Source: Novosphingobium ginsenosidimutans
GTDB taxonomy: Bacteria > Pseudomonadota > Alphaproteobacteria > Sphingomonadales > Sphingomonadaceae
DNA length: 64,000 bases
Direction: 5' to 3'
Assembly: GCF_007954425.1 (NCBI RefSeq)
Contig: NZ_CP042345.1
Span: 496,001-560,000 of the forward strand
Made by a program: the position numbers and the translations under genes. Below the pieces are notes generated by a model that worked only from the letters and a program-made list of their open reading frames with translations, made no database searches and was not told the DNA's origin. Of the stretch, positions 1-64,000 are shown piece by piece (position 1 is the first letter of the stretch; each line of letters begins with the position of its first letter).

Positions 1-36
1 CACTTCACCGCAATCGACCAACCGAAATTCAGGCAT
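1..36 (-). CDS. Start of an unidentified gene, cut by the window edge
   Basis: Only the first 12 codons are visible, reading MPEFRLVDCGEV, from an ATG at 36. A GGAG lies about 9 bases upstream. The gene lies just beyond the ctaD terminator on the same strand, where cytochrome oxidase assembly genes often sit, but the fragment is too short to identify. It could also be a chance open frame. Confidence 0.3.
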   Translation of the reverse strand, partial: MPEFRLVDCGEV

Positions 37-47
37 CGCTATCGCTC

Positions 48-81
48 CAAAGAAAACGCCCCGGACCTTGCGGGCCGGGGC
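48..81 (-). terminator. Rho-independent terminator after ctaD
   Basis: On the minus strand a perfect 7-bp stem GCCCCGG/CCGGGGC (75-81 paired with 58-64) with a 10-base loop is followed by GTTTTCTTT. It lies 35 bases after the ctaD stop, so it probably ends the ctaC-ctaD transcript. The T-tract runs into the ribosome-binding region of the next gene. Confidence 0.75.
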
Positions 82-115
82 GGATTCTGTCCAGTCGGTT
101 CGGACGGACCGGGTC

Positions 116-1798
116 TTAGTGGTGACCCTTGTCCTCGATGACCGGCAGGGTTTCGAACTGGTGGAACGGCGGCGGGCTGGACAGAGTCCATTCCAGCGTC
201 GTGGCACCTTCGCCCCAGTAGTTGTCTTCCGCCTTCTTGCCCATGGTGAAGGCATAGATGATGTTGACGAACCAGATCACCAGCGAGCTCGCCATAATGA
301 CGTAGCCGATCGAAGAGACGTAGTTCCAATAGGCGTAGGCTTCGGTGTAGTCCGGATAGCGGCGCGGCATCCCCTGCAGACCCAGGAAGTGCTGCGGGAA
401 GAAGATGGTGTTGACGCCGATGAAGAATACCCAGAAGTGCAGGTGCGACAGGAACTCGGAGTGCATCCGGCCGCTCATCTTCGGGAACCAGTAGTAGAAC
501 CCGGCAAAGAGCGCGGTTACCGCACCCAGCGACAGCACGTAGTGGAAGTGCGCCACCACGTAGTAAGTGTCATGCAGCACGTCGTCCACGCCGCCATTGG
601 CCAGGACCACGCCGGTCACGCCGCCAACGGTGAACAGGAAGATGAAGCCCATCGCCCAGACCAGCGGCGACTTGAACTCGATGCTGCCGCCCCACATCGT
701 GGCGATCCAGCTGAAGATCTTGATGCCGGTCGGCACCGCGATCACCATGGTCGCCAGGGTGAAGTAGAGCTTCGTGTTCACGCTCATGCCGGTGGTGTAC
801 ATGTGGTGCGCCCAGACGACGAACCCGACCACACCGATCGCGACCATGGCATAGGCCATGCCGAGATAGCCGAACACCGGCTTCTTCGAGAAGGTCGAGA
901 CGATCTGGCTGATGATGCCGAAGCCCGGCAGGATCATGATGTACACTTCGGGGTGGCCGAAGAACCAGAACAGGTGCTGATAAAGCACCGGGTCACCGCC
1001 GCCAGCCGGATCGAAGAAGGTCGTGCCGAAGTTGCGGTCGGTGATCAGCATGGTGATCGCCGCGGCAAGGACCGGCAGGGCCAGCAGCAGCAGGAAGGCA
1101 GTAACCAGCACCGACCACACGAACAGCGGCATCTTGTGCAGGGTCATGCCCGGCGCGCGCATGTTGAAGATGGTGGTGATGAAGTTGATCGCACCCATGA
1201 TCGATGCAGCACCGGCCAGGTGGAGCGAGAAGATCGCGAAGTCCACCGACGGTCCGGTCGAACCATAGGTCGAGAGCGGCGCGTAAGCCGTCCAGCCGAT
1301 CCCGGCGCCGATCCCCGTGCCGCCCGGCACGAAGGCCGAGAGCAGCAGCGAGCAGAAGCCGGCCACCGTCAGCCAGAACGAGATGTTGTTCATCCGCGGG
1401 AAGGCCATGTCCGGCGCGCCGATCATGATCGGCACAAACCAGTTGCCGAAGCCGCCGATGATTGCCGGCATGACCATGAAGAACACCATGATCAGGCCGT
1501 GCGCAGTGATCAGCACGTTCCACATGTGGAGCGCCTGGTCAAAGCTGGGATTGGCCTCCCCGAACCAGCGGGCAAAGGTATCGAGGTACTGGATGCCCGG
1601 CTGTGCCAGCTCAAGGCGCATCATGCCCGAAAAGGCACCGCCGATGATCCCCGCGAAGATCGCGAAGATCAGGTACAGCGTACCGATGTCCTTGTGGTTG
1701 GTCGACATGAACCAGCGGGCGAAGAAGCCCGGCTTGTGATCATGGTCATGGTGAGCCCCTTCGTCGTGGGCCTGGAAGTGTTCGGCAGTAGTAGCCAT
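116..1798 (-). CDS. ctaD: Cytochrome c oxidase subunit I (aa3 type)
   Basis: 560-residue heme-copper oxidase catalytic subunit that reduces O2 and pumps protons across the inner membrane. It is fully recognisable. H100 is the expected low-spin heme a ligand. The GHPEVY block carries CuB ligand H282, the D-channel Glu (E284, type A1) and the cross-linked Tyr (Y286). H331 and H332 complete CuB. H417 and H419 lie in the [12 protein letters not shown] block and bind hemes a3 and a. The N-terminus is His/Asp rich (residues 7-21). It lies 29 bases after ctaC on the same strand. This is the normoxic oxidase; the microaerobic cbb3 oxidase lies at the other end of the window. Confidence 0.98.
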
Positions 1799-1827
1799 GA
1801 TCGAACCCTTGTCCTTCTAATTCTGGC

Positions 1828-2952
1828 TTAGGCGGCCGGGGCCGGCGAAGCAGCCGGAGCGGCGGCAGGCGCTGCAGCAGGAGCAGCGGCGGGGGCGGCA
1901 GCCGGCGCAGCAGCAGCCGGAGCTTCAGGCAGACCATCGATCTTGCCGCCAGCCTGGGTCATGACCCACGCATTGTACTTCGGACGGGGCAGCGCTTCGA
2001 CGACGATCGGCATGTAGCCGTGACGGGCCCCGCACAGTTCCGAGCACTGGCCGTAGTACACGCCCGGCTCCTTGATGAAGAGCACCTTCTCGTTGATCCG
2101 GCCCGGGACAGCGTCGAGCTTCGACCACAGCGAGGGGACGGCAAAAGCGTGGATCACGTCGGCCGCAGTCACCTGCAGGCGGATCGGCTCGCCGGCCGGA
2201 ACGACCATGCGGAAGTCAGCCGCCAGGTGGCCCGGCTCACCGCGCTTCTTGGCTTCTTCTTCCGGCAGCATGTTGGAGATCACTTCGAACCCACCATTGT
2301 CCGGGTAGGAATAGGTCCAGAACCACTGGTTCCCGGTGGCCTTGATCGTGACGGCCTTGGCCGGAGCCGGCTTGTACTGCTTGGCGATCAGAGTGACCGA
2401 AGGCACAGCGATCGCGACCAGGATCAGGATCGGCAGGCCGGTCCAGATCACTTCGAGCAGGGTGTTGTGGCTGGTCTTCGAGGCAACCGGGTTGGCGCGC
2501 TTGTTGTAGCGCGCAATCACCCACAGCAGCAGCCCCAGCACGAACAGCGAGATCACGGTGATGATCGGCAGCAGGAAGGCATCATGCATCCAGCGGGCAT
2601 ATTCACCGGTCGGCGAATACTGATCCTGCAGGTGTATACCCCCGGCAACCGGCATGCCCTTGCCCGGGGTCGGTGCCATCGGGGTGTAGCCACCCGGGGC
2701 GATCTGGAAGCGCGGATCGTTGGGATCGACCGCCGGAGCTGCCGGCGCAGCAGCAGCAGCTTCCGCTGCAGGTGCAGCTGCAGTCGGGGCCGCCGCAACC
2801 GGAGCAGCAGCCGGGCTGGCGGCCGCTTCGACAGCGGGTGCAGCGGCAGCCGGCGCCGCCAGTGCAGCTTGCGGCAGCGCGGCGAGGGCCAGGGAAAGAC
2901 CGATTGCCTTGATCGCATTCCCCGCAATGCGGGCGGTTCGAAGCAGTTTCAT
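1828..2952 (-). CDS. ctaC: Cytochrome c oxidase subunit II
   Basis: 374-residue electron-entry subunit with the binuclear CuA centre. A signal peptide covers about residues 1-32. Two membrane helices follow at roughly 127-147 and 168-190, and then a periplasmic cupredoxin domain. The CuA ligands are visible as H268, C303, E305, C307, H311 and M314 in the GQCSELCGARHGYM block. Unusual additions are a long Ala/Pro-rich linker between the signal peptide and the first helix (about 33-75) and an Ala/Pro-rich C-terminal tail after residue 343. It is the promoter-proximal gene of ctaC-ctaD. Confidence 0.97.
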   Translation of the reverse strand: MKLLRTARIAGNAIKAIGLSLALAALPQAALAAPAAAAPAVEAAASPAAAPVAAAPTAAAPAAEAAAAAPAAPAVDPNDPRFQIAPGGYTPMAPTPGKGMPVAGGIHLQDQYSPTGEYARWMHDAFLLPIITVISLFVLGLLLWVIARYNKRANPVASKTSHNTLLEVIWTGLPILILVAIAVPSVTLIAKQYKPAPAKAVTIKATGNQWFWTYSYPDNGGFEVISNMLPEEEAKKRGEPGHLAADFRMVVPAGEPIRLQVTAADVIHAFAVPSLWSKLDAVPGRINEKVLFIKEPGVYYGQCSELCGARHGYMPIVVEALPRPKYNAWVMTQAGGKIDGLPEAPAAAAPAAAPAAAPAAAPAAAPAASPAPAA

Positions 2953-3123
2953 CGTAGCGCTACTTTCGCTTTCTCTTTGCCGGCAAGAGCAGGGCTAAGC
3001 CCGTCTCCCGCCCCCATGGGAGTCCAGATTTGCTGGGGCCTATACGCGCGCTTGCGGGGCACCTCAAGCGCCTCTAGGGGATATTTTTGAACGCGCCCGG
3101 GGCCAACACGGCACTTGGGGCAA

Positions 3124-3136
3124 TGCCGTAACGGCA
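3124..3136. promoter_or_regulatory. 13-bp palindrome upstream of pyrE, possible operator
   Basis: TGCCGTAACGGCA is a perfect 6+1+6 inverted repeat 25 bases before the pyrE start, in the region shared with divergent ctaC. A close relative, TGCCGTAACGACA, occurs near 32327 in front of the acyl-CoA dehydrogenase gene. The binding factor is unknown. This could be chance. Confidence 0.3.
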
Positions 3137-3161
3137 GCAACGGACAAGGAATCGATTTTTC

Positions 3162-3746
3162 ATGCAGGATGAAGAGGTTCTGGCAGAATTTCGCGCCAGC
3201 AAGGCATTGCTGGAGGGGCATTTCCTGCTCTCCTCCGGCCGCCACAGTGCGCATTACTTGCAATGTGCACGCGTTTTGATGGATCCGGCGCGCGCTGCGC
3301 GGCTGGCGATTGCCCTGGCCCAGCGAATCCCGCGCGAGCTGCGCAAGGACATCGTAAAGGTGGTCTCACCGGCGATGGGCGGGGTGATCATTGGCCACGA
3401 AATGGGCCGCGCGCTCGAAGTAGAGGCGATCTTTGTCGAACGCCCCACCGGCACCTTCGAGGTGCGGCGCGGTTTCACCATCGAACCCGGCGAGAAGGTC
3501 CTGCTGGTCGAGGACGTGGTGACCACGGGGCTTTCCAGCCGCGAGGCGATGGACTGTATCCGCGCAGCCGGGGGTAAGGTAATCGCCGCTGCGGCGCTCG
3601 TCGACCGTTCGGCGGGCTCGGTCGATCTGGGCGTGCCGTTTTTCCCATTGATTGCCATCAACTTCCCGACCTACGCACCGGATGAGCTGCCGCCCGAACT
3701 GGCAGCGACACCGGCAATCAAGCCGGGGAGCCGAGCGAAGCCGTGA
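3162..3746 (+). CDS. pyrE: Orotate phosphoribosyltransferase
   Basis: 194-residue type I phosphoribosyltransferase that makes OMP from orotate and PRPP in pyrimidine synthesis. The PRPP loop [11 protein letters not shown], with its paired acidic residues, sits at about 110-120, and the N-terminal FLLSSGRHS block fits the PyrE family. The ATG is preceded at a distance by AAGGA. It is the first gene of a plus-strand operon with pdxJ, acpS and lepB. The stop overlaps the pdxJ GTG start. Confidence 0.97.
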
Positions 3747-4474
3747 TACCGGACCGCCTGCGACTGGGTGTGAACATCGATCACGTTGCGACCATTCGCA
3801 ACGCGCGCGGTGGCGATCATCCCGATCCTGTACGGGCGGCAGAGATCGTCGCCGCTTGCGGCGGTGACGGCATCACCGTCCACCTGCGCGAAGACCGCCG
3901 CCATATCCGCGATGATGACCTTGCCCGGATTCACGGCGCCACTGGATTGCCGCTCAACCTCGAAATGGCCGCCACCGACGAGATGCTGGCCATCGCACTG
4001 CGCCACAAACCACACGCCGCCTGCATCGTCCCCGAACGGCGGGAAGAGCGCACCACCGAGGGCGGACTGGACGCCGCCGGTCAGCACAACCGCCTGGTCC
4101 CGATCGTCGGCCGCCTGTGCGATGCCGGCATCCGTGTCAGCCTGTTCATCGGCCCGGACGAACGCCAGATCGAGGCCGCAATGCGGCTTGGCGCGCCGGT
4201 GGTGGAGCTGCATACCGGCGATTATGCCCATGCAGAGGGCGAGGCGCGCGCGGTGGAATTGAAGAAGCTTGCCGATATGGCGGCGCTCGCCGCGAAAAAC
4301 GGGATCGAGCCGCATGCCGGCCATGGCCTGACCTATGACAACGTCCAGCCCGTTGCTGCGATCCCGCAAATCGCCGAGCTCAACATCGGCCACTACCTGA
4401 TTGGCGAGGCGGTCTTCGTCGGTCTGGAAGCCAGCGTCAGGCGGATGCGCGAACTGATGGATGCGACGCGTTGA
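3743..4474 (+). CDS. pdxJ: Pyridoxine 5'-phosphate synthase
   Basis: 243-residue TIM-barrel enzyme that condenses 1-deoxyxylulose 5-phosphate with 3-amino-2-oxopropyl phosphate, the last step of de novo vitamin B6 synthesis. The N-terminal [17 protein letters not shown] block and the [12 protein letters not shown] block are PdxJ signatures. The start is GTG, chosen because it forms a GTGA overlap with the pyrE stop. The stop forms a TTGA overlap with acpS, so translation is probably coupled through this operon. Confidence 0.97.
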
Positions 4475-4872
4475 TCATCGCCATTGGCTCTGACCTCTGC
4501 AACATTGAGCGGATCCAGAATTCGCTCAATCGCTTTGGCGAGCGGTTTGAGCAGCGCGTGTTCACCGAAATTGAGCGTGCCAAGGGCAATTCGCGGCCCT
4601 TCACCAAGGCTGGCACTCTGGCCAAGCGCTTTGCCGCCAAGGAAGCTTTTTCCAAGGCGGTCGGCACCGGATTCAAACGCGGCGTGTTTATGAAGGACAT
4701 TGGCGTAGTCAACGCCCGCTCCGGCGCGCCGACCCTGGCGCTGACCGGCGGCGCTGCCGCACGGCTTGCCGCCATAACGCCGGAAGGCCATGAAGCCGTG
4801 GTCCATCTGACCCTTACTGACGACCATCCCTGGGCCCAGGCCTTTGTAATCATCGAGGCCCGCCCCAAATGA
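4471..4872 (+). CDS. acpS: Holo-[acyl-carrier-protein] synthase
   Basis: 133-residue phosphopantetheinyl transferase that converts apo-ACP to holo-ACP using CoA. The motifs [10 protein letters not shown] (metal-binding Asp) and [16 protein letters not shown] (Glu/Lys) are the family hallmarks. Translation starts at TTG 4471, overlapping the pdxJ TGA. The stop overlaps the lepB ATG. The pdxJ-acpS-lepB order is common in alphaproteobacteria. Confidence 0.96.
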
Positions 4873-5750
4873 CGGTACCCATGACTGAAACCAATCCTGC
4901 CCCGGACACTGCCGCGAAGCCCGACAAGGTAAACTGGCTGGCCGAAATCCGCAGCCTTGGCCTGATGCTGCTGGCCGTGCTGGCCTTCCATAGCTTCGTT
5001 GCCAAGCCGTTCTACATTCCGTCGATCTCGATGATGCCCAACCTGCTGGTGGGTGACCGGTTGGTGGTGTCGAAATTCCCTTATGGCTTCAACTGGTCCT
5101 CGGTCAGCTTTCACTTGCTGCCGCGCGGCACCTGGCGGTTGTTTGGTGGCACGCCCGACTATGGCGATATTGTCATCGTCGTTCCCGCAAACCGCGAGGA
5201 AGATCTGATCAAGCGCGTGGTCGCCCGCCCGGGTGACCGGATTGCAGTGAAGGACGGGATTATCATCCTCAACGGCAAACCGGTGCCGCGCGCGGTAGAA
5301 CCATCGGTGCAATTGCCCGAGGATCCGGAACTGACCTGCGATGGCGGCTCTTGTTACACCTATTTCCAGAACTACCGCGTCCGCCTACCTTCGGGCCGGG
5401 TGGTCTATGAGATCCCAGCCTACCGCGAGACGCTGCCGAATGGTGCAAGCTTCATTGTGATCGACCACATGCAGCAGAGCCTCGACAACATGGACGAGAT
5501 CACCGTGCCCGAAGGCCACGTCTTCCTGATGGGCGATAATCGCGACCATTCGGCCGACAGCCGCGCCGAACTCTGGGAGAACGGCCTGGGTGGTCCCGTG
5601 CCGCTTTATGACATCGGCGGCCGCGCCGAATTCACGACCTTCAGCCTGAACGGCAGCGAGACCTGGAACCCGCTAAGCTGGTGGGGCGCCTTGCGAGGCG
5701 ATCGCGCCTGGCGCAGCCTGCGTCCGGTCCACGTACCGCAAGGCAAGTGA
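4869..5750 (+). CDS. lepB: Signal peptidase I
   Basis: 293-residue membrane-bound serine protease that removes Sec/Tat signal peptides. It has a single N-terminal helix at about residues 27-46. The catalytic Ser54 lies in PSISMMP and the general base Lys115 in [13 protein letters not shown]. The [12 protein letters not shown] box follows later. The ATG overlaps the acpS stop (ATGA). Compared with minimal LepB there is an insertion containing two Cys in [12 protein letters not shown], which could form a periplasmic disulfide. Confidence 0.96.
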
Positions 5751-5765
5751 CGCGGAGGTTCCGCA

Positions 5766-6884
5766 ATGAGTGACACAGCCAGCACTTCCCCTGCCAAGGG
5801 CCGCCGCAGCCGCAAGCCTGCCCCGGTGGCGGCCGATGAGGCGGCGGTCGGACCAACCGATATCTCCGATCCCTTGCTGCGGCACGAGGCCAAGCGCGCC
5901 TTTGTCTGGATCGGCATGGTCGGGCTGGTGGCGCTGGCCGTCGTGCTGGCCCAGCCGCTGCTGGTCATTTTCGGCGGCATGGTTTTTGCCGCCATGATCG
6001 ATGGTGGTGCGCGCCTACTTGGCCGGGTCCTTCCGGTCAACCGGGCAATCCGGGTGACGTTGGTGCTGCTCGGCGCGGTTGCCTTCCTGACCTGGACGGC
6101 GATGTTTGCCGGCAGCCAGATCGCCGCCCAGGCTTCGGAACTGCCAGCCATCGTCCAGGCCCAAACACTCAAGGCTGCCGCCTGGCTGGAAAGCCACGGC
6201 TTCCGCATCAATACCAGCAATGTCCAGGGCCTGATCGAACAGGCCATCGGCGGCGTGCGGCAGGTGACCTCCGCTGTCGGCGGCGTGATCGGCGGGCTGA
6301 CCACCGCCTTTCTGATCGTGGTACTGGGAATCTACTTTGCCGCCGAACCGCAGCTCTATCGCCGCGGTTTTGCCTGGATGCTGCCGCGCGAGGAGCGCGA
6401 TTCCTTCGATGTCACCGCGGCGCAGATGGGCAAGACCTTGCGTATGCTGATGTTCGGCCGCCTGCTCGGCATGGCGGTGGAAGGGGTGGGGACTTGGATC
6501 ATGCTGGCGCTTTACGGGGTGCCGATGGCCGGGCTGCTCGGTCTGCTGACCGGCTTGCTGGCTTTCCTCCCCAACATCGGCGCACCGATCTCCGGCCTGC
6601 TGATGGTGCTGGTCGGCTTTTCCGGCGGCTGGGAGATGGGGGTCTACTGCATCATCGTCTATGTCGTAGTGCAGACGGTCGACGGCAACATCATCGTGCC
6701 GATGATCGCGAAGAAGACGGCCGATCTGGCCCCGGCACTGGTGCTTGGCGCGCAGCTGATCATGGGCGCGCTGTTCGGGCTTATCGGGCTGCTGCTGGCC
6801 GATCCGCTGGTTGCCATGCTCAAGGTAGCGCTAGAGCGGCAATCGGTGCGCAACGAGCATCACGAGGCGGAGGCCCAGGGATAG
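5766..6884 (+). CDS. AI-2E family transporter (PerM/YdiK-like permease)
   Basis: 372-residue integral membrane protein with about eight predicted helices and the family arrangement of a central cytosolic/periplasmic region (about 110-200). A Gly/Pro-rich block around FLPNIGAPISGLLMVLVGFS follows. The N-terminus is a Lys/Arg/Ala-rich cytosolic tail. Family members export small molecules or act as Na+/H+ antiporters, so the name does not establish AI-2 transport. It lies 15 bases after lepB with GGAGG upstream of its start, and 3 bases before the DUF3089 gene. Confidence 0.88.
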   Translation: MSDTASTSPAKGRRSRKPAPVAADEAAVGPTDISDPLLRHEAKRAFVWIGMVGLVALAVVLAQPLLVIFGGMVFAAMIDGGARLLGRVLPVNRAIRVTLVLLGAVAFLTWTAMFAGSQIAAQASELPAIVQAQTLKAAAWLESHGFRINTSNVQGLIEQAIGGVRQVTSAVGGVIGGLTTAFLIVVLGIYFAAEPQLYRRGFAWMLPREERDSFDVTAAQMGKTLRMLMFGRLLGMAVEGVGTWIMLALYGVPMAGLLGLLTGLLAFLPNIGAPISGLLMVLVGFSGGWEMGVYCIIVYVVVQTVDGNIIVPMIAKKTADLAPALVLGAQLIMGALFGLIGLLLADPLVAMLKVALERQSVRNEHHEAEAQG

Positions 6885-6887
6885 CCG

Positions 6888-8000
6888 ATGGCCCGCAAGT
6901 TTCTTTATGTGATTGCTGTCCTGATCGTGCTGTTCATCGCCGGGCGGCTGGCGCTGGGTTTCTACCCAGAACAACTCACCCGCCTTGCCTTTACGCCCGG
7001 TGCGGCGTTCGAAGCGCAGCCCCCTGCCCCGGCCAACGCCTATGCCGATCCGGCTCGCTGGATCGCGCGGCCCGATTTCAAACAAGCTGGCCCGGCACAG
7101 TGGCGGCCCGCCGGACTGGCCAAGGATGCCGAGACACTTTCGGTCCCGGTGTTCTTCATCCACCCGACCAGTTATCTCAAGCGCGCGCACTGGAACGCGC
7201 CGCTGGATGACCAGGATGCCAACCGCATCGCAGGCATGATGGTGCGCGCCGCGGCAACGCCCTTCAATGTCTCGACCCAGCTCTGGATCCCGCGCTACCG
7301 CCAGGCCACCTTCGGTGCCTTCGTGACCGACAAGCCCGAGGCGCAACAGGCTCTGGACTTGGCCTATGGCGATGTCTCGGCCGCGTTTGACCAGTTCATC
7401 GCTTCCATTCCCACTGGCAGCCCCTTTGTGATCGCCGGGCACAGCCAGGGCGGGTATCATCTTAAGCGGCTGCTGGCTGACAAGGTCAAAGGAACGCCGC
7501 TCGCCGCACGGCTGGTCGCTGCCTATCCAATCGGCTGGCTGGTCGATCAGACCACTGACCTGCCGGCCATGGGAACCCCGGCCTGCACTGCCCCGGACCA
7601 GACTGGCTGTGTTGTCTCGTGGCTGAGCTACACCGACGGCGGCGATGCCAGCATGATGATCGGGGCCTATCAGCGCTTCGCCGGCAAGCGCCAATCCGGG
7701 GCACCGGCGCTGAGCTATCTCTGCACCAATCCGTTGACCGGCGTTGCCGGCGGGCAAGCCCCTGCCAGCGCCAATCTTGGCGCGATGGTGCCCGACAGCA
7801 AGCTTGAGAACGGAACATTGGAGCCCAAGCTGGTGGGGGCGCGGTGTGACGCGCAAGGAATCCTGCGGATCGGAGCCGGGCCGGAAATGGGCCCCTTCGT
7901 GCTGCCCGAGGGCAACTACCACGTTTATGACGTGCCGCTGTACTGGGCCAACCTTCGTGCAGACTTCGTTCGCCGGGCCAAGGCATGGCGGCCGCGCTAA
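6888..8000 (+). CDS. DUF3089 alpha/beta hydrolase
   Basis: 370-residue protein with an N-terminal membrane anchor or uncleaved signal (about residues 5-24). It has an alpha/beta-hydrolase nucleophile elbow GHSQGG with Ser186. The FFIHPTSY block near residue 90 is typical of DUF3089 proteins. The HVYD motif near the C-terminus could supply the catalytic His. The substrate is unknown. The anchor suggests activity on the periplasmic side. The gene end overlaps the ruvX start by 16 bases. Confidence 0.85.
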
Positions 8001-8467
8001 CCACGACCTTTGCGCCAGATTTTCGTGCCGCACTGCCCAGCGGCGGGGCACTGCTGGGCCTTGACCTTGGCACCCAGACCATCGGCACGGCCTTCTGCGA
8101 TGCTGGCTGGCGCTTTGCTTCACCCGGCAAGACGCTGAAGCGTGGCAAGTTCGGCGCAGACCGCCAGGCGCTCGCTGCGCTGGTGGCCGAGCGCGGGGTT
8201 GTTGGCGTGGTGATCGGCCTACCGCTCAACATGGACGGCAGCGAAGGTCCGCGCAGCCAATCAAGCCGCGCCTATGCCCGTAATGTGGCCGAGGTGCTGA
8301 ACCTGCCAGTCCTGCTGTGGGACGAGCGTTGGTCCACCGCCAGCGCCGAAAGCGCACTGATCGCCCAGGACATGAGCCGCGCCAGACGCGCCGACCGGAT
8401 CGATGCGGCGGCGGCCGCGGTAATCCTGCAAGCCGCAATCGATGCGCTTGCCGGCGGGCTGGATTAA
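7985..8467 (+). CDS. ruvX: Holliday junction resolvase-like YqgF/RuvX nuclease
   Basis: 160-residue RNase H-fold protein. [15 protein letters not shown] carries the first catalytic Asp. The [15 protein letters not shown] block, the Glu in [13 protein letters not shown] and the final [11 protein letters not shown]sp complete the family pattern. YqgF proteins act in pre-16S rRNA maturation and/or junction resolution. The gene overlaps the upstream hydrolase, and its last bases overlap the stop of the convergent gene at 8464. Confidence 0.93.
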
Positions 8468-9366
8468 GCGAACAGCTCGCAACGTCGGGCAAGCGCCTCG
8501 GCAGCGACCAGTCGGCTGCCCGACAGTTCTGCGCGCTGCCACACCGCATCGCGGGAGGCGGCGTCCGTTGCCATCCCGGCCAGCGCATCCCAGCAAGCCA
8601 GCCGCATCCGGTCACTCGGGTGGTGGTGGGCGAAGCGTTCCGCAAGGTCCAGCGCCTGGTCGCCGCCCAGCCCGACCGCAATCCGCATCAACGCCTCGCT
8701 CGGCCCGCCCGATACGATCGCCCCGATCTGCCGCTTATCGAGATCGAAGCGGTACTGGTCGAGCCAACCCTGCGCCCCCGTGGTATGCATGATGTTGAGC
8801 GAGACCGACAGCGAATCGGCCGGATGCTGGGCATGAACATCGCGGTGGGCGCGGTATAGCATCAGCTTGCCCTCCTCCAGCCGCGAGCGTTCAACAAAGC
8901 GCAGGCTTGGAACCGGTTCATCGCGCGCGCCGACAACCTCGCCATAGTCATACTCGTAATAGTCGCTCCAGTATCCTGGGCCGAAGTAGCCCAGGGTCAG
9001 AAAGCTGAAGTTGTGATCGTGCGGGAGGCCATAGACGAACGAAGTCCCGCCCGAGGCGCGCAGCATATGCTCGTCGGTCGAGGGCCAGAGATTGGCGCGG
9101 ATGAAGAAGTTGCCATTGGGCGGAGCCAGCATGACCACCTGCGGACCATAGGAGCTGTCCAGCACATCCTCGCGGTGGCGCTGCGCCAGCGCGGCGATCA
9201 GGAGATCGCCAAGGAACTGCTTGTTGTTGCCCAGTCGCCGCAGCCACCGCGCGGCATTATCGAGCCGCTCCGGATCGTCGAAATCAACGCCCACTGCCGC
9301 CAGTCCATCGCAGGCTTCGGCCAGGCTGGCGGCATCTTCATCGATCAGCTCGATCACGCGGGGCAT
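8464..9366 (-). CDS. Unrecognised protein, cupin-like core plus helical-repeat tail
   Basis: 300 residues, no family I can name. A helical N-terminus (about 1-70) precedes a beta-rich aromatic core. This core holds H116-D117-H118 in GLPHDHNF and a second His cluster, H174, H178 and H181, then NIMHTT. The HxH and later His spacing resembles a cupin or Fe(II)/2-oxoglutarate metal site. Residues about 220-295 look like HEAT-type helical repeats. It is the last gene of a three-gene minus-strand unit and overlaps the preceding gene by 13 bases. No signal peptide is seen, so it is probably cytosolic. The enzyme role is inference. Confidence 0.7.
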
Positions 9367-10331
9367 GCCGACACCTCGGCAAGTTGGGGATAGGCTTCAA
9401 GCAATTGCGCGCGCAAGGCCCCCGCAGGCACCGCCAGCGGATCCTCGCTGCGCCGCGCAATTGCGCTCAACGCGGCAAATCCGATCGCGCTGTCCAGCCC
9501 CAGACATTCGCGCAGGGCCTGCCAGCGCAGGTGCGGCGAGCCGGCTTCCTCGGCCATGGCAGCCAGCAAGGGTGCAGCATCACGCCGTGCCATGCGTCCG
9601 AGCAGTGAGGCGGTCAGCTCCAGTCGGCTGTCGCGCGGGGTTCCCGCCGCTTGGTGCAGCAGGCGACCATCTTCGAGCGCATACTCGCAGCTCGCCGCGC
9701 CGGACCCATCGGAACGCTGCAACCTGAGCAGCACCGCAATGCCTGACACCTGCCTATAGATCTGGGCCACCTCGCGGCCGCTGCGCTGCGTCACTTCGCC
9801 AGCAGCGAACGTGAGCTGCTCTCGCCTCATCGCCACACCGGCCTGGGTGCGGCCGGTAATCTGGACTCGCTCGATCAGGGCACTGCCAGCCAACATGTGC
9901 TCCCAGTTCTCGTTGGCGGCAAAGCTGACCGATTGCGCCGGTGGCTTCAGCGCAAGACCGGCCCCGTCGATCGCCTGGATGGCCAGGCTCGCCCCATGGC
10001 TCCGCGCCAGCACGAGTGTCGCCAGCGTTCGATCATACTGGTGCCGCAGCGGCACCTGACCCAGCGGCGCTTTGGCCAACTCGGTGAGCAGCCAGGCTGC
10101 AACCCCACCGACCAGGCCCGCAGCAGCCGGGTCGCCTGCTGTGAAAAGCGCAGCCAGCAGCGGCAGGTCTGCCAGGGCCGCGCCACTGGCCAGGCGCAGC
10201 AGTTCCGCCTCCACCTGCGCGCCTTGACCGGTCTGGCGCCAGGCGTTCGATTGGTCGACCAGGCGCCGCTGGATCAGGCGCTGCGGGGTGTCGTCCGCCC
10301 GCAGCGCCATCAGTTCCGGTCTGATCAGCAT
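9354..10331 (-). CDS. Unrecognised protein with helical repeats
   Basis: 325 residues without a recognisable family. An N-terminal helical half (about 1-125) is followed by a beta-rich middle (about 135-235). The C-terminal end is HEAT-like and helical (LLGRMARRDAAPLLAAMAEE onwards). The layout (helices, beta core, helical tail) echoes its downstream neighbour, but the HxH motif is absent. This makes a catalytic plus non-catalytic pair plausible. The ATG lies 16 bases after the stop of the 50-residue peptide gene and its stop overlaps the next gene, so the three are surely co-transcribed. Confidence 0.68.
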   Translation of the reverse strand: MLIRPELMALRADDTPQRLIQRRLVDQSNAWRQTGQGAQVEAELLRLASGAALADLPLLAALFTAGDPAAAGLVGGVAAWLLTELAKAPLGQVPLRHQYDRTLATLVLARSHGASLAIQAIDGAGLALKPPAQSVSFAANENWEHMLAGSALIERVQITGRTQAGVAMRREQLTFAAGEVTQRSGREVAQIYRQVSGIAVLLRLQRSDGSGAASCEYALEDGRLLHQAAGTPRDSRLELTASLLGRMARRDAAPLLAAMAEEAGSPHLRWQALRECLGLDSAIGFAALSAIARRSEDPLAVPAGALRAQLLEAYPQLAEVSACPA

Positions 10332-10347
10332 CTGGACCGGGCCGCGC

Positions 10348-10500
10348 TTAAGGTGCCACCACGTCGTAGATGAAGGTCATGATCATGATCAGCAGATCGT
10401 CTGATTGCAGCCCCTGCGCGGGGTTGGACAGGCTGCCGAACACGCCGGTCAGCGTATCGAGATCAGGCAGCGCGGAAATATCGATCTTGGGCAGGTTCAT
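10348..10500 (-). CDS. 50-residue peptide, candidate modified-peptide precursor
   Basis: The peptide has 50 residues and starts at the ATG at 10500. The N-terminal half (MNLPKIDISALPDLDTLTGV) is polar and leader-like. A GSLSNPAQG linker follows, and then a hydrophobic C-terminus, DDLLIMIMTFIYDVVAP. Coding signs are a sensible amino-acid composition, an upstream AGGGGATGACCA ribosome-binding region, and an immediate downstream partner gene 16 bases away. A short peptide leading an operon of unknown cytosolic proteins is the usual layout of RiPP loci. It could instead be a small membrane-active or toxin-like peptide. Confidence 0.62.
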   Translation of the reverse strand: MNLPKIDISALPDLDTLTGVFGSLSNPAQGLQSDDLLIMIMTFIYDVVAP

Positions 10501-10622
10501 TGGTCATCCCCTGGATTGCCTGCAAGACGGAAGTGCCTTGCCGCGCCAGCCTCGCCCACCTGCCCCCCTCTGGTGAAATTAAAAGATTGTAATCGAGTGC
10601 TCGCATCAGCAGAGAAGCGCCG

Positions 10623-11099
10623 ATGAGCGAGAAGCCGCCCAGCATTCTGCCGCCCGGCACGCGGTTCGATCCGTCGCTTGCCGCGCGGATGATGACCAGA
10701 CACGGTCATGGCGGCTGGCTGGGTATCCAGTACCACGCTCACGGCGAGGATTGGGTGGAACTAAAGCTACCCTGGCGCGAGGACCTGGTCGGGATCGACG
10801 GCGGCGTCGGCGGCATGGGTGTGCTCGCCTCAGGCCCGATCATCAGCCTGATGGACAATGCCACTTCGATGAGCGTCTGGACAAAATCGGGCAGTTTTGT
10901 GCCGCACGCCACGCTCGACCTGCGCGTCGATTACATGCGCGCCGCAACGCCGGGCCAGACCGTGATCGGCCGGGGTGAGTGCTACAAGCTGACCCGCACG
11001 ATCTCATTCATTCGCGGCGTTGCCCATGATGGCGATCCGGCCGATCCGGTTGCACACGTCATTGGCACCTTCATGGCCACACACGGACCATACCTGTGA
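10623..11099 (+). CDS. PaaI-family hotdog thioesterase, first copy
   Basis: 158-residue hotdog-fold acyl-CoA thioesterase of the PaaI/YbgC type. The core GVLASGPIISLMDNATSMSVW matches the family active-site helix region, with an Asp in place of the more usual Glu/Asp pair. It lacks a signal peptide. It is divergent from the peptide module and overlaps the second thioesterase gene by 4 bases (GTGA). Confidence 0.85.
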   Translation: MSEKPPSILPPGTRFDPSLAARMMTRHGHGGWLGIQYHAHGEDWVELKLPWREDLVGIDGGVGGMGVLASGPIISLMDNATSMSVWTKSGSFVPHATLDLRVDYMRAATPGQTVIGRGECYKLTRTISFIRGVAHDGDPADPVAHVIGTFMATHGPYL

Positions 11100-11491
11100 C
11101 CATGGCCCTCACCCCCTATGCTCAGGCCCTGGGTATCGAGATCGACCATGACGAGGCCGGTGAGCCGGTGCTGCGGGTCGACTATTCCAACCGTGTGGCC
11201 GGGCGGCCCGGTTTTCTCCACGGCGGGGCGATGTCCGGTCTAATGGAAATGGCGGGCTTTGCTGCGCTTCAGGCCGAACTGACCCGGCGGGGCGAATCCA
11301 TGCGGCTGAAGCCGGTCAACATCCAGGTCGAATTCATGCGGGGCGGGACCGAGCAAGTAACCTTCGCCAAGGGTAGCGTGACCCGGGCGGGACGCCGCGT
11401 GGCGCTGGTCAATGCCGAGGCCTGGCAAGATGACCGGTCCAAGCCGATCGCCCTAGCCCAGATCAAGGTGCTGCTAATCCCCGCCGAATGA
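11096..11491 (+). CDS. PaaI-family hotdog thioesterase, second copy
   Basis: 131-residue hotdog thioesterase. The HGGAMSGLMEMAGFAAL block holds the His/Gly/Glu pattern of PaaI enzymes. Start choice is uncertain. GTG at 11096 overlaps the upstream stop, but an ATG follows two codons later at 11102. Two adjacent non-identical thioesterases suggest a heteromeric or divided-substrate role, as for other paired hotdog proteins. The 3' end overlaps the convergent siroheme synthase gene. Confidence 0.85.
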   Translation: MTMALTPYAQALGIEIDHDEAGEPVLRVDYSNRVAGRPGFLHGGAMSGLMEMAGFAALQAELTRRGESMRLKPVNIQVEFMRGGTEQVTFAKGSVTRAGRRVALVNAEAWQDDRSKPIALAQIKVLLIPAE

Positions 11492-12236
11492 TCACAGTGA
11501 GGCCGGATTCGTCCGGCGCCTGCATGCCAAGCGTTAGTTCAATCTGCTGCGCATCGGCCCGCGCGCGGACTAGAACCGCAGTCGGCACACCCGGTTCATA
11601 GGCCACCAGGTCCGCGCTTCCCAGCCAGCGCGCCTCGCGCAGCGTCAAGTCATCTGGATCGGCGGAACGCAGGACGATCTCATAGGTGCCACCCGCGCTG
11701 CCTTCCGCGCCATCAAGCCAGGCTGCGATGTCGTGGCGCTCTGCCAGCGGATCGAGCGGCCCGCCCGGTGCCAGGGCTGCATCCATCGCGCGGCGCCGTT
11801 CCCGTCCATCAGGCCAGCGCGACTTCATCGCGGCACGCGCGCCATTCAATGCTTCGGCCAACCCACCGAGCGCGTGCGGCAACAGACCTTCGAGCCGCAA
11901 CCTAAGCGCCTTGGCGAGCCCGGCGGAAACCCCGCCGGTTGAAACGGCCACAAGTACTGGGCCGCGCTCCAGCAGGCTTGGGGTCGTGAAATCGCACAGC
12001 TCGGGCCGATCAACCACGTTGACCAGCAGGCCCCGCGCCTTGAGTTCGGCCGCGGCGGCCTCTGGTTCATCCAGTGCGACGAAGGCCAGCCGCGCTTGCT
12101 GGTTCTCGAAACCAACGACCAAGGCCCCGGCCCGTTCGAGCAGTCGGCGCTTGGCCTCCGCTGCCTCCCCCTCGCCCAGCACGATCACCGGTTGACCGGC
12201 AATTCGGTGGAACAGGGGCAGGCTGTGCAGCATCAA
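11463..12236 (-). CDS. Precorrin-2 dehydrogenase/ferrochelatase with degenerate methyltransferase tail
   Basis: 257 residues. Residues about 1-175 are a Met8/CysG-N type domain for siroheme synthesis. The NAD motif is VIVLGEGEAAEAKRRLLE, and the typical block CDFTTPSLLERGPVLVAVST follows. Residues about 187-257 resemble the start of uroporphyrinogen-III methyltransferase (DPDDLTLREARWLGSADLVAYE) but lack the glycine-rich SAM loop and most of the domain. The tail therefore looks like a remnant of a CysG fusion. The gene overlaps the lysA stop by 4 bases. Confidence 0.8.
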   Translation of the reverse strand: MMLHSLPLFHRIAGQPVIVLGEGEAAEAKRRLLERAGALVVGFENQQARLAFVALDEPEAAAAELKARGLLVNVVDRPELCDFTTPSLLERGPVLVAVSTGGVSAGLAKALRLRLEGLLPHALGGLAEALNGARAAMKSRWPDGRERRRAMDAALAPGGPLDPLAERHDIAAWLDGAEGSAGGTYEIVLRSADPDDLTLREARWLGSADLVAYEPGVPTAVLVRARADAQQIELTLGMQAPDESGLTVIIRRGLAAP

Positions 12237-13495
12237 TCAAGCCAGGCCGGGACCCGCTCGGCCGAGGTGATCGCTTCGGGCAGGATCCGGTCGGCCACCA
12301 CGGCGAACTGATCGCCATCAACCATCACTTCGGCAACAAAGCCGCGGCTGTTGTAGGACGAAGCCATGGTCGCGCCATAGGCCCCCGCGGTGCGGAACAC
12401 GGCGAGGTCCCCGGCAACCAGCGCATCGATCTCACGGTCCATGGCAAAGGTATCGCCAGTCTCGCAGATCGGGCCGACGATATGCGCGGTCATCCGCTGG
12501 CCGGTGGGCTTCACCGCTTCGAAATCGTGCCAGGCACCGTACATGGCGGGACGCGCAAGGTCGTTCATCGCCGCATCGACGATCACGAAGGGCGTGTTGT
12601 TCGAACTGCGCTTCACCCGGATCGCGCGGGTCAGCAGGACACCGGCATTGCCGACGATCACCCGGCCGGGTTCGAACATCAGCGTCACATCCCAGCTGCC
12701 GCAGATGCGGGCGACCATTGCACCATATTCGGCCGGGGTCGGATAGACTTCACCTGCCTTGTAGGTCACGCCAAGCCCGCCGCCAAGATCGGCATGGGTC
12801 ACGGTCTGGCCGCCCGCGCGCAGCTCGGCAATCAGCGCGCCGAGCTTGATGAAGGCATCTTCGAGCGGCTGCAGGTGCTGAAGCTGGCTGCCGATGTGGA
12901 CGGCGACGCCGCGCATATCGAGCCCTGGAAGCCCAGCGAGCCGCGCATAGATGCCGGCCGCGCGATCGATCGGCACGCCGAACTTGTTCTCGGCCTTGCC
13001 GGTCGAGATCTTCTCGTGCGTGCGGGCATCGACATCGGGATTGACGCGCAGCGCGCAAGCGGCGCGTTGGCCGCGGGCTGCGGCAACAGCCGCCAGCTCG
13101 ATCCCTTCTTCCTCGCTCTCGATATTGAACTGGCCGATCCCGGCATCAAGGCCCTGGACCATTTCACGCTCAAGCTTGCCGACTCCGGAGAAGACAATGT
13201 CCTGACCTGGCATCCCGGCAGCCAGCGCGCGCGCCAGCTCTCCGCCCGAGACGACATCGGCGCCAAAACCTTCACGCTGCATTACCCGCAGCACGGCAAG
13301 GTTCGGATTGGCCTTGATCGCAAAGGCCACATGCTTCTTGGGCAGCGCGCTGAGCGCCTCGTTGAAGACACGGGCATGCCGCTCCAGCGTGGCACGCGAA
13401 TAGACGTAGACGGGCGTGCCGATTTCCGCGGCAATGCGGCTCAGCGGTACGCGCTCGGCGTGCAGCTCGCCGTCGATGATCTGAAAGTGGTCCAT
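12233..13495 (-). CDS. lysA: Diaminopimelate decarboxylase
   Basis: 420-residue fold-III PLP enzyme that makes lysine from meso-diaminopimelate. The PLP lysine lies in VAFAIKANPNLAVL. The HIGSQL block, the GGGLGV phosphate loop and the late CETGDTFAMDRE (catalytic Cys/Glu) are all present. It follows the small lipoprotein gene by 6 bases, the usual alphaproteobacterial and enterobacterial arrangement (lppL/lptM-lysA). Confidence 0.97.
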   Translation of the reverse strand: MDHFQIIDGELHAERVPLSRIAAEIGTPVYVYSRATLERHARVFNEALSALPKKHVAFAIKANPNLAVLRVMQREGFGADVVSGGELARALAAGMPGQDIVFSGVGKLEREMVQGLDAGIGQFNIESEEEGIELAAVAAARGQRAACALRVNPDVDARTHEKISTGKAENKFGVPIDRAAGIYARLAGLPGLDMRGVAVHIGSQLQHLQPLEDAFIKLGALIAELRAGGQTVTHADLGGGLGVTYKAGEVYPTPAEYGAMVARICGSWDVTLMFEPGRVIVGNAGVLLTRAIRVKRSSNNTPFVIVDAAMNDLARPAMYGAWHDFEAVKPTGQRMTAHIVGPICETGDTFAMDREIDALVAGDLAVFRTAGAYGATMASSYNSRGFVAEVMVDGDQFAVVADRILPEAITSAERVPAWLD

Positions 13496-13501
13496 GGATG
13501 C

Positions 13502-13747
13502 TTACTCGTCGGAAGGGGGCAGGTCGAACGGATCGTCGGTGCGTTCTTCCGATTTCTTTCGCAGCTCCACGCTGCGCTCCGGGGCGGCCTGGGGGGTGAT
13601 CTGCAGCAGCGCTTCCGCTTTTGGCCGGGTTTCCCGACCATAGGGCGGCGGAGGCAAATCCTGCCCCGCGCGGGGTTTCAGGTCCGCACGCTGACCGCAG
13701 GCGCCAAGCGCGAGCAGGAGGACAGCGGGAAGGACCAGACGGCGCAT
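13502..13747 (-). CDS. Small lipoprotein upstream of lysA (LptM/LppL-like)
   Basis: 81 residues with a signal peptide ending in the lipobox LGAC (lipidated Cys17). The mature part is short, polar and Pro/Lys/Glu rich. Small lipoproteins at this position relative to lysA are called LppL/LptM, and LptM helps LptD assembly in enterobacteria. Assignment here rests on position and size, not on strong sequence identity. Confidence 0.75.
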   Translation of the reverse strand: MRRLVLPAVLLLALGACGQRADLKPRAGQDLPPPPYGRETRPKAEALLQITPQAAPERSVELRKKSEERTDDPFDLPPSDE

Positions 13748-13752
13748 TGCAG

Positions 13753-15165
13753 TTACTCCAGCCCCAGCGCCACACGCGCTTCGGCCACGCGTTGCCTTAC
13801 CTGTTCGGGCGCGGTTCCGCCATAGCTGGCGCGCGAGGCGACCGAGGCGTCAACAGAGAGGGCAGCGAAAACGCGCTCATCGACCCGGGGATCGATGGCC
13901 TGAAGATCGGCCAGCGGCAAGGCATCAAGCGCAATCCCGCGGCTTTCAGCCAGCTTCACCGCAGCGCCGGTGATGTGGTGTGCTTCGCGGAAGGGGATGT
14001 TCTCCTGGCGCACCAGCCAGTCGGCCAGATCGGTCGCTGTGGCATAACCCAGCTCGGCAGCAGCCCGCATCCGTTCGGTGCGGAAAGTCGTGCCGGTGAC
14101 CATGCCCTCCATCGCGGCCAGGCATAACGTCAGCAGGCTGGCCGCCTCGAACACGGGTGGTTTGTCGTCCTGCATATCCTTTGAATAGGCCAGCGGCAGG
14201 CCCTTCATGGTGATCATCAGCGAAGTCAGGCTGCCGATGATCCGTCCAGCGTGGCCCCGAACCAACTCCGCTGCATCGGGGTTCTTCTTCTGCGGCATGA
14301 TTGAGCTTCCGGTGGAAAGCGCATCAGGCAGTGCGGCAAAGCCGAACGGCTGGCTCGCCCAGATAATGAACTCTTCCGCCAGACGCGAGAGATGCAGTGC
14401 GATCTGGGCTGCCGCCATCAGGTAATCGAGCGCAAAGTCGCGGTCGGACACCGAATCGAGGCTGTTGCGGGTTGGCTCGGCAAAGCCAAGCGCCTGTGCG
14501 GTTGCTTGCCGGTCGATCGGGAATCCAGTGCCCGCCAGCGCGGCGGCGCCTAGCGGGCACTGATTGAGGCGGGCGCGCGCATCGGCCAGGCGTGACCGAT
14601 CGCGCGCAGCCATTTCGTAATAGGCCATGAGGTGGTGGCCAAGCGTCACCGGCTGCGCGGTCTGCAGGTGGGTGAAACCGGGCATGATGCTGTCCGTGTG
14701 CTCGCCGGCGCGGGTGACCAGCGCGGCTTGCAGCGCCTTCAGCCCGGCATCGGCCTGGTCGATTGCATCACGCACCCATAGCCGGAAGTCGGTGGCCACC
14801 TGGTCATTACGGCTGCGCGCCGTATGCAACCGCCCCGCGGCCGGACCGATCAGTTCGGCGAGGCGGCTTTCCGTGGTCATGTGGATGTCTTCAAGGTCCC
14901 AGTTTTCGGGGACCCCGTTCGCTTCGTACTCCGCTGCAACCTGGTCGAGCCCGGCGGCGATCGTGGCGGCATCCTCCGCGCTGACGATGCCCTGCGCACC
15001 GAGCATGGCAACATGGGCCTTGCTTGCAGCAACGTCTTGCCGCCACAGCGCCTTGTCGAAGGGAATCGACGCGTTTATCTCGCGCATGATCGCCGAGGGC
15101 CCCTCGGCGAACCGTCCGCCCCACATCGCATTGGAGCTGCTCTTGCTATCGTCCCGCTCGCTCAA
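13753..15165 (-). CDS. argH: Argininosuccinate lyase
   Basis: About 457-470 residues, the last step of arginine synthesis (argininosuccinate to arginine plus fumarate). The MWGGRF opening, [12 protein letters not shown] and the [19 protein letters not shown] signature loop with catalytic Ser are clear. Two starts are possible: ATG at 15126, or TTG at 15165 with AAGGA 8 bases upstream. The TTG start adds [12 protein letters not shown], as other sphingomonad ArgH proteins carry a short SNA-ending extension. With the TTG start the gene overlaps the 5' end of divergent tlpA. Confidence 0.95.
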
Positions 15166-15703
15166 GATCGCCGTCCTTGGCTGTGCCCTGCTGGTTGGGG
15201 GGTGCGATAGGGAAAGCAAGGCTCCGGCGCAACCTGCCGCTTCACCGGCTGGCGGAGAGCTCTCTGGCACGATTGACCGCACCCATAAGGGCAGCGAGCT
15301 GCCCGATTTCACTCTGCGCGATGCCAGCGGCAAGACCGTCGAGCTGGCAAGTCTGAAGGGCAAGCCGCTGCTGATCAACCTCTGGGCCACCTGGTGCGCG
15401 CCCTGCGTGGCCGAACTGCCGACCCTGAACCAACTTGCCAAGGACCGCGCGGACAGCCTGAAAGTGCTGACTGTGTCGCAGGATATGCCCCCGGCCGACA
15501 AAGTGGCGGGTTTTCTCAAAGCGCGCGGCGCGGACAAGCTTGAGCCGTGGCTCGATCCTGATGGCGAGCTGACCGTGCAGTACAAGGTCACCGTCCTGCC
15601 GACGACAATCTACTACAACGCCCAAGGCCGCGAAGTTTGGCGCTATGTCGGCGGGCATGATTGGAGCAGTGCCGAAACTGCAAAGATGCTGGCCGAACAG
15701 TGA
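15143..15703 (+). CDS. TlpA-family thioredoxin-like lipoprotein
   Basis: 186 residues from a TTG at 15143, chosen because GGAG lies 6 bases upstream and the product then begins with a clean lipoprotein signal (lipobox LVGGC, Cys21). A TlpA/ResA thioredoxin fold follows, with the active site WCAPC (C85, C88) and the cis-Pro in [11 protein letters not shown]. It is a periplasmic membrane-anchored thiol reductant, possibly for cytochrome or copper-site maturation. Its stop overlaps the next gene start. Confidence 0.85.
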
Positions 15704-16056
15704 TCGTCGGGATCGACCATGTCCAGCTGGCCATGCCCAGCGGCGGCGAGGACAAGGCGCGGACCTTCTATGTGGATCAGCTGGGAATGATCGAGGTTGC
15801 CAAGCCGCCAGCCCTGGCTGCGCGTGGGGGGTGCTGGTTCGAGCTTGGCCCGGTCAAGCTTCACCTTGGGGTCGATGAAGACTTCCGGCCCGCGCGCAAG
15901 GCGCATCCGGGTCTGCTGGTGGACGATTTCGACGGGCTTTGCGCAGCTTTGCGAACCGCAGGCCATGCGGTTGCAGACGATCACCTGCTGCCCGGCGTGC
16001 GGCGGGCCCATCTATCGGACCCATTCGGGAACCGGATCGAATTGATCGAAGCCTGA
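15700..16056 (+). CDS. VOC (glyoxalase/bleomycin resistance-type) protein
   Basis: 118 residues starting at GTG 15700, which overlaps the tlpA TGA. A single vicinal-oxygen-chelate domain: IDHVQLAMP opens the first betaalphabetabetabeta module, with the metal His in VQ. LHLGVDEDF, and HLSDPFGNRIELIE near the end with the metal Glu, complete it. The substrate cannot be inferred. It ends 2 bases before the 3' CCA of tRNA-Val on the opposite strand. Confidence 0.82.
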   Translation: MIVGIDHVQLAMPSGGEDKARTFYVDQLGMIEVAKPPALAARGGCWFELGPVKLHLGVDEDFRPARKAHPGLLVDDFDGLCAALRTAGHAVADDHLLPGVRRAHLSDPFGNRIELIEA

Positions 16057-16058
16057 CC

Positions 16059-16134
16059 TGGTGGGCGCTAACGGGCTCGAACCGCTGACCCTCTCGGTGT
16101 AAACGAGATGCTCTACCAACTGAGCTAAGCGCCC
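16059..16134 (-). tRNA. tRNA-Val (anticodon UAC)
   Basis: A 76-base cloverleaf on the minus strand. The acceptor stem GGGCGCT/AGCGCCC is perfect and the discriminator A is followed by an encoded CCA. The D-arm is GCTCAGTTGGTAGAGC, the anticodon loop TTTACAC gives UAC, and the T-arm contains GGTTCGAGCC. It is the only tRNA seen in the window. Confidence 0.97.
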
Positions 16135-16187
16135 GACCGTATGGTCAAGAGCCGCGCGCCTAGCGCAATGCGGCGCGGCTGTGAAGC

Positions 16188-17177
16188 CTATACCAGCGTT
16201 GCTGCCTGCGCACCCAGTTCGGCGAAGTAGCGCGCCATACTGTCCGCCACCTGGTCAGACAGAGTGATGAAGGCGCGGCGGCGGTCGGTTTCGTCCTCCA
16301 CGCGCTGGAGCAGACCGGCTTCGGTCATCTGGCCAATCCAGCGCAGCGCTGTGGTCGGCGGAACGCCGCTGGCAATGCAGAGCGACGAGACCGAGACCCG
16401 CGCATGCTCGGCCCGGGCGGCGGTGAGGTCTAGCAACATATCCCAGGCAGGATCGGCAAAGAAATCGCCATCGAAGAACCGCGCCCGGAGCTGGCGCTGG
16501 CGGATAATCTGGCGCACCAAACGCGGATCTGGCAGTGGCGGACGCGCGGTCCGGGCGATCCGTTCACCGCCATCGCCATTGCCCGGGGCGAAGGGTGTAG
16601 TTGGGCTTTCGAACCGGAACCCCGATTCGCTAACAGCGGCCTGATCACGACCGGGCCCTTCGAGGTGTTCGAGCCGCTGAGCAATTTGGCAGACCTGTTC
16701 GGTCAGCCGCAGCAGCACCAGCCGGTCTTCCTCCGATAGTTCGCGCAGCCGCAGATTGGGAAACTTTGCCAGTACCCGCCCCAGGGCAATCACCCGCTCG
16801 GCGCGGCTGGGTTCAACCAGAATTTGCGGCCCCGACTGGTCAAGGCAGGCAAAGACATCGTCAAGCGCGGCAACCGTGGTCGAAACGATCAGTTGCGCCC
16901 CGCAGTGGGCCGCGCGCAGATCGAGCCGCGAGAGCGCCGCCAGCCGTGCACCATCAACCATCGGGCAATCGAGCAGTACTACTGCGCCCAAAGGACGCAC
17001 CGCGCCTTCGAGCAGCGCCGCAACCTCGCCAACTTCGGCAACGCGAAAGCCCGCTGCCTCGGCATCCTCCCGCAGCAGTTCCCTGACATGACCGCGATCA
17101 GCAAAGATCGACAGTGCCAGTGGCAATCCCGCCGCATCGTTTGCGGGAGTGGCGTAGGCAAAATTGGCCTGGGACAT
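16188..17177 (-). CDS. Regulator with receiver-like N-terminus and MarR-type winged helix
   Basis: 329 residues. The N-terminal 120 residues look like a degenerate response-regulator receiver: a VVLLDCP strand keeps one Asp, but the acidic pocket at the start is missing (SIFADRGH). A helical and low-complexity linker follows (about 150-215). The C-terminal winged helix (about 235-325), with the recognition-helix segment SGVPPTTALRWIGQMTEAGL and a wing RVEDETDRRRAFITLS, is MarR-like. The protein looks sphingomonad-specific, and the ligand and targets are unknown. The upstream region to 17240 is AT-richer. Confidence 0.75.
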   Translation of the reverse strand: MSQANFAYATPANDAAGLPLALSIFADRGHVRELLREDAEAAGFRVAEVGEVAALLEGAVRPLGAVVLLDCPMVDGARLAALSRLDLRAAHCGAQLIVSTTVAALDDVFACLDQSGPQILVEPSRAERVIALGRVLAKFPNLRLRELSEEDRLVLLRLTEQVCQIAQRLEHLEGPGRDQAAVSESGFRFESPTTPFAPGNGDGGERIARTARPPLPDPRLVRQIIRQRQLRARFFDGDFFADPAWDMLLDLTAARAEHARVSVSSLCIASGVPPTTALRWIGQMTEAGLLQRVEDETDRRRAFITLSDQVADSMARYFAELGAQAATLV

Positions 17178-17240
17178 AGCTTTGCGACTCCTGTTTCGAT
17201 TGAACAGGAGTAGAACAAAAAGGGATTATGTCAAGAATTC

Positions 17241-18530
17241 CTAGTCGATAAACGGATCCCGGACCAGGATCGTGTCCTCGCGCTCGGGCGAGGTGCTGAC
17301 CAGGGCGACCGGCGTTTCAATCAGTTCCTGAACGCGCTGGATGTACTTGATCGCCTGAGCCGGCAAATCCGCCCAGCTGCGCGCACCGGCGGTGGTGCCG
17401 CTCCAGCCTTCCATTTCCTCGTAGATCGGTTCCACATTGGCTTGGTCGGCCGCGTGGCTGGGGAAATAGTCGAGGATCTTGCCGTTGAGGCGATAGCCGG
17501 TGCAGATTTTCACCGTCTCCAGCCCGTCGAGCACGTCAACCTTGGTCAGGGCAATGCCAGTGACACCCGAAATCGCGCAGGACTGGCGCACCAAAACGGC
17601 ATCGAACCAGCCGCAGCGGCGCTTGCGCCCGGTAACCGTGCCGAATTCGTGCCCGCGCTCACCCAGCCGCTGGCCAGTCTCGTCCTCAAGCTCGGTCGGG
17701 AACGGGCCCGAGCCGACGCGGGTGGTATAGGCCTTGACGATGCCCAGCACGAAACCGGTGCTCGAAGGGCCAAGGCCCGAACCGCTCGCCGCGGTGCCGC
17801 TGACGGTGTTGGAGCTCGTGACGAAAGGATAGGTGCCGTGATCGACGTCGAGCAGCACACCCTGCGCGCCTTCGAACAGGATCCGCGCACCGGCCTTGCG
17901 CACCGTCTTCAACCGCATCCACACCGGCTGGGCATATTGCAGCACGAAAGGCGCAATTTCACTGAGCTCGGCGAGCAGGGCAGCACGGTCGACCGGCGGC
18001 TGGCCGAACCCGGCACGCAGCGCATCGTGGTGTGCACAGAGCCGGTCCAACTGGGCGTCGAGCGCATCGAGATGCGCCAGATCGCAAACCCGGATGGCGC
18101 GGCGGCCAACCTTGTCTTCGTAGGCCGGACCGATCCCGCGCCCGGTCGTGCCAATCTTGCCCGATCCGGCGGCGGTTTCGCGCAGGCCATCAAGGTCGCG
18201 GTGCAGCGGCAGGATCAGCGGGCAGTTGTCGGCAATCGCGAAGTTTTCGGTGTTGATTACCACGCCCTGGCCTTCGAGCTTCTCGATCTCGGCCTTGAGA
18301 TGCCAGGGATCAAGCACGACGCCATTGCCAATAATCGAAAGCGTGCCGGTAACAATGCCAGACGGCAGCAGGCTGAGCTTATAGACCTGATCGCCAACCA
18401 CCAGCGTATGGCCGGCATTGTGTCCGCCCTGGAACCGCACGACGGCATCGGCGCGGCTGGCCAGCCAATCGACGATCTTGCCCTTGCCTTCATCACCCCA
18501 CTGGGCGCCGATCACGGTTACATTAGCCAT
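17241..18530 (-). CDS. purA: Adenylosuccinate synthetase
   Basis: 429 residues from the ATG at 18530, which gives the canonical [18 protein letters not shown] start; longer upstream frames are not needed. The enzyme joins IMP and aspartate with GTP in AMP synthesis. GDEGKGK (residues 12-18) is the GTP loop, with catalytic Asp13, and GHNAGHT carries the catalytic His. [19 protein letters not shown] follows later in the chain. It is flanked by a regulator and a divergent esterase. Confidence 0.97.
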
Positions 18531-18780
18531 TGGATAGAGTCCCTCACCCTGCCAAAATTGCCCGCATGCGCCCTTCGACAGGACTCGGCACAAGGGGGGG
18601 ACCAGTGGGAGCACAAGGCCCCGCAAACGGGCGGCGCGTTAGGCCGATGCGGCACGGGCGTCAAGCTATCCGCACCCGAACCGCCGCGACAAACTGCGAC
18701 AAATTGTGACCGCGCCGTTCACCTGGCAGCAACCCGCCCGGTAGCAGCGAAATCGCACAGGCAATCATGAGGGAATGTCA

Positions 18781-19740
18781 ATGCGCAAGAGCCTTATACT
18801 ATCGCTTGGCGCAATAGCGCTGATCGGCACCACTATCGCCCAGGCCGCGCCCGGTGACCGATTGCGTGAACGATTGAAGGAGCGGATGGAAAGCCGCCAG
18901 GGCGGTTCGGGCGAGCGCCGCGGCGCGCAGCGCGATGCCGATGCCCCGCGCACCCGGCCCGACCAGACCTTCGCCTATGGCAGCGATCGGCTGCAGCAGC
19001 TCGATTTCTACAAGGCCAAGGGCGCGGCCGGCCCGGCCCCGCTGGTGATCTTCGTCCACGGCGGTGGGTGGAAGCGCGGCAGCAAGGATGTCGCCGGCAG
19101 CCGTTATGCCCCGGCGCATTACACCGGGCTTGGCTATAACTATGCAGCGATCAACTATCGCCTGGTTCCGGAGGCGACGGTCGAGCAGCAGGCAGCTGAC
19201 GTCGCCCAATCGGTCCGCGCGCTGCTGGACCGGGCGCGTGAACTGGGGATTGATCGCAGCAAGGTGGTCCTGACCGGCCACAGCGCCGGCGCGCACCTGG
19301 TCGCTCTGGTGGGCACGGACGAGCAATACCTGCGCAGTGGCGGGTTGTCGTTCCGCGATCTCGCCGGGGTGATGCCCAACGATGGCGCGGCTTACGATGT
19401 GGCAGCGCAGATGAAGGATGGCGGGCCAATGATGCAGGATACCTATGTCCAGGCCTTTGGCACCGACCCGGTGCGCCAGCGGGCGCTCTCCCCGACGCTT
19501 CAGGCCGCCGCGCCCAATGCCCCACGCTTCCTGCTGATCCATGTTCAGCGCCAGGATGGCGTGGCCCAGGCCAAGGCGCTCGAAGCGGCCTTGCGTCAGG
19601 GCGGGACCACGGTCGAGCGGCGCGAGTTCGAAGGGCGCGGGCTGCAGGGCCATGCTGAGATCAACCGGCAGCTCGGCAACCCGGACTATCCGGCAACCGC
19701 TGTGGTCGATGCCTGGCTGAAGTCGATCTTCGGCCGCTAA
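18781..19740 (+). CDS. Secreted alpha/beta hydrolase (carboxylesterase-like)
   Basis: 319 residues from the ATG at 18781. GAGGG lies 7 bases before it and too close to the alternative ATG at 18775. A signal peptide is cleaved near QAA (residues 21-23). A charged linker (about 25-60) follows, then an esterase/lipase domain with oxyanion HGGGW (about 93-97) and nucleophile GHSAG (Ser168). GLQGHAEIN supplies a candidate catalytic His. It is probably periplasmic, with unknown substrate. Confidence 0.87.
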   Translation: MRKSLILSLGAIALIGTTIAQAAPGDRLRERLKERMESRQGGSGERRGAQRDADAPRTRPDQTFAYGSDRLQQLDFYKAKGAAGPAPLVIFVHGGGWKRGSKDVAGSRYAPAHYTGLGYNYAAINYRLVPEATVEQQAADVAQSVRALLDRARELGIDRSKVVLTGHSAGAHLVALVGTDEQYLRSGGLSFRDLAGVMPNDGAAYDVAAQMKDGGPMMQDTYVQAFGTDPVRQRALSPTLQAAAPNAPRFLLIHVQRQDGVAQAKALEAALRQGGTTVERREFEGRGLQGHAEINRQLGNPDYPATAVVDAWLKSIFGR

Positions 19741-20858
19741 AGCCGAACGACCTCGGTGCCATCGAGCCGGTGAGTGCAGCCCAGTGCCACCGGCTCACAC
19801 GCCGCGCTAAGCGCCGCGACGGTGCGCCAGCCGATGGCGCGAAGCCGAGCGGCCACTTCGGCATTGTAGTCAAGCGGCAGGAACAGGGTGTCGGCCCGCG
19901 GCTCGGCTTCGGCCAGGGCGTCAATCAGGTCATCGGGGTAAAGCGAGAAGCCGATGGCCGGCTCGGTCTCCGTACCGCTGCCAAGAATGGCATAGCTGCC
20001 CCCGCGCCCGACTGCCCCTTGCAGGCCCTCGGCATAGATCGTGAAGCCGAACCAGGACTGGTATTCAAACCCGTGGCGCTCGCTCGGGTCGAGGGTTAGG
20101 CGAGCGAGGCTGCCGACGCGGTCCGCGATGGTGTGTAAGGCCGCGATCCTGCCAGCAAGGACACCGCTCTTGTCAAAGGCGGCCAGCTTTTCAACGGCAG
20201 CAGCGAACGGTCCGATCGCGGCAAGCAGCGGCAGGTAGGCCTGGCCACCCGCAGCAACAAGGCCGCCGGCGTCCTTGGCATCAAGCTCGCGCCGCACTGC
20301 CTCGATCGCTTCCGGATCGAGCGGCATGGCCTCAGCCGCAAGGGCATCGACCAGATCGGGCAGCGTAAAGTCGACCGAGAGGCCCTTGGCGCCCGCTGCC
20401 GTCAGGGCTTCGAGCGCGACAGCCAGCACTTCCCCGGCAGCGGCGACGGAATCGTTGCCGATAAGTTCGGCCCCCAGCTGGAGCCGCTCGCGCGTGGGGT
20501 CGAGGCCGTCGCCCTTGATGGTAACGACCTGCCCGGCATAGCACAGCCGTAATGGCCGGGCGTGCTGGGCCAGAGCCGTGGCGGCGATCCGGCCGACCTG
20601 CACGGTCATGTCGCTGCGCAGCGCCAGGGTGCGCAAGGACGCGGGATCAACGAATCGGAACATTCGGCGCGGCTGGACCCCGGCCATGCGGCTGGCCATC
20701 GACTTTTCGAACTCGATCGTCGGCGGCTGCACACGGTCGTACCCGTGGCTGTCCAGCACGTCGAGCACGGCGCGAGTCACGCGAGCGGCAGCAGCCGCAT
20801 CGCGCGGCAGGCGGTCTTCCAGGCCTTCGGGCAACAGGTCGCGGTCGGTGTCTTGCAT
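19737..20858 (-). CDS. hisZ: ATP phosphoribosyltransferase regulatory subunit
   Basis: 373-residue class II histidyl-tRNA-synthetase paralogue without the catalytic tRNA part. It allosterically regulates the short-form HisG. LLPEGLEDRLPRDAAAAARV, the FEKS motif, MFRFVDPASLRTLALRSDMT and LQLGAELIG follow the HisZ pattern. No hisG lies in the window. The hisZ-serA-serC minus-strand order places it with amino-acid biosynthesis. The 3' end overlaps the end of the convergent esterase gene by 4 bases. Confidence 0.9.
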   Translation of the reverse strand: MQDTDRDLLPEGLEDRLPRDAAAAARVTRAVLDVLDSHGYDRVQPPTIEFEKSMASRMAGVQPRRMFRFVDPASLRTLALRSDMTVQVGRIAATALAQHARPLRLCYAGQVVTIKGDGLDPTRERLQLGAELIGNDSVAAAGEVLAVALEALTAAGAKGLSVDFTLPDLVDALAAEAMPLDPEAIEAVRRELDAKDAGGLVAAGGQAYLPLLAAIGPFAAAVEKLAAFDKSGVLAGRIAALHTIADRVGSLARLTLDPSERHGFEYQSWFGFTIYAEGLQGAVGRGGSYAILGSGTETEPAIGFSLYPDDLIDALAEAEPRADTLFLPLDYNAEVAARLRAIGWRTVAALSAACEPVALGCTHRLDGTEVVRL

Positions 20859-20886
20859 CGTGGCGATCCCGTTGCCCGAATGTGCC

Positions 20887-22470
20887 TTAAAACGCCAGCG
20901 CCATGACCCGCTTCACGCCGGGCACGTCGCGCGCCGCGGCGATGACATTGGCCGGGACCGGGCTGTCGACGCTGAGCAGCAGCACGGCTTCCCCGCCGGC
21001 CGCGCGGCGGCCAAGGTTGAAGGTGCCGATGTTGATGCCGGCTTCGCCCAGCAGGGTGCCGATCCGGCCGATGAAGCCGGGGGCGTCCTCGTTGACTATG
21101 TACATCATGTGCCCGGCGAGTTCGGCTTCGACCTTGATGCCGAAAAGCTCGACCAGGCGCGGTTCCGCGTTCGAGAACAGCGTTCCCGCCACCGAGCGCT
21201 CACCTGCATCGGTCTTCACCGAGACGCGGATCAGGGTGTGGTAATCGCCGGCCTTCTCGGTCTTGACCTCACGCACCTCGATCCCGCGCTCCTTGGCTAT
21301 AAAGGGCGCGTTGACCATGTTGACCGTGTCCGACTGCACCCGCAGGAAGCCGGCCAGCACGGCGGCAACGATCGGCTTGATGTTCAGCTCGGCCGCGGCG
21401 CCTTCGGCATGGATCGAAACGCGCGGAATCGAACCGGTGGTGAGCTGACCAACCAGGCTGCCAAGCTGCTCTGCCAGTGCCATGTAGGGCTTCAGCTTCG
21501 GCGCTTCCTCGGCCGAGAGCGAAGGCATGTTGAGCGCGTTGGTGACGCCGCCGTTCACCAGGTAATCGGCCATTTGCTCGGCCACCTGCAGCGCGACGTT
21601 GACCTGGGCTTCGTTGGTCGAGGCGCCAAGGTGCGGGGTGCAGATGAAGTTCGGCGTGCCAAACAGCGGCGATTCCTTGGCCGGTTCGGTCTGGAACACG
21701 TCAAGCGCCGCGCCGGCCACCTGGCCGCTATCGAGCGCTGCCTTCAACGCCGCTTCGTCGATCAGGCCGCCGCGGGCGCAGTTGATGATCCGCACGCCCT
21801 TCTTGCACTTGGCGATATTCTCGGCCGACAGGATGTTGCGGGTCTGGTCGGTCAGCGGGGTGTGCAGGGTGATGAAGTCCGCCCGCGCCAGCAGGTCGTC
21901 AAGCTCAACCTTTTCGATGCCCAGTTCGACAGCGCGCTCGGGGCTGAGGAAGGGATCGAAAGCAACGACCTTCATCCGCAGGCCCAGCGCCCGGCTGGCA
22001 ACGATCGAACCAATATTGCCAGCACCGATCAGGCCCAGTGTCTTGCCGGTGACTTCAACGCCCATGAAATCGTTCTTCGGCCACTTGCCGGCCTGGGTCT
22101 GGGCATTGGCTTCGGGGATCTGGCGGGCCAGCGCAAACATCAGCGCGATGGCGTGTTCGGCCGTGGTGATCGAGTTGCCGAACGGGGTGTTCATCACCAC
22201 CACGCCCTGGGCCGAAGCGGCCGGGATATCGACATTGTCGACACCGATCCCGGCGCGGCCAATCACCTTCAGGTTCTTTGCCGCATCAAGGATCGCCTTG
22301 GTCACCTTGGTCGAGCTGCGGATGGCAAGGCCATCATAATCACCGATCCGGGCAATCAGCTGTTCCGGGGTTTCGCCGGTGATCACGTCCACATCGCAGC
22401 CGCGCTCTTCGAAGATCTTCGCGGCGTTGGGGTCCATCTTGTCGGAAATGAGTACGCGAGGCTTGGTCAT
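20887..22470 (-). CDS. serA: D-3-phosphoglycerate dehydrogenase
   Basis: 527 residues from the ATG at 22470 (MTKPRVLISDKMDPNA). It is the first step of serine synthesis. A substrate/NAD domain contains LIGAGNIGS and the catalytic Arg and Glu. INCARGGLIDEAAL and the His in CTPHLGAST complete the active site. The long type with an intervening (allosteric substrate-binding) domain and a C-terminal ACT domain (about 455-527) probably gives serine feedback. It lies 112 bases downstream of serC, with a repeat element between. Confidence 0.97.
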   Translation of the reverse strand: MTKPRVLISDKMDPNAAKIFEERGCDVDVITGETPEQLIARIGDYDGLAIRSSTKVTKAILDAAKNLKVIGRAGIGVDNVDIPAASAQGVVVMNTPFGNSITTAEHAIALMFALARQIPEANAQTQAGKWPKNDFMGVEVTGKTLGLIGAGNIGSIVASRALGLRMKVVAFDPFLSPERAVELGIEKVELDDLLARADFITLHTPLTDQTRNILSAENIAKCKKGVRIINCARGGLIDEAALKAALDSGQVAGAALDVFQTEPAKESPLFGTPNFICTPHLGASTNEAQVNVALQVAEQMADYLVNGGVTNALNMPSLSAEEAPKLKPYMALAEQLGSLVGQLTTGSIPRVSIHAEGAAAELNIKPIVAAVLAGFLRVQSDTVNMVNAPFIAKERGIEVREVKTEKAGDYHTLIRVSVKTDAGERSVAGTLFSNAEPRLVELFGIKVEAELAGHMMYIVNEDAPGFIGRIGTLLGEAGINIGTFNLGRRAAGGEAVLLLSVDSPVPANVIAAARDVPGVKRVMALAF

Positions 22471-22488
22471 TTCAACTTGTCCTTGGTT

Positions 22489-22530
22489 CGTCAGCCCGGA
22501 TTTGATCCGGGGTCCCGCTTGTCCGCGGGC
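22489..22530. repeat. Palindromic intergenic repeat (REP-like), partial copy
   Basis: Between serC and serA lies TCAGCCCGGATTTGATCCGG, a palindrome around TTGATC, followed by GGTCCCGCTTGTCC. The same GGTCCCGCTTGTCC block occurs in reverse complement at 30868-30880, and the palindromic half is a variant of the one at 30806. It appears to be one degenerate copy of a dispersed intergenic element common in alphaproteobacterial genomes. Confidence 0.7.
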
Positions 22531-22582
22531 GAGAATGGGGAAAGCGTTACCCCGGCGCTGCGGCCGAGGTGACGCCTGAAGC

Positions 22583-23713
22583 TTAAGCCGCGGCCTTGAC
22601 GGTCGCGTAGGCCCAGTCGAGCCAGGGGCCGAGATCCTCGATATCGGCGGTCTCAACCGTGGCGCCGCACCAGATGCGCAGACCCGGCGGGGCATCGCGG
22701 TAACCCGCGATGTCATAGGCTGCACCTTCCTTTTCGAGCGCGCTGGCCATGGCCTTGATAAAGGCCTCGTCGGCACCTTCGACTGTCAGGCAGACCGAAG
22801 TCTTCGAACGGATGCCGTGATCGACTGCGAGATGGCCGAGCCAATCGCGATGCGCGACAATCTTGTTCAACGCATCGGCGTTGGCCGTGCAGCGCGCCTT
22901 GAGGCCTTCCAGCCCGCCAACCGACTTGGCCCATTCGAGCGCGAAGATCGCATCCTCAACCGCCAGCATCGAGGGCGTGTTGATGGTTTCACCCTTGAAC
23001 ACGCCTTCGGTCAGCTTGCCCTTCGAGACCAAGCGGAACACCTTGGGCAGCGGCCAGGACGGGGTATATTCCTCCAGTCGCTCGACTGCGCGGGGGCCCA
23101 GGATCAGCACGCCGTGGCCACCTTCGCCGCCCAGCACCTTCTGCCAGGAGAAGGTGGCGACATCGATCTTGTCCCAGGGAATGTCGTAAGCGAAGACCGC
23201 GCTGGTCGCGTCGGCAAATGTCAGACCTTCGCGGTCATCCGGGATCCATTCGCCATCCGGCACACGCACGCCGCTCGTGGTGCCGTTCCAGGTGAACAGC
23301 ACGTCGTCGGCGAAATCCACCTTCGAGAGATCGGGCAGCTGGCCATAGTCGGCGCGGTGGACCTTGGGCTCGAGCTTCAGCTGCTTGACCGCGTCGGTCA
23401 CCCAGCCTTCGCCGAAGCTCTCCCAAGCGAGGCAGGTAACGCCGCGGGCGCCGAGCATGGTCCACATGGCCATTTCGAAGGCGCCGGTGTCAGACCCGGG
23501 GACAATGCCGATGCGGTGCGTATCGGGCAGGCCCAGCACTTCGCGCATCAGGTCGATGCAGTACTGCAGGCGCGTCTTGCCGATCTTGGCGCGGTGCGAG
23601 CGCCCAAGCGATTCGGTAGCCAGTTTTTCGGGGGCATATCCGGGCGGCTTGGCGCAGGGACCGGAAGAAAAGAACGGACGCGCGGGTTTGCGCGCCGGCA
23701 GTTGTGCAGTCAT
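22583..23713 (-). CDS. serC: Phosphoserine aminotransferase
   Basis: 376 residues from the ATG at 23713. PLP enzyme of serine (and B6) synthesis. The N-terminus [12 protein letters not shown] is the alphaproteobacterial/archaeal-type SerC sequence, and [15 protein letters not shown] carries the PLP Lys. It heads the serC-serA unit and has a structured leader on its 5' side. Confidence 0.95.
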
Positions 23714-23790
23714 TGTAGTCTCTCCTTGCAGAGAGCTCGCGCGGCGTTGGGACCGCGTGGCCCGGAGCCGCACATAGAGGCGGCCCCGGG
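23714..23790 (-). ncRNA. serC-leader RNA, matches the layout of the serC motif
   Basis: Upstream of serC the minus strand can form two hairpins. The first has an 8-bp stem GGGGCCGC/GCGGCTCC (23780-23787 with 23764-23771, one G-U). The second has a 5-bp stem CTCTC/GAGAG (23731-23735 with 23720-23724), whose 3' side contains the AGGAGAG ribosome-binding site. Two hairpins with the second masking the start signal is the known architecture of the alphaproteobacterial serC motif. I could not align it to the covariance model. Confidence 0.6.
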
Positions 23791-23839
23791 CTTGTCAATG
23801 ACGCATCGTCAAATGTGCCTTTGGGCCAGGTCGCTGCAA

Positions 23840-24160
23840 TCAGTAGCCGGACTTGCGGAACAGCACCTTGCCGCGCTGGGCGACGTAGAGCTTTTCGAAG
23901 CTGACCGGATGGAAATAGGCTTCCACCTTCTCGCCGGTCGGGAGCACGCCGTAAACTTCGTAGCAGCCGCCATCGACCTTGGCCTTGGTCACCTTCCAGC
24001 CGTCCTTGGTCAGCTGGGCCTTGAGCGCTTCGACATTCTTCCAGCCAGACTGCGGGCCGGCCTGGCACTTGACTTTGCCGGTCGCTTCGGCCGGGGTGGC
24101 GGTGGAAAGCGCGGCCGCCGAAACGAGGCCAAACGCGGCAGCGAGGATCAGGGAACGCAT
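23840..24160 (-). CDS. Small secreted PepSY-like protein
   Basis: 106 residues from the ATG at 24160. A signal peptide ends near PAEA (about residue 20). The mature part reads WKNVEALKAQLTKDGWKVTKAKVDGGCYEVYG, the pattern of a PepSY domain, usually a protease-inhibitor or regulator fold. It lies 4 bases after the downstream end of the ferric-reductase-like gene on the same strand, so the two are likely co-transcribed and this small protein may serve the membrane partner. Confidence 0.8.
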   Translation of the reverse strand: MRSLILAAAFGLVSAAALSTATPAEATGKVKCQAGPQSGWKNVEALKAQLTKDGWKVTKAKVDGGCYEVYGVLPTGEKVEAYFHPVSFEKLYVAQRGKVLFRKSGY

Positions 24161-24164
24161 GGGC

Positions 24165-24761
24165 TTATACTCCTGCTTGGGGGGATGGTTGGGACTTGGT
24201 GAACTTGCGCAGCGCCAGCATGAACCAGAGCAGCGCAAGCGGGGCGAAGTGGATCAGCGCGCCGGTGGCGCCATCATGGACCCACCACCAGTGCAACAGC
24301 GTGAGGATAGCGGCGGGATAGGCCAGTTGCTGGACCCGCTTCCAGGCCGTGCGCAGCAGCTTCATCGAAGTCTGGTTGCTGGTGAGCGCCATCGGCAGCA
24401 TCAGCGCAAGGGCCAACCAGCCGGTCCAGATCGAGGCTATCGGTAGTTCGCCCAGGATCGCCTCAAGGCTGCCCATATCGATCGCGTAGAACACCAGGTG
24501 CGCGATCGCATAGGCAAAGGCACCTACGCCCAGCGCGCGGCGCCGGGCGAGTAGCCACAGCAGCCAGCGTTTCGGACCAAGCAGACCGGCCAGCGGCCCG
24601 ATCAGCATGGCGGCGACCATCAGCCGCGCGCTCATCTCGCCGGTCGGATGGATCATGTCCATCGTCTCGATTGCGCCGGTCAGCCACCCGTGGAGGATGG
24701 CAATGCCCGGCACAGCCAGCAGCAGCCAGAACAGCTTCACGCTATTGATAATCGTTCGCAT
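24165..24761 (-). CDS. Ferric reductase-like heme membrane protein (YedZ/MsrQ-like)
   Basis: 198 residues from the ATG at 24761; an upstream ATG at 24797 would add 12 residues. About six hydrophobic helices with His residues positioned in them (ILHGWL, IAHLVFY, LLHWWWVH) fit a b-type heme ferric-reductase-like domain. The nearest described homologue class is MsrQ, but no msrP lies here. The gene pairs with a PepSY protein, as in many heme membrane reductase loci. Confidence 0.75.
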   Translation of the reverse strand: MRTIINSVKLFWLLLAVPGIAILHGWLTGAIETMDMIHPTGEMSARLMVAAMLIGPLAGLLGPKRWLLWLLARRRALGVGAFAYAIAHLVFYAIDMGSLEAILGELPIASIWTGWLALALMLPMALTSNQTSMKLLRTAWKRVQQLAYPAAILTLLHWWWVHDGATGALIHFAPLALLWFMLALRKFTKSQPSPQAGV

Positions 24762-24869
24762 TAATTGCCGGATAGCTTGCGAAGCGATGGCTGGCAACCC
24801 CTACCGGTCCTTGTCGCAGCGCTTGCCGCAGGTAACCAGTTGTTAACCATGTCGCCGGATATTGTGACC

Positions 24870-25532
24870 ATGCGCAATACGCTTGCCTTGCTGCCCGCGT
24901 TGGCCCTGCTGAGTGCCTGCATCGACATCCCGCAGGCACCCAAGCATGATGCCGTCCGCCGCCCAGTTAGCGCAACTTTCACGCCGCGACCGGAAGTGCG
25001 GCAGTGCATGGCCGACCTCAGTTTGACCCGCGCCAGCTTTACCCCGCTGCCGGATCAGTACTTCGGCGCCGGATGCTCGACCATCGGCACTGTCCGCCTG
25101 ACCAGCCTGCGCAGCGACGATGCCCATTTGCAGCTGGTCAATCTTGGCCCGGTAGCCTGCCCGCTGGCTGATACCTTGGCTGGTTGGGCGCGCTTTGGCG
25201 TTGATCGCGCCGCGCGGCAGATCTTGGGCAGCCCGCTGGTCAAGATCGAGACGATGGGCAGCTATGCCTGCCGCAATGTGGCTGGCAGCGATCGCCGCAG
25301 CGCGCACGCTACAGCCAGCGCAATCGACGTTTCGGCCTTCATCCTCGCTGATGGTCGGCGAATTTCGGTGCTGGAAGACTGGTATGCCGGATCGCGCGAG
25401 GAGAAGCAGTTCCTGGCAATTGTACACCAGAGCGCCTGCAAGCGCTTCGGCACGGTCCTTGGACCCGCATATAATGCCGCGCACCGTGACCACTTCCACG
25501 TGGAGTTATCGGGTTCCGGCTTCTGTCGTTGA
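24870..25532 (+). CDS. Extensin-like C-terminal domain lipoprotein
   Basis: 220 residues from the ATG at 24870, with earlier possible starts at 24849 and 24765. The lipobox is LLSAC (Cys17). The domain carries the metallopeptidase-like pattern SAHATASAIDVSAF and AAHRDHFHVEL of extensin-like/VanY-fold proteins, consistent with a cell-wall peptidase. It contains several Cys, which may form disulfides. It diverges from the heme membrane protein gene. Confidence 0.83.
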   Translation: MRNTLALLPALALLSACIDIPQAPKHDAVRRPVSATFTPRPEVRQCMADLSLTRASFTPLPDQYFGAGCSTIGTVRLTSLRSDDAHLQLVNLGPVACPLADTLAGWARFGVDRAARQILGSPLVKIETMGSYACRNVAGSDRRSAHATASAIDVSAFILADGRRISVLEDWYAGSREEKQFLAIVHQSACKRFGTVLGPAYNAAHRDHFHVELSGSGFCR

Positions 25533-25540
25533 GATTGGAG

Positions 25541-25592
25541 GGAAGCAGGCCCGGCACCTTATCGGGCGCGACCCGTTGCCGGACCTGCTTCC
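25541..25592. repeat. Long intergenic inverted repeat
   Basis: GGAAGCAGGCCCGGCA at 25541-25556 pairs with TGCCGGACCTGCTTCC at 25577-25592 with one G-U position. The loop contains an inner CGGG/CCCG stem. It lies just after the extensin-like gene and before the convergent regulator gene. No run of T follows on either strand, so a bidirectional structured end or a REP-like unit is more likely than a classic terminator. Confidence 0.55.
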
Positions 25593-25741
25593 TCGCTTGC
25601 TACCGGGCCCTTGGGAGGGGGTGGTTGGGTAGGCCGCAGCAGCAAGGCGGAGACCGCTGTGTGTCTCGCTCATCTTTCTGCACCTGGACGGCCCAAGTCA
25701 CCATACGGACTTAAGGTTGTGGTCTTTGGGACAGGATCGGA

Positions 25742-26356
25742 TCAGAGGCCCGCTTCAACAGCCAGGCGCACCGCATCAGCCGAAGTCCCGACGCCCAGTC
25801 GCTGTAGCAGCAGCGCTCGGTGCATCTTCACCGTCTTTTCCGACAGGTCGAGTGCGTAGGCGATTTGCTTGTTGAGCTGGCCGCTGGCCATAAGCTCCAA
25901 GATCTCGCGCTGGCGCGGGGTCAGCCCGGCAATCCGCTGCTGCGCCGCCTCGCGCCGCTCGGCCATGCCGGTATCGATCTTAGGCTCGGGGATTTCGACC
26001 TGCGATCCCAGGAAGAAGCTGACTGCCCCGTGCTCGTCAAACATCGGCGCGACCATCACCGCGTTGCGGAACGGGGTGCCATCCTTCTTGTAATTGACCA
26101 CTTCGAACAGCACGCCGCGCTTTTCGCGCACCGACTGGCCAATTTTTTCGGCGATTTCCGGATGAGGATCGGCGCGCGAGAGGAAACGGCAATTCTGGCC
26201 GACAATGTCCTCGATCGTGTAACCAGTCAGGTCCGTGAAGGCCTGATTGCAGGCGACGACCGGATTGTCATGCAGGCGCGGATTGGTGACGCACATCGCC
26301 ATCGCGCTGAGTTCGATCAGCGCAGGTAACGGGGCCTCCATTTCACCGAATCGCAT
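25742..26356 (-). CDS. EL222-like blue-light LOV-HTH transcription factor
   Basis: 204 residues from the ATG at 26356. TTG at 26443 or ATG at 26341 are alternative starts. A PAS/LOV core (about 10-135) has the flavin adduct motif GQNCRFL (Cys56), NYKKDGTPFRNAV and FFLGSQVE. Next is a linker helix (ERREAAQQRIAG), then a LuxR-type HTH (LTPRQREILELMASG, LSEKTVKMHR). This is close in order and sequence to EL222 of Erythrobacter litoralis, in which light releases the HTH for dimerisation and DNA binding. It lies immediately downstream of the Anbu operon on the same strand. Confidence 0.9.
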   Translation of the reverse strand: MRFGEMEAPLPALIELSAMAMCVTNPRLHDNPVVACNQAFTDLTGYTIEDIVGQNCRFLSRADPHPEIAEKIGQSVREKRGVLFEVVNYKKDGTPFRNAVMVAPMFDEHGAVSFFLGSQVEIPEPKIDTGMAERREAAQQRIAGLTPRQREILELMASGQLNKQIAYALDLSEKTVKMHRALLLQRLGVGTSADAVRLAVEAGL

Positions 26357-26448
26357 TTGTAGCCCCAGAACTTCCAACTTCCGAGACCCAGTATGGTCTG
26401 ATTGCTGTATTGACGCAAGAATAGTAGCCTCCCGCGCAATCAACCCTG

Positions 26449-27183
26449 TTAAAAGCTGTAATCAGGTAGTGCGTGAAAGGCATTTTTCAATGCCTCGCTC
26501 CAGCCGGCCGAAACCGCTCGGTAATAGGGATCGTCGGCCGTGATGCGGCGCTGGTGCGCGGGTTCGAACCGGTCCTGCTCAATCACGAGCAAGTCAAGCG
26601 GCAGCCCGACCGAAAGGTTGGCCTTAATCGTGGAATCGAAGCTGACCATCAGCAGCTTGACCGCATCTTCGAAGCTCATGTCGCGATCATAGCCGCGGAT
26701 GATGATCGGGCGGCCGTACTTGGTCTCGCCGATCTGGAAGAAGGGCGTATCGAAGCTGGCCTCGATGAAGTTGCCCTCAGGATAGATCAGGAACAGCCGC
26801 GGCTGTCCGCCCTTGATTTGCCCGGCAACGATGATCGACGCCGTGAAGGTACCGGATGCCTCCTCGCCGTTCTGTTCGGAGCTGGCTGCGATCGTGTCGC
26901 GCAGCAGCTTGCCAACCAGGCTCGCGGCCTGGAACATCGTATCGACTTCCAGCAGCGAGTTGTGCCGCTCGGCATGGGCCTTGTTGCGTTCCTCGATCTG
27001 GCTGATCACGCCCTGCGTGGTGGCAAGGTTGCCGGCGGTCATGATCGCGATGATCCGCTCGCCGGGAACCGACCAGCAGTGCATCTTGCGGAACTGCGAG
27101 ATGTTGTCGACGCCCGAATTGGTGCGGGTGTCGCTCATCAGCACCAAGCCCTTGTCGAGCAGCATTCCGACGCAGTAGGTCAA
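26449..27183 (-). CDS. Anbu proteasome-type peptidase
   Basis: 244-residue Ntn-hydrolase of the ancestral beta subunit family. After Met removal Thr2 is the candidate nucleophile in MTYCVGMLLDKGLVLMSD. SDTRTNSGVDNIS and MTAGNLATTQ follow the Anbu consensus. It is the last gene of the classic four-gene Anbu set (CP-ATP-grasp, alpha-E, transglutaminase, Anbu), which firmly supports the assignment. Anbu forms helical or dodecameric assemblies, and its substrate is not established. Confidence 0.92.
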   Translation of the reverse strand: MTYCVGMLLDKGLVLMSDTRTNSGVDNISQFRKMHCWSVPGERIIAIMTAGNLATTQGVISQIEERNKAHAERHNSLLEVDTMFQAASLVGKLLRDTIAASSEQNGEEASGTFTASIIVAGQIKGGQPRLFLIYPEGNFIEASFDTPFFQIGETKYGRPIIIRGYDRDMSFEDAVKLLMVSFDSTIKANLSVGLPLDLLVIEQDRFEPAHQRRITADDPYYRAVSAGWSEALKNAFHALPDYSF

Positions 27184-27222
27184 GCGGCGATCCCCTTTGG
27201 CCGGTCCAGCGAAGACCTTCGC

Positions 27223-28038
27223 CTACTGTTCCTGATGCTGTTGTTCAACTGCCAGTGAGACTGCCAGCCGAGTTTCCCCACCGCCCCATGACAGGCCGGT
27301 TACCGGTGCTGCCTCGGCATAGTCTCTGCCAGTTGCAACCCGGACATAGCGTTCGTCCGGGCTGATCCCGTTGGCGACATCGAAGCCGACCCAGCCCAAC
27401 CCCTCAACGTGCGCCTCGACCCAGGCATGGCTGGCCTCTTGTTCGATCCGATCATCCATCATCAGGTAGCCAGATACATAGCGTGCCGGCAGGCCGAGCG
27501 CGCGGACCGCGCCGATGAAGACATGGGCGTGATCCTGGCACACGCCGGCGCCCAGTGTCGCCGCTTCTTCCGCCGTGGTCTGGACCGAGGTCTCGCCCGG
27601 CAGGTAATCGACCGCCTCGCGCACCAGGGCGGAGAGGCGGTGCAGCATCGGGACCGCCTCGTCTCGCGGCACGTCGAGCCCGCTCATGATTGCGCGCACC
27701 TTGGGCCCGGGCCGGGTCAACGGCGTCTGAGCGAGGAATGCCCAGAGCGGCATATACCCGGAATGCTGGCCGATCACGCCGTGATTGTCCGCCGTCGCCA
27801 CGACACCCTCACAGCGAACGATGACTTCGCTCGCCCCCGGCACAACTGAGACGAGCACAACGTGGTTATGGTTGTGATCCTCGAACCGCACTTCCTCAAC
27901 CGCGCCTTCATAGCTCATCTGCCACGCAAGCACCTTCTGGCCCTGCGTGGTTTTGGGCGAAAGGCGCAGCCGCTGCAGCCCGTGCGCGACCGGCTGGCCG
28001 AACTGGTAGTGCGTGGTGTGGGCGATCCTGAGGCGCAT
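27223..28038 (-). CDS. Transglutaminase-like cysteine protease of the Anbu operon
   Basis: 271 residues. An N-terminal beta domain (about 1-100) precedes a transglutaminase-like core with Cys167 (GAGVCQDHAH), His204 (EASHAWVEAH) and Asp220 (VGFDVAN). No signal peptide is seen, so it is cytosolic. It overlaps the alpha-E gene by one base. It is predicted to hydrolyse or ligate amide bonds in the peptide chemistry proposed for this operon. Confidence 0.9.
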   Translation of the reverse strand: MRLRIAHTTHYQFGQPVAHGLQRLRLSPKTTQGQKVLAWQMSYEGAVEEVRFEDHNHNHVVLVSVVPGASEVIVRCEGVVATADNHGVIGQHSGYMPLWAFLAQTPLTRPGPKVRAIMSGLDVPRDEAVPMLHRLSALVREAVDYLPGETSVQTTAEEAATLGAGVCQDHAHVFIGAVRALGLPARYVSGYLMMDDRIEQEASHAWVEAHVEGLGWVGFDVANGISPDERYVRVATGRDYAEAAPVTGLSWGGGETRLAVSLAVEQQHQEQ

Positions 28039-28985
28039 CAGGCGTAAAACCGGTAGTCGCGCTCGATCGCCTGGGCGACCTGCTGGTTGCAGGCGATGAA
28101 CTCGGTAATGAACTCGTGCAGCCCGTGCTCAACGATGCTTTCGATCGTCGCGTCGTGGAACTGGGTGCCCAGCCCGCGCAGCAGTTCGTGCGCGCCGGTC
28201 TCGTGGCCGTACTCATGCGCCAGCCCGCGCAGGTTCGAGCGGAGCTTGTCGATGCAGAAGTGCAAGCTGCGCGGGAAGCGCTGGTCAAGGATCAGGAACT
28301 GCGCAATCCCGCGCGGGTCCATCGCCCCGGCATTGAGCCAGCGATAGGCCCGGTCCCCGGCGACCGAGCGCAGCACCGATTCCCACTGCACATTGTCGAG
28401 GCTCGACCCGACCCAGGCGATCGAGGGCAGCAGGACATAGTACTTCACGTCAAGGATCCGGGCGGTGTTGTCGGCCCGTTCGATGAAGGTGCCCATCCGC
28501 GTGAAGTTGTGGATCTCGTTGCGCAGCATGGTGCCGTCCATCGCCCCGCGCACCAGCGTCATCTGCCGGCGCACCGCGGCGAGGACCTGGCCAAGCACGG
28601 CCTCCTTCACCGGCCGGGCCAGCCATTCGGAGAGCAGCATCCAGCTCTCGTTAACGGCCTCCCATACCTCGCGGGTGAGCGCCGTGCGGACCGAGCGGGC
28701 GTTGGTCCGTGCCCCCTCCAGCATGGCCAGGACCGAACCCGGATTGGCCTTGTCGCGCAGCAGGAAGTTCCACACCTTGTCGCCGGTATAGGCCTGGCCA
28801 TGGACCGCCTCGAACCCTGCGGTCTGGCCCACCGTGAGGATCACCGAGCGCCATTCCGCCTCAGCCGTCAGCACGTCGCGGGTCAGCGCCATCCTGAAAC
28901 CGGCGTCGAGCAGGCGCGCGGTGTTCTCCGCCCGCTCGAGATAGCGGGCCATCCAGAACACCCCGTTGGCGGTCCTGCCCAGCAT
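28038..28985 (-). CDS. Alpha-E domain protein
   Basis: 315-residue all-helical protein of the alpha-E (DUF403) family. It opens with MLGRTANGVFWMARYLERAENTAR, the family signature. Alpha-E proteins accompany circularly permuted ATP-grasp enzymes and are thought to assist amide-bond formation. It lies 5 bases after the ATP-grasp gene. Confidence 0.93.
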   Translation of the reverse strand: MLGRTANGVFWMARYLERAENTARLLDAGFRMALTRDVLTAEAEWRSVILTVGQTAGFEAVHGQAYTGDKVWNFLLRDKANPGSVLAMLEGARTNARSVRTALTREVWEAVNESWMLLSEWLARPVKEAVLGQVLAAVRRQMTLVRGAMDGTMLRNEIHNFTRMGTFIERADNTARILDVKYYVLLPSIAWVGSSLDNVQWESVLRSVAGDRAYRWLNAGAMDPRGIAQFLILDQRFPRSLHFCIDKLRSNLRGLAHEYGHETGAHELLRGLGTQFHDATIESIVEHGLHEFITEFIACNQQVAQAIERDYRFYA

Positions 28986-28990
28986 CGCGC

Positions 28991-30418
28991 CTAGTCCTCC
29001 AGCACCCAGGTGTCCTTGGTGCCCCCGCCTTGCGACGAATTGACCACCAGCGACCCCTTCTTGAGCGCCACGCGCGTCAGCCCGCCCGGGGTGATCTCGA
29101 TCCCCTTGGGGCTGACCAGCACGAAGGGCCGCAGATCGACGTGGCGCGGGGCCAGGCCGGCGCGGGTGAAGATCGGCACGGTCGACAGCGCCAGGGTGGG
29201 CTGCGCGATGTAGCTTTCGGGCTTGGCGCGCAGCTTGAGGGCGAAGGCCTCGATCTCCTTCCTGGAACTGGTCGGCCCGATCAGCATGCCATAGCCGCCT
29301 GAACCGTGGACTTCCTTGACCACCAACTCGGCCAGATTGTCGAGCACATAGGCCAGGCTGTCCTTCTCCGAACAGCGCCAGGTCGGCACATTCTGCAGCA
29401 GTGGCTTCTCGCCGGTGTAGAACTCGACGATCTCGGGCATGAACGAATAGATCGCCTTGTCGTCGGCAATTCCCGTGCCCGGCGCATTGGCGATGGTGAT
29501 GCCGCCCGCGCGGTAGATATCCATGATGCCGGGCACGCCCAACGCCGAGTTGGGATTGAAGGTCAGCGGATCGAGGTACTCGTCATCAACCCGGCGGTAG
29601 AGCACGTCGATCGGCTCGTACCCCCGCGTCGTGCGCATTGCCACCCGGCCATCGACTACCCGCAGGTCACTGCCTTCGACCAGTTCGGCACCCATCTGGT
29701 CGGCCAGGAAGGCGTGCTCGAAATAGGCCGAGTTGTAGATGCCCGGCGTCAGCACCGCGACGGTCGGCCGGTCTCCCGCCGCGGCCGGAGCGCAGGCGGC
29801 CAGGCTGCGCGCCAGGCGCCGCGGATAGTCCTGGACCGGGGCCACTTTCACGCGGGTGAACAGCTCCGGGAACATCGCCATCATCGTTTCGCGGTTCTCG
29901 AGCATGTAGGACACGCCCGAAGGAGTGCGGGCATTGTCCTCCAGCACCATGAACTCGTCCGGGCCGGTGCGAACCAGGTCAACCCCGACGATATGGGTAT
30001 AGACCCCACCCGGCGGCACGAAGCCGACCATCTGCGGCAGGAAAGCGGCATTCTCGGCAATCAGCCGCTGCGGCAGCCGCCCGGCGCGGACGATTTCCTG
30101 GCGGTGATAGATGTCATGCAGGAAGGCATTGAGCGCGCGGACCCGCTGCTCGATCCCGCGGCTCAGTTTGCGCCACTCGTTGGGGGTAACGATCCGCGGC
30201 ACCATGTCGAACGGGATCAGCCGCTCTTCCCCGGCATCGTCGCCATAGACGTTGAAGGTGATGCCGGTGCGGCGGAAGAAGTTCTCCGCCTCGCCATTCT
30301 TGCGGCGCAGCAGGGCCGGGTCCTGAGCATCGAACCATTCGCGGTAATCGCCATAGGCCGCGCGCACGCCCCCGGCCTGAGTGAGCATTTCATCAAACGC
30401 TGCGGTGGTTTGCCCCAT
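28991..30418 (-). CDS. Circularly permuted ATP-grasp protein
   Basis: 475 residues from the ATG at 30418; a TTG nine bases upstream is less likely. CP-ATP-grasp type 2 (DUF404/DUF407). The region EDNARTPSGVSYMLENRETMM and the late VVKEVHGSGGYGMLIGP loop (nucleotide-binding) are diagnostic. It is a predicted peptide ligase without tRNA and the first gene of the Anbu operon. Confidence 0.93.
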   Translation of the reverse strand: MGQTTAAFDEMLTQAGGVRAAYGDYREWFDAQDPALLRRKNGEAENFFRRTGITFNVYGDDAGEERLIPFDMVPRIVTPNEWRKLSRGIEQRVRALNAFLHDIYHRQEIVRAGRLPQRLIAENAAFLPQMVGFVPPGGVYTHIVGVDLVRTGPDEFMVLEDNARTPSGVSYMLENRETMMAMFPELFTRVKVAPVQDYPRRLARSLAACAPAAAGDRPTVAVLTPGIYNSAYFEHAFLADQMGAELVEGSDLRVVDGRVAMRTTRGYEPIDVLYRRVDDEYLDPLTFNPNSALGVPGIMDIYRAGGITIANAPGTGIADDKAIYSFMPEIVEFYTGEKPLLQNVPTWRCSEKDSLAYVLDNLAELVVKEVHGSGGYGMLIGPTSSRKEIEAFALKLRAKPESYIAQPTLALSTVPIFTRAGLAPRHVDLRPFVLVSPKGIEITPGGLTRVALKKGSLVVNSSQGGGTKDTWVLED

Positions 30419-30551
30419 GGAACGCAATGACTGCCCGATGCACGGATGGAGTCAAGCACTTATGCTGCGAGTGCGAAACAGACAGGGCCAACCCCCGCTA
30501 AGTCGCCCCGGATCCAGTAAAGGGTGACGATGGAAGGCAGCGTTACGCTCA

Positions 30552-30569
30552 AGTTGACACAGTTGACAC
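30552..30569. repeat. Tandem 9-mer AGTTGACAC x2
   Basis: AGTTGACAC occurs twice back to back. Each unit contains TTGACA, the ideal sigma-70 minus-35 hexamer. On the other strand it reads GTGTCAACT twice. No gene follows on the plus strand within 375 bases, so a promoter role is unproven. Confidence 0.7.
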
Positions 30570-30649
30570 TGAGTCCGCTTCTTCCAACAGGCCCGAACTG
30601 GCCGAATTGCTGCGCTTTCCGGCATTTCCGAGGCGAATGCGGAGGTTGG

Positions 30650-30683
30650 AAAACAAAAAAACGGCAGCCCGGCGCAGCGGGCT
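30650..30683 (-). terminator. Rho-independent terminator after the DDAH-type gene
   Basis: On the minus strand AGCCCG-CTGCGC-CGGGCT forms a 6-bp stem, followed by GCCGTTTTTTTGTTTT. It lies about 255 bases beyond the DDAH-type stop, with the repeat element in between, and would protect the Anbu operon from read-through. Confidence 0.7.
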
Positions 30684-30805
30684 TTGGCGCTGGTCGGCGG
30701 CGGTGAGGATCAACGATTGGAAAGAGCCGCCGCGCTTGTATCAGGCGGCGGCGGTGTAGGAAAATGGGCGGAGGGCAGAGACCAGCCCGATCCCATTCCC
30801 ATTGT

Positions 30806-30902
30806 CGTCACCCCGGACTTGATCCGGGGCTGGGCTTTCTTCTTGCGGCCTTGCGCCAGGCCAACAGGACAAGCGGGACCCCGCATCAAGTGCGGGGTGA
30901 CG
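30806..30902. repeat. Paired palindromic repeat element (REP-like)
   Basis: GTCACCCCGGACTTGATCCG at 30806 is matched by an inverted near-copy ending AGTGCGGGGTGAC at 30901. Each half is itself a palindrome around TTGAT. The spacer holds GGACAAGCGGGACC, which also occurs inverted near 22511. This is the form of a dispersed mobile palindromic element. It sits downstream of the DDAH-type gene. Confidence 0.8.
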
Positions 30903-30937
30903 GGGACTTTGGAAGGTTGGAAAGGTTTGGACGGCCG

Positions 30938-31723
30938 CTACCCCCCGAACCACCGCAACGACATACAGGTAAACCCGGCGTCGATCTTCTCGATCTCGCT
31001 GTTCTCCAGGGTAACGACCTTGGCCCCATGCCCGTCCAGCAGGTCCAGGATGCGCGGGAAGCGGCTGCCCGCCAGGATCGTGTCGTTGACGCGCAGCACG
31101 TTGGCGCCGGCTTCCTCGCCCGCCGGGATCTCCAGCACGCGGTAGCCGGCATAGACGCCGCTGGCGGCGAGTTCGCGGGTGGCGAGGATCGTTTCTTCGT
31201 CCACGATTGAGCTGGCGGTTTTAAGGTGGAGCACGGAGGGCGGCGTTTCCGCCACCACGGCCTTGCGTCCGGTCCCTTCCAGCAGCCGGGCCAGCGCCTC
31301 GGCCCCCTGGCGATCGGTGCGGGCGGAGAGGCCGATATAGACCGCGCCGTCCATCGCCAGCACATCGCCGCCGTCGGCGTGGCCTTCGGGGAGGTCGAGC
31401 ACGGTATCGAACATCGCCGCCAGCGCCGGACGCAGGTAGGCACCCTCACCCGCGCGGCTTTCCGTGCCGGGGTTGAGCAGCACCGCGCAGTCGGGGAAGA
31501 CCAGTGCGGGATCCTCGACAAAGATCGCATCGGGAAAGTCTTCCAGCGGATCAAGCAGAGTCACCGCCAGCCCGGCCGCCTCAAGCGCGGCGACATAGGC
31601 GGCGTGTTCAGCCAGCACGCCTTCCAGTGAGGGATCGGGGCCACCCCCGGCGCGCAGGCCCTTCACCACCGAAGCACCGGGGCGGCGGGAAATGGCGCGG
31701 TCGAAACGGAAGGGGTGGCTCAA
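30938..31723 (-). CDS. DDAH-type amidinotransferase-family hydrolase
   Basis: 261 residues from TTG at 31723, chosen because GGAG lies 7 bases upstream and the TTG overlaps the TGA of the preceding gene. The pentein-fold guanidine hydrolase opens SHPFRFDRA. The substrate-binding acidic pair is in FVEDPALV (E70, D71), the catalytic His166 in LHLKTASS and Cys253 in FTCMSLR. Bacterial relatives hydrolyse dimethylarginine or arginine analogues to citrulline. Exact specificity is not shown by sequence alone. Confidence 0.88.
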   Translation of the reverse strand: MSHPFRFDRAISRRPGASVVKGLRAGGGPDPSLEGVLAEHAAYVAALEAAGLAVTLLDPLEDFPDAIFVEDPALVFPDCAVLLNPGTESRAGEGAYLRPALAAMFDTVLDLPEGHADGGDVLAMDGAVYIGLSARTDRQGAEALARLLEGTGRKAVVAETPPSVLHLKTASSIVDEETILATRELAASGVYAGYRVLEIPAGEEAGANVLRVNDTILAGSRFPRILDLLDGHGAKVVTLENSEIEKIDAGFTCMSLRWFGG

Positions 31724-32247
31724 GTACAGTCTCCAATGCGTTCGGAAATGATCTGGGCGTCCATGGTCATGCCGCCGCCCGGCGCGCCCGGCACCTGGCT
31801 TTGGGTCTTGAGGGTGATATCGGACCGGACCGAACTGAAGGTCCCCTTCATCTCGGTCCGCGCGGTCATGCCCTTGCCGGTCTGGCACACCATCACGGCG
31901 TCGATCGATCCGTCCGTGGCGCTGAACTTCTCATACTTGCAGTCACCCTCGGCGGTGCGTTTGTAGAATTCCTCCTGCCCCTTCTGCGCATCGGCCGGGG
32001 TCAGGCAGAACTCGCTGGTATGGCCGGTGCCGCCAAACATCGTCTTCGCCTTTTCGGCCATCGCGCCGCTCATCCCGGGAAAGGCGATGTTGCTGACCTT
32101 CATCGTCACGCGGTATTGCCCAGGCTCGGGCTGCGGTGCCTTCGCGGCAGCTTTGGCCGCAGCCTGGTCAGGCGCTTGCTGGGCAGGCTCCTGCCCGCAG
32201 GCCGCAAGTGGCAGGATGGTGGCAAGTGCCAGAGCGATTCGGCGCAT
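31720..32247 (-). CDS. DUF3617 lipoprotein
   Basis: 175 residues. A signal peptide ends in lipobox LAAC (Cys17), an Ala/Pro-rich linker follows, and then a DUF3617 domain with a few Cys (EFCLTPADAQKG, GDCKYEKF, AVMVCQTGKG, C-terminal DCT). Such proteins are periplasmic or outer-membrane lipoproteins of unknown role. The stop overlaps the TTG start of the DDAH-type gene (TTGA). It is divergent from the acyl-CoA dehydrogenase pair. Confidence 0.85.
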   Translation of the reverse strand: MRRIALALATILPLAACGQEPAQQAPDQAAAKAAAKAPQPEPGQYRVTMKVSNIAFPGMSGAMAEKAKTMFGGTGHTSEFCLTPADAQKGQEEFYKRTAEGDCKYEKFSATDGSIDAVMVCQTGKGMTARTEMKGTFSSVRSDITLKTQSQVPGAPGGGMTMDAQIISERIGDCT

Positions 32248-32445
32248 AAGAAGGCCCTCCTGCCGCTGTTGCTAGCGATTGCGGCGGAACCTGCCAACTG
32301 CGCCTGCCCGCCCCAAGGCCAGCATGCCGTAACGACAGCGTCACGCCCGCCTAGGTCTTTGGTCCTGCCTTGCAACCGATCCTTGCTACGCGCGCAATTC
32401 CGGGCCATTTTGCGCCGCAACAGCATAACCAGAGGATCGAGGAAC

Positions 32446-33639
32446 ATGGACATCGATTTCAGCCCCGAGGACCTTGCCTTCCGCGACGAGGTTCGGACCT
32501 TCATTGCCGAGAACTATCCGGCCGAGCTGCGCGGCAAGCAGGATGAGGGCGACGAGCTCTCCAAGGAAGACTTCCTCTCCTGGCACCGCATCCTGCACAA
32601 GAAGGGCTGGGTCGCCCCCGCCTGGCCGGTGGAATACGGCGGCACTGGCTGGACCCCGACGCAGCGCTTCATCTTCTCCGAAGAAACCGCCCGCGCCGAC
32701 TGCATCCGCCTGATGCCCTTCGGCCTGTCGATGGTCGGCCCGGTGATCTACACTTTCGGCACGCCCGAACAGAAGGCCAAGTTCCTGCCCCGCATCCTGT
32801 CGGGCGAGGACTGGTGGTGCCAGGGCTATTCGGAACCGGGCGCCGGCTCCGACCTCGCTTCGCTCCGCACCAAGGCGGAGCGCAACGGCGATCACTATGT
32901 CGTCAACGGCCAGAAGACCTGGACCACCATGGCCCAGCACGCCGACTGGGGCTTTTTCCTGGTCCGCACCAACCCCGACGTGAAGCAGCAGGAAGGCATC
33001 AGCTTCCTGCTGATCGACATGAAGACGCCGGGCATCGAAGTGCGCCCGATCATCACCCTGGGCGGCGAGCATGAAGTGAACGAGGTGTTCCTCGACAACG
33101 TGCGCGTGCCGATCGAAAACCGGGTCTATGAAGAGGACAAGGGCTGGACCTGCGCCAAGTTCCTCCTCGCCCACGAACGCACCGGCATTGCCGGCGTTGC
33201 CGGTTCCAAGCGCGGGATCGAGAAGATCAAGGCGATCGCCACGGCGGAGATGGATGGCGACAAGCCGCTGCTGTCCAACCCGTTCTTCCGGCGCAAGGTG
33301 GCCGAACTGGAAATGGACCTGACCGCCCTCGAATATACCGAGCTGCGCACCCTGGCGGGTGAAGCCGCCGGGAAGGGTCCGGGGCCGGAAAGCTCGGTCC
33401 TCAAGATCAAGGGTTCGGAGATCCAGCAGCGGATCACCGACCTCGCGCTTGAAGCGGCCGGCCACTATGGCGCGCCCTACTTCCGCGGTTTTGGCGAAGG
33501 CGATAACGAGCACCCGATCGGACCCGACTGGGCCCACCGCACCGCGCCAAGCTATTTCAACATGCGCAAGACCACCATCTACGGTGGTTCAAACGAAGTG
33601 CAGCGCGGCATCATCGCCAAGATGGTGCTGGGCCTCTGA
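32446..33639 (+). CDS. Acyl-CoA dehydrogenase, large-subunit type
   Basis: 397 residues from the ATG at 32446 (GGATCGAGGAAC upstream). FAD acyl-CoA dehydrogenase opening DIDFSPEDLAFRDEVRTFI. The QGYSEPGAGSDLASLRTKA flavin-binding block and TWTTMAQHADW follow, and the end is KTTIYGGSNEVQRGIIAKMV. The sequence style and pairing with the next gene resemble PimC/PimD-type heteromeric dehydrogenases. The substrate is not determined. Confidence 0.93.
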   Translation: MDIDFSPEDLAFRDEVRTFIAENYPAELRGKQDEGDELSKEDFLSWHRILHKKGWVAPAWPVEYGGTGWTPTQRFIFSEETARADCIRLMPFGLSMVGPVIYTFGTPEQKAKFLPRILSGEDWWCQGYSEPGAGSDLASLRTKAERNGDHYVVNGQKTWTTMAQHADWGFFLVRTNPDVKQQEGISFLLIDMKTPGIEVRPIITLGGEHEVNEVFLDNVRVPIENRVYEEDKGWTCAKFLLAHERTGIAGVAGSKRGIEKIKAIATAEMDGDKPLLSNPFFRRKVAELEMDLTALEYTELRTLAGEAAGKGPGPESSVLKIKGSEIQQRITDLALEAAGHYGAPYFRGFGEGDNEHPIGPDWAHRTAPSYFNMRKTTIYGGSNEVQRGIIAKMVLGL

Positions 33640-33677
33640 TAACGCAGTAAACTGGGGCTTGTCAGTTCCGCTTCGGC

Positions 33678-33712
33678 GGGGAGCCATGGCCGGCAGCACC
33701 GGCTGGCTCCCC
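33678..33712 (+). other. Strong hairpin between the paired dehydrogenase genes
   Basis: GGGGAGCCA (33678-33686) pairs perfectly with TGGCTCCCC (33704-33712), with an inner GCCGG/CCGGC stem. No T-run follows. It sits in the 116-base gap between two co-directional genes, so it could be an mRNA-stability or processing hairpin that sets subunit ratios. Confidence 0.6.
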
Positions 33713-33755
33713 GCTGCTCAGCGGAGCGGCAGGCGAGGGACGAGGAATTTATCCA

Positions 33756-34886
33756 ATGGATCTGAGCTACAACGAAACCCAGGGCATGCTGCGCGAAACC
33801 CTCGCGCGGTTCCTGGCCGACACCTATGATTTTGAAAGCCGCAAGAAGATGCTGGCCAGCCCCGAAGGGCGTGATCCGGGCATCTGGAAGGCAATTGCCA
33901 CCGAGCTCGGCCTGACCTGCGCGCCCTTTGCCGAAGAGCATGGCGGCATGGGCGGCGGTGCCCTCGAAAACATGATCATGATGGAAGAATTCGGCAAGGT
34001 CATCGCGATCGAGCCGTGGCTGCAGACCGTGGTGATCGGCGGCGGCGCGCTGAAGCACGCCGGCGGCGCGCTGGCCGAAGCGACCATCCCCGCGATCATC
34101 AGCGGCGATTGCGTGATCGCCTTTGCCTATGCCGAGCCGCAGGGCCGCTACAACCTGGCCGATATCGGCACCACGGCCAAGGCCGATGGCGCGGGCTATG
34201 TCCTCAATGGTCACAAGGGCGTGGTCTATGCCGCCCCCTGGGCGACCCACCTGCTCGTCACCGCCCGCACCGGCGGCGGCCGCCGTGACCGCGCCGGCGT
34301 CGAGCTGTTCCTGATCGAAGCCAACCGCCCCGGCATCACCCGCCGCGACTATCCGACCGTCGATGGCTTCATGGCGTCGGAAGTCTACTTCGAAAACGTC
34401 GCCATTCCGGGCGAGGCGCTGCTGACTGGCGGGATCGAACTGATCGAACGCGTGGTCGATGAAGCGACCATGGCAGTTTGCGCCGAAGCCAGCGGCATTG
34501 CCCGCACCATGGTGAACCAGACGGTCGAATACACCAAGCAGCGCAAGCAATTTGGCCAGCCGATCGCCAAGTTCCAGGTCCTGCAGCACCGCATGAGCGA
34601 CATGTTCGTCGAGGCCGAGCAAGTCTCGTCGATGGCGCTGATGGGCACGCTGAAGCTCGACGAAGCCGCCGAGGCCCGCAAGGCCGCGGTCTCAATGGCC
34701 AAGGCCAAGGTCGGCCGCAGCCTGAAGTTCGTCGGCCAGAACGCGATCCAGACCCATGGCGGCATTGGCATCACCATGGAACTGGCAATCGGCCACTACT
34801 TCAAGCGCGGAACGATGATTGAAGGCCAGTTCGGCAGCATCGATCATCACCTCGAGCGCTTCGAGACCCTCGCCTACCCGGCTTAG
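33756..34886 (+). CDS. Acyl-CoA dehydrogenase, small-subunit type
   Basis: 376 residues. FAD acyl-CoA dehydrogenase fold with MDLSYNETQGMLRETLARFL at the start. The central FAD-binding region is shortened relative to its neighbour (FAYAEPQGRYNL in place of the usual TEP.AGSD). The C-terminal domain is typical (RKQFGQPIAKFQVLQHRMSD, IQTHGGIGITMEL). The degenerate central motif fits a partner subunit of an alpha2beta2 dehydrogenase together with the preceding gene. Confidence 0.92.
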   Translation: MDLSYNETQGMLRETLARFLADTYDFESRKKMLASPEGRDPGIWKAIATELGLTCAPFAEEHGGMGGGALENMIMMEEFGKVIAIEPWLQTVVIGGGALKHAGGALAEATIPAIISGDCVIAFAYAEPQGRYNLADIGTTAKADGAGYVLNGHKGVVYAAPWATHLLVTARTGGGRRDRAGVELFLIEANRPGITRRDYPTVDGFMASEVYFENVAIPGEALLTGGIELIERVVDEATMAVCAEASGIARTMVNQTVEYTKQRKQFGQPIAKFQVLQHRMSDMFVEAEQVSSMALMGTLKLDEAAEARKAAVSMAKAKVGRSLKFVGQNAIQTHGGIGITMELAIGHYFKRGTMIEGQFGSIDHHLERFETLAYPA

Positions 34887-34902
34887 TTACTGGGCCTGAC
34901 GA

Positions 34903-37032
34903 TCAACCCGCGCCGAAGGTGCGGTTGACCGAGAGCGTCACCGCGGCGTGCGCGTCGCGGTGACGGAACTCGATTGCCGAGGCAAGCGCTTGGCGGCGGT
35001 CGGGGTCATAGAACGTCCGCTGCCGCTGGCCGGCCACGTCGAACACGTTCTCGAGATCCAACCGGATCGTGGTCTTCTTGTCCGGACGGTATTCGGCAAA
35101 GGCGATCCCGAAGGGTCCCGAGTTGAAGAACCGGTCGATCTCATCGATCCGGTAGACCGTGCTGGTCGCCTCGCGGAACACCTGCAGGCCATAGGACCAT
35201 TGGCCGGCATCGCGGCGCAGTTCCGCGCTCCAGTTCCAGGCCGGGCGGAAGCCGCTCCATGGGCGCTCCTGCCCGGTCAGCGGATCGCGCACTGAATGCT
35301 CCTGCCAGCCGCCGGTCAGCTTGAGCCGGGTGCTCTTGAGGCCCAGCGTGTCGAGCGGGGCATCAAAGGTGCCCTGCACGAACTTGCGGGTGCCCGAACC
35401 GATATTGCCGGGTGCGTCAAAGCCCTCGGGCGTCAGGATCCGGTCCTGCAGGTCGCTGGCCCAGTCATAGCCGGCCTCCAGCCGGATCTGGCCCTTGCCC
35501 AGCACCGGCCGCTCGACTGTCAGCCGCGCTTCCCAGGTCCGCTGCGGCCGCAGGTTGGCATTGCCGCCGTTGACCCGATCATTCGCCAGTTCGGCCGCTG
35601 AGATGAAGTCATAGAAATTGAGCTGCGCCACTTGCCTCCGCATCGAAGCCTGGACGTGCCAGCCGCCCCCGGCCTTCCAGTCAAGCGTCATGCCCGGCTT
35701 GAAGAACTTCAGTGAGCGTTCCGCGCTGGTATCGCCGCTGACCGTCAGCTTGGAGACTTCGAAGGCCAGCGTCGTATCGAGCCGCAGCGAAGGCGTGAGC
35801 TGGCGGCCGAGGTTGACGTAGCTTTCGCTGCGCAGCTCATCCACCGTCGCCCGGTCAATCGGCAGGTCGATCTTGTTGCGCGCGCCATTGGGGCCAAGCA
35901 GGAACAGGTCGGTCGCGTTGTTGAGCTTGTTATAGGCCACCTCGCTCCCCAGCTCGAACGCGAAGCCCGCCACCTTGGGATGGGTCCAGGTCAGCCGGCC
36001 CAGCACTTCGTCATAGCGCGAGGTGGTATCCTGCTCGAACCCGCCGATCACCGCCTCGCCCTGCCGGGTGTAATAGGCATCGAAGTCATCGCGCTCGCGC
36101 CGGTTGGCCAGCGCCACGAACTTGAGCGCCCCGCCGCCCAGCGGCCGGGTCAGGTCGCCGCCAATCTCGAACCGCTTGGGGCTGTAGTCCTGGGTCAGCC
36201 GGTCGTCGCGCTCCGGGCCGTTCAGCGGGGTGACATGGTTGAACTGCGTCAGCTTGAAGCCGCCTGGGGCATAGCGCAGGTTGAGGTGCGCCGCCTTGTT
36301 GGTCCCGCCATCGTGCGCCCAGCTGGCCGCAAAGGCAGGGTTGCGCTCCCGGATCTCGTTGCGCTTGTCGCGCCGCTCCAAGAGCACGCCGTCACTCGCG
36401 CGGCTCAGCTCGTCAAAGCCGATCTCGCTCTGGATCCGGCGGCCACTTTCGGCCGAGAGGTTGAAGGTGGACTGGCCGCTGCGGATCACGACCGCGCCTT
36501 CCAGGTTGGGCGTAGCCCGCCCGCTGTGGATGCGGGTCACGCTGGCCTTGAGATTGCCGTCGATCCCGCCGGCCTTGGTGGTGACGACATTGAGCACCTG
36601 GCTGCGCCCCGCAAAGTCGGAACCATAGACATCGCCCGGCGCCACCTCGATCCGCAGCACCCGGCGGGCGGGAATGCGGGCAAGCTGGGCCGCCAGTTCA
36701 TCGGATTTAGATGTGGCCCGCGCCCCATTGAACACCACGTTGCCCGCCGCGCCGCTGAAGCCGCGCACTTCGCGGTCCGCTTCCTCGATCGCGAAACCCG
36801 GCACCCGGCGCACCATGTCGAGGGCAGTGGTGGGCGAAAAGGCTATGAAGAAATCGGCCTGGTAGACCTTGGTCCGGCTCGCCCCTTCGCCTTCGGAGAC
36901 GGCGGCGCTGGGCGGCGGCGTGTCGTTTGCCGGCCCATCCTGGGCCATGACCGGCGCGGCACAGGCCAAGAGGCCAATCCACAAGGGCGGGGCAGCGCGG
37001 CGCAGCGCGGCAGCAGGGCTTTTCGGCAACAT
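34903..37032 (-). CDS. TonB-dependent outer-membrane receptor
   Basis: 709 residues. A signal peptide ends near AQD (about residues 31-33), followed by a plug domain (TTALDMVRRVPGFAIEEADREVRGFSG, VEVAPGDVYGSDF-type block) and a long beta-barrel. The barrel ends with FRHRDAHAAVTLSVNRTFGAG rather than a terminal aromatic residue. The plug resembles that of large receptors for ferric or sugar ligands, but the ligand is unknown. It is convergent with the dehydrogenase pair. Confidence 0.87.
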   Translation of the reverse strand: MLPKSPAAALRRAAPPLWIGLLACAAPVMAQDGPANDTPPPSAAVSEGEGASRTKVYQADFFIAFSPTTALDMVRRVPGFAIEEADREVRGFSGAAGNVVFNGARATSKSDELAAQLARIPARRVLRIEVAPGDVYGSDFAGRSQVLNVVTTKAGGIDGNLKASVTRIHSGRATPNLEGAVVIRSGQSTFNLSAESGRRIQSEIGFDELSRASDGVLLERRDKRNEIRERNPAFAASWAHDGGTNKAAHLNLRYAPGGFKLTQFNHVTPLNGPERDDRLTQDYSPKRFEIGGDLTRPLGGGALKFVALANRRERDDFDAYYTRQGEAVIGGFEQDTTSRYDEVLGRLTWTHPKVAGFAFELGSEVAYNKLNNATDLFLLGPNGARNKIDLPIDRATVDELRSESYVNLGRQLTPSLRLDTTLAFEVSKLTVSGDTSAERSLKFFKPGMTLDWKAGGGWHVQASMRRQVAQLNFYDFISAAELANDRVNGGNANLRPQRTWEARLTVERPVLGKGQIRLEAGYDWASDLQDRILTPEGFDAPGNIGSGTRKFVQGTFDAPLDTLGLKSTRLKLTGGWQEHSVRDPLTGQERPWSGFRPAWNWSAELRRDAGQWSYGLQVFREATSTVYRIDEIDRFFNSGPFGIAFAEYRPDKKTTIRLDLENVFDVAGQRQRTFYDPDRRQALASAIEFRHRDAHAAVTLSVNRTFGAG

Positions 37033-37130
37033 CAGTCATTCTCCCACCGCCAGTCCGTGCGAGCCCCCGCGCCACGACTGGCAGTCCATCCAACGCACCG
37101 CCCTCCCCACAGGGCGGCCTCCTGGACGGT

Positions 37131-37159
37131 GGCCTAGGCTCCGCGCGGGAGCCTGGGCC
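37131..37159. repeat. Inverted repeat upstream of the receptor gene
   Basis: GGCCTAGGCTCC (37131-37142) is followed by GCGC and GGGAGCCTGGGCC, forming a near-perfect hairpin about 100 bases upstream of the receptor start on its 5' side. It could be an attenuator, an operator or the end of the convergent transcript from the right. No T-run follows. Confidence 0.5.
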
Positions 37160-37277
37160 AATGAAGTTCGACCAAAGTCCTTCGTCTCCGACCAACCGCC
37201 GTTATAGATCGGCGAGCGGATTCTGCTTCAGGCATTGCCTTATCCGTTTCGGGCCCTCAGCTACCCGGCCTGCGGCC

Positions 37278-37724
37278 TCAATCGCTCCGCCGCAGCGCCA
37301 GCCACAGGAACAGCACCAGCAGCGGCAGGCTGACCAGATCGCCATAATGCGCCGGCGGGTGGTGCCCGCCCGGCGGCGTGTGCGCAATCCAGGCCGACCA
37401 GCTCAGCACCAGGCGCTCGCCCAGCGCAATCAGCAGGAACAGCGGCACCAGCGCGCGATAGCGCAGTCCCACCGCGATGCAGGCCAGGCCATGGGCGATC
37501 TGGGTGGCCCCGGCCCAGGCTGTCATCGCGCGGATCCGGGCAAAGTCACTGCTCAGGTCGACCCCGCCGATCGTGCCGATCCCGCCATCCGGCGCAAAGG
37601 CATGGATCAGCCCCGGCACCGCCATCAGCACCCCGTAGAGCACCAGGAACCACGCCGCCGCGCGCGATCCACCCGCGCCGCCGGGATCGGGCGGCAACAA
37701 CCGCGCGATCACGCCTTGCCTCAT
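37278..37724 (-). CDS. Small membrane protein, unknown function
   Basis: 148 residues from the ATG at 37724, which overlaps the SDR stop by 4 bases. Four hydrophobic helices are visible (about 26-44, 65-85, 88-105 and 125-143). The layout resembles small DUF4345-like four-helix membrane proteins but I cannot assign a family. It is likely co-expressed with the SDR. Confidence 0.7.
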
Positions 37725-38497
37725 GCGTTCCTTGCCATCAGCCCGCCATCGACCGGGATCGTCACCCCGGTGATATAGCTGGCGGCGGGCAGGCACAGGC
37801 TCAGCGTCATATGTGCCACTTCTTCCGGCTGGCCATAGCGGCGCAGCGCGGTACGGCGGTGGGCAAAGACTTCCTTGTCGGCTTCGCTGACCTTCTCGGT
37901 CATGCCGGTCACGATCGGGCCGGGACAGATCGCGTTGACGGTGATCCCTTCCTTGCCCAGCTCCACCGCCAGCGCGCGGGTCAGCCCCGTCACCCCGGCC
38001 TTGGCAGCGCAGTAGGGGCTGTCGCGACTGGTCGCCCCCAGCGCCTCGGTGCTGGCGATGTTGACGATGCGGGGGCTGGACGATTGCCGCAGGAATGGCA
38101 GCGCCGCCCGGATCAGCCGCTGGTGCGCGGTCAGGAGCACGGTAACGGCGCGGTCCCAGATCAGGTCATAGTGCTCCTCGTCATCGATCGGGCAGAAGCT
38201 GGAAATGCCGGCATTGTTGACCAGCACGTCCAGCCCGCCGAACGCCGCGGCCACTTCCGGCACCACGGCGCGGATCGCCACGTGATCGCTCACGTCCAGC
38301 ACCCAGGCGCGCGCCTGGTGGCCCTTGGCGCGCAGGTCCGCCGCAATGTCCTCGATTGCGCTGCCCGCCAGGTCGGTCAGCGCCACAAGCGCCCCCTCGG
38401 CCGCAAAGACCTCTGCCGTCGCGCGCCCCATGCCGCTACCCGCACCCGTGACCAGCACGACTTTGCCAGCAACTGACCGGCTCAAACTTTCGCTCAT
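37721..38497 (-). CDS. Short-chain dehydrogenase/reductase
   Basis: 258 residues from the ATG at 38497. Classic SDR: NAD(P)-binding [10 protein letters not shown], the NNAG motif, catalytic Ser-Tyr-Lys in NIASTEALG and SPYCAAKAG, and [10 protein letters not shown]. The acidic residue after the second strand (ALTDLAG) favours NAD. The upstream 216 bases to 38713 show no gene. Substrate unknown. Confidence 0.9.
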
Positions 38498-38713
38498 CCT
38501 GTCCCTCCGTTTGGCCAGCGAGTGTGGGGCGAACATGCGCACAAGTCGAGAGGACGGCGAGCTTCGTCGCGGATGCGGCGCTCCATAGCGGACAGACCCA
38601 GTTCCGCACTTCGCCGCCGCAGGGCAGATCGGTTGTCGCGTGACCGTCATCACGGACGGATAGGATTGACTCGCCTAAGATTTTTCCCGTGATAGCCAAC
38701 TTGGGAGCGAATC

Positions 38714-39790
38714 ATGATCAGCCTTGCGACCTATAACGTCGAAAACCTGTTCGATCGTCCGGCGATCCTCAACCTCAAGGATCAGGCCGCGATCAACCAG
38801 CGGCTGGCGCAAGTGGCAGAGCTGCAGAACCTGATCGACAAGGATAGCTACTCCGCTGCCGACAAGGCCCGGATCAAGGCGCTGGACAACGAGCTGTCGC
38901 GCTTCATCGAAATCCAAGAAGACGTGGGCAAGCTGTTCACGGGTAGGGGTAATAACCGCCGGGTGACAGCCAGCGGTCGCGGAGACTGGATCGGCGGGAT
39001 CCAGTTCCTGCGCGCCAATTTCAGCGACCAGCAGCGGCTCAACACCGCCGCGATGATAAAGCAGATCAACGCCGATATCCTCTGCCTGGTCGAGGTGGAG
39101 GGCAACCAGGCGCTCCGCTCGTTCAACGCCGAACTGCTCAACTATCGCTACAAGCAGCATCTATCGATCGATTCCCCCAACGATCCGCGCGGGATCGATC
39201 TGGGGCTCTACTTGCGCACGCCGACGCTAGGCCGGATCCAGACCAACGCCTTCGACAAAAAGGCCGGCAAGGGCATTTTCAGCCGCGATTGCCTTGAGAT
39301 CGAATGCCAGCTGCCGTCCGGGGAATCGCTGTTCCTGTTGCTCAATCACTTCAAGAGCAAGATGAACAACTCGCCCGAATCCGATACCCGCCGCAAGGGG
39401 CAGGCCGCGCGGGTGGCCGAGATTGTCGCCCAGCGCTATGCTGGAACGATCGATTACTACGCAGTAGTTGGCGATTTCAACGACACGCCTGATAGCGGCC
39501 CAATCAGCCCTCTCGCCACCTCACCCCATATCCGGGATGTCTTCGACGTGGTGAACCAGCCCGCCAATGATCGCTGGACCTACTTCTATCGCGGCCAGTT
39601 CAACCAGATCGACTATGTGATGGTCTCCCCCGCCCTCGCCGCCAAGGTGCGCGGCGTCGAAGTGCTGCGCCAGGGTATGCCCGTGGCCGCCGACAAGCCC
39701 GAGCTGGGCATCACCCCCCTGCCCGGCATAACCGGCCATTCGACTGCAGCGTCGGATCACGGGGCGATCAGAGTCAAGCTCGACCTATGA
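38714..39790 (+). CDS. Endonuclease/exonuclease/phosphatase family protein
   Basis: 358 residues. EEP-fold metal-dependent hydrolase: N-terminal SLATYNVENLFDR, a central CLVEVEGNQAL with the metal Glu, NHFKSKMNN, VVGDFNDTPDSGP and the final AASDHGAIRV. No signal peptide is seen. The family includes nucleases and phosphodiesterases. It is divergent from the SDR and convergent with the radical SAM gene, and not obviously part of either unit. Confidence 0.88.
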   Translation: MISLATYNVENLFDRPAILNLKDQAAINQRLAQVAELQNLIDKDSYSAADKARIKALDNELSRFIEIQEDVGKLFTGRGNNRRVTASGRGDWIGGIQFLRANFSDQQRLNTAAMIKQINADILCLVEVEGNQALRSFNAELLNYRYKQHLSIDSPNDPRGIDLGLYLRTPTLGRIQTNAFDKKAGKGIFSRDCLEIECQLPSGESLFLLLNHFKSKMNNSPESDTRRKGQAARVAEIVAQRYAGTIDYYAVVGDFNDTPDSGPISPLATSPHIRDVFDVVNQPANDRWTYFYRGQFNQIDYVMVSPALAAKVRGVEVLRQGMPVAADKPELGITPLPGITGHSTAASDHGAIRVKLDL

Positions 39791-39934
39791 TGGCGGGACC
39801 TGCCAGGTCGGTCGGCGGTTCTGCCGTGCCGTCGCTCGCTCCAAGCCACTGCCCGCATCGGTAACCTGTAAGGCGGCGGCGACATTGGCTGTTCGGCGGC
39901 CTGATGGGGCGAAAGATTCGATCCGTCCGGTCAG

Positions 39935-41059
39935 TCAGGCCAGCTGCTGCGTTTCGAGCAGTCCGATTACGGCATCGAACATGATCTTGACCGATCTGCG
40001 GCAGGTGCCGGTCTCGGTTCCATAGAGATGCCCGTGCTCGGCAAACTTGTTTGAGAAGAACACACCCCCGCAAAGCTGGAAATAGGCGCATTCGCTGCGG
40101 CAGCGCTCGACAGAGCGCGATATGGCATCATCGATCCTGGCTGCGGCTTCCGATTTGAAGATATCGTTCAAGCTATCGTTCTTCAGGTTCCCAATCGTGA
40201 AGCCATTGAATGCCGGAGCATAGATTCCGGCGAACTCCGGACTGTACGGATAAACGTTCCCCAACCTGTCGACCGTGGAGATTTGACCCTTCTTGGCCTC
40301 TTCCGGCGTTCTTCGAAAATCTTTATTCTTCCTGATTTCCTGCAATATCTGCACAACGTTCCGATATTCCCGAACATCGATTTTTTCCTGATTTCGCAGA
40401 TATAAAGCGAATGTTTCTTCGATGAATGCCCGGAACTGCGCATCGTACGTGTTCGACTGACCAAATGAGGTCGCGAAGTTCGCGTTCTCAATTTCCTCGA
40501 TATTGAAGCCCAGCCGGTCGAAGCCGTTGTCGACGAAGAAATTGAACCAGAGTTCCGCGTTCCTGATCGTTTCAAGCGTCACAACCGAAAGGGCCGCAGG
40601 ATTTCTGCCATGGCGGCGCAGCAAGTCGATGCCTCGCATGACCGATTGATGCGTGCCCCTGCCCGATCGAGCCCGACGGTTCAGATCATGCAGCGGCTGC
40701 GGCCCGTCAATGCTGACGCCGATCCCGATCTCAAACTCGTTGAAGATCTCACACCACTCGTCATCAATCAGAGTGCCGTTGGTTTGGAGCGACTGGTGGA
40801 CCCGAACGCCGCGAGACGCCTCGAACGCGCGGATTGTAGCATTGGCCTGGCGATAGAAGGACTTCCCTGCAGTCAGCGGCTCGCCGGCGTGCCATTGCAA
40901 CTCAAACTCGTCGCCAAGGGCGAGGTTGATGTTTTCAAGGATTAGCCGCAGGTCCGCGCCCGGAAGCCTGTCGTTCACCTCGCGGTTCGGGACATAACAA
41001 TAGCGGCAATCCAGATTGCAGAACGAAGTTGGCTGTACGATTAGAAGGGGAATGGCCAC
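39935..41059 (-). CDS. Radical SAM/SPASM peptide maturase (GrrM/OscB-like)
   Basis: 374 residues from GTG at 41059. The start PLLIVQPTSFCNLDCRYCYVPNR holds the radical SAM CxxxCxxC (C14, C18, C21). WHAGEPLT and SIDGP are further SAM-fold blocks, and the tail has auxiliary-cluster Cys C320, C324, C330 and C353 (CRSECAYFQLCGG). This matches maturases that build three-residue cyclophanes in RiPP precursors. It lies 15 bases after the short precursor gene. The base composition is noticeably AT-richer than the neighbours, suggesting transfer. No exporter or protease gene is adjacent. Confidence 0.88.
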   Translation of the reverse strand: MAIPLLIVQPTSFCNLDCRYCYVPNREVNDRLPGADLRLILENINLALGDEFELQWHAGEPLTAGKSFYRQANATIRAFEASRGVRVHQSLQTNGTLIDDEWCEIFNEFEIGIGVSIDGPQPLHDLNRRARSGRGTHQSVMRGIDLLRRHGRNPAALSVVTLETIRNAELWFNFFVDNGFDRLGFNIEEIENANFATSFGQSNTYDAQFRAFIEETFALYLRNQEKIDVREYRNVVQILQEIRKNKDFRRTPEEAKKGQISTVDRLGNVYPYSPEFAGIYAPAFNGFTIGNLKNDSLNDIFKSEAAARIDDAISRSVERCRSECAYFQLCGGVFFSNKFAEHGHLYGTETGTCRRSVKIMFDAVIGLLETQQLA

Positions 41060-41074
41060 TCTTCGCCGGATCCA

Positions 41075-41284
41075 TCAAGGCGGCGATCGGCCAAAGCCAT
41101 CGCTCCAGCCGCCATCCTTGTCACGCCACTTGTCATGCCAATCCGAAAAGTGGCCCAGGTCTTCCGCAATAGGTCGGCCGATTGAGATCCGGACCATCGC
41201 GTTCTCATCGATATCGCGAATCCGCCGCAGCATATCTTCGCGAAGGTCTTCGATCATCTTCGGGGTTAATTCGGGCTTGCTCAT
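41075..41284 (-). CDS. Candidate triceptide (cyclophane RiPP) precursor
   Basis: 69 residues from the ATG at 41284, with GGAGG 7 bases upstream. The N-terminal 45 residues look like a helical leader (MSKPELTPKMIEDLREDMLR). The tail has five aromatic-X-Asp/Arg triplets: F46-S-D48, W49-H-D51, W53-R-D55, W60-S-D62 and F64-G-R66, ending SPP. This spacing is the substrate motif of three-residue cyclophane-forming radical SAM enzymes, and the maturase gene follows immediately. Leader and core limits are inferred. Confidence 0.82.
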   Translation of the reverse strand: MSKPELTPKMIEDLREDMLRRIRDIDENAMVRISIGRPIAEDLGHFSDWHDKWRDKDGGWSDGFGRSPP

Positions 41285-41287
41285 CAC

Positions 41288-41679
41288 ACGGCCTCCGAAA
41301 CCTTGGCTGATGGGTAGAAGCTACGCTAAATATCTGCCTAAGCAAGATAAATTTTACATCGTCCCGTCGCTATCGCGGCAAGCCGCGCGCAGGCGACCAG
41401 TCATCCGCCTTAGCCCGCTCGATCCGGCCTGCCCTTCGCAGCCGCCCCACTCGCCTCACCCCGTTTCCGGTCAAGGCGCTGTTCCGCGCCGCTTTCCCGC
41501 ACCCCCGCAACGGCCGATGCGCGTTGTGGATGGAGGCGATCCGGGCTATACCCGGCAAGCTACCTGTCGAAGGGTCCGGCATCCGGCGGCGCCACTTACT
41601 GGCCTGCCCCTTTCCAGCTTTTCCGCCGAATAGCGTCAGCGCGTCCATTCCGGCTGCGCGGGCCACAAGGAGAAGCGTC
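41288..41679. other. 392-base region upstream of the precursor, no gene seen
   Basis: The part next to the precursor (about 41300-41360) is AT-rich and may hold its promoter. On the minus strand TTGCTT and TAGCTT lie 16 bases apart, a weak fit to sigma-70. The rest (41380-41670) is GC-rich with no convincing start plus ribosome-binding site. It ends at the ribosome-binding site of the cold-shock-like gene. Confidence 0.55.
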
Positions 41680-41886
41680 ATGATGTTGACCGGCAAGATC
41701 GCCAATTACGATGCCATGCTGGGGGCCGGGTTCATTTTTCCCGATGCCGGGGGTGAGCGCCTGCCCTTTGCCCGGGCAGACCTGCACCGACCCGCCTATA
41801 TCCCCCAGGAAGACGACCGGTTCAGCTATGAGCCCCGCAGCGACGGCGTCGGGGATTGCCGCGCCACGAACTTGCGCAAGGCCTGA
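41680..41886 (+). CDS. Small cold-shock-domain-like protein
   Basis: 68 residues, ATG with AAGGAG 7 bases upstream. The sequence follows a cold-shock fold: MLTGKIANYDAMLGAGFIFP resembles the GxIKWFNxxKGFGFI strand, and DLHRPAYIPQEDDRFSYEPR aligns with the second RNA-binding part. The aromatic RNP residues are partly replaced (Tyr-Asp for Trp-Phe), so it is a divergent Csp-like protein. Confidence 0.68.
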   Translation: MMLTGKIANYDAMLGAGFIFPDAGGERLPFARADLHRPAYIPQEDDRFSYEPRSDGVGDCRATNLRKA

Positions 41887-42023
41887 TCTTGTCCGGGTTC
41901 GGGCAGGCTAGTCGTGCCCTGTGAAGCAGATAGCGGGCGCGCGACCGCCGGCTGTTCTGCCCCGCAGGCGCGATCAGTCCCCTCAGCTCGGCTGCACTGC
42001 ACTCTTGATCAAGGATACTGCCC

Positions 42024-42200
42024 ATGGCCCTGCGCCAACGCCTGTTCGCCCGCCTTGCCGCCCTGTTCCCGGCGCGCCGCGCCGCCACCGACTCCGCCAG
42101 CCTCAATGCGCCGTCGCTCGCGCCGTCGCAGCGGATGGGCAGCTATGCCTCGCCATGGAATATCTTCCGCCTGCGCCCCCGCGAGAGGACACGATCATGA
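42024..42200 (+). CDS. Small basic protein, unknown function
   Basis: 58 residues. ATG with AAGGA 8 bases upstream. N-terminus MALRQRLFARLAALFPARRA is an Arg-rich amphipathic helix; the rest is Ser/Pro/Arg rich. Its TGA overlaps the ATG of the next small gene (ATGA), which supports both being real. No family recognised. Confidence 0.5.
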   Translation: MALRQRLFARLAALFPARRAATDSASLNAPSLAPSQRMGSYASPWNIFRLRPRERTRS

Positions 42201-42394
42201 CCGCCGCCCATCCCGATCACGCCGCCAGCCTGACTGACGACAACCGGGAAGCGGTGGTGATCCAGAGCGAGGCAGATGCGATCGTGTCCTACAGCGTCAC
42301 GCATTACCGCGTCGGACCCTATTGCTATACCGACCTCAATCACGCCCGCGCTGAGTTGCGGCGCAGCCAGGCGGCGGCCCGAAAGCTCCGCTGA
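42197..42394 (+). CDS. Small protein, unknown function
   Basis: 65 residues with AGAGGA upstream. The mid part reads VVIQSEADAIVSYSVTHYRVG followed by PYCYTDLNHARAELRR, an alternating pattern of a small alpha/beta or helical fold. It is translationally coupled to the preceding gene and lies 48 bases before uvrB. It is not a uvrB regulatory element that I recognise. Confidence 0.55.
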   Translation: MTAAHPDHAASLTDDNREAVVIQSEADAIVSYSVTHYRVGPYCYTDLNHARAELRRSQAAARKLR

Positions 42395-42442
42395 GCGCGA
42401 AGCCTGTTGCGGAACAAACCGCAAACCCCCATAGTCTGCAAG

Positions 42443-44629
42443 ATGTCTCAGCTCATCATCCGCCGCGGTCTGGAAGAGCCCGATACCTCTGCCGACTTCG
42501 TGCCGCACAAGCCGGCCCGGCCTGAAAAGGCCGCGGGGCAGCGGCCGTTCCGGATCGTGTCCGAATACCAGCCCGCCGGGGACCAACCGACCGCGATTGC
42601 CGAGCTGGTGGCGGGCGTGCAGGCCGGGGACCAGACCCAGGTGCTGCTGGGGGTAACGGGCAGCGGCAAGACCTTTACCATGGCCCAGGTGATCGAGGCG
42701 ACGCAGCGCCCGGCCCTGATCCTCGCGCCCAACAAGATCCTGGCCGCGCAGCTTTATGGCGAGATGAAGAGCTTCTTCCCCGAGAACGCGGTGGAGTACT
42801 TCGTTTCCTATTACGACTACTACCAGCCCGAGGCCTATGTCCCGCGCAGCGATACCTATATCGAGAAGGAATCGAGCGTAAACGAGGCGATTGACCGGAT
42901 GCGCCATTCGGCCACCCGGGCGCTGCTGGAACGCGATGACGTGATAATCGTTGCCTCGGTCTCGTGCCTCTATGGCATCGGCTCGGTCGAGACTTACTCG
43001 GCCATGATCTTTGACCTGAAGGTGGGGGCGAGCGAGGACCAGCGCGAGATCATTCGCAAGCTCGTCGCCCTGCAATACAAGCGCAACGACGCCGCCTTTC
43101 AGCGCGGCACCTTCCGCGTGCGCGGCGATAACCTGGAACTGTTCCCCAGCCACCTGGAAGACACCGCCTGGCGGATCAGCTTTTTCGGCGACGAGATCGA
43201 GAGCATCGCCGAATTCGATCCGCTGACCGGCAAGGCGGGCGACAAGCTCTCCTCCGTGCGCGTCTATGCCAATTCGCACTATGTCACGCCCGGCCCGACG
43301 ATGAAGCAGGCGGCCGACGCGATCCGCTTTGAACTGACCGAGCGGCTGAAGGAGCTGGAAGCGGAAGGCAAATTGCTCGAGGCCCAGCGGCTGGAGCAGC
43401 GCACCAATTTCGACCTGGAAATGATCGCGGCGACCGGCAGCTGCGCGGGGATCGAGAACTATTCCCGCTTCCTCACCGGCCGCCTGCCGGGTGAGCCGCC
43501 GCCGACGCTGTTCGAGTATCTCCCCGACAATGCCCTGCTGTTCGTCGACGAAAGCCACCAGACCGTGCCGCAGATCGGCGCGATGTCCAAAGGGGACCAT
43601 CGCCGCAAGATCACGTTGGCCGAATATGGCTTTCGCCTGCCCAGCTGCATCGACAACCGCCCGCTGCGCTTCAACGAGTGGGACGCGATGCGGCCGCAAA
43701 CCGTGGCCGTTTCGGCGACTCCGGGCGGCTGGGAAATGGAGCAATCGGGCGGGGTCTTTGCCGAACAGGTGATCCGCCCGACCGGCCTGATCGACCCGCC
43801 GGTGGAAATCCGCCCGGTCGAGGACCAGGTGCAGGACTGCATCGAGGAATGCCGCAAGACCGCCGCAGCCGGCTATCGCACCCTTGTCACCACGCTGACC
43901 AAGCGGATGGCCGAGGACCTGACCGAGTTCATGCACGAGGCCGGCCTGCGCGTGCGCTACATGCACTCCGACGTCGAGACGCTGGAGCGCATCGAGCTGA
44001 TCCGCGACCTGCGGCTGGGCGTCTATGACGTGCTGGTGGGGATCAACCTGCTGCGCGAGGGCCTCGACATTCCGGAATGCGGGCTGGTGGCGATCCTGGA
44101 TGCCGACAAGGAAGGCTTCCTGCGCAGCGAAACCTCGCTGATCCAGACCATCGGCCGCGCGGCGCGCAACGTCGATGGGCGGGTGATCCTCTATGCCGAC
44201 CGGATGACCGGCAGCATGGAGCGCGCCATTGCCGAGACCGACCGGCGCCGCGAAAAGCAGCGCGCTTATAACGAGCTCCACGGCATCACGCCCGAAAGCA
44301 TCAAGCGCAACATCCACGATATCGTCGCCGACACCGCCAGCCGCGACGGGGTGCTGGTCGAGATCGACGATGATGACCGCAACAACCTCGTCGGCCACAA
44401 CCTGCGCGCCTATATCGAGGAACTGGAAGGCCGCATGCGCGCCGCCGCCGCCGACCTGGAGTTCGAGGAAGCCGGCCGCCTGCGCGACGAAATCCGCCGC
44501 CTCGAAGCGACAGAACTGGGCCTGCCCGAAGGCGAGCGCAAGGCGCCGATCGTCGGCCGCAGCAACGAGGGCAAGCCGGGGACGAGGAAGACCCGGTTCG
44601 GGAAGAGCCAGAAGAAGTGGGGGCGCTAG
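42443..44629 (+). CDS. uvrB: Excinuclease ABC subunit B
   Basis: 728 residues from the ATG at 42443; an upstream ATG at 42407 would add 12 residues. DNA damage-loading helicase-like subunit of nucleotide excision repair. The Walker A motif is [11 protein letters not shown] (Lys76), the beta-hairpin [12 protein letters not shown], the DEAD-type box FVDESHQT and the helicase motif TIGRAARN. The C-terminal UVR motif ([18 protein letters not shown]) interacts with UvrC. Confidence 0.98.
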
Positions 44630-44635
44630 GCCCGC

Positions 44636-45016
44636 TCAGTCCGCCGCCCTGGTGATCGATCCGGTGCGGGCCCAGGCGCGCGCCTCGTCCAGTTTGGCGA
44701 GCGGGAAGCACTGGATCTCGGCGGCGTAGAACGGCGCGAAGACCTTCATGGTCGGCTCGACCCAGCCCATGTCGCTGACGATCGCGACGTGCTTCATCCA
44801 GTTGCGGTGGGTGGCGTGGAACACAAGGTCCTTGGGCCAGATCGACCAATCGACAGGGCCGAAATGGCGCAGCACGCAGACCAGGTTGAGCTTGTCGTGG
44901 CTTTGCAGCGCATCGTCGATCGCGCTGATGACCTTGGCATATTCATCGCCGGTCATCGCGCCATCAAGCGTCAGTTCGGCAAAACCCGCCGCCTTATCGC
45001 ATTCCACTGCCAGCAT
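44636..45016 (-). CDS. SpoIIAA-like/STAS-fold protein
   Basis: 126 residues from the ATG at 45016, with GAGGAGG upstream. A single STAS-related SpoIIAA-like domain: VECDKAAGFAELTLDGAMTG, LVCVLRHFGPVDWSIWPKDL and MKHVAIVSDMGWVEPTM. Such proteins sense or shuttle lipids or nucleotides, but no specific role can be given. It starts 83 bases after the HhH membrane protein gene, likely as a separate unit. Confidence 0.8.
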   Translation of the reverse strand: MLAVECDKAAGFAELTLDGAMTGDEYAKVISAIDDALQSHDKLNLVCVLRHFGPVDWSIWPKDLVFHATHRNWMKHVAIVSDMGWVEPTMKVFAPFYAAEIQCFPLAKLDEARAWARTGSITRAAD

Positions 45017-45080
45017 TGCTGCCTCCTCTTGCGGCGCGACCACAAGCGACAGGATGGCAGGGACGGCGGCCAATGCATTG

Positions 45081-45098
45081 ACCGCCGTCAAAGGCGGT
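45081..45098 (-). terminator. Hairpin directly after the HhH protein gene
   Basis: ACCGCC/GGCGGT forms a 6-bp stem with a 6-base loop, starting at the base next to the stop codon of the minus-strand gene. No T-run follows, so it may be a weak or Rho-assisted end, or an mRNA stability hairpin. Confidence 0.35.
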
Positions 45099-45773
45099 TC
45101 AGACCTTGCCGAACTTGCTTTCGAACCCGGCGGTGTCACCGGCGGCGAGGAACTTGGCCTGTTCGACCCAGCTGTCCTTGGCCGGACGCCCGGCGAAGGC
45201 GCCAAGCTTGGTATCGAGCTCGGCCAGGTCGGCCTCGGTCATCGCCGCGATCTGGGCGAAGGTGGTGATGCCAAGCTCGGGCAGCAGCTTCTGCAGCTTG
45301 GGGCCAAGGCCCTTGATGCGGCTGAGGTCATCCGGTCCGGCAGGGGCGGCGGCAACCGGCTTGGCCTCGGCCTTCGGCTTGGGTTCGGCCTTTGGCTTGG
45401 GCGCAGCCTTGGGCTTTGGCTCGGTCTTGGCCGCCGGCTCTGCCTTTGGCTTGGGTTCAGCCTTGGGCTTCGGTTCGGCCTTGGGCTTGGGCGCAGGCTT
45501 TGCTTCGGGCGCAGGCACCGGCGCAGCCACCGGCACGGGTTCCGGCGCTGGCGCCGGCGCGGGCACGATCACCGGTTCGATCTTGGCGGCCGGCGGCGCA
45601 TCGATCAGCGCCTGGTTGCGCGCGGCCGGGGCGGCGCCTTCGTCCAGTACGTCGGGCTTGTAGCTGCGCTCACGCGGGGCGCTGGAGCGGCCAAACAGGT
45701 ACCAGACCAGCAGCAGGCCAAAGACCAGCGCGCCGGCGAAAATCAGCAGGTTGGGATTGTTGAGATCGATCAT
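45099..45773 (-). CDS. Membrane-anchored helix-hairpin-helix protein with PKPKAE repeats
   Basis: 224 residues. One N-terminal membrane helix (about residues 8-28), a cytosolic Pro/Ala/Lys-rich stretch (about 60-145) with repeated PKPKAE units, then a C-terminal helix-hairpin-helix domain (DDLSRIKGLGPKLQKLLPEL and the ITTFAQIAAMTEADLAEL part) like DUF4332 proteins. HhH domains bind DNA or small partners, so a membrane-tethered nucleic-acid role is possible. It overlaps the flippase stop by 4 bases. Confidence 0.8.
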   Translation of the reverse strand: MIDLNNPNLLIFAGALVFGLLLVWYLFGRSSAPRERSYKPDVLDEGAAPAARNQALIDAPPAAKIEPVIVPAPAPAPEPVPVAAPVPAPEAKPAPKPKAEPKPKAEPKPKAEPAAKTEPKPKAAPKPKAEPKPKAEAKPVAAAPAGPDDLSRIKGLGPKLQKLLPELGITTFAQIAAMTEADLAELDTKLGAFAGRPAKDSWVEQAKFLAAGDTAGFESKFGKV

Positions 45774-47275
45774 GGCTTGCCTTCCTCAGCGACATCGGAC
45801 GAGCCGCCTACGTTCTTGCGGAACAGCACGCGGTCCTCGGGGCCGAAACCCTTGTGCCAGATCACGTAGCCGTAAGTGAAGAGGATCGCGGGCAGACCCA
45901 GCGCCAGTTCGGCCCATTCGGGCAGGTAGCGCGTCACCGCCCAGCCGACCAGCACCGCCGGGGCGACCGCCCAGACCAGCGGCCAGCGGAACGGGTTGAC
46001 CGGCGCCTTGAGCAGCCGCCCGAGCAACCAGCCCTTGGCCAGCGAGGCAAAGCCCAGCGCCAGCAGCAGCGCCCCGGCGGCAGCGGCAGCGGCGAACTTG
46101 TCGTTCAGGCCATAGTGGCGCACCAGCAGGATGCCGCCCACGGTCAGCAGCGCCTGGAAGGCAATCGTCGCCAGCGAGAGCCACAGGTTCTTGAGCCGCG
46201 CGACATAGACCAGCGCTGCCTCGCTCACCACGGCCGTGGCGGCAACCACTTCGGCCAGCAGCAGGAAGGTCAGCGCCCCGGTGCCGCCAACGAACTGCGG
46301 GCCGACCAGGCCCATCACCGCCTCACCCGGAATAGCCAGCGCCAGCGCAATTCCGGCCTGTGCGGCGATGATCCAGAAACCGACCTGGTTGACCTGCGCC
46401 GCGATCGCCGCGTGGTTGCCATCGCGCAGGTTGCGGGTGATGACCGGGCCCAGGATCGGCTCGAAGCTGGTCTTCAGTTTCTGCGGCAGCGAGGCGACCT
46501 GCTGCGCGGCGTAATAGACCCCGACCGCGACCGGCGAGGTGAAGAAGCCGAGCAGCGCGATGTCGAGCTTGCGCGTGCCCCATTCGACCATGTCCGCCCC
46601 CGCCAGCGGCGCCGAGAGCAGCGCCAGCTTGCCCAGTCGCAGCGGGTGCGGGTGCCAGCCGCGCGGGGCCCCGAAGGTCCGCAGCAGCGGCCACAGCGCG
46701 ACCAGCAGCGCCGCCACCTTGGCCAGGATGAACGACAGCGCCAGGCCCGCGGCGGGCAGCACGAACAGGAAGCCGATCGCCGCCAGGGTCTGCACCCACG
46801 GCTCGACCAGGCTGCGCGCCCGCACCGTTGCGCCAACGTTGTAGCGATAGGCCAGCGCCGCCAGCGCAATGTCGGTCAGCGCATTGGCAACAATCGCCAG
46901 CGGCAGCAGCCGGTCCCATTCGTTGTATTCGCCGCTGGGGAACATCGGCGCCGGGAACAGGTACAGCAGCGCTGCAGCGCCGAGCGAGAGCAGCAGGGTC
47001 AGCGTCATCGCATCGGCGATCACATGGACTTCCTCGCGCGGGTCTTCCGACAAGCGCTGGGCCAGACCGCGGCGCTGCCCCAGCACGCAGAGCTGGGCGA
47101 TCAGTTCGACAATCACCAGCGCCGAGGCATAGCGGCCGAGCGCCTCAACCCCATAGAACCGCCCGGCGATGAACAGGAACGGCGCCGTGCCGCCCAGCCG
47201 CAAGACGAAGCCAAGGAAATTGGTCCGCCCGCCCTTGGCAAGGGCGGCAATATCCTGATCCGGGGGCTGGCTCAC
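45770..47275 (-). CDS. Polysaccharide/lipid-linked oligosaccharide flippase
   Basis: 501-residue MOP-superfamily membrane protein with about 12-14 hydrophobic helices, of the Wzx/RfbX type. Conserved short loops such as YRYNVGATVRARSLVEPWVQ are visible. It flips lipid-linked glycans across the inner membrane. It sits between gpsA and the HhH gene with 4-base overlaps on both sides, so it is part of a tsaD-gpsA-flippase-HhH operon. Confidence 0.85.
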   Translation of the reverse strand: MSQPPDQDIAALAKGGRTNFLGFVLRLGGTAPFLFIAGRFYGVEALGRYASALVIVELIAQLCVLGQRRGLAQRLSEDPREEVHVIADAMTLTLLLSLGAAALLYLFPAPMFPSGEYNEWDRLLPLAIVANALTDIALAALAYRYNVGATVRARSLVEPWVQTLAAIGFLFVLPAAGLALSFILAKVAALLVALWPLLRTFGAPRGWHPHPLRLGKLALLSAPLAGADMVEWGTRKLDIALLGFFTSPVAVGVYYAAQQVASLPQKLKTSFEPILGPVITRNLRDGNHAAIAAQVNQVGFWIIAAQAGIALALAIPGEAVMGLVGPQFVGGTGALTFLLLAEVVAATAVVSEAALVYVARLKNLWLSLATIAFQALLTVGGILLVRHYGLNDKFAAAAAAGALLLALGFASLAKGWLLGRLLKAPVNPFRWPLVWAVAPAVLVGWAVTRYLPEWAELALGLPAILFTYGYVIWHKGFGPEDRVLFRKNVGGSSDVAEEGKP

Positions 47276-48273
47276 GCCGTCTCGCCCTCGGCCCTGAGCG
47301 GCCTAGCCAGCAGTTCAGCCACCACCTGCCGCGCCGGGGCTTCACCCGCCAGCAAGCGGGCCACGGCCGCGACGATCGGCATGGCGATCCCGCGCTGCTC
47401 TGCCAGTTCGGCCAGCACCGGCGCGGTGTGCGCGCCTTCTGCCACGCTGAGCTTGCCCGCCAGAGCTTCAGCCGCGCCGATCCCTTCGCCCAGCGCCTTG
47501 CCCAGGGTGAAGTTGCGGCTGGAAGTGGAGGAGCAGGTCAGCACCAGATCGCCCAGGCCGCACAGCCCGGCCAGCGTTTCCGCCCGCGCGCCAAATGCCA
47601 GGCCGAACCGGGTCATCTCGGCATAGCCGCGCGCGATCAGCGCGGCGCGGGCGTTCTGGCCCAGGCCCAGGCCGTCAACCACGCCGCAGGCGATCGCCAG
47701 CACGTTTTTGACCGCTCCGCCGATCTCCGCCCCGACCACGTCGTCCGAATAGTAGGGCCGCAGCGTTGGGCGCGACAGGAGGGCTCCAAGCCGCGCCCAC
47801 TGCGCCTCACCCCCGCTGCAGGCCAGGGTCACGGCAGTCGGCAGGCCGGCGGCCACCTCGTGCGCAAAGGTCGGGCCGGACAGGACGGCGATTTCGGCCA
47901 GGGGCAGCGCCTCGCGCGCGACATCGGCCATCAGCCGTCCGGTCCCCGCCTCGATCCCCTTGGAGCACAGCACCAGGTCTCGCGGGCGGTCGGTCAAGCC
48001 AGACAGGACCTTGCCAAGATGCTGCGCCGGCGCGACCACCAGCAGGACCGGCAGATCATCGAGCTCTGCCAAGTCGGTGGTGGCCGCAATCCCCGGGGAC
48101 AGCTCGGCACCCGGCAGAAACAGCGGATTGCGCCGCTCGGCATTGATCGCTGCCACGACTTCGGGCTCGCGCGCCCACAGGCGCACCGGCGTGCCATTGG
48201 CAGCATAGGCCTGCGCCAACGCCGTGCCCCAGGCCCCGCCGCCAAGCACCCCCAGGCTGACGCTGGGCCTCAC
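47272..48273 (-). CDS. gpsA: Glycerol-3-phosphate dehydrogenase [NAD(P)+]
   Basis: 333 residues. The dinucleotide loop is [13 protein letters not shown] (residues 8-20), with [12 protein letters not shown] and [20 protein letters not shown] in the middle and catalytic Lys in [18 protein letters not shown]. It makes sn-glycerol-3-phosphate for phospholipids. Overlaps tsaD and the flippase by 4 bases. Confidence 0.97.
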
Positions 48274-49310
48274 GCCTTTACCCCCGCCCCGCGCACTGGC
48301 GCGGCATCGGGATCAAGCGGCCAGCGCGGCCGTGCGGCAATATCGAGCGGATCGGGCACAAAGTTGCCCAGCGCCAACCGCTCCTGCCCGGCCCAGGCGA
48401 TCATCGCCGCATTATCGGTGCAGAGCGCCAGCGGCGGCGCGACGAAGGGCAGGCCAAACTCACCGGCAAGGCCTTCAAGGCCAGCGCGAATCGTCTGATT
48501 GGCGGCGACCCCGCCGGCGACGACCAGCGCGGTTAGGCCGTCGCTATCGGCCAGCGCGCGGCGGGTCCGGTCAACAACGCAATCGAGCGCGGCCTGCTGG
48601 AACGCGGCGGCTATATCGGCATCGGCGTGTGTGCCGGCCTGCTTGGCCCGCAGCACCGCGCTCTTGAGGCCGGCGAAAGAAAAATGCGGCTCGCTGCTTC
48701 CCAGTAGCGGCCGGGGCAGTGGCACGGCTTTCCGGCTACCTTGGCGTGCCAGCCGCTCAACCGCCGGGCCACCGGGAAAGCCCAGGCCCAGAATCTTGGC
48801 AGTCTTGTCAAAGGCTTCGCCAAGGGCATCGTCAATCGTCGTGGCAAGGCGGCGGTACTGCCCGACACCTTCAACCCGCAGCACCTGGCAGTGCCCGCCG
48901 GAAACCAGCAGCAGCAGATAAGGGAATTGTAGAGCAGGATCGGCCAGCCGCGGGGACAGTGCATGGCCTTCCAGGTGGTTAACCGCGATCAGCGGCTTGT
49001 CGCTGGCCATGGCGAGGGCCTTGGCCGTGACCAGCCCGACCATCACCCCGCCAATCAGGCCGGGGCCCGCCGTGGCCGCAATGGCATCGAGATCGCCGAG
49101 TTCCATCCCGGCATCTTGCAACACGGCCGCTACCAGCGGCGCGATCCGTTCGGCGTGGGCCCGCGCGGCAATTTCGGGGACCACACCGCCATAGGGGCGA
49201 TGGGCATCATCTTGCGAGGCGATCCGCTGCGCCACGATCCGACGCTCGCCATCGACCAGCGCAGCCGCTGTCTCGTCACAGGACGATTCAATTCCGAGCA
49301 CCAGCCCCAT
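48270..49310 (-). CDS. tsaD: tRNA N6-adenosine threonylcarbamoyltransferase
   Basis: 346 residues from the ATG at 49310; an ATG at 49322 would add four. ASKHA-fold metalloprotein for t6A37 synthesis with TsaB/C/E. The start [16 protein letters not shown], the metal motif [10 protein letters not shown] and [10 protein letters not shown] are diagnostic. It is the first gene of the tsaD-gpsA-flippase unit and divergent from hemC. Confidence 0.97.
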
Positions 49311-49354
49311 TCTTGCTTCCATCTAGCGAGAATGCGCACTAGCACAAGGCGCGC

Positions 49355-50278
49355 ATGACTGACCGTCCACTCCGTCTTGGAACCCGCCGCTCACCGCTTG
49401 CCATGGCCCAGGCGGAAGAAGCACGCGACCGGCTTTGTGCTGCCCACCCGGGGCTGACGGTGGAAATCGTCCCCGTGCAGGCCAGCGGCGACAAGATCCT
49501 GGACCGCCCGCTCGCCGAAATTGGCGGCAAGGCGCTGTGGACCAAGGAACTCGATGTCTGGCTGCTGGAGGGTGAGATCGACTTTGCGGTCCATTCGGCC
49601 AAGGATGTCGAGACGCTGCGCCCCGCCGGAATTGCCATTGCCGCCGTGCTGCCGCGCGCCGATGTGCGTGACGTGCTGGTGGGCGTGGATAGCCTGGCAG
49701 CCCTGCCGCCCGGCGCCCGGATCGGCACCAGCGCTCCGCGCCGCGCCGCCCAGGCGCTGCATTTCCGGCCCGACTGCCAGATCGTCTCGTTCCGCGGCAA
49801 TGTCGCCACCCGGCTTGGCAAGCTGGAAGCCGGCGAAGCCGATGTGACCCTGCTGGCCGCCGCCGGCCTTGAGCGACTGGGACAGAGCGACGTTGGCACG
49901 CCGCTTGATCCCGCGGTCTGGTTGCCCGCACCGGGCCAGGGCTGCATCGCGATCGAATGCCGTCCGGGCGATGACCGGACAGCCGGTCTGCTGGCCGCGA
50001 TCGATCATCGCGCAAGCCATGCAGCGCTGCTGGCCGAACGCGCGCTGCTGGCGGCGCTGGGCGGCAATTGCCACAGCCCGATCGCCGCGCTGACCGAGCA
50101 TCGCGATGGCGAGCTGGTGCTCCATGCTGCACTGTTCAGCCCCGACGGGGGTGAGCGCGTGGCCGCCACCATGCACTTCCCGGCGGGCGATGCTACCGGT
50201 CCGGCCGAGCTCGCACGCCTGCTGCTCGATCAGGCTTCACCGGCAATCCGGCAGCATTTCGAGGGTTTTGCAAGCTAA
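49355..50278 (+). CDS. hemC: Porphobilinogen deaminase
   Basis: 307 residues. Tetrapyrrole synthesis: four porphobilinogens to hydroxymethylbilane. RLGTRRSPLAMAQAEE, HSAKDVETLRPAG and RGNVATRL are the dipyrromethane and substrate-binding blocks, and GGNCHSPIAAL carries the cofactor-attached Cys. Upstream of hemD in the same operon. Confidence 0.97.
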   Translation: MTDRPLRLGTRRSPLAMAQAEEARDRLCAAHPGLTVEIVPVQASGDKILDRPLAEIGGKALWTKELDVWLLEGEIDFAVHSAKDVETLRPAGIAIAAVLPRADVRDVLVGVDSLAALPPGARIGTSAPRRAAQALHFRPDCQIVSFRGNVATRLGKLEAGEADVTLLAAAGLERLGQSDVGTPLDPAVWLPAPGQGCIAIECRPGDDRTAGLLAAIDHRASHAALLAERALLAALGGNCHSPIAALTEHRDGELVLHAALFSPDGGERVAATMHFPAGDATGPAELARLLLDQASPAIRQHFEGFAS

Positions 50279-50288
50279 GGAAACGCGT

Positions 50289-50990
50289 ATGGTTCCGCTG
50301 GTTGTGATCCGCCCAGAGCCTGGCTGCACCGCAACGGTGGACGCGGCGCGGGGAGCGGGTCTTGAGCCGCGGAGCTTTCCGCTGTTTGCCGTGACCCAGC
50401 GCTCGTGGTCGGCCCCGCCCCCCGATGCACATGACGCGCTCCTGCTGGGCAGCGCCAATGCGGTCCGCCATGCCGGACCGGGCCTGGCGGCTGTCCGTCA
50501 CCTCCCAGCCTATGCCGTGGGCGATGCCACCGCCGATGTCGCCCGCGCGGCGGGGATTTCCGTGATCGGTCAGGGTCAGGGCGGGCTGCAGTCGGTGCTC
50601 GGCCAGCTTGACGCGGCCCACAAGCGGTTGCTGCGACTGGCGGGTGAGGAACGGATTGTGCTGACCCCGCCAGCAGGCGTCACCATGACCGAACGGGTGG
50701 TCTATGCCAGCCTTGCCCAGCCGATGCCGGCCGAACTAGTTGCGCTGCTGGCCGAACCGGCGCTGATCGCGCTCCACTCAGCCGAGGCGGCGCACCATTT
50801 TGCCGCCGAATGCGTCCGTAACGGCCTGCGCCGGGCGCGCCTCAGGCTCTGCGCGCTGGGGCCCAGAATTGCCGCGGCAGCGGGCGATGGCTGGGGCGAA
50901 GTGGCGGTGGCCCCCGATACCAGCGACCGCGCACTGCTGGCCTTGGCCCGCCAGATGTGCCAAGACCCTTGGGGAAACACCAAGTCCTGA
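50289..50990 (+). CDS. hemD: Uroporphyrinogen-III synthase
   Basis: 233 residues from the ATG at 50289, with AAGGAAA upstream. HemD proteins are weakly conserved. LVVIRPEPG at the N-terminus, YAVGDATADVARAAG and the GP-containing late block fit the two-lobed fold. It lies 10 bases after hemC and before the Mic60-like gene. Assigned mostly by position and length. Confidence 0.88.
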   Translation: MVPLVVIRPEPGCTATVDAARGAGLEPRSFPLFAVTQRSWSAPPPDAHDALLLGSANAVRHAGPGLAAVRHLPAYAVGDATADVARAAGISVIGQGQGGLQSVLGQLDAAHKRLLRLAGEERIVLTPPAGVTMTERVVYASLAQPMPAELVALLAEPALIALHSAEAAHHFAAECVRNGLRRARLRLCALGPRIAAAAGDGWGEVAVAPDTSDRALLALARQMCQDPWGNTKS

Positions 50991-51008
50991 AGGCCATCGC
51001 AACCTCGC

Positions 51009-51890
51009 ATGACTGAATTTGACAGCTATTCGCGCCGCCCCGCCGGCTCAGGCATTTCGCTGCGCGCCGTCCTTGGCACCTCGCTCCTGGCCTTTGTCGG
51101 CGGCGCTGCGCTGATTGGTTGGCTGGTATATGATGATCGCCTGCCGATCGATGCCGGCTTCGGCCGTGCCGAAGTGGCTGCACCGGCACCTTCGGCCAGC
51201 CCGCTCGCCGCCCTGCCATCCCCCTCGGCCAGTCCCTCGCTCGCCGCTGTTGCTGGCGGGATGGACCAGCGGATTGCCGCGCTGGAGCAGCGCTTGACCC
51301 GGCTCGATCTTCAGGCCGCCGCAACCGAAGGCAATACCGCCCGCGCCGAAGCCCTGCTAGTCGCACTCGCCACTCGCCGCGCGATTGAGCGCGGGGCGCC
51401 GCTGGGCTACCTTGAGACTCAGCTCAAGCTGCGGTTTGGCGATGCCCAGGCCAATTCGGTTGCCACCTTGATCGCCAATGCCCAGCGCCCGGTCACGATT
51501 GACCAGCTGAGCAGCGATCTTGAAGCGCTGGGCCCGACCCTGCTCGGCACCCCCGCCAACGAAGGCGGCTGGCAGCGCTTTACTCGCGAGCTCTCCGGCC
51601 TGTTTGTGGTTCGCCGCGGCGATGCACCCTCGGCCCAGCCCGACGCGCGGCTTGATCGTGCTCGGTTGATGCTGCGCAGCGGGCAGGTTGAGACGGCGCT
51701 GGCGGAAGTGCAGCGACTGCCGGGTGCCTCTGCCGCCGGTGACTGGGTCAATGCCGCGCGCCGCTATGCTGCTTCGCAAAAGGCGCTCGACCTGATCGAG
51801 ACCGCCGCCTTGCTGGAGCCGGAAAAGCTCAAGAATGGAACCGGCGTGGCCGTGCAACAACCGGGGCCTGGCGCGCCGCCAGCCGGGTAA
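51009..51890 (+). CDS. Mic60/mitofilin-like membrane protein
   Basis: 293 residues. One N-terminal membrane helix (about 20-41), a Pro/Ala/Ser-rich spacer, a coiled coil (about 80-110) and a helical C-terminal part with QRFTRELSGLFVVRRGD. This size and layout, and the place next to hemC-hemD, match the alphaproteobacterial relatives of mitochondrial Mic60, which shape inner-membrane folds. Lipid-binding function is inferred. Confidence 0.75.
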   Translation: MTEFDSYSRRPAGSGISLRAVLGTSLLAFVGGAALIGWLVYDDRLPIDAGFGRAEVAAPAPSASPLAALPSPSASPSLAAVAGGMDQRIAALEQRLTRLDLQAAATEGNTARAEALLVALATRRAIERGAPLGYLETQLKLRFGDAQANSVATLIANAQRPVTIDQLSSDLEALGPTLLGTPANEGGWQRFTRELSGLFVVRRGDAPSAQPDARLDRARLMLRSGQVETALAEVQRLPGASAAGDWVNAARRYAASQKALDLIETAALLEPEKLKNGTGVAVQQPGPGAPPAG

Positions 51891-51893
51891 GCC

Positions 51894-53105
51894 TTAGGCC
51901 CGCAGCAGCGCCGGCAAGTCACCCGACATGCCGCGTGCCTCGTCCATGAAGAAGCGCTTGAGCCAGCCCGAGCGCTGGACTGCGCCCATGCCCAGCCGCC
52001 GCACCACGCTGGGCAGGCGGCCCGGAATCGCGAACAAGCGGTTGATCGCATCGGTGGCAAATCCGACCGAGAAGCTGTCAACCGAGCGCCAGCGCTCGTA
52101 GCGCGCGAGTAGCTGGGCATCGCCCGGCTCCAGCCCCAGCCGCATGCCATCGGCCAGCACTTCAACCAGCGCCCCGACATCACGCAGCCCGAGGTTAAGG
52201 CCCTGCCCGGCGATCGGGTGAATGCCATGCGCAGCATCGCCGATCAGCGCGAGGCGCTGGTCGACAATGCGCGGCGCGCGATGGAAGTTGAGCGGATAGC
52301 TCATCCGCGGCGCAGCCAGCGCAAGCGCGCCGAACATTCCGCCCATGTGGCGCTGTACCTCATCCAGGAACAGCGCTTCGGGCATGGCGAGGACACCGGC
52401 GGCATCCTTTTCAGCCACGGTCCAGACCAGCGCCGAGCGGTGCCGAACAGCGTCGTCGAGCAGCGGCAGCAGCGCGAAGGGGCCAGCGGGATAGAAGATC
52501 TCCCAGGCTACGTTCTCATGGCTTTTCTCGTGATAAAGCGCCGTTACGATCGCGCGGTGGTGATAGTCCCACTTGGCGGTCGCCAGCCCGGCTTCATCGC
52601 GGGTGGGTGACTTGCGCCCCTCGGCCGCGATCAGCAGGCTGCCGGTCAATTCCTCGCCATTGTCGAGCACCACGCGCACGCCATGCTCGCCGCGCTCGCG
52701 CTCGACCGCTTCAGTACCCGCATGCCAGGCAATCGCCGGTTCGGCTTTTGCCGCTTCGAACAGCGCCACCCGGATATCGCGGTTGGCATACATCCGGCCG
52801 AGCGAGCCGTCCTCCGCCCCCGGCTGAAAATCGATCCGGCCGGGCTTCATCTGGTCGGTCACGGCAATCGCGGCAATCGGGCAGCCCAGCGGCTCAAGCG
52901 TCTCTGCCAGGCCGATATTGGCGAAGAGGTTCCAGCTGGCGGTCGATATGGCCGACGCGCGGCCGTCGGCGCCCTCTGAGGTCAGTTGCTCGGGCGTGGC
53001 CTTGTCGACCACGTGGCTGGTGATCCCTTGCCGCGCCGCCGCCAGCGCCAGCGTCATGCCGACCAGCCCACCCCCCAGGATGACGAGGTCGCGCCGCGCG
53101 CTCAC
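51894..53105 (-). CDS. UbiH/UbiF-type FAD monooxygenase
   Basis: 403 residues. FAD-dependent aromatic hydroxylase: LGGGLVGMTLALAAARQG at the start, a second FAD block GDAAHGIHPIAGQGLNLGLRDV in the middle, typical of ubiquinone-ring hydroxylases. Likely acts in ubiquinone synthesis (C-5/C-6/C-1 hydroxylation); which position cannot be told from sequence. Its ATG overlaps the PafA-like stop. Confidence 0.9.
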   Translation of the reverse strand: MSARRDLVILGGGLVGMTLALAAARQGITSHVVDKATPEQLTSEGADGRASAISTASWNLFANIGLAETLEPLGCPIAAIAVTDQMKPGRIDFQPGAEDGSLGRMYANRDIRVALFEAAKAEPAIAWHAGTEAVERERGEHGVRVVLDNGEELTGSLLIAAEGRKSPTRDEAGLATAKWDYHHRAIVTALYHEKSHENVAWEIFYPAGPFALLPLLDDAVRHRSALVWTVAEKDAAGVLAMPEALFLDEVQRHMGGMFGALALAAPRMSYPLNFHRAPRIVDQRLALIGDAAHGIHPIAGQGLNLGLRDVGALVEVLADGMRLGLEPGDAQLLARYERWRSVDSFSVGFATDAINRLFAIPGRLPSVVRRLGMGAVQRSGWLKRFFMDEARGMSGDLPALLRA

Positions 53106-54793
53106 TTGGTGCGCTCGCAGCTGTTGCCCGCCCCAGCGTCGAGATCGAGGCAGCGGCCATCGAAGGCGCCATCGTCAACCTTCAAACCAATGGCGGCGGC
53201 CAGTGTCGGCGCAATATCGACCGTCTCGACCGGGTTGGGCTGCTCGAACCCGGCCATGCCCTTTCGCCAGAACAGCATCGGCACGCGCCGGTCATAGTCC
53301 CAGACGCTGCCGTGAGTGGCGACGAAGGCCCCCGCGACCGGAACCGGGATCGGCGTGATCGCCCGGTTCAGCACCACCACCACATCCCCCGACCGCTCGG
53401 CCATGAACGAGGCGCGGGCGCGCTCACGGATCGACCAGTCCTGGGGATTGCCGGTGGGCACCGGGGTTGCAGAAAGTTCGCCGGCGGTGAAGGCGGCAGC
53501 CACTTGCGGATGGTTGCGAGTCAGGTTGACCAGTTCCTCGATCACGCGGGTGCGGGCAGCGCCAATAACCGAAGCATTGACGTACATGTCGCCAAACGGC
53601 CCGTCGCCATAGATCAGCGGCTGTCCCTGCGGTGCGGCCACGCCGGTGCGCTTGGTGATTTCCGCCCCCAAGGCCGCCGGCATCAGGGCCATGTCGGCGC
53701 GGGCGGCCCCAGGCATGGCCTGTTCACGCAGCCGTTCGGGCGCGTCATGGCCGCCATGATCGGCCGTCAGCACCACCAAGTAGTCGATCTTGCGCTTGTC
53801 GAGCGCGGCGAACAGCCGGCCGATCGTGCGGTCCAGCTCGGCCATCTGGATGCACATTTCGACCCCTTCGGTGCCGAGCGCGTGTCCGATGTAATCATTG
53901 GCCGAAAGGCTGACTGACAGCACGTCGGGCGCAGAGCCCTGGCCCAGCTTCAGCTCGTCAACCAGGCCAATTGCAAGATCGACCGTTGCCCCATCCATCC
54001 GCGGCGAAACTCGCAGTACATCGGGCTTGGCCCCCTTGGGCAAGGCGAAGCGAAAGGTTCCAACCGTGCCATTGCCGATCGTCACGGCCCGGTCGCGCGG
54101 GCCGCACCAGACCGGCGGCTTGAGCGCCGGCGCCCCCTTGGCCAGCAAGGCACTGGTGGCCGCATTGACGCGCAGCGCAGCCGGGGTCAGCTCGCGGCCC
54201 TTGAAGGTCGTGAAGGCGCTACCCTTCCACCAATAGCCGGCGTCGATCTTGTGCCCGCCCATCATTACCACGGCGCGATCCTTGGCCGAGACGGCAACAT
54301 TGCGGGTCGCGGGGTTGGCGGCCTTCATCAGTTCGCCCAGGGTCGGCACCTTGAGCAGGTTGGCCGAGACGACCGGATTGCCCGGGGTGCTGGCCGGATC
54401 GGTCAGGTCTTCTGAGCAATAGATCTTCTTCTCCGCGCGCGCGATCGCCGGATTGAACCAGTTGTTGGCAATGATCCCGTTGCGGGCCGGACGCGCGCCG
54501 GTCAGGATCGTCGAGTGCCCGGGGCAGGTCTCAGTTGCGGCATGCGACTGGAACCCCGAAGGGAAGACTGCGCCGCTCAGCAGGCGCGCGAACCCGCCGG
54601 TGAAGTGCTCGCGATACTGGGCGAACAGATCGGCCGATAGCTGATCGACCGACAGCGCCAGGACCAGTTGCGGGCGGGCGGGCTCGGCAGTTGGGGCTGG
54701 AGCCGATGCCGCCGCTGGCTGACCTTGGGCCAAAGCCGGGGCTGACAGGCCCAGGGCGGCAGTGGCAAACAGGCTAACAACGGTGCGGCGCAT
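53102..54793 (-). CDS. PafA-like alkaline phosphatase superfamily protein
   Basis: 563 residues from the ATG at 54793. The signal peptide ends near ALAQ (residue 23). The nucleophile is a Thr (T89) in ATETCPGHSTILTG. Metal ligands sit in LTADHGGHDAPE and FVATHGSVWDYDRRVPMLFW. This is a periplasmic phosphomonoesterase of the PafA class, which works on many substrates and is not always Pi-regulated. It overlaps the hydroxylase gene by 4 bases. Confidence 0.88.
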   Translation of the reverse strand: MRRTVVSLFATAALGLSAPALAQGQPAAASAPAPTAEPARPQLVLALSVDQLSADLFAQYREHFTGGFARLLSGAVFPSGFQSHAATETCPGHSTILTGARPARNGIIANNWFNPAIARAEKKIYCSEDLTDPASTPGNPVVSANLLKVPTLGELMKAANPATRNVAVSAKDRAVVMMGGHKIDAGYWWKGSAFTTFKGRELTPAALRVNAATSALLAKGAPALKPPVWCGPRDRAVTIGNGTVGTFRFALPKGAKPDVLRVSPRMDGATVDLAIGLVDELKLGQGSAPDVLSVSLSANDYIGHALGTEGVEMCIQMAELDRTIGRLFAALDKRKIDYLVVLTADHGGHDAPERLREQAMPGAARADMALMPAALGAEITKRTGVAAPQGQPLIYGDGPFGDMYVNASVIGAARTRVIEELVNLTRNHPQVAAAFTAGELSATPVPTGNPQDWSIRERARASFMAERSGDVVVVLNRAITPIPVPVAGAFVATHGSVWDYDRRVPMLFWRKGMAGFEQPNPVETVDIAPTLAAAIGLKVDDGAFDGRCLDLDAGAGNSCERTK

Positions 54794-54893
54794 GGGTGAA
54801 TCCTTGCTTTGATCGCCGAAATCGGCAAGGCCCTGATGGCGTTGCCAGCGCCCAAGTGCAAGGCCTGCGAAAGGCCAAGGAGAAGACATTTCG

Positions 54894-56927
54894 ATGCCCC
54901 GCCTTGCGGCACTGATCGCCTTCCTGTTGCAGTTGCTGATCCTGGTGGCCAGTCCGGCGCGCGCGGGCGAAACCAACATCGTCGCAACCCTGTTGGCGGA
55001 AGGCCCGGCCATGCCCGGCCGCACGGTGACGCTGGCGATCGACATGCAGCCAAAGCCCGGCTGGCATGGCTATTGGCAGAACCCGGGCGATGCCGGCCAG
55101 GGCATGAGCGTTGCCTGGTCGCTACCCCCGGGCGCCAAGGCTGGCGCCCTGGCCTATCCGGTGCCTGCCACGCTGACCATCGCCGGGCTGATGAACCACG
55201 TGTTCAAGACCGAATATGCCGTGCTGGTGCCCTTCACCGTTCCGGCGGACGCCAAGCCCGGGCAGGTGCTGGACCTGCGCGCCAAGGCACAATGGCTGGC
55301 CTGCACCGACGAGATCTGCGTGCCGGAACAAGGCGAACTCGCCGCCAGGGTGACGGTCGGCGCGCCGGGCCAACCCGATGCGCGGTTTGACCGCTGGCGC
55401 GCTGCGCTCCCCGCCCCGCTCGGCAGTCCGGCGCGCTTCGCCTTTGCGAACCGCAAGCTGCGCGTTGCGATCCCGCTTCCGGCGGCGATGCAGGTAAGCG
55501 AGCCGCACCTGTTCCTCGCCACGGGCAGCGTGGTCGATTATGCCGCCCCGCAAGCCTTCTTCCGGGCAGGCGACCTGCTGGTGGCCGAAGTGCCGGTGGC
55601 AAAGTACGATCCGGCCCAGCCCGGCGCGATCGAGGCCGTCCTGCGGCTCAATCCTCATGGCGACGGGGTGACAATCAGTGCCGCGCCGGGCGACGTTCCG
55701 ACCGGTGGGGAACCACTGACCGCCAGCGCGAGCGCCGCACCTTCGCTTGCCTGGCTGATCCTGGCGGCACTGGCGGGCGGCCTGCTGCTCAATGTGATGC
55801 CCTGTGTCTTCCCGATCCTGAGCCTCAAGGCGCTGAGCCTGGCCCGCGCCGGTGAAAGCGCGAGCCAGGCCCGCGCCGAAGGCCTGGCTTATACCGCGGG
55901 CGTCGTGATCGCCTGCCTGGCGCTCGGCGGCTTGCTGCTGGGCCTGCGCGCGGCCGGGCAGGAAGTGGGCTGGGCTTTCCAGTTGCAGGAGCCGCTGGTG
56001 GTCGCCGCGCTGCTGCTGCTGGCCGTGGCGATCACGGCCAATCTGCTGGGCTTGTACGAATTCATGGTGCCGGGGTTCGCCAGCGAAGGTTCACCGCAAG
56101 GTGCCTTTGCCACGGGCCTGCTCGCCGCCTTTGCCGCCACGCCTTGCACCGGACCGTTTATGGCTGCGGCAATGGGCGCTGCGCTGCTGCTGCCGCCGCT
56201 GCCCGCCTTGCTGCTGTTCGCTGCGCTTGGCCTGGGGATCGCCCTGCCCTTCCTCGCCATTGCCTGGGTCCCGGCGCTACGGCGGCGGATGCCCAAGCCG
56301 GGGCCGTGGATGGGCAAGTTCCGCGCGTGGATGGCGCTGCCGATGGGACTTACCGCGCTGGCGCTCATCTGGCTGGCCAGCCGGATCGGTGGCAATGCCT
56401 TTGCCTTCGCGCTGGGCCTGATCGCGGTGATCGTGGTGGCCGCGCTGGTCCTGCTCGGCCGGCGCCAGCGCAATGGCCTGGCCGGCGGGCGGCTGTGGTG
56501 GAGCGGCCTCGCCGCGCTGCTGGCGCTTGCGGCGATTGGTCTGCCCGGCATGGTCCGCGCGCCATCCGCCAGTCCCGAGGCGGGCCTGCTCGATGCCCGA
56601 CCTTTCAGCGAGCAAGCCCTTGCCGCGGCCCGCGCCAGCGGCAAGCCGGTGTTCGTCTACATGACCGCCGACTGGTGCCTGTCCTGCAAGGTCAACGAAC
56701 GCGTCGCGATTGAGCGCGAGCCGACCCGCGAAGCCTTCCGCAAAGCCGGGGTGATCGTGCTGCGCGGCGATTGGACCCGGCGCGATCCGGCGATCACCCG
56801 GTTCCTCACGGCGCAGGGCGCGGCGGGGATCCCGCTTTATCTGTGGTATCCCGCCAGCGGCGGCGCGCCTGCCCAATTGCCGCAGGTGCTGGGGCCGGAC
56901 AGCCTGGTCGAACAGGCCCAGCGGTAA
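54894..56927 (+). CDS. DsbD/ScsB-type thiol:disulfide interchange protein
   Basis: 677 residues. A signal peptide is followed by an N-terminal beta domain with AKAQWLACTDEICVPEQGEL (reactive Cys pair). An eight-helix CcdA-like core follows, with Cys in LNVMPCVFPILSLKALSLA and AATPCTGPFM. The C-terminal thioredoxin domain contains ADWCLSCKVNERVAIERE. It moves reducing electrons from the cytosol to periplasmic targets, and would suit copper or cytochrome maturation. It ends 15 bases before an FNR-like box. Confidence 0.92.
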   Translation: MPRLAALIAFLLQLLILVASPARAGETNIVATLLAEGPAMPGRTVTLAIDMQPKPGWHGYWQNPGDAGQGMSVAWSLPPGAKAGALAYPVPATLTIAGLMNHVFKTEYAVLVPFTVPADAKPGQVLDLRAKAQWLACTDEICVPEQGELAARVTVGAPGQPDARFDRWRAALPAPLGSPARFAFANRKLRVAIPLPAAMQVSEPHLFLATGSVVDYAAPQAFFRAGDLLVAEVPVAKYDPAQPGAIEAVLRLNPHGDGVTISAAPGDVPTGGEPLTASASAAPSLAWLILAALAGGLLLNVMPCVFPILSLKALSLARAGESASQARAEGLAYTAGVVIACLALGGLLLGLRAAGQEVGWAFQLQEPLVVAALLLLAVAITANLLGLYEFMVPGFASEGSPQGAFATGLLAAFAATPCTGPFMAAAMGAALLLPPLPALLLFAALGLGIALPFLAIAWVPALRRRMPKPGPWMGKFRAWMALPMGLTALALIWLASRIGGNAFAFALGLIAVIVVAALVLLGRRQRNGLAGGRLWWSGLAALLALAAIGLPGMVRAPSASPEAGLLDARPFSEQALAAARASGKPVFVYMTADWCLSCKVNERVAIEREPTREAFRKAGVIVLRGDWTRRDPAITRFLTAQGAAGIPLYLWYPASGGAPAQLPQVLGPDSLVEQAQR

Positions 56928-56941
56928 ATTTAATCGCGCAG

Positions 56942-56955
56942 TTGATTTTGGTCAA
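56942..56955 (+). promoter_or_regulatory. FNR/FixK-type box
   Basis: TTGATTTTGGTCAA, two half-sites TTGAT and GTCAA spaced by 4, an excellent match to the FNR/FixK consensus TTGAY-N4-RTCAA. It lies 14 bases after the dsbD stop and about 40 bases before a two-hairpin RNA-like segment, the class-II activator distance. The neighbouring genes are for low-oxygen respiration. Confidence 0.72.
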
Positions 56956-56984
56956 AGCTTTGGCTGCATGACCGTTCCATCAGG

Positions 56985-57066
56985 GAGACAAGACGGGAGC
57001 CAGCCGGTTCCCCTCAAAAATTCTCCCCACCTGGAGCGGCTGCACAGTACAGCCGCTCTTTTTTTT
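56985..57066 (+). ncRNA. Candidate FNR-controlled small RNA
   Basis: Downstream of the FNR-like box the plus strand shows a first hairpin GGGAGCC-AGCC-GGTTCCC (56995-57012). A single-stranded A/C-rich linker CTCAAAAATTCTCCCCACCT follows (57013-57032), and then a perfect 9-bp terminator stem with eight U. The C-rich linker could pair with ribosome-binding sites. The size (about 80 nt) and layout are those of trans-acting sRNAs. The start point is estimated and a 3'-UTR of dsbD is an alternative. Confidence 0.55.
57034..57066 (+). terminator. Strong Rho-independent terminator
   Basis: Perfect 9-bp stem GAGCGGCTG/CAGCCGCTC with a 7-base loop CACAGTA, followed by eight T. It ends the dsbD transcript or the candidate sRNA, three bases before the convergent hemN stop. 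Confidence 0.92.
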
Positions 57067-57069
57067 GGC

Positions 57070-58419
57070 TTAAACAGCAGAGCTGAACCGGCGGACAGAA
57101 TCCTGCCGATAGGGATCGAACAGCGCCGCGATAGTGCGGGCATAGGGCAGCGCTTCGGGCAGCAGCCGCAGGGTGCCGTGATCGAGTTCGGCCAGTTCGC
57201 GATCGATGAAAGGCAGCAGCCGCATCAGCACTTCGTTGGCGAGATCGGGATCGAGGCGCGCCTCACCCCGGCAGAGGATCCCTTCGATCACCGCGCCGCG
57301 GCGCTGATCGTCGGCACTGCGGATCAGGCCGCCCGAAGCCGGCAGGCGATCCTGCGACAGCAGCATGCGGTAGCGCCCGGCATTCTTCTCGTTCTGCCAG
57401 ATAATTCCCGGCATCATCGTGATCGCAGAAGCGCCCAGGCCGACGAGCACCGGGGCCTGATCATCGGTAAAGCCCTGGAAGTTGCGCCGCAGCGTGCCGT
57501 CCTGCACGGCGCGGGCCATGGCATCGCCGGGCCGCGCGAAGTGATCGAAGCCGACCGGCAAATAGCCTTCACCCACCAGCAACCGATACCCGAACTGGGC
57601 CATGGCAAAGCGCGTTGCCTGATCTGGCAGATGGCTGCCATCGATCCGGCGCTGGCGCGGGATCAGGTTCGGGACATGGGCATAGCCGAACAGCGCGATC
57701 CGATCCGCGCCGAGTTCGACCGTGCGGCGCAGCGAGGCTTCAAGGTCCGCCAGGGTCTGGCCGGGGAGGCCATACATCAGATCGAAATTGAGCGAGGTCA
57801 CACCGGCCCCGCGCAACATCTCTGTACCGCGCGCGATCAGGGCATCATCCTGAACCCGGCCAATCGCGGCCTGGAGGTGCGGGGCGAAGGTCTGCACACC
57901 CATACTGGCATGGCTGACGCCGACCCAACCAAGGACTTCGGCCCATTCGGTTGTCAGGGTGCGGGGGTCGACCTCGATCGACAGCAGCGGCTCGGCCAGT
58001 GAGACATGGAGCGTCAGCGCATCGACCAGCCGGACAAAGTCGGTCGGCGTGATCGCATTGGGGCTGCCGCCACCGAAGGCGATCCGGCGCGCGGCGATCC
58101 GGCCGTCGAGCCGAACGCCGGCCAGGGCGATTTCGCGGTGCAGGGCATCTAGGTAGCTCGCAAGGCGTTGGCGGCGGTTGGCCGCGCCGGTGTTGCAGCC
58201 GCAGTACCAGCAGATCTGCTCGCAAAACGGGATGTGGACATAGAGCGAGACATCGCCCGACACGCCGCGCAGGGCGGCATCGGCATCGACGCTGCCAATC
58301 CCCTCACCAAACTCCGCCGCAGTGGGGAAGCTGGTATAGCGCGGGACCGGCACGGCGAGCAGATCGGGATAGTACGGCCACATGCCGGTGCTTGTCGGGG
58401 ATTCGGACCCGGGCGTCAT
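57070..58419 (-). CDS. hemN: Oxygen-independent coproporphyrinogen-III oxidase
   Basis: 449 residues. Radical SAM enzyme that decarboxylates coproporphyrinogen without O2. YVHIPFCEQICWYCGCNT carries C66, C70, C73 and C75. The ATG at 58419 overlaps the TGA of the preceding small gene (ATGA), which favours it over the internal ATG at 58383 (MWPYYPDL). It is the last gene of the cbb3 oxidase operon. Confidence 0.95.
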   Translation of the reverse strand: MTPGSESPTSTGMWPYYPDLLAVPVPRYTSFPTAAEFGEGIGSVDADAALRGVSGDVSLYVHIPFCEQICWYCGCNTGAANRRQRLASYLDALHREIALAGVRLDGRIAARRIAFGGGSPNAITPTDFVRLVDALTLHVSLAEPLLSIEVDPRTLTTEWAEVLGWVGVSHASMGVQTFAPHLQAAIGRVQDDALIARGTEMLRGAGVTSLNFDLMYGLPGQTLADLEASLRRTVELGADRIALFGYAHVPNLIPRQRRIDGSHLPDQATRFAMAQFGYRLLVGEGYLPVGFDHFARPGDAMARAVQDGTLRRNFQGFTDDQAPVLVGLGASAITMMPGIIWQNEKNAGRYRMLLSQDRLPASGGLIRSADDQRRGAVIEGILCRGEARLDPDLANEVLMRLLPFIDRELAELDHGTLRLLPEALPYARTIAALFDPYRQDSVRRFSSAV

Positions 58420-58664
58420 TGCGCTGGCTCAATTTGCAGCGCGCCGGCGCGCTTGCGCGACGTGCCGCCGTGGCAGCCTTTGACGCAATCCTGCGCTCCG
58501 CCCTTGCCCGGACTGTCGCCGCCCTTCGGGATCGTGACCAGCCGAATCTGTCCATCGCCCGTGCAGATCGGCACCAGCAGGCTGTCACTGGCCATCACCG
58601 GCGCCGCGTGGAGCGCGGCGGGTGCTATGGCCAGCAAGGCGAAGAAGCGCAGGAACCGGTTCAT
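58416..58664 (-). CDS. Small secreted Cys-containing protein of the cco operon
   Basis: 82 residues. A signal peptide ends near HAAP (about residues 19-22), then a short polar chain with four candidate metal ligands: C34 (VPICTGDGQ) and C60, C64 and H65 (DCVKGCHGG). Bracketed by 4-base overlaps with ccoS and hemN, so it is part of the cbb3 assembly operon. The spacing CxxxCH suggests copper or iron-sulfur handling, but no family is recognised with certainty. Confidence 0.75.
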   Translation of the reverse strand: MNRFLRFFALLAIAPAALHAAPVMASDSLLVPICTGDGQIRLVTIPKGGDSPGKGGAQDCVKGCHGGTSRKRAGALQIEPAQ

Positions 58665-58816
58665 GCCGCCTTGTCATCCTCGTCATCGATCAGGATCCGC
58701 GCGGCGGCCCCATCAAGGTCGTCAAACTGTCCGCGCTTGAGCGCCCAGAAGAAGGCCAGCAGCCCCAGCATTCCCAGGCCCAGCGCGACCGGGATCAGGA
58801 TGGCCAGTCCGTTCAC
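58661..58816 (-). CDS. ccoS: cbb3 oxidase maturation protein CcoS
   Basis: 51 residues from GTG at 58816, which overlaps the ccoI stop (GTGA). A single membrane helix (about 4-24) is followed by the CcoS-typical KRGQFDDLDGAAARIL, acidic tail. CcoS is needed for heme and copper insertion into cbb3. Confidence 0.9.
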   Translation of the reverse strand: MNGLAILIPVALGLGMLGLLAFFWALKRGQFDDLDGAAARILIDDEDDKAA

Positions 58817-60936
58817 CGCGCGGCTCCATAAAGGCGCAGCGAATTGGCAATGACGATCAAGGAGCTGGTCGACATGGCCACGGCTGCGATCAGCGGGGTG
58901 ACGAGGCCGGCCATGGCCAGCGGCACGGCCAGCGCATTGTAGCCGATGGCGAGTATGAAGTTCTGCTTCACCACCGCCATGGTCCGGCGCGCGGCGCGCA
59001 CCCCGCGCGGCAGGGCGAGCAGCGAGTCCCCCAGGAACACCAGGTCCGCCGCCTGCCGCCCCACATCGCTGGCACTGCCCGGCGCGATCGAGGCGTTTGC
59101 GGCCGCAAGTGCGGGGCCATCGTTCAGCCCGTCGCCCGCCATCAGCACCTTGTACCCGGCGGCCTGGAGCCGCGCGATGGCAGACTGCTTGTCGGCGGGG
59201 CTGGCCCCGGCCTGGGCGGTCAGGCCCGTCTGGCGAGAGACTTCGGCCACCGCAGCGGGGTTGTCGCCGGAGAGGATCGTCGCCTCGATGCCCAGCACCT
59301 TCAGTTCCGCCAGCGCTTGTTCGGCATCGGGGCGGATGCGATCGGCAAAGGAAATCAGGCGGACCGGACGTGTGCCAATGGCGAGCGCCGCAGCGATGCC
59401 GGTGGCGCTGTCCGGCCGGCGCAGCGCGACTGCCTGTCCCTGCCACAAGGCCGAAACCCCGCGGCCGGCTTCCTCGGCAACGTCCTGCAATTCGGCAGCG
59501 CGGGTCCCTGCGGCGCTGAGCGCATCGGCCAAGGCGCGCGACAGCGGGTGGCGGCTGTGCGTGGCGAGCGCCAGGGCAACTGCAGCTTCATCGCCATCCA
59601 GCGCCGCAAGGCTGGCGGGATCGGGCAGCGGGCGGCCCAGCGTCAGCGTGCCGGTCTTGTCCAGCAGCGCGCGGTCGATATTGGCCAGCCGTTCGAGCGC
59701 CTCCCCGTCCTTGACCATGATCCCGGCGCGCATCAACGCCCCGCTCGCCACCACCTGCGCCACCGGCACGGCCAGGCCGAGCGCGCAGGGGCAGGTGATG
59801 ATCAGCACGGCAATCGCGATCACCAGCGAATGGTGCAGCCCCGCCCCGGCGATCAGCCAGCCGGCCAGCGTCAGCGCGGCGAGCGTGTGGACAGCGGGCG
59901 CATAGAGCCGCGAGGCCCGGTCGGCGATCCGGACATAGCGCGAGCGGATCTGCCCCGCCGCCTCCATCAGCCGCGCAATCTCGGCCAGCGAGGTGTCGGA
60001 TCCGGCAGCGGTGACCTTTACGTCAACGGGAGCATCAAGGTTGAGCGTGCCGGCGTGGACTTCGTCTCCGGCCAGCATGGCTACGGGAGCGCTCTCGCCG
60101 GTCAGCAGCGAGCGGTCGAACCGGCTCTGGCCGGTCACGATCGCTCCGTCCGCTGCCAGCCGTTCCCCGGCGGCGACGCGCATCACCATCCCCGGCACCA
60201 GATCGCGCGCGGCAATCCACTGGGCGGTGCCGTCCTTGCTTACCACCATTGCGCCCGGGGCAGCCTGACGCAGCAGGGCATCGACCCCGGCCCGGGCGCG
60301 GTCGCGCATCATCGCGTCAAGCACGCGGCCTGCCAGCAGGAACAGCAGCAACATCAGCGTGCCATCGAACCAGGCCTCATGCCCGCCGGTGGCGGTTTCA
60401 TAGAGGCTGAGGCCGGTCGCCAGTGTCACCCCGATCGAGATCGGCACGTCCATGTTGGTGCTGCGCTGCTTCAGCGCGCCCCAGGCCGAGGTGAAGAACG
60501 GCCGCCCGGCATAGGCAATCGCCGGCACGCCGATCATCGCCGAAAGCCAGTGGAACAGGTCACGTGTGCTGCCGTCAGCCCCCGACCAGATCGAGACTGA
60601 GAGCAGCATCACGTTCATGCAGGCAAAGGCCGCCACAGCGAGCGGGGCGAGCAGCGGCTTCACCGCAGAAGGCGGCGCGGAAAGGTCTTCAACCCGCGGT
60701 TGGCTGGCGAACCCGGCGTCGGCCAGTGCGGCCATCAGCTCTGGCTCGCGCACGGCCGCTTCATGCTCGACCCGCACCTGCCGCGCGGTGAGGTTTACAC
60801 GCGCAGAATGGACCCCCGGGAGTCCGGCAAAAGCCCGCTCGACCTTACCCATGCAGCCGGCGCAATGCATCCCCGGCACGACCAGCACCGTCGCCTCGAG
60901 CGGCGTGACATCATCGAGGCGGGCCGGGGCGTTCAT
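58813..60936 (-). CDS. ccoI: Copper-translocating P-type ATPase for cbb3 oxidase
   Basis: 707 residues from the ATG at 60936. N-terminal heavy-metal domain (GMHCAGC, C25 and C28), eight membrane helices with the CPC motif TCPCALGLAVP, the phosphorylation site DKTGTLTLG and the hinge GDGLNDGPAL. CcoI/FixI type exports Cu(I) to the periplasm for CcoN. Overlaps ccoH by 4 bases. Confidence 0.95.
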   Translation of the reverse strand: MNAPARLDDVTPLEATVLVVPGMHCAGCMGKVERAFAGLPGVHSARVNLTARQVRVEHEAAVREPELMAALADAGFASQPRVEDLSAPPSAVKPLLAPLAVAAFACMNVMLLSVSIWSGADGSTRDLFHWLSAMIGVPAIAYAGRPFFTSAWGALKQRSTNMDVPISIGVTLATGLSLYETATGGHEAWFDGTLMLLLFLLAGRVLDAMMRDRARAGVDALLRQAAPGAMVVSKDGTAQWIAARDLVPGMVMRVAAGERLAADGAIVTGQSRFDRSLLTGESAPVAMLAGDEVHAGTLNLDAPVDVKVTAAGSDTSLAEIARLMEAAGQIRSRYVRIADRASRLYAPAVHTLAALTLAGWLIAGAGLHHSLVIAIAVLIITCPCALGLAVPVAQVVASGALMRAGIMVKDGEALERLANIDRALLDKTGTLTLGRPLPDPASLAALDGDEAAVALALATHSRHPLSRALADALSAAGTRAAELQDVAEEAGRGVSALWQGQAVALRRPDSATGIAAALAIGTRPVRLISFADRIRPDAEQALAELKVLGIEATILSGDNPAAVAEVSRQTGLTAQAGASPADKQSAIARLQAAGYKVLMAGDGLNDGPALAAANASIAPGSASDVGRQAADLVFLGDSLLALPRGVRAARRTMAVVKQNFILAIGYNALAVPLAMAGLVTPLIAAVAMSTSSLIVIANSLRLYGAAR

Positions 60937-61397
60937 CGCAGTTCCTGTTCTTCGCGCCACTTGGCGTTACCGGCCTCGGCGGCAATGCGTACCATCCAGC
61001 GGCCTGGCGCGACCGCCCTGGTCGAGACGAAAGCCCCATCGGCGGCGCGGACGAAGACCAGCGCCTGGTCCGGCGCATGGCCCAGCGGGTGGCGCGCCAC
61101 GGCGCTGACCGTCAGCCCGTCCGGCGCCCCGGCAAAGCGCACTGCCACCCGGTCATCCGGCAAGCGTGCCAGCGTGGCGCTCCAGCCCAGCTTCTGCTGG
61201 GCGGCAGCAGCACCCAGCCACTTGTTGTAGTGCTGGCTGGCGACATAGGAGTTCTCCACCACCACGCCGCCAAAGGTCGAGCTGGCGAAATGCGCCATAG
61301 TGAAGTTGACCGCCATGACGATCCCGAAGAACACCACGAAAATCGCAGTGACCTTGCGGCCGGTGAGTTGGCCTTTGGTGCTGGCAGCGATGGTCAT
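60933..61397 (-). CDS. ccoH: cbb3 oxidase assembly protein CcoH (FixH)
   Basis: 154 residues. One N-terminal membrane helix (about 14-36) then a periplasmic FixH domain (HYNKWLGAAAAQQKLGW, RWMVRIAAEAGNAKW). Helps assemble the cbb3 complex. 4-base overlaps on both sides. Confidence 0.92.
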   Translation of the reverse strand: MTIAASTKGQLTGRKVTAIFVVFFGIVMAVNFTMAHFASSTFGGVVVENSYVASQHYNKWLGAAAAQQKLGWSATLARLPDDRVAVRFAGAPDGLTVSAVARHPLGHAPDQALVFVRAADGAFVSTRAVAPGRWMVRIAAEAGNAKWREEQELR

Positions 61398-62845
61398 TCG
61401 TCGTGGTCCTCTTCCGGAGCATCGAAGCGGGTCTCGGCGCGGTCACCGCCAGCCTCGCGATCACGCGCGGCAAGGACGAAGGTGAATTCCTCTTCCTCAG
61501 TCCCTTGCGGCGCGACGACATAGACGCGCACGGGCTTGGTCTGGTCGGGCGCAACGGTGAACTGCAGTTCGCGCGAGGCGCTTTCGCGGCCCATCTCGTC
61601 GGTCCACATCACCGCGCCCGGCAGACCTTCGAGCGTGACCGACATCGGCCGCGGGCGCGCTTCCATGTTGCGCAGCTTGATCGTGTAGTCGTTGCGGACC
61701 TCGCCGTTCGACAGCAGCATGAAGGGCGGGTTGCGGTCTTTCGCGACACTGAGGTCAATCCGCGTGCGCGTGCCGAGCGCGAAAAGCAGGCCTGCGCCGA
61801 TCGCCGCCCAGACGCCGAAATAGGCTAGGGTCCGCCAGTGCAGCGCCGTCTTGAGGATCGAGCGGCGCTGGCCGCCGGCCCGCTCATGTTCGCAGTCTTC
61901 CAGCGTCGCATAGTCGATCAGCCCGCGCGGGCGATCCAACTGGACCATCACTTTGTCGCAGGCGTCGATGCACAGGCCGCAGGTGATGCAGGCGATGTCC
62001 GGTCCGTTGCGAATATCGTAGCCGGTCGGGCAGACCGCGACGCACTGGTTGCAATCGACGCAGTCGCCGATGACATCTGGCTGGCGTTCCTTGGCCTTGA
62101 CCGAGCCGCGCTGTTCGCCGCGCCAGTCCTTGTAGGTGACGATCAGGCTCTTTTCATCGAGCATGGCTGTCTGGATCCGCGGCCAGGGGCACATGTAGAT
62201 GCAGACCTGCTCGCGCATGAAACCGCCGAAAATGAAGGTCGTGGCGGTCAGCACGGCGACTGTGGCATAGGCCACCGGGGCGGCCTGACCGGTCCAGAAA
62301 TCGACGGTCAGCGTGGGCGCGTCGGCGAAGTACATGATCCAGGCGCCGCCGGTCCAGAAGCTGATCGCCAGATAGATCGACCACTTGAGCCCGCGCTTGA
62401 ACAGCTTGGCTGCGTTCCATGGTCCGGCCTCAAGCTTCAGCTGGGCGTTGCGATCGCCATCGATCAGGCGATCAACGTGCTGGAACAGATCGGTCCAGAT
62501 CGTCTGCGGGCACGAATAGCCGCACCAGGCGCGGCCAAAGGCGCTGGTAATCAGGAACAGCCCGATCCCGGCCATGATCAGCAGGCCGGCGACGAAATAG
62601 AACTCGTGCGGCCAGATCTCGATCGAGAACATGTAGAAGCGGCGGTTGGCCAGATCGACCAGCACGGCCTGGTCCGGGGCATAGGGGCCCCGGTCCCAGC
62701 GCAGCCACGGCGTGAGGTAATAGATCCCCAGCGTGACCACGAGCATCAGCCACTTGAAGCGGCGGAAGGGGCCGCTCACCACCTTGGGAAAGACGGCCTT
62801 CCGCTTTTCGTAGTATGATACCTTGGCAGGCTCAGGGCTGAGCAT
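61394..62845 (-). CDS. ccoG: cbb3 oxidase accessory iron-sulfur protein CcoG (FixG)
   Basis: 483 residues from the ATG at 62845. Five or six membrane helices, CGYSCPQTIW in the first loop, two [4Fe-4S] ferredoxin motifs (CVDCNQCVAVCP and CITCGLCIDACD) in the cytosolic part and an Ig-like periplasmic tail (about 385-465). CcoG reduces Cu for cbb3 assembly. Its start overlaps the ccoP stop by 14 bases. Confidence 0.95.
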   Translation of the reverse strand: MLSPEPAKVSYYEKRKAVFPKVVSGPFRRFKWLMLVVTLGIYYLTPWLRWDRGPYAPDQAVLVDLANRRFYMFSIEIWPHEFYFVAGLLIMAGIGLFLITSAFGRAWCGYSCPQTIWTDLFQHVDRLIDGDRNAQLKLEAGPWNAAKLFKRGLKWSIYLAISFWTGGAWIMYFADAPTLTVDFWTGQAAPVAYATVAVLTATTFIFGGFMREQVCIYMCPWPRIQTAMLDEKSLIVTYKDWRGEQRGSVKAKERQPDVIGDCVDCNQCVAVCPTGYDIRNGPDIACITCGLCIDACDKVMVQLDRPRGLIDYATLEDCEHERAGGQRRSILKTALHWRTLAYFGVWAAIGAGLLFALGTRTRIDLSVAKDRNPPFMLLSNGEVRNDYTIKLRNMEARPRPMSVTLEGLPGAVMWTDEMGRESASRELQFTVAPDQTKPVRVYVVAPQGTEEEEFTFVLAARDREAGGDRAETRFDAPEEDHDE

Positions 62846-63788
62846 TGGCCTCCCCTGTCGCAGGAGCTGCGGCCGGCGCGGCAGCAGGTGCCGCCACGAA
62901 ATCCTCACCGCCGCCCAGCGAGTGGACATAGGCGGCCAGCATCTTGATCGTCACCGGATCAAGCTTGCCGCCCCAAGCCGGCATCACCCCGGCGTGGGCC
63001 TGGTGGATGCTGCCCATCACCTGTTCTCGCTTGCCGCCGTAAAGCCAGATCGCGTCGGCCAGGTTGGGCGCGCCGAACTGGCGGCCGCCCTTGGCATCGG
63101 CGCCGTGGCAGGCGGCGCAGTTCTCGGCAAAGAGCTGCGCACCGCGCGCGTTGGGCGCGGCCTTGCCAGAAAGCGACAGGACATGATCGGCCACCGCAGC
63201 GATGTCAGCCGGGGGCAAGATCCCGTCCTTGCCGAAGTTCGGCATCAGGCTTTGGCGCGTCGCGTCATTGCCGGGCTGGCGGATGCCGTTGATCAAGGTG
63301 GTCTCGATGTCCTTGATGGTGCCGCCCCACAGCCAATCGTCGTCGCGCAGGTTGGGATAGCCCTTGCTGCCCGCCGCGCCCGAACCGTGGCACTGCACGC
63401 AATTGACACGGAAGGCGGCGCGGCCGCCGTTGATTGCAGCCCGCATCAGGTCGGGCTTGCTGGCCAGTTCTTCGACCGGTGTTGCGGCAAGCGCGGCGAG
63501 GGTCCCGGCGCGGCGGGCGTCCTCGGCTTTCATCTCCTGGTCGAGCTGCCCGCGGCTGGACCAGCCCCATAGGCCCTCGGTGCCCTTGTTAAGCATTGGC
63601 CAGGCCGGGTAGACGATCATGTAGCCGATCGCGAAGAAGATCGTGGCGTAGAGCGTCCACAGCCACCAACGCGGCAGCGGGTTGTTGAGTTCCTCGATCC
63701 CGTCCCAGCTATGGCCAACGGTTTCGACCCCGGTTGCTTCATCGATGCGGGGGCCGGCGGAGGCCGGCAATTGATCAGCGTTGGCCAT
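62832..63788 (-). CDS. ccoP: cbb3 oxidase diheme cytochrome c subunit III
   Basis: 318 residues. A cytosolic N-terminal tail, one membrane helix (about 42-62), then two heme c sites CVQCH (C130, C133, H134) and CAACH (C224, C227, H228). Further Met ligands follow (LMPNFGKDG and the GVMPAWGGKLD region). The C-terminus is Ala/Pro rich. It passes electrons to CcoO/CcoN. Confidence 0.96.
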   Translation of the reverse strand: MANADQLPASAGPRIDEATGVETVGHSWDGIEELNNPLPRWWLWTLYATIFFAIGYMIVYPAWPMLNKGTEGLWGWSSRGQLDQEMKAEDARRAGTLAALAATPVEELASKPDLMRAAINGGRAAFRVNCVQCHGSGAAGSKGYPNLRDDDWLWGGTIKDIETTLINGIRQPGNDATRQSLMPNFGKDGILPPADIAAVADHVLSLSGKAAPNARGAQLFAENCAACHGADAKGGRQFGAPNLADAIWLYGGKREQVMGSIHQAHAGVMPAWGGKLDPVTIKMLAAYVHSLGGGEDFVAAPAAAPAAAPATGEANAQP

Positions 63789-63951
63789 CGTCGTCGTCCT
63801 TGAAGATCATGGTCTTGGCCGCCTCGTTGGCGGAGCGGGCGCTCGGCCGGAACGGCCAGAGCACGAGCACGAGGAAGGTGACCAGCATGGCCAGCAGTCC
63901 CCAGCTGTCGGCAAAATGCCGCAGCATGTCATAGGTGGAGTGCGTGCTCAC
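63775..63951 (-). CDS. ccoQ: cbb3 oxidase small subunit CcoQ
   Basis: 58 residues from GTG at 63951, overlapping the ccoO stop. One membrane helix (about 18-34) then WPFRPSARSANEAAK, the typical CcoQ end. It stabilises the complex. Its stop overlaps the ccoP start by 14 bases. Confidence 0.9.
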   Translation of the reverse strand: MSTHSTYDMLRHFADSWGLLAMLVTFLVLVLWPFRPSARSANEAAKTMIFKDDDDGQR

Positions 63952-64000
63952 CGGCCCTTCTCCTTGGCCAGATCCTCCTGCGCGGCGGCGCTGTTGACAT
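63948..64000 (-). CDS. ccoO: Cytochrome c oxidase subunit CcoO, C-terminal end only
   Basis: Only the last 16 codons are in the window (ending AAAQEDLAKEKGR). The position just upstream of ccoQ and the overlap identify it as the end of ccoO, the monoheme cytochrome c subunit of cbb3 oxidase. The remainder and ccoN lie beyond the right edge. Confidence 0.8.
   Translation of the reverse strand, partial: VNSAAAQEDLAKEKGR

Follow-up and report, generated by a model that had tools for sequence, protein, structure and literature searches.

A short precursor gene and a GrrM/OscB-family maturase in Novosphingobium ginsenosidimutans: a probable minimal, horizontally moving RiPP unit

Introduction

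Can one peptide gene and one modifying enzyme make up a whole RiPP unit, and where would the product act? The question is raised by two adjacent genes in the window, by which we mean the whole stretch of DNA analysed here: 64,000 nt of Novosphingobium ginsenosidimutans, positions 496,001 to 560,000 of contig NZ_CP042345.1. A preliminary description of this stretch had called the pair an orphan locus for a cyclophane peptide. We put at roughly 75% the probability that the pair is a minimal, horizontally moving RiPP unit in which a GrrM/OscB-type maturase cross-links a 69-aa precursor.

A radical SAM enzyme of the GrrM/OscB family

The larger gene and its cluster ligands are located as follows.

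39935..41059, minus strand: GrrM/OscB-family radical SAM/SPASM maturase, 374 aa, GTG at 41059, stop ending at 39935
40997..41020, minus strand: CX3CX2C motif (C14, C18, C21) of the SAM-binding [4Fe-4S] cluster, from the alignment
40001..40102, minus strand: C-terminal auxiliary-cluster cysteines C320, C324, C330 and C353, from the alignment

Membership in the GrrM/OscB group, proposed in the preliminary description, is borne out by TIGR04261, a model whose NCBI name joins GrrM and OscB and which we take to correspond to IPR026357: the maturase scores 335.4 bits against a cut-off of 310, over profile positions 1-362 of 363. The Pfam SPASM model stays slightly below its own cut-off (20.7 vs 21.5). 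The three early and four late cysteines, already singled out in that description, are invariant in 18 of 18 and in 88 of 88 aligned sequences, the larger alignment being a hand-chosen set of the window enzyme, 81 of the 119 listed non-self matches and 6 loci. An AlphaFold2 model reaches a pLDDT of 95.8, and the top-ranked solved folds for it are 4k36 (anSMEcpe), 9gmc (ChlB) and 5wgg. Among the matches listed, the closest protein is 42% identical to the window maturase; no relative of it was found on viral contigs.

The unrooted tree of the 88 rows has a 100/99 split of 33 rows from 55, with the window enzyme among the 55. The 33 rows hold GrrA-type alphaproteobacterial enzymes together with Nostoc, Phaeobacter and Streptomyces plasmid enzymes, and a group of 51 rows (98/92) holds actinobacterial, Bacillus, Alcanivorax and Saccharospirillum enzymes. 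Between these two groups, and outside the second, the window enzyme stands alone on a long branch of 1.3 changes per column.

A precursor with a dense aromatic-X-Asp core

Both genes lie on the minus strand, the precursor gene upstream and separated from the maturase gene by 15 nt.

41075..41284, minus strand: precursor peptide gene, 69 aa, ATG at 41284, stop ending at 41075, homologous to precursors next to related maturases
41292..41296, minus strand: GGAGG ribosome-binding site, 7 nt ahead of the precursor ATG
41174..41224, minus strand: leader block, residues 21-37 (RIRDIDENAMVRISIGR), from the alignment of three precursors; proposed enzyme-recognition segment
41087..41149, minus strand: core, residues 46-66 (FSDWHDKWRDKDGGWSDGFGR), with FSD, WHD, WRD, WSD and FGR as predicted three-residue cyclophane sites

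The coordinates agree with those first given for a 69-residue gene with its own GGAGG site, 15 bases upstream of the maturase. Phe, Trp and Tyr are absent from residues 1-45; the final 24 residues contain five aromatics, four with Asp at +2 and the fifth with Arg at +2. Four [FWY]-X-[DN] motifs, all of them aromatic-X-Asp, thus fall within the last 28 residues, as against none (337) or one (21) in the other 358 of the 359 window ORFs of 40-110 aa, and composition shuffles of the precursor attain four with p 0.0016-0.0030. The excess is specific in spacing, aromatic-to-D/N counts at +1 to +5 being 0, 4, 0, 1 and 1. Two sequence marks of a triceptide locus, a precursor adjoining its maturase and aromatic-X-polar motifs, are present here.

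The peptide matches none of the NCBIfam families at E up to 10, and the best match of the window genome to the GrrA/OscA1 model TIGR04260 (13 bits, cut-off 31) lies at a different place. Translations inspected by eye gave no signal sequence and none of the Gly-rich repeats of loci L059 and L060, so the view that the precursor is not of the Gly-rich GrrA type holds. A search of about 5.8 billion proteins with the window precursor returned only itself, probably because the small genes of its relatives are absent from that database.

Further searches gave little. The core DNA pattern had 0 matches in viral contigs, and a shortened pattern had one, inside a 251-aa ORF of a 325-kb contig, taken as chance. 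The same verdict was given to the two plasmid matches of the precursor by tblastn (E 1 and 9), one to a Deinococcus protein and the other to a Burkholderia stretch without annotation. With the precursor from Saccharospirillum mangrovi, described below, tblastn against plasmids returned only four matches at E 3-9. The precursor profile had three weak matches among solved structures, the best at E 0.025.

Homologous pairs in two distantly related bacteria

With maturase P0030 as query, 11 matches reached at least E 1e-25 among 293 genomes of the order of genome G842. Two are close: one in Alcanivorax nanhaiticus (G1270, 100% to P0030) and one in S. mangrovi (G1172, 56% to P0030 and 100% to P0025). 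In both, a short gene of 91 aa (A. nanhaiticus, L153) or 88 aa (S. mangrovi, L154) overlaps the maturase start, by one and four bases respectively. A profile built from these two precursors finds the window peptide at 48.7 bits (E 4.3e-14); of the 1281 window frames the second best has E 0.59, and 2000 shuffles of the window peptide give at most 8.3 bits. Run at E up to 1 over 17993 frames from 173 loci, this profile matches only the precursors themselves and the loci of the window copy.

Twenty positions are identical in all three precursors. They include R21, R23, I25, D26, I33, G36 and R37 in the leader and W49, H50, D51, W53, D55, K56, D57, W60 and G65 in the core. FSD is common to the window and S. 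mangrovi, A. nanhaiticus having SST there, and the position of W60-X-D62 is W-X-K in both relatives. The excess of aromatic-to-D/N spacings has shuffle p 0.16 in A. nanhaiticus and 0.011 in S. mangrovi.

The two pairs (L165 and L166) resemble the window pair in precursor homology and gene order, with maturases 38-39% identical to the window enzyme. They differ from it in their overlapping genes, in an adjacent integron integrase frame, in a GC content of 0.36-0.37 (pairs at 0.357 and 0.366, with the A. nanhaiticus flank at 0.598), in precursors of 88-91 aa with an acidic, Phe-rich tail as against 69 aa, and in maturases that fall inside the 51-row group. Since close precursor homologues accompany enzymes outside the immediate group of the window enzyme, the comparison suggests that precursor and enzyme may have changed at different rates or been exchanged.

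The preliminary description had staked its reading on precursor homologues occurring beside homologous maturases, and such homologues were found, at E 4.3e-14. Judged by sequence homology, then, the window pair is not an orphan, homologous precursors lying directly upstream of related maturases, and that part of the first account has to be given up. In a sample of the gammaproteobacterial class, 3 of 331 genomes had a maturase match at E 1e-40 or better, and the precursor profile has no match in the loci of these three.

One of the three, the gammaproteobacterial genome G1495 (L170/L174), carries a GrrM-like maturase 39% identical to P0030. Directly upstream of it, at L174:11841-12086, lies an 81-aa peptide with WRDFNKGGFGKAYAADKKK that holds WRD, FNK and FGK; its shuffle p for the aromatic-to-D/N excess is 0.74. 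It is possibly related, or a possible further precursor type.

Predicted cross-links

According to the review PMC11002830, OscB links Trp C7 to the beta carbon of Asn or Asp and Phe C4 to that of Asn, in i/i+2 spacing; the review files OscB under IPR026357. Because these reported sites (W-X-N/D, F-X-N) resemble the motifs of the window core, family and motif together make a product with up to four or five three-residue cyclophanes likely. The maturase would recognise the 69-aa precursor through its conserved leader block, abstract a hydrogen at every Asp beta carbon and bond that carbon to the aromatic ring two positions earlier. The predicted links are F46-D48, W49-D51, W53-D55 and W60-D62, possibly with F64-R66; each would cost 2 Da, which for the full set comes to 8 to 10 Da. 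Some of the sites may stay without a link, given that FSD is not kept in A. nanhaiticus and that WSD is replaced by W-X-Lys in both relatives.

An alternative is that an enzyme of this family makes another modification: one or two W-X-D links only, W-X-K or F-G-R links, or epimerisation. We regard it as doubtful, as the family model and the W-X-D spacing match OscB and a thioether would need a Cys, which the precursor lacks.

Integron setting of the relatives

In A. nanhaiticus, a divergent integrase gene (TIGR02249, 395 bits, cut-off 265) lies 291 bases from the precursor start. The same arrangement is seen in S. mangrovi with an incomplete integrase frame, which at 167 bits is under that cut-off. 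The S. mangrovi maturase gene is directly followed by an attC-like sequence (L166:7881-7946), recognised by eye, in which the R boxes pair at 5 of 7 bases and which is missed by our strict attC scans, since these need 6 of 7. Onward lie a UPF0489 gene (7950-8636) and a more regular attC-like site (L166:8631-8699). As hairpins, the sites at 7881 and 8631 are of modest stability (bottom-strand z -2.3 and -2.1, top-strand -2.7 and -1.1); with -2.7 on the top strand against -2.3 on the bottom, the 7881 site has no bottom-strand bias.

In A. nanhaiticus (L165), attC-like halves, compared by eye, flank an IS3 element; the first overlaps the maturase stop and the second ends in GTTAGGC ahead of a SUKH gene. 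Glycine dehydrogenase genes, identified by eye, are also found around this pair. Rfam searches of L165, L166 and L174 returned four tRNAs, all in L174. The S. mangrovi integron has on one side an Avs3a gene (L166:2-4171, 2073 bits), truncated where the stretch ends, and on the other a retron type III-A PRTase/RT pair (L166:10126-12682); its setting is a defence island.

From this arrangement of genes and sites, we read the A. nanhaiticus and S. mangrovi pairs as putative gene cassettes consisting of precursor and maturase only. Integrons are known for spreading resistance genes, and as two distantly related bacteria each carry a related pair next to an integron integrase, genes for ring-locked peptides may be able to travel in the same manner. 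Should the two pairs be cassettes, what moves is just the precursor and the maturase, and an exporter and a protease would seem never to have been part of the unit, as opposed to having dropped out.

The window copy and its distribution

In the window, the pair occupies a region of deviating composition.

38500..41750, no strand: low-GC stretch between the SDR gene and uvrB, 0.51-0.64 in 500-base windows
38714..39790, plus strand: endonuclease/exonuclease/phosphatase-family gene, convergent neighbour of the pair, GC3 0.81, near native

The remainder of the 36-46 kb region has a GC content of 0.59-0.71, mostly 0.64-0.70, and GC3 is 0.67-0.69 in the pair vs 0.82-0.87 in the TonB-receptor, SDR and uvrB genes. 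The interval from SDR to uvrB (window 38653-42407, compared with L145 and L146) could be aligned in two of eight relatives, both holding other genes: G004 has a 443-aa protein and a ParE-like gene, along with a partial second copy of the uvrB start that has no parallel in the window, and G008 has a TIR-TPR protein. The different contents mark a variable slot in the genus, and we infer that the window genome acquired the pair. The neighbouring nuclease, found in one of 25 genomes, its own, and in no relative among the other 24, may have been inserted together with the pair; nothing was found to tie it to the pathway, and it has no PADLOC match.

Strict scans found no attC-like pair in window 38.3-42.5 kb (their rule also misses one S. 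mangrovi site), and no integrase ORF was seen by eye near the pair; for the window copy, arrival by integron is thus a possibility only. No dedicated exporter, peptidase or immunity gene was recognised, in line with the first account, when models were run on 8 neighbouring ORFs and the other ORFs of at least 250 aa between 25 and 56 kb were read by eye for partner genes. That reading took in a transglutaminase-like ORF (27223-28038), 12 kb from the pair; a polysaccharide-flippase-type ORF (45770-47275) came from a model match. Neither has a tie to the pair.

The distribution of the pair is sporadic. Among sampled genomes, the TIGR04261 cut-off is passed by 1 of 396 in the order, namely the window's own, by 6 of 386 in the class and by 2 of 397 in the phylum, with the window genome included in all three counts; within the two relatives' families they are 1 of 46 and 1 of 22. 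Of 41 genomes in a search of relatives, 13 had a maturase match with E no higher than 0.001; apart from the window's own, the top match had E 3e-25 over 157 residues. The suggestion of a sphingomonad version therefore stands as to rarity in the order, and its emphasis does not, since the pair is scattered and adjoins integron integrase frames in two other hosts.

A two-gene unit and its alternatives

The window pair appears to be a new precursor type with a known enzyme family, and probably a mobile form of that family. Two genes would suffice as a unit, seeing that each of the relatives' pairs has an integron integrase frame on one side and an attC-like site on the other, in cassette-like fashion. 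It would follow that the peptide works inside the cell, or that general host functions trim and export it, and we favour these two options for cassette-like two-gene units that lack export genes.

The strongest competitor is an exported antimicrobial or signalling peptide, whose leader would be removed and whose core exported by peptidases and transporters from other parts of the genome. The cyclophane peptides of related enzymes include the antibiotics darobactin and dynobactin, as noted in PMC11002830, and the sporadic, accessory distribution would suit it. None of the three precursors has a signal sequence by eye, however; next to the window pair and the relatives' pairs, neither a dedicated exporter nor a dedicated peptidase was recognised by models on some ORFs and inspection of others, and the cassette-like unit has just two genes. 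We hold this possible, but on the unlikely side.

Somewhat less probable still is an intracellular product engaged in conflict with phages or mobile elements, the unit then being a defence-type cassette. It gains from the Avs3a gene and retron at either side of the S. mangrovi integron, from the TIR-TPR protein and ParE-like gene in the slot ahead of uvrB and from the export genes not seen. Yet the association is by neighbourhood only, such islands hold other genes too, and the A. nanhaiticus pair is surrounded by IS3, SUKH and glycine dehydrogenase genes. A viperin reading of the maturase was rejected, PADLOC viperin models matching it weakly (36.6 and 26.2 bits), and the nuclease beside it matches none.

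An insert that is decaying or not expressed, or else an enzyme of sulfatase-maturase type preceded by an ORF of chance origin, might explain the isolation in the genus and the long lone branch but is very improbable, as both frames are open, a ribosome site precedes the precursor, all cluster cysteines are kept, the precursor is homologous to others at the same position, and the anaerobic sulfatase maturase model gives 160.6 bits against a cut-off of 349.

Returning to the minimal two-gene unit, of which only two homologous pairs were found, we may speculate further, and only tentatively, that a class of complete RiPP systems exists as single integron cassettes, each with a precursor and a cyclophane-forming maturase but no exporter, peptidase or immunity gene, that the multi-cyclophane peptide acts inside the cell, plausibly in phage or mobile-element conflict, and that the window copy is an escaped cassette. 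If the cassette borders are real, they mark the working unit: precursor plus one maturase would suffice, the question of where a partner-less cyclophane RiPP acts and how it is trimmed would become a two-gene test, and RiPP biosynthesis would be linked to integrons. The conserved leader block and dense W-X-D core also offer material for studies of site choice by GrrM/OscB enzymes.

Comparison with known systems

The nearest described system is GrrM/OscB with GrrA/OscA1 (TIGR04261/TIGR04260), to which the window pair is alike in maturase model, adjacent precursor and C-terminal aromatic-X-Asp/Asn sites. GrrM systems also have a GrrP-type periplasmic partner. The window precursor differs from GrrA/OscA1 in having 69 aa, no family model, no signal sequence by eye and no Gly-rich repeat, and its maturase falls on the other side of the 100/99 split from the 33 rows that include the alphaproteobacterial enzymes of GrrA type.

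A plasmid peptide of Nostoc sp. TCL26-01 (L116:1483-1689) is likewise short (68 aa), without a signal peptide by eye and with an F-X-X-W-X-D-X-W core, but it lies 452 nt from its maturase, which belongs to the 33-row group, and has 19% overall identity to the window precursor. With its W-X-D/N motifs upstream of grrM, it is itself another short non-GrrA precursor. A two-row profile of the window precursor and this peptide returned the window precursor and one 68-aa entry, presumably the Nostoc seed.

Other arrangements were seen in passing. At L061:1171-1455, a 94-aa precursor with tandem NFPN repeats, of Phe-X-Asn rather than Trp type, lies beside a GrrM over the cut-off. On a plasmid of Streptomyces sp. 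ADI95-16 (L117:3947-5170), grrM adjoins lantibiotic dehydratase and lanthionine synthetase C family genes, a possible mixed RiPP cluster.

AmcB, XyeB, DarE and DynA are related radical SAM/SPASM enzymes, and the window maturase scores below the cut-offs of all four models: 280.4 bits against 425 for AmcB, and 81, 81 and 144 against 450, 650 and 450 for XyeB, DarE and DynA. The S. mangrovi precursor has a WSK motif reminiscent of the Trp-Lys link of darobactin.
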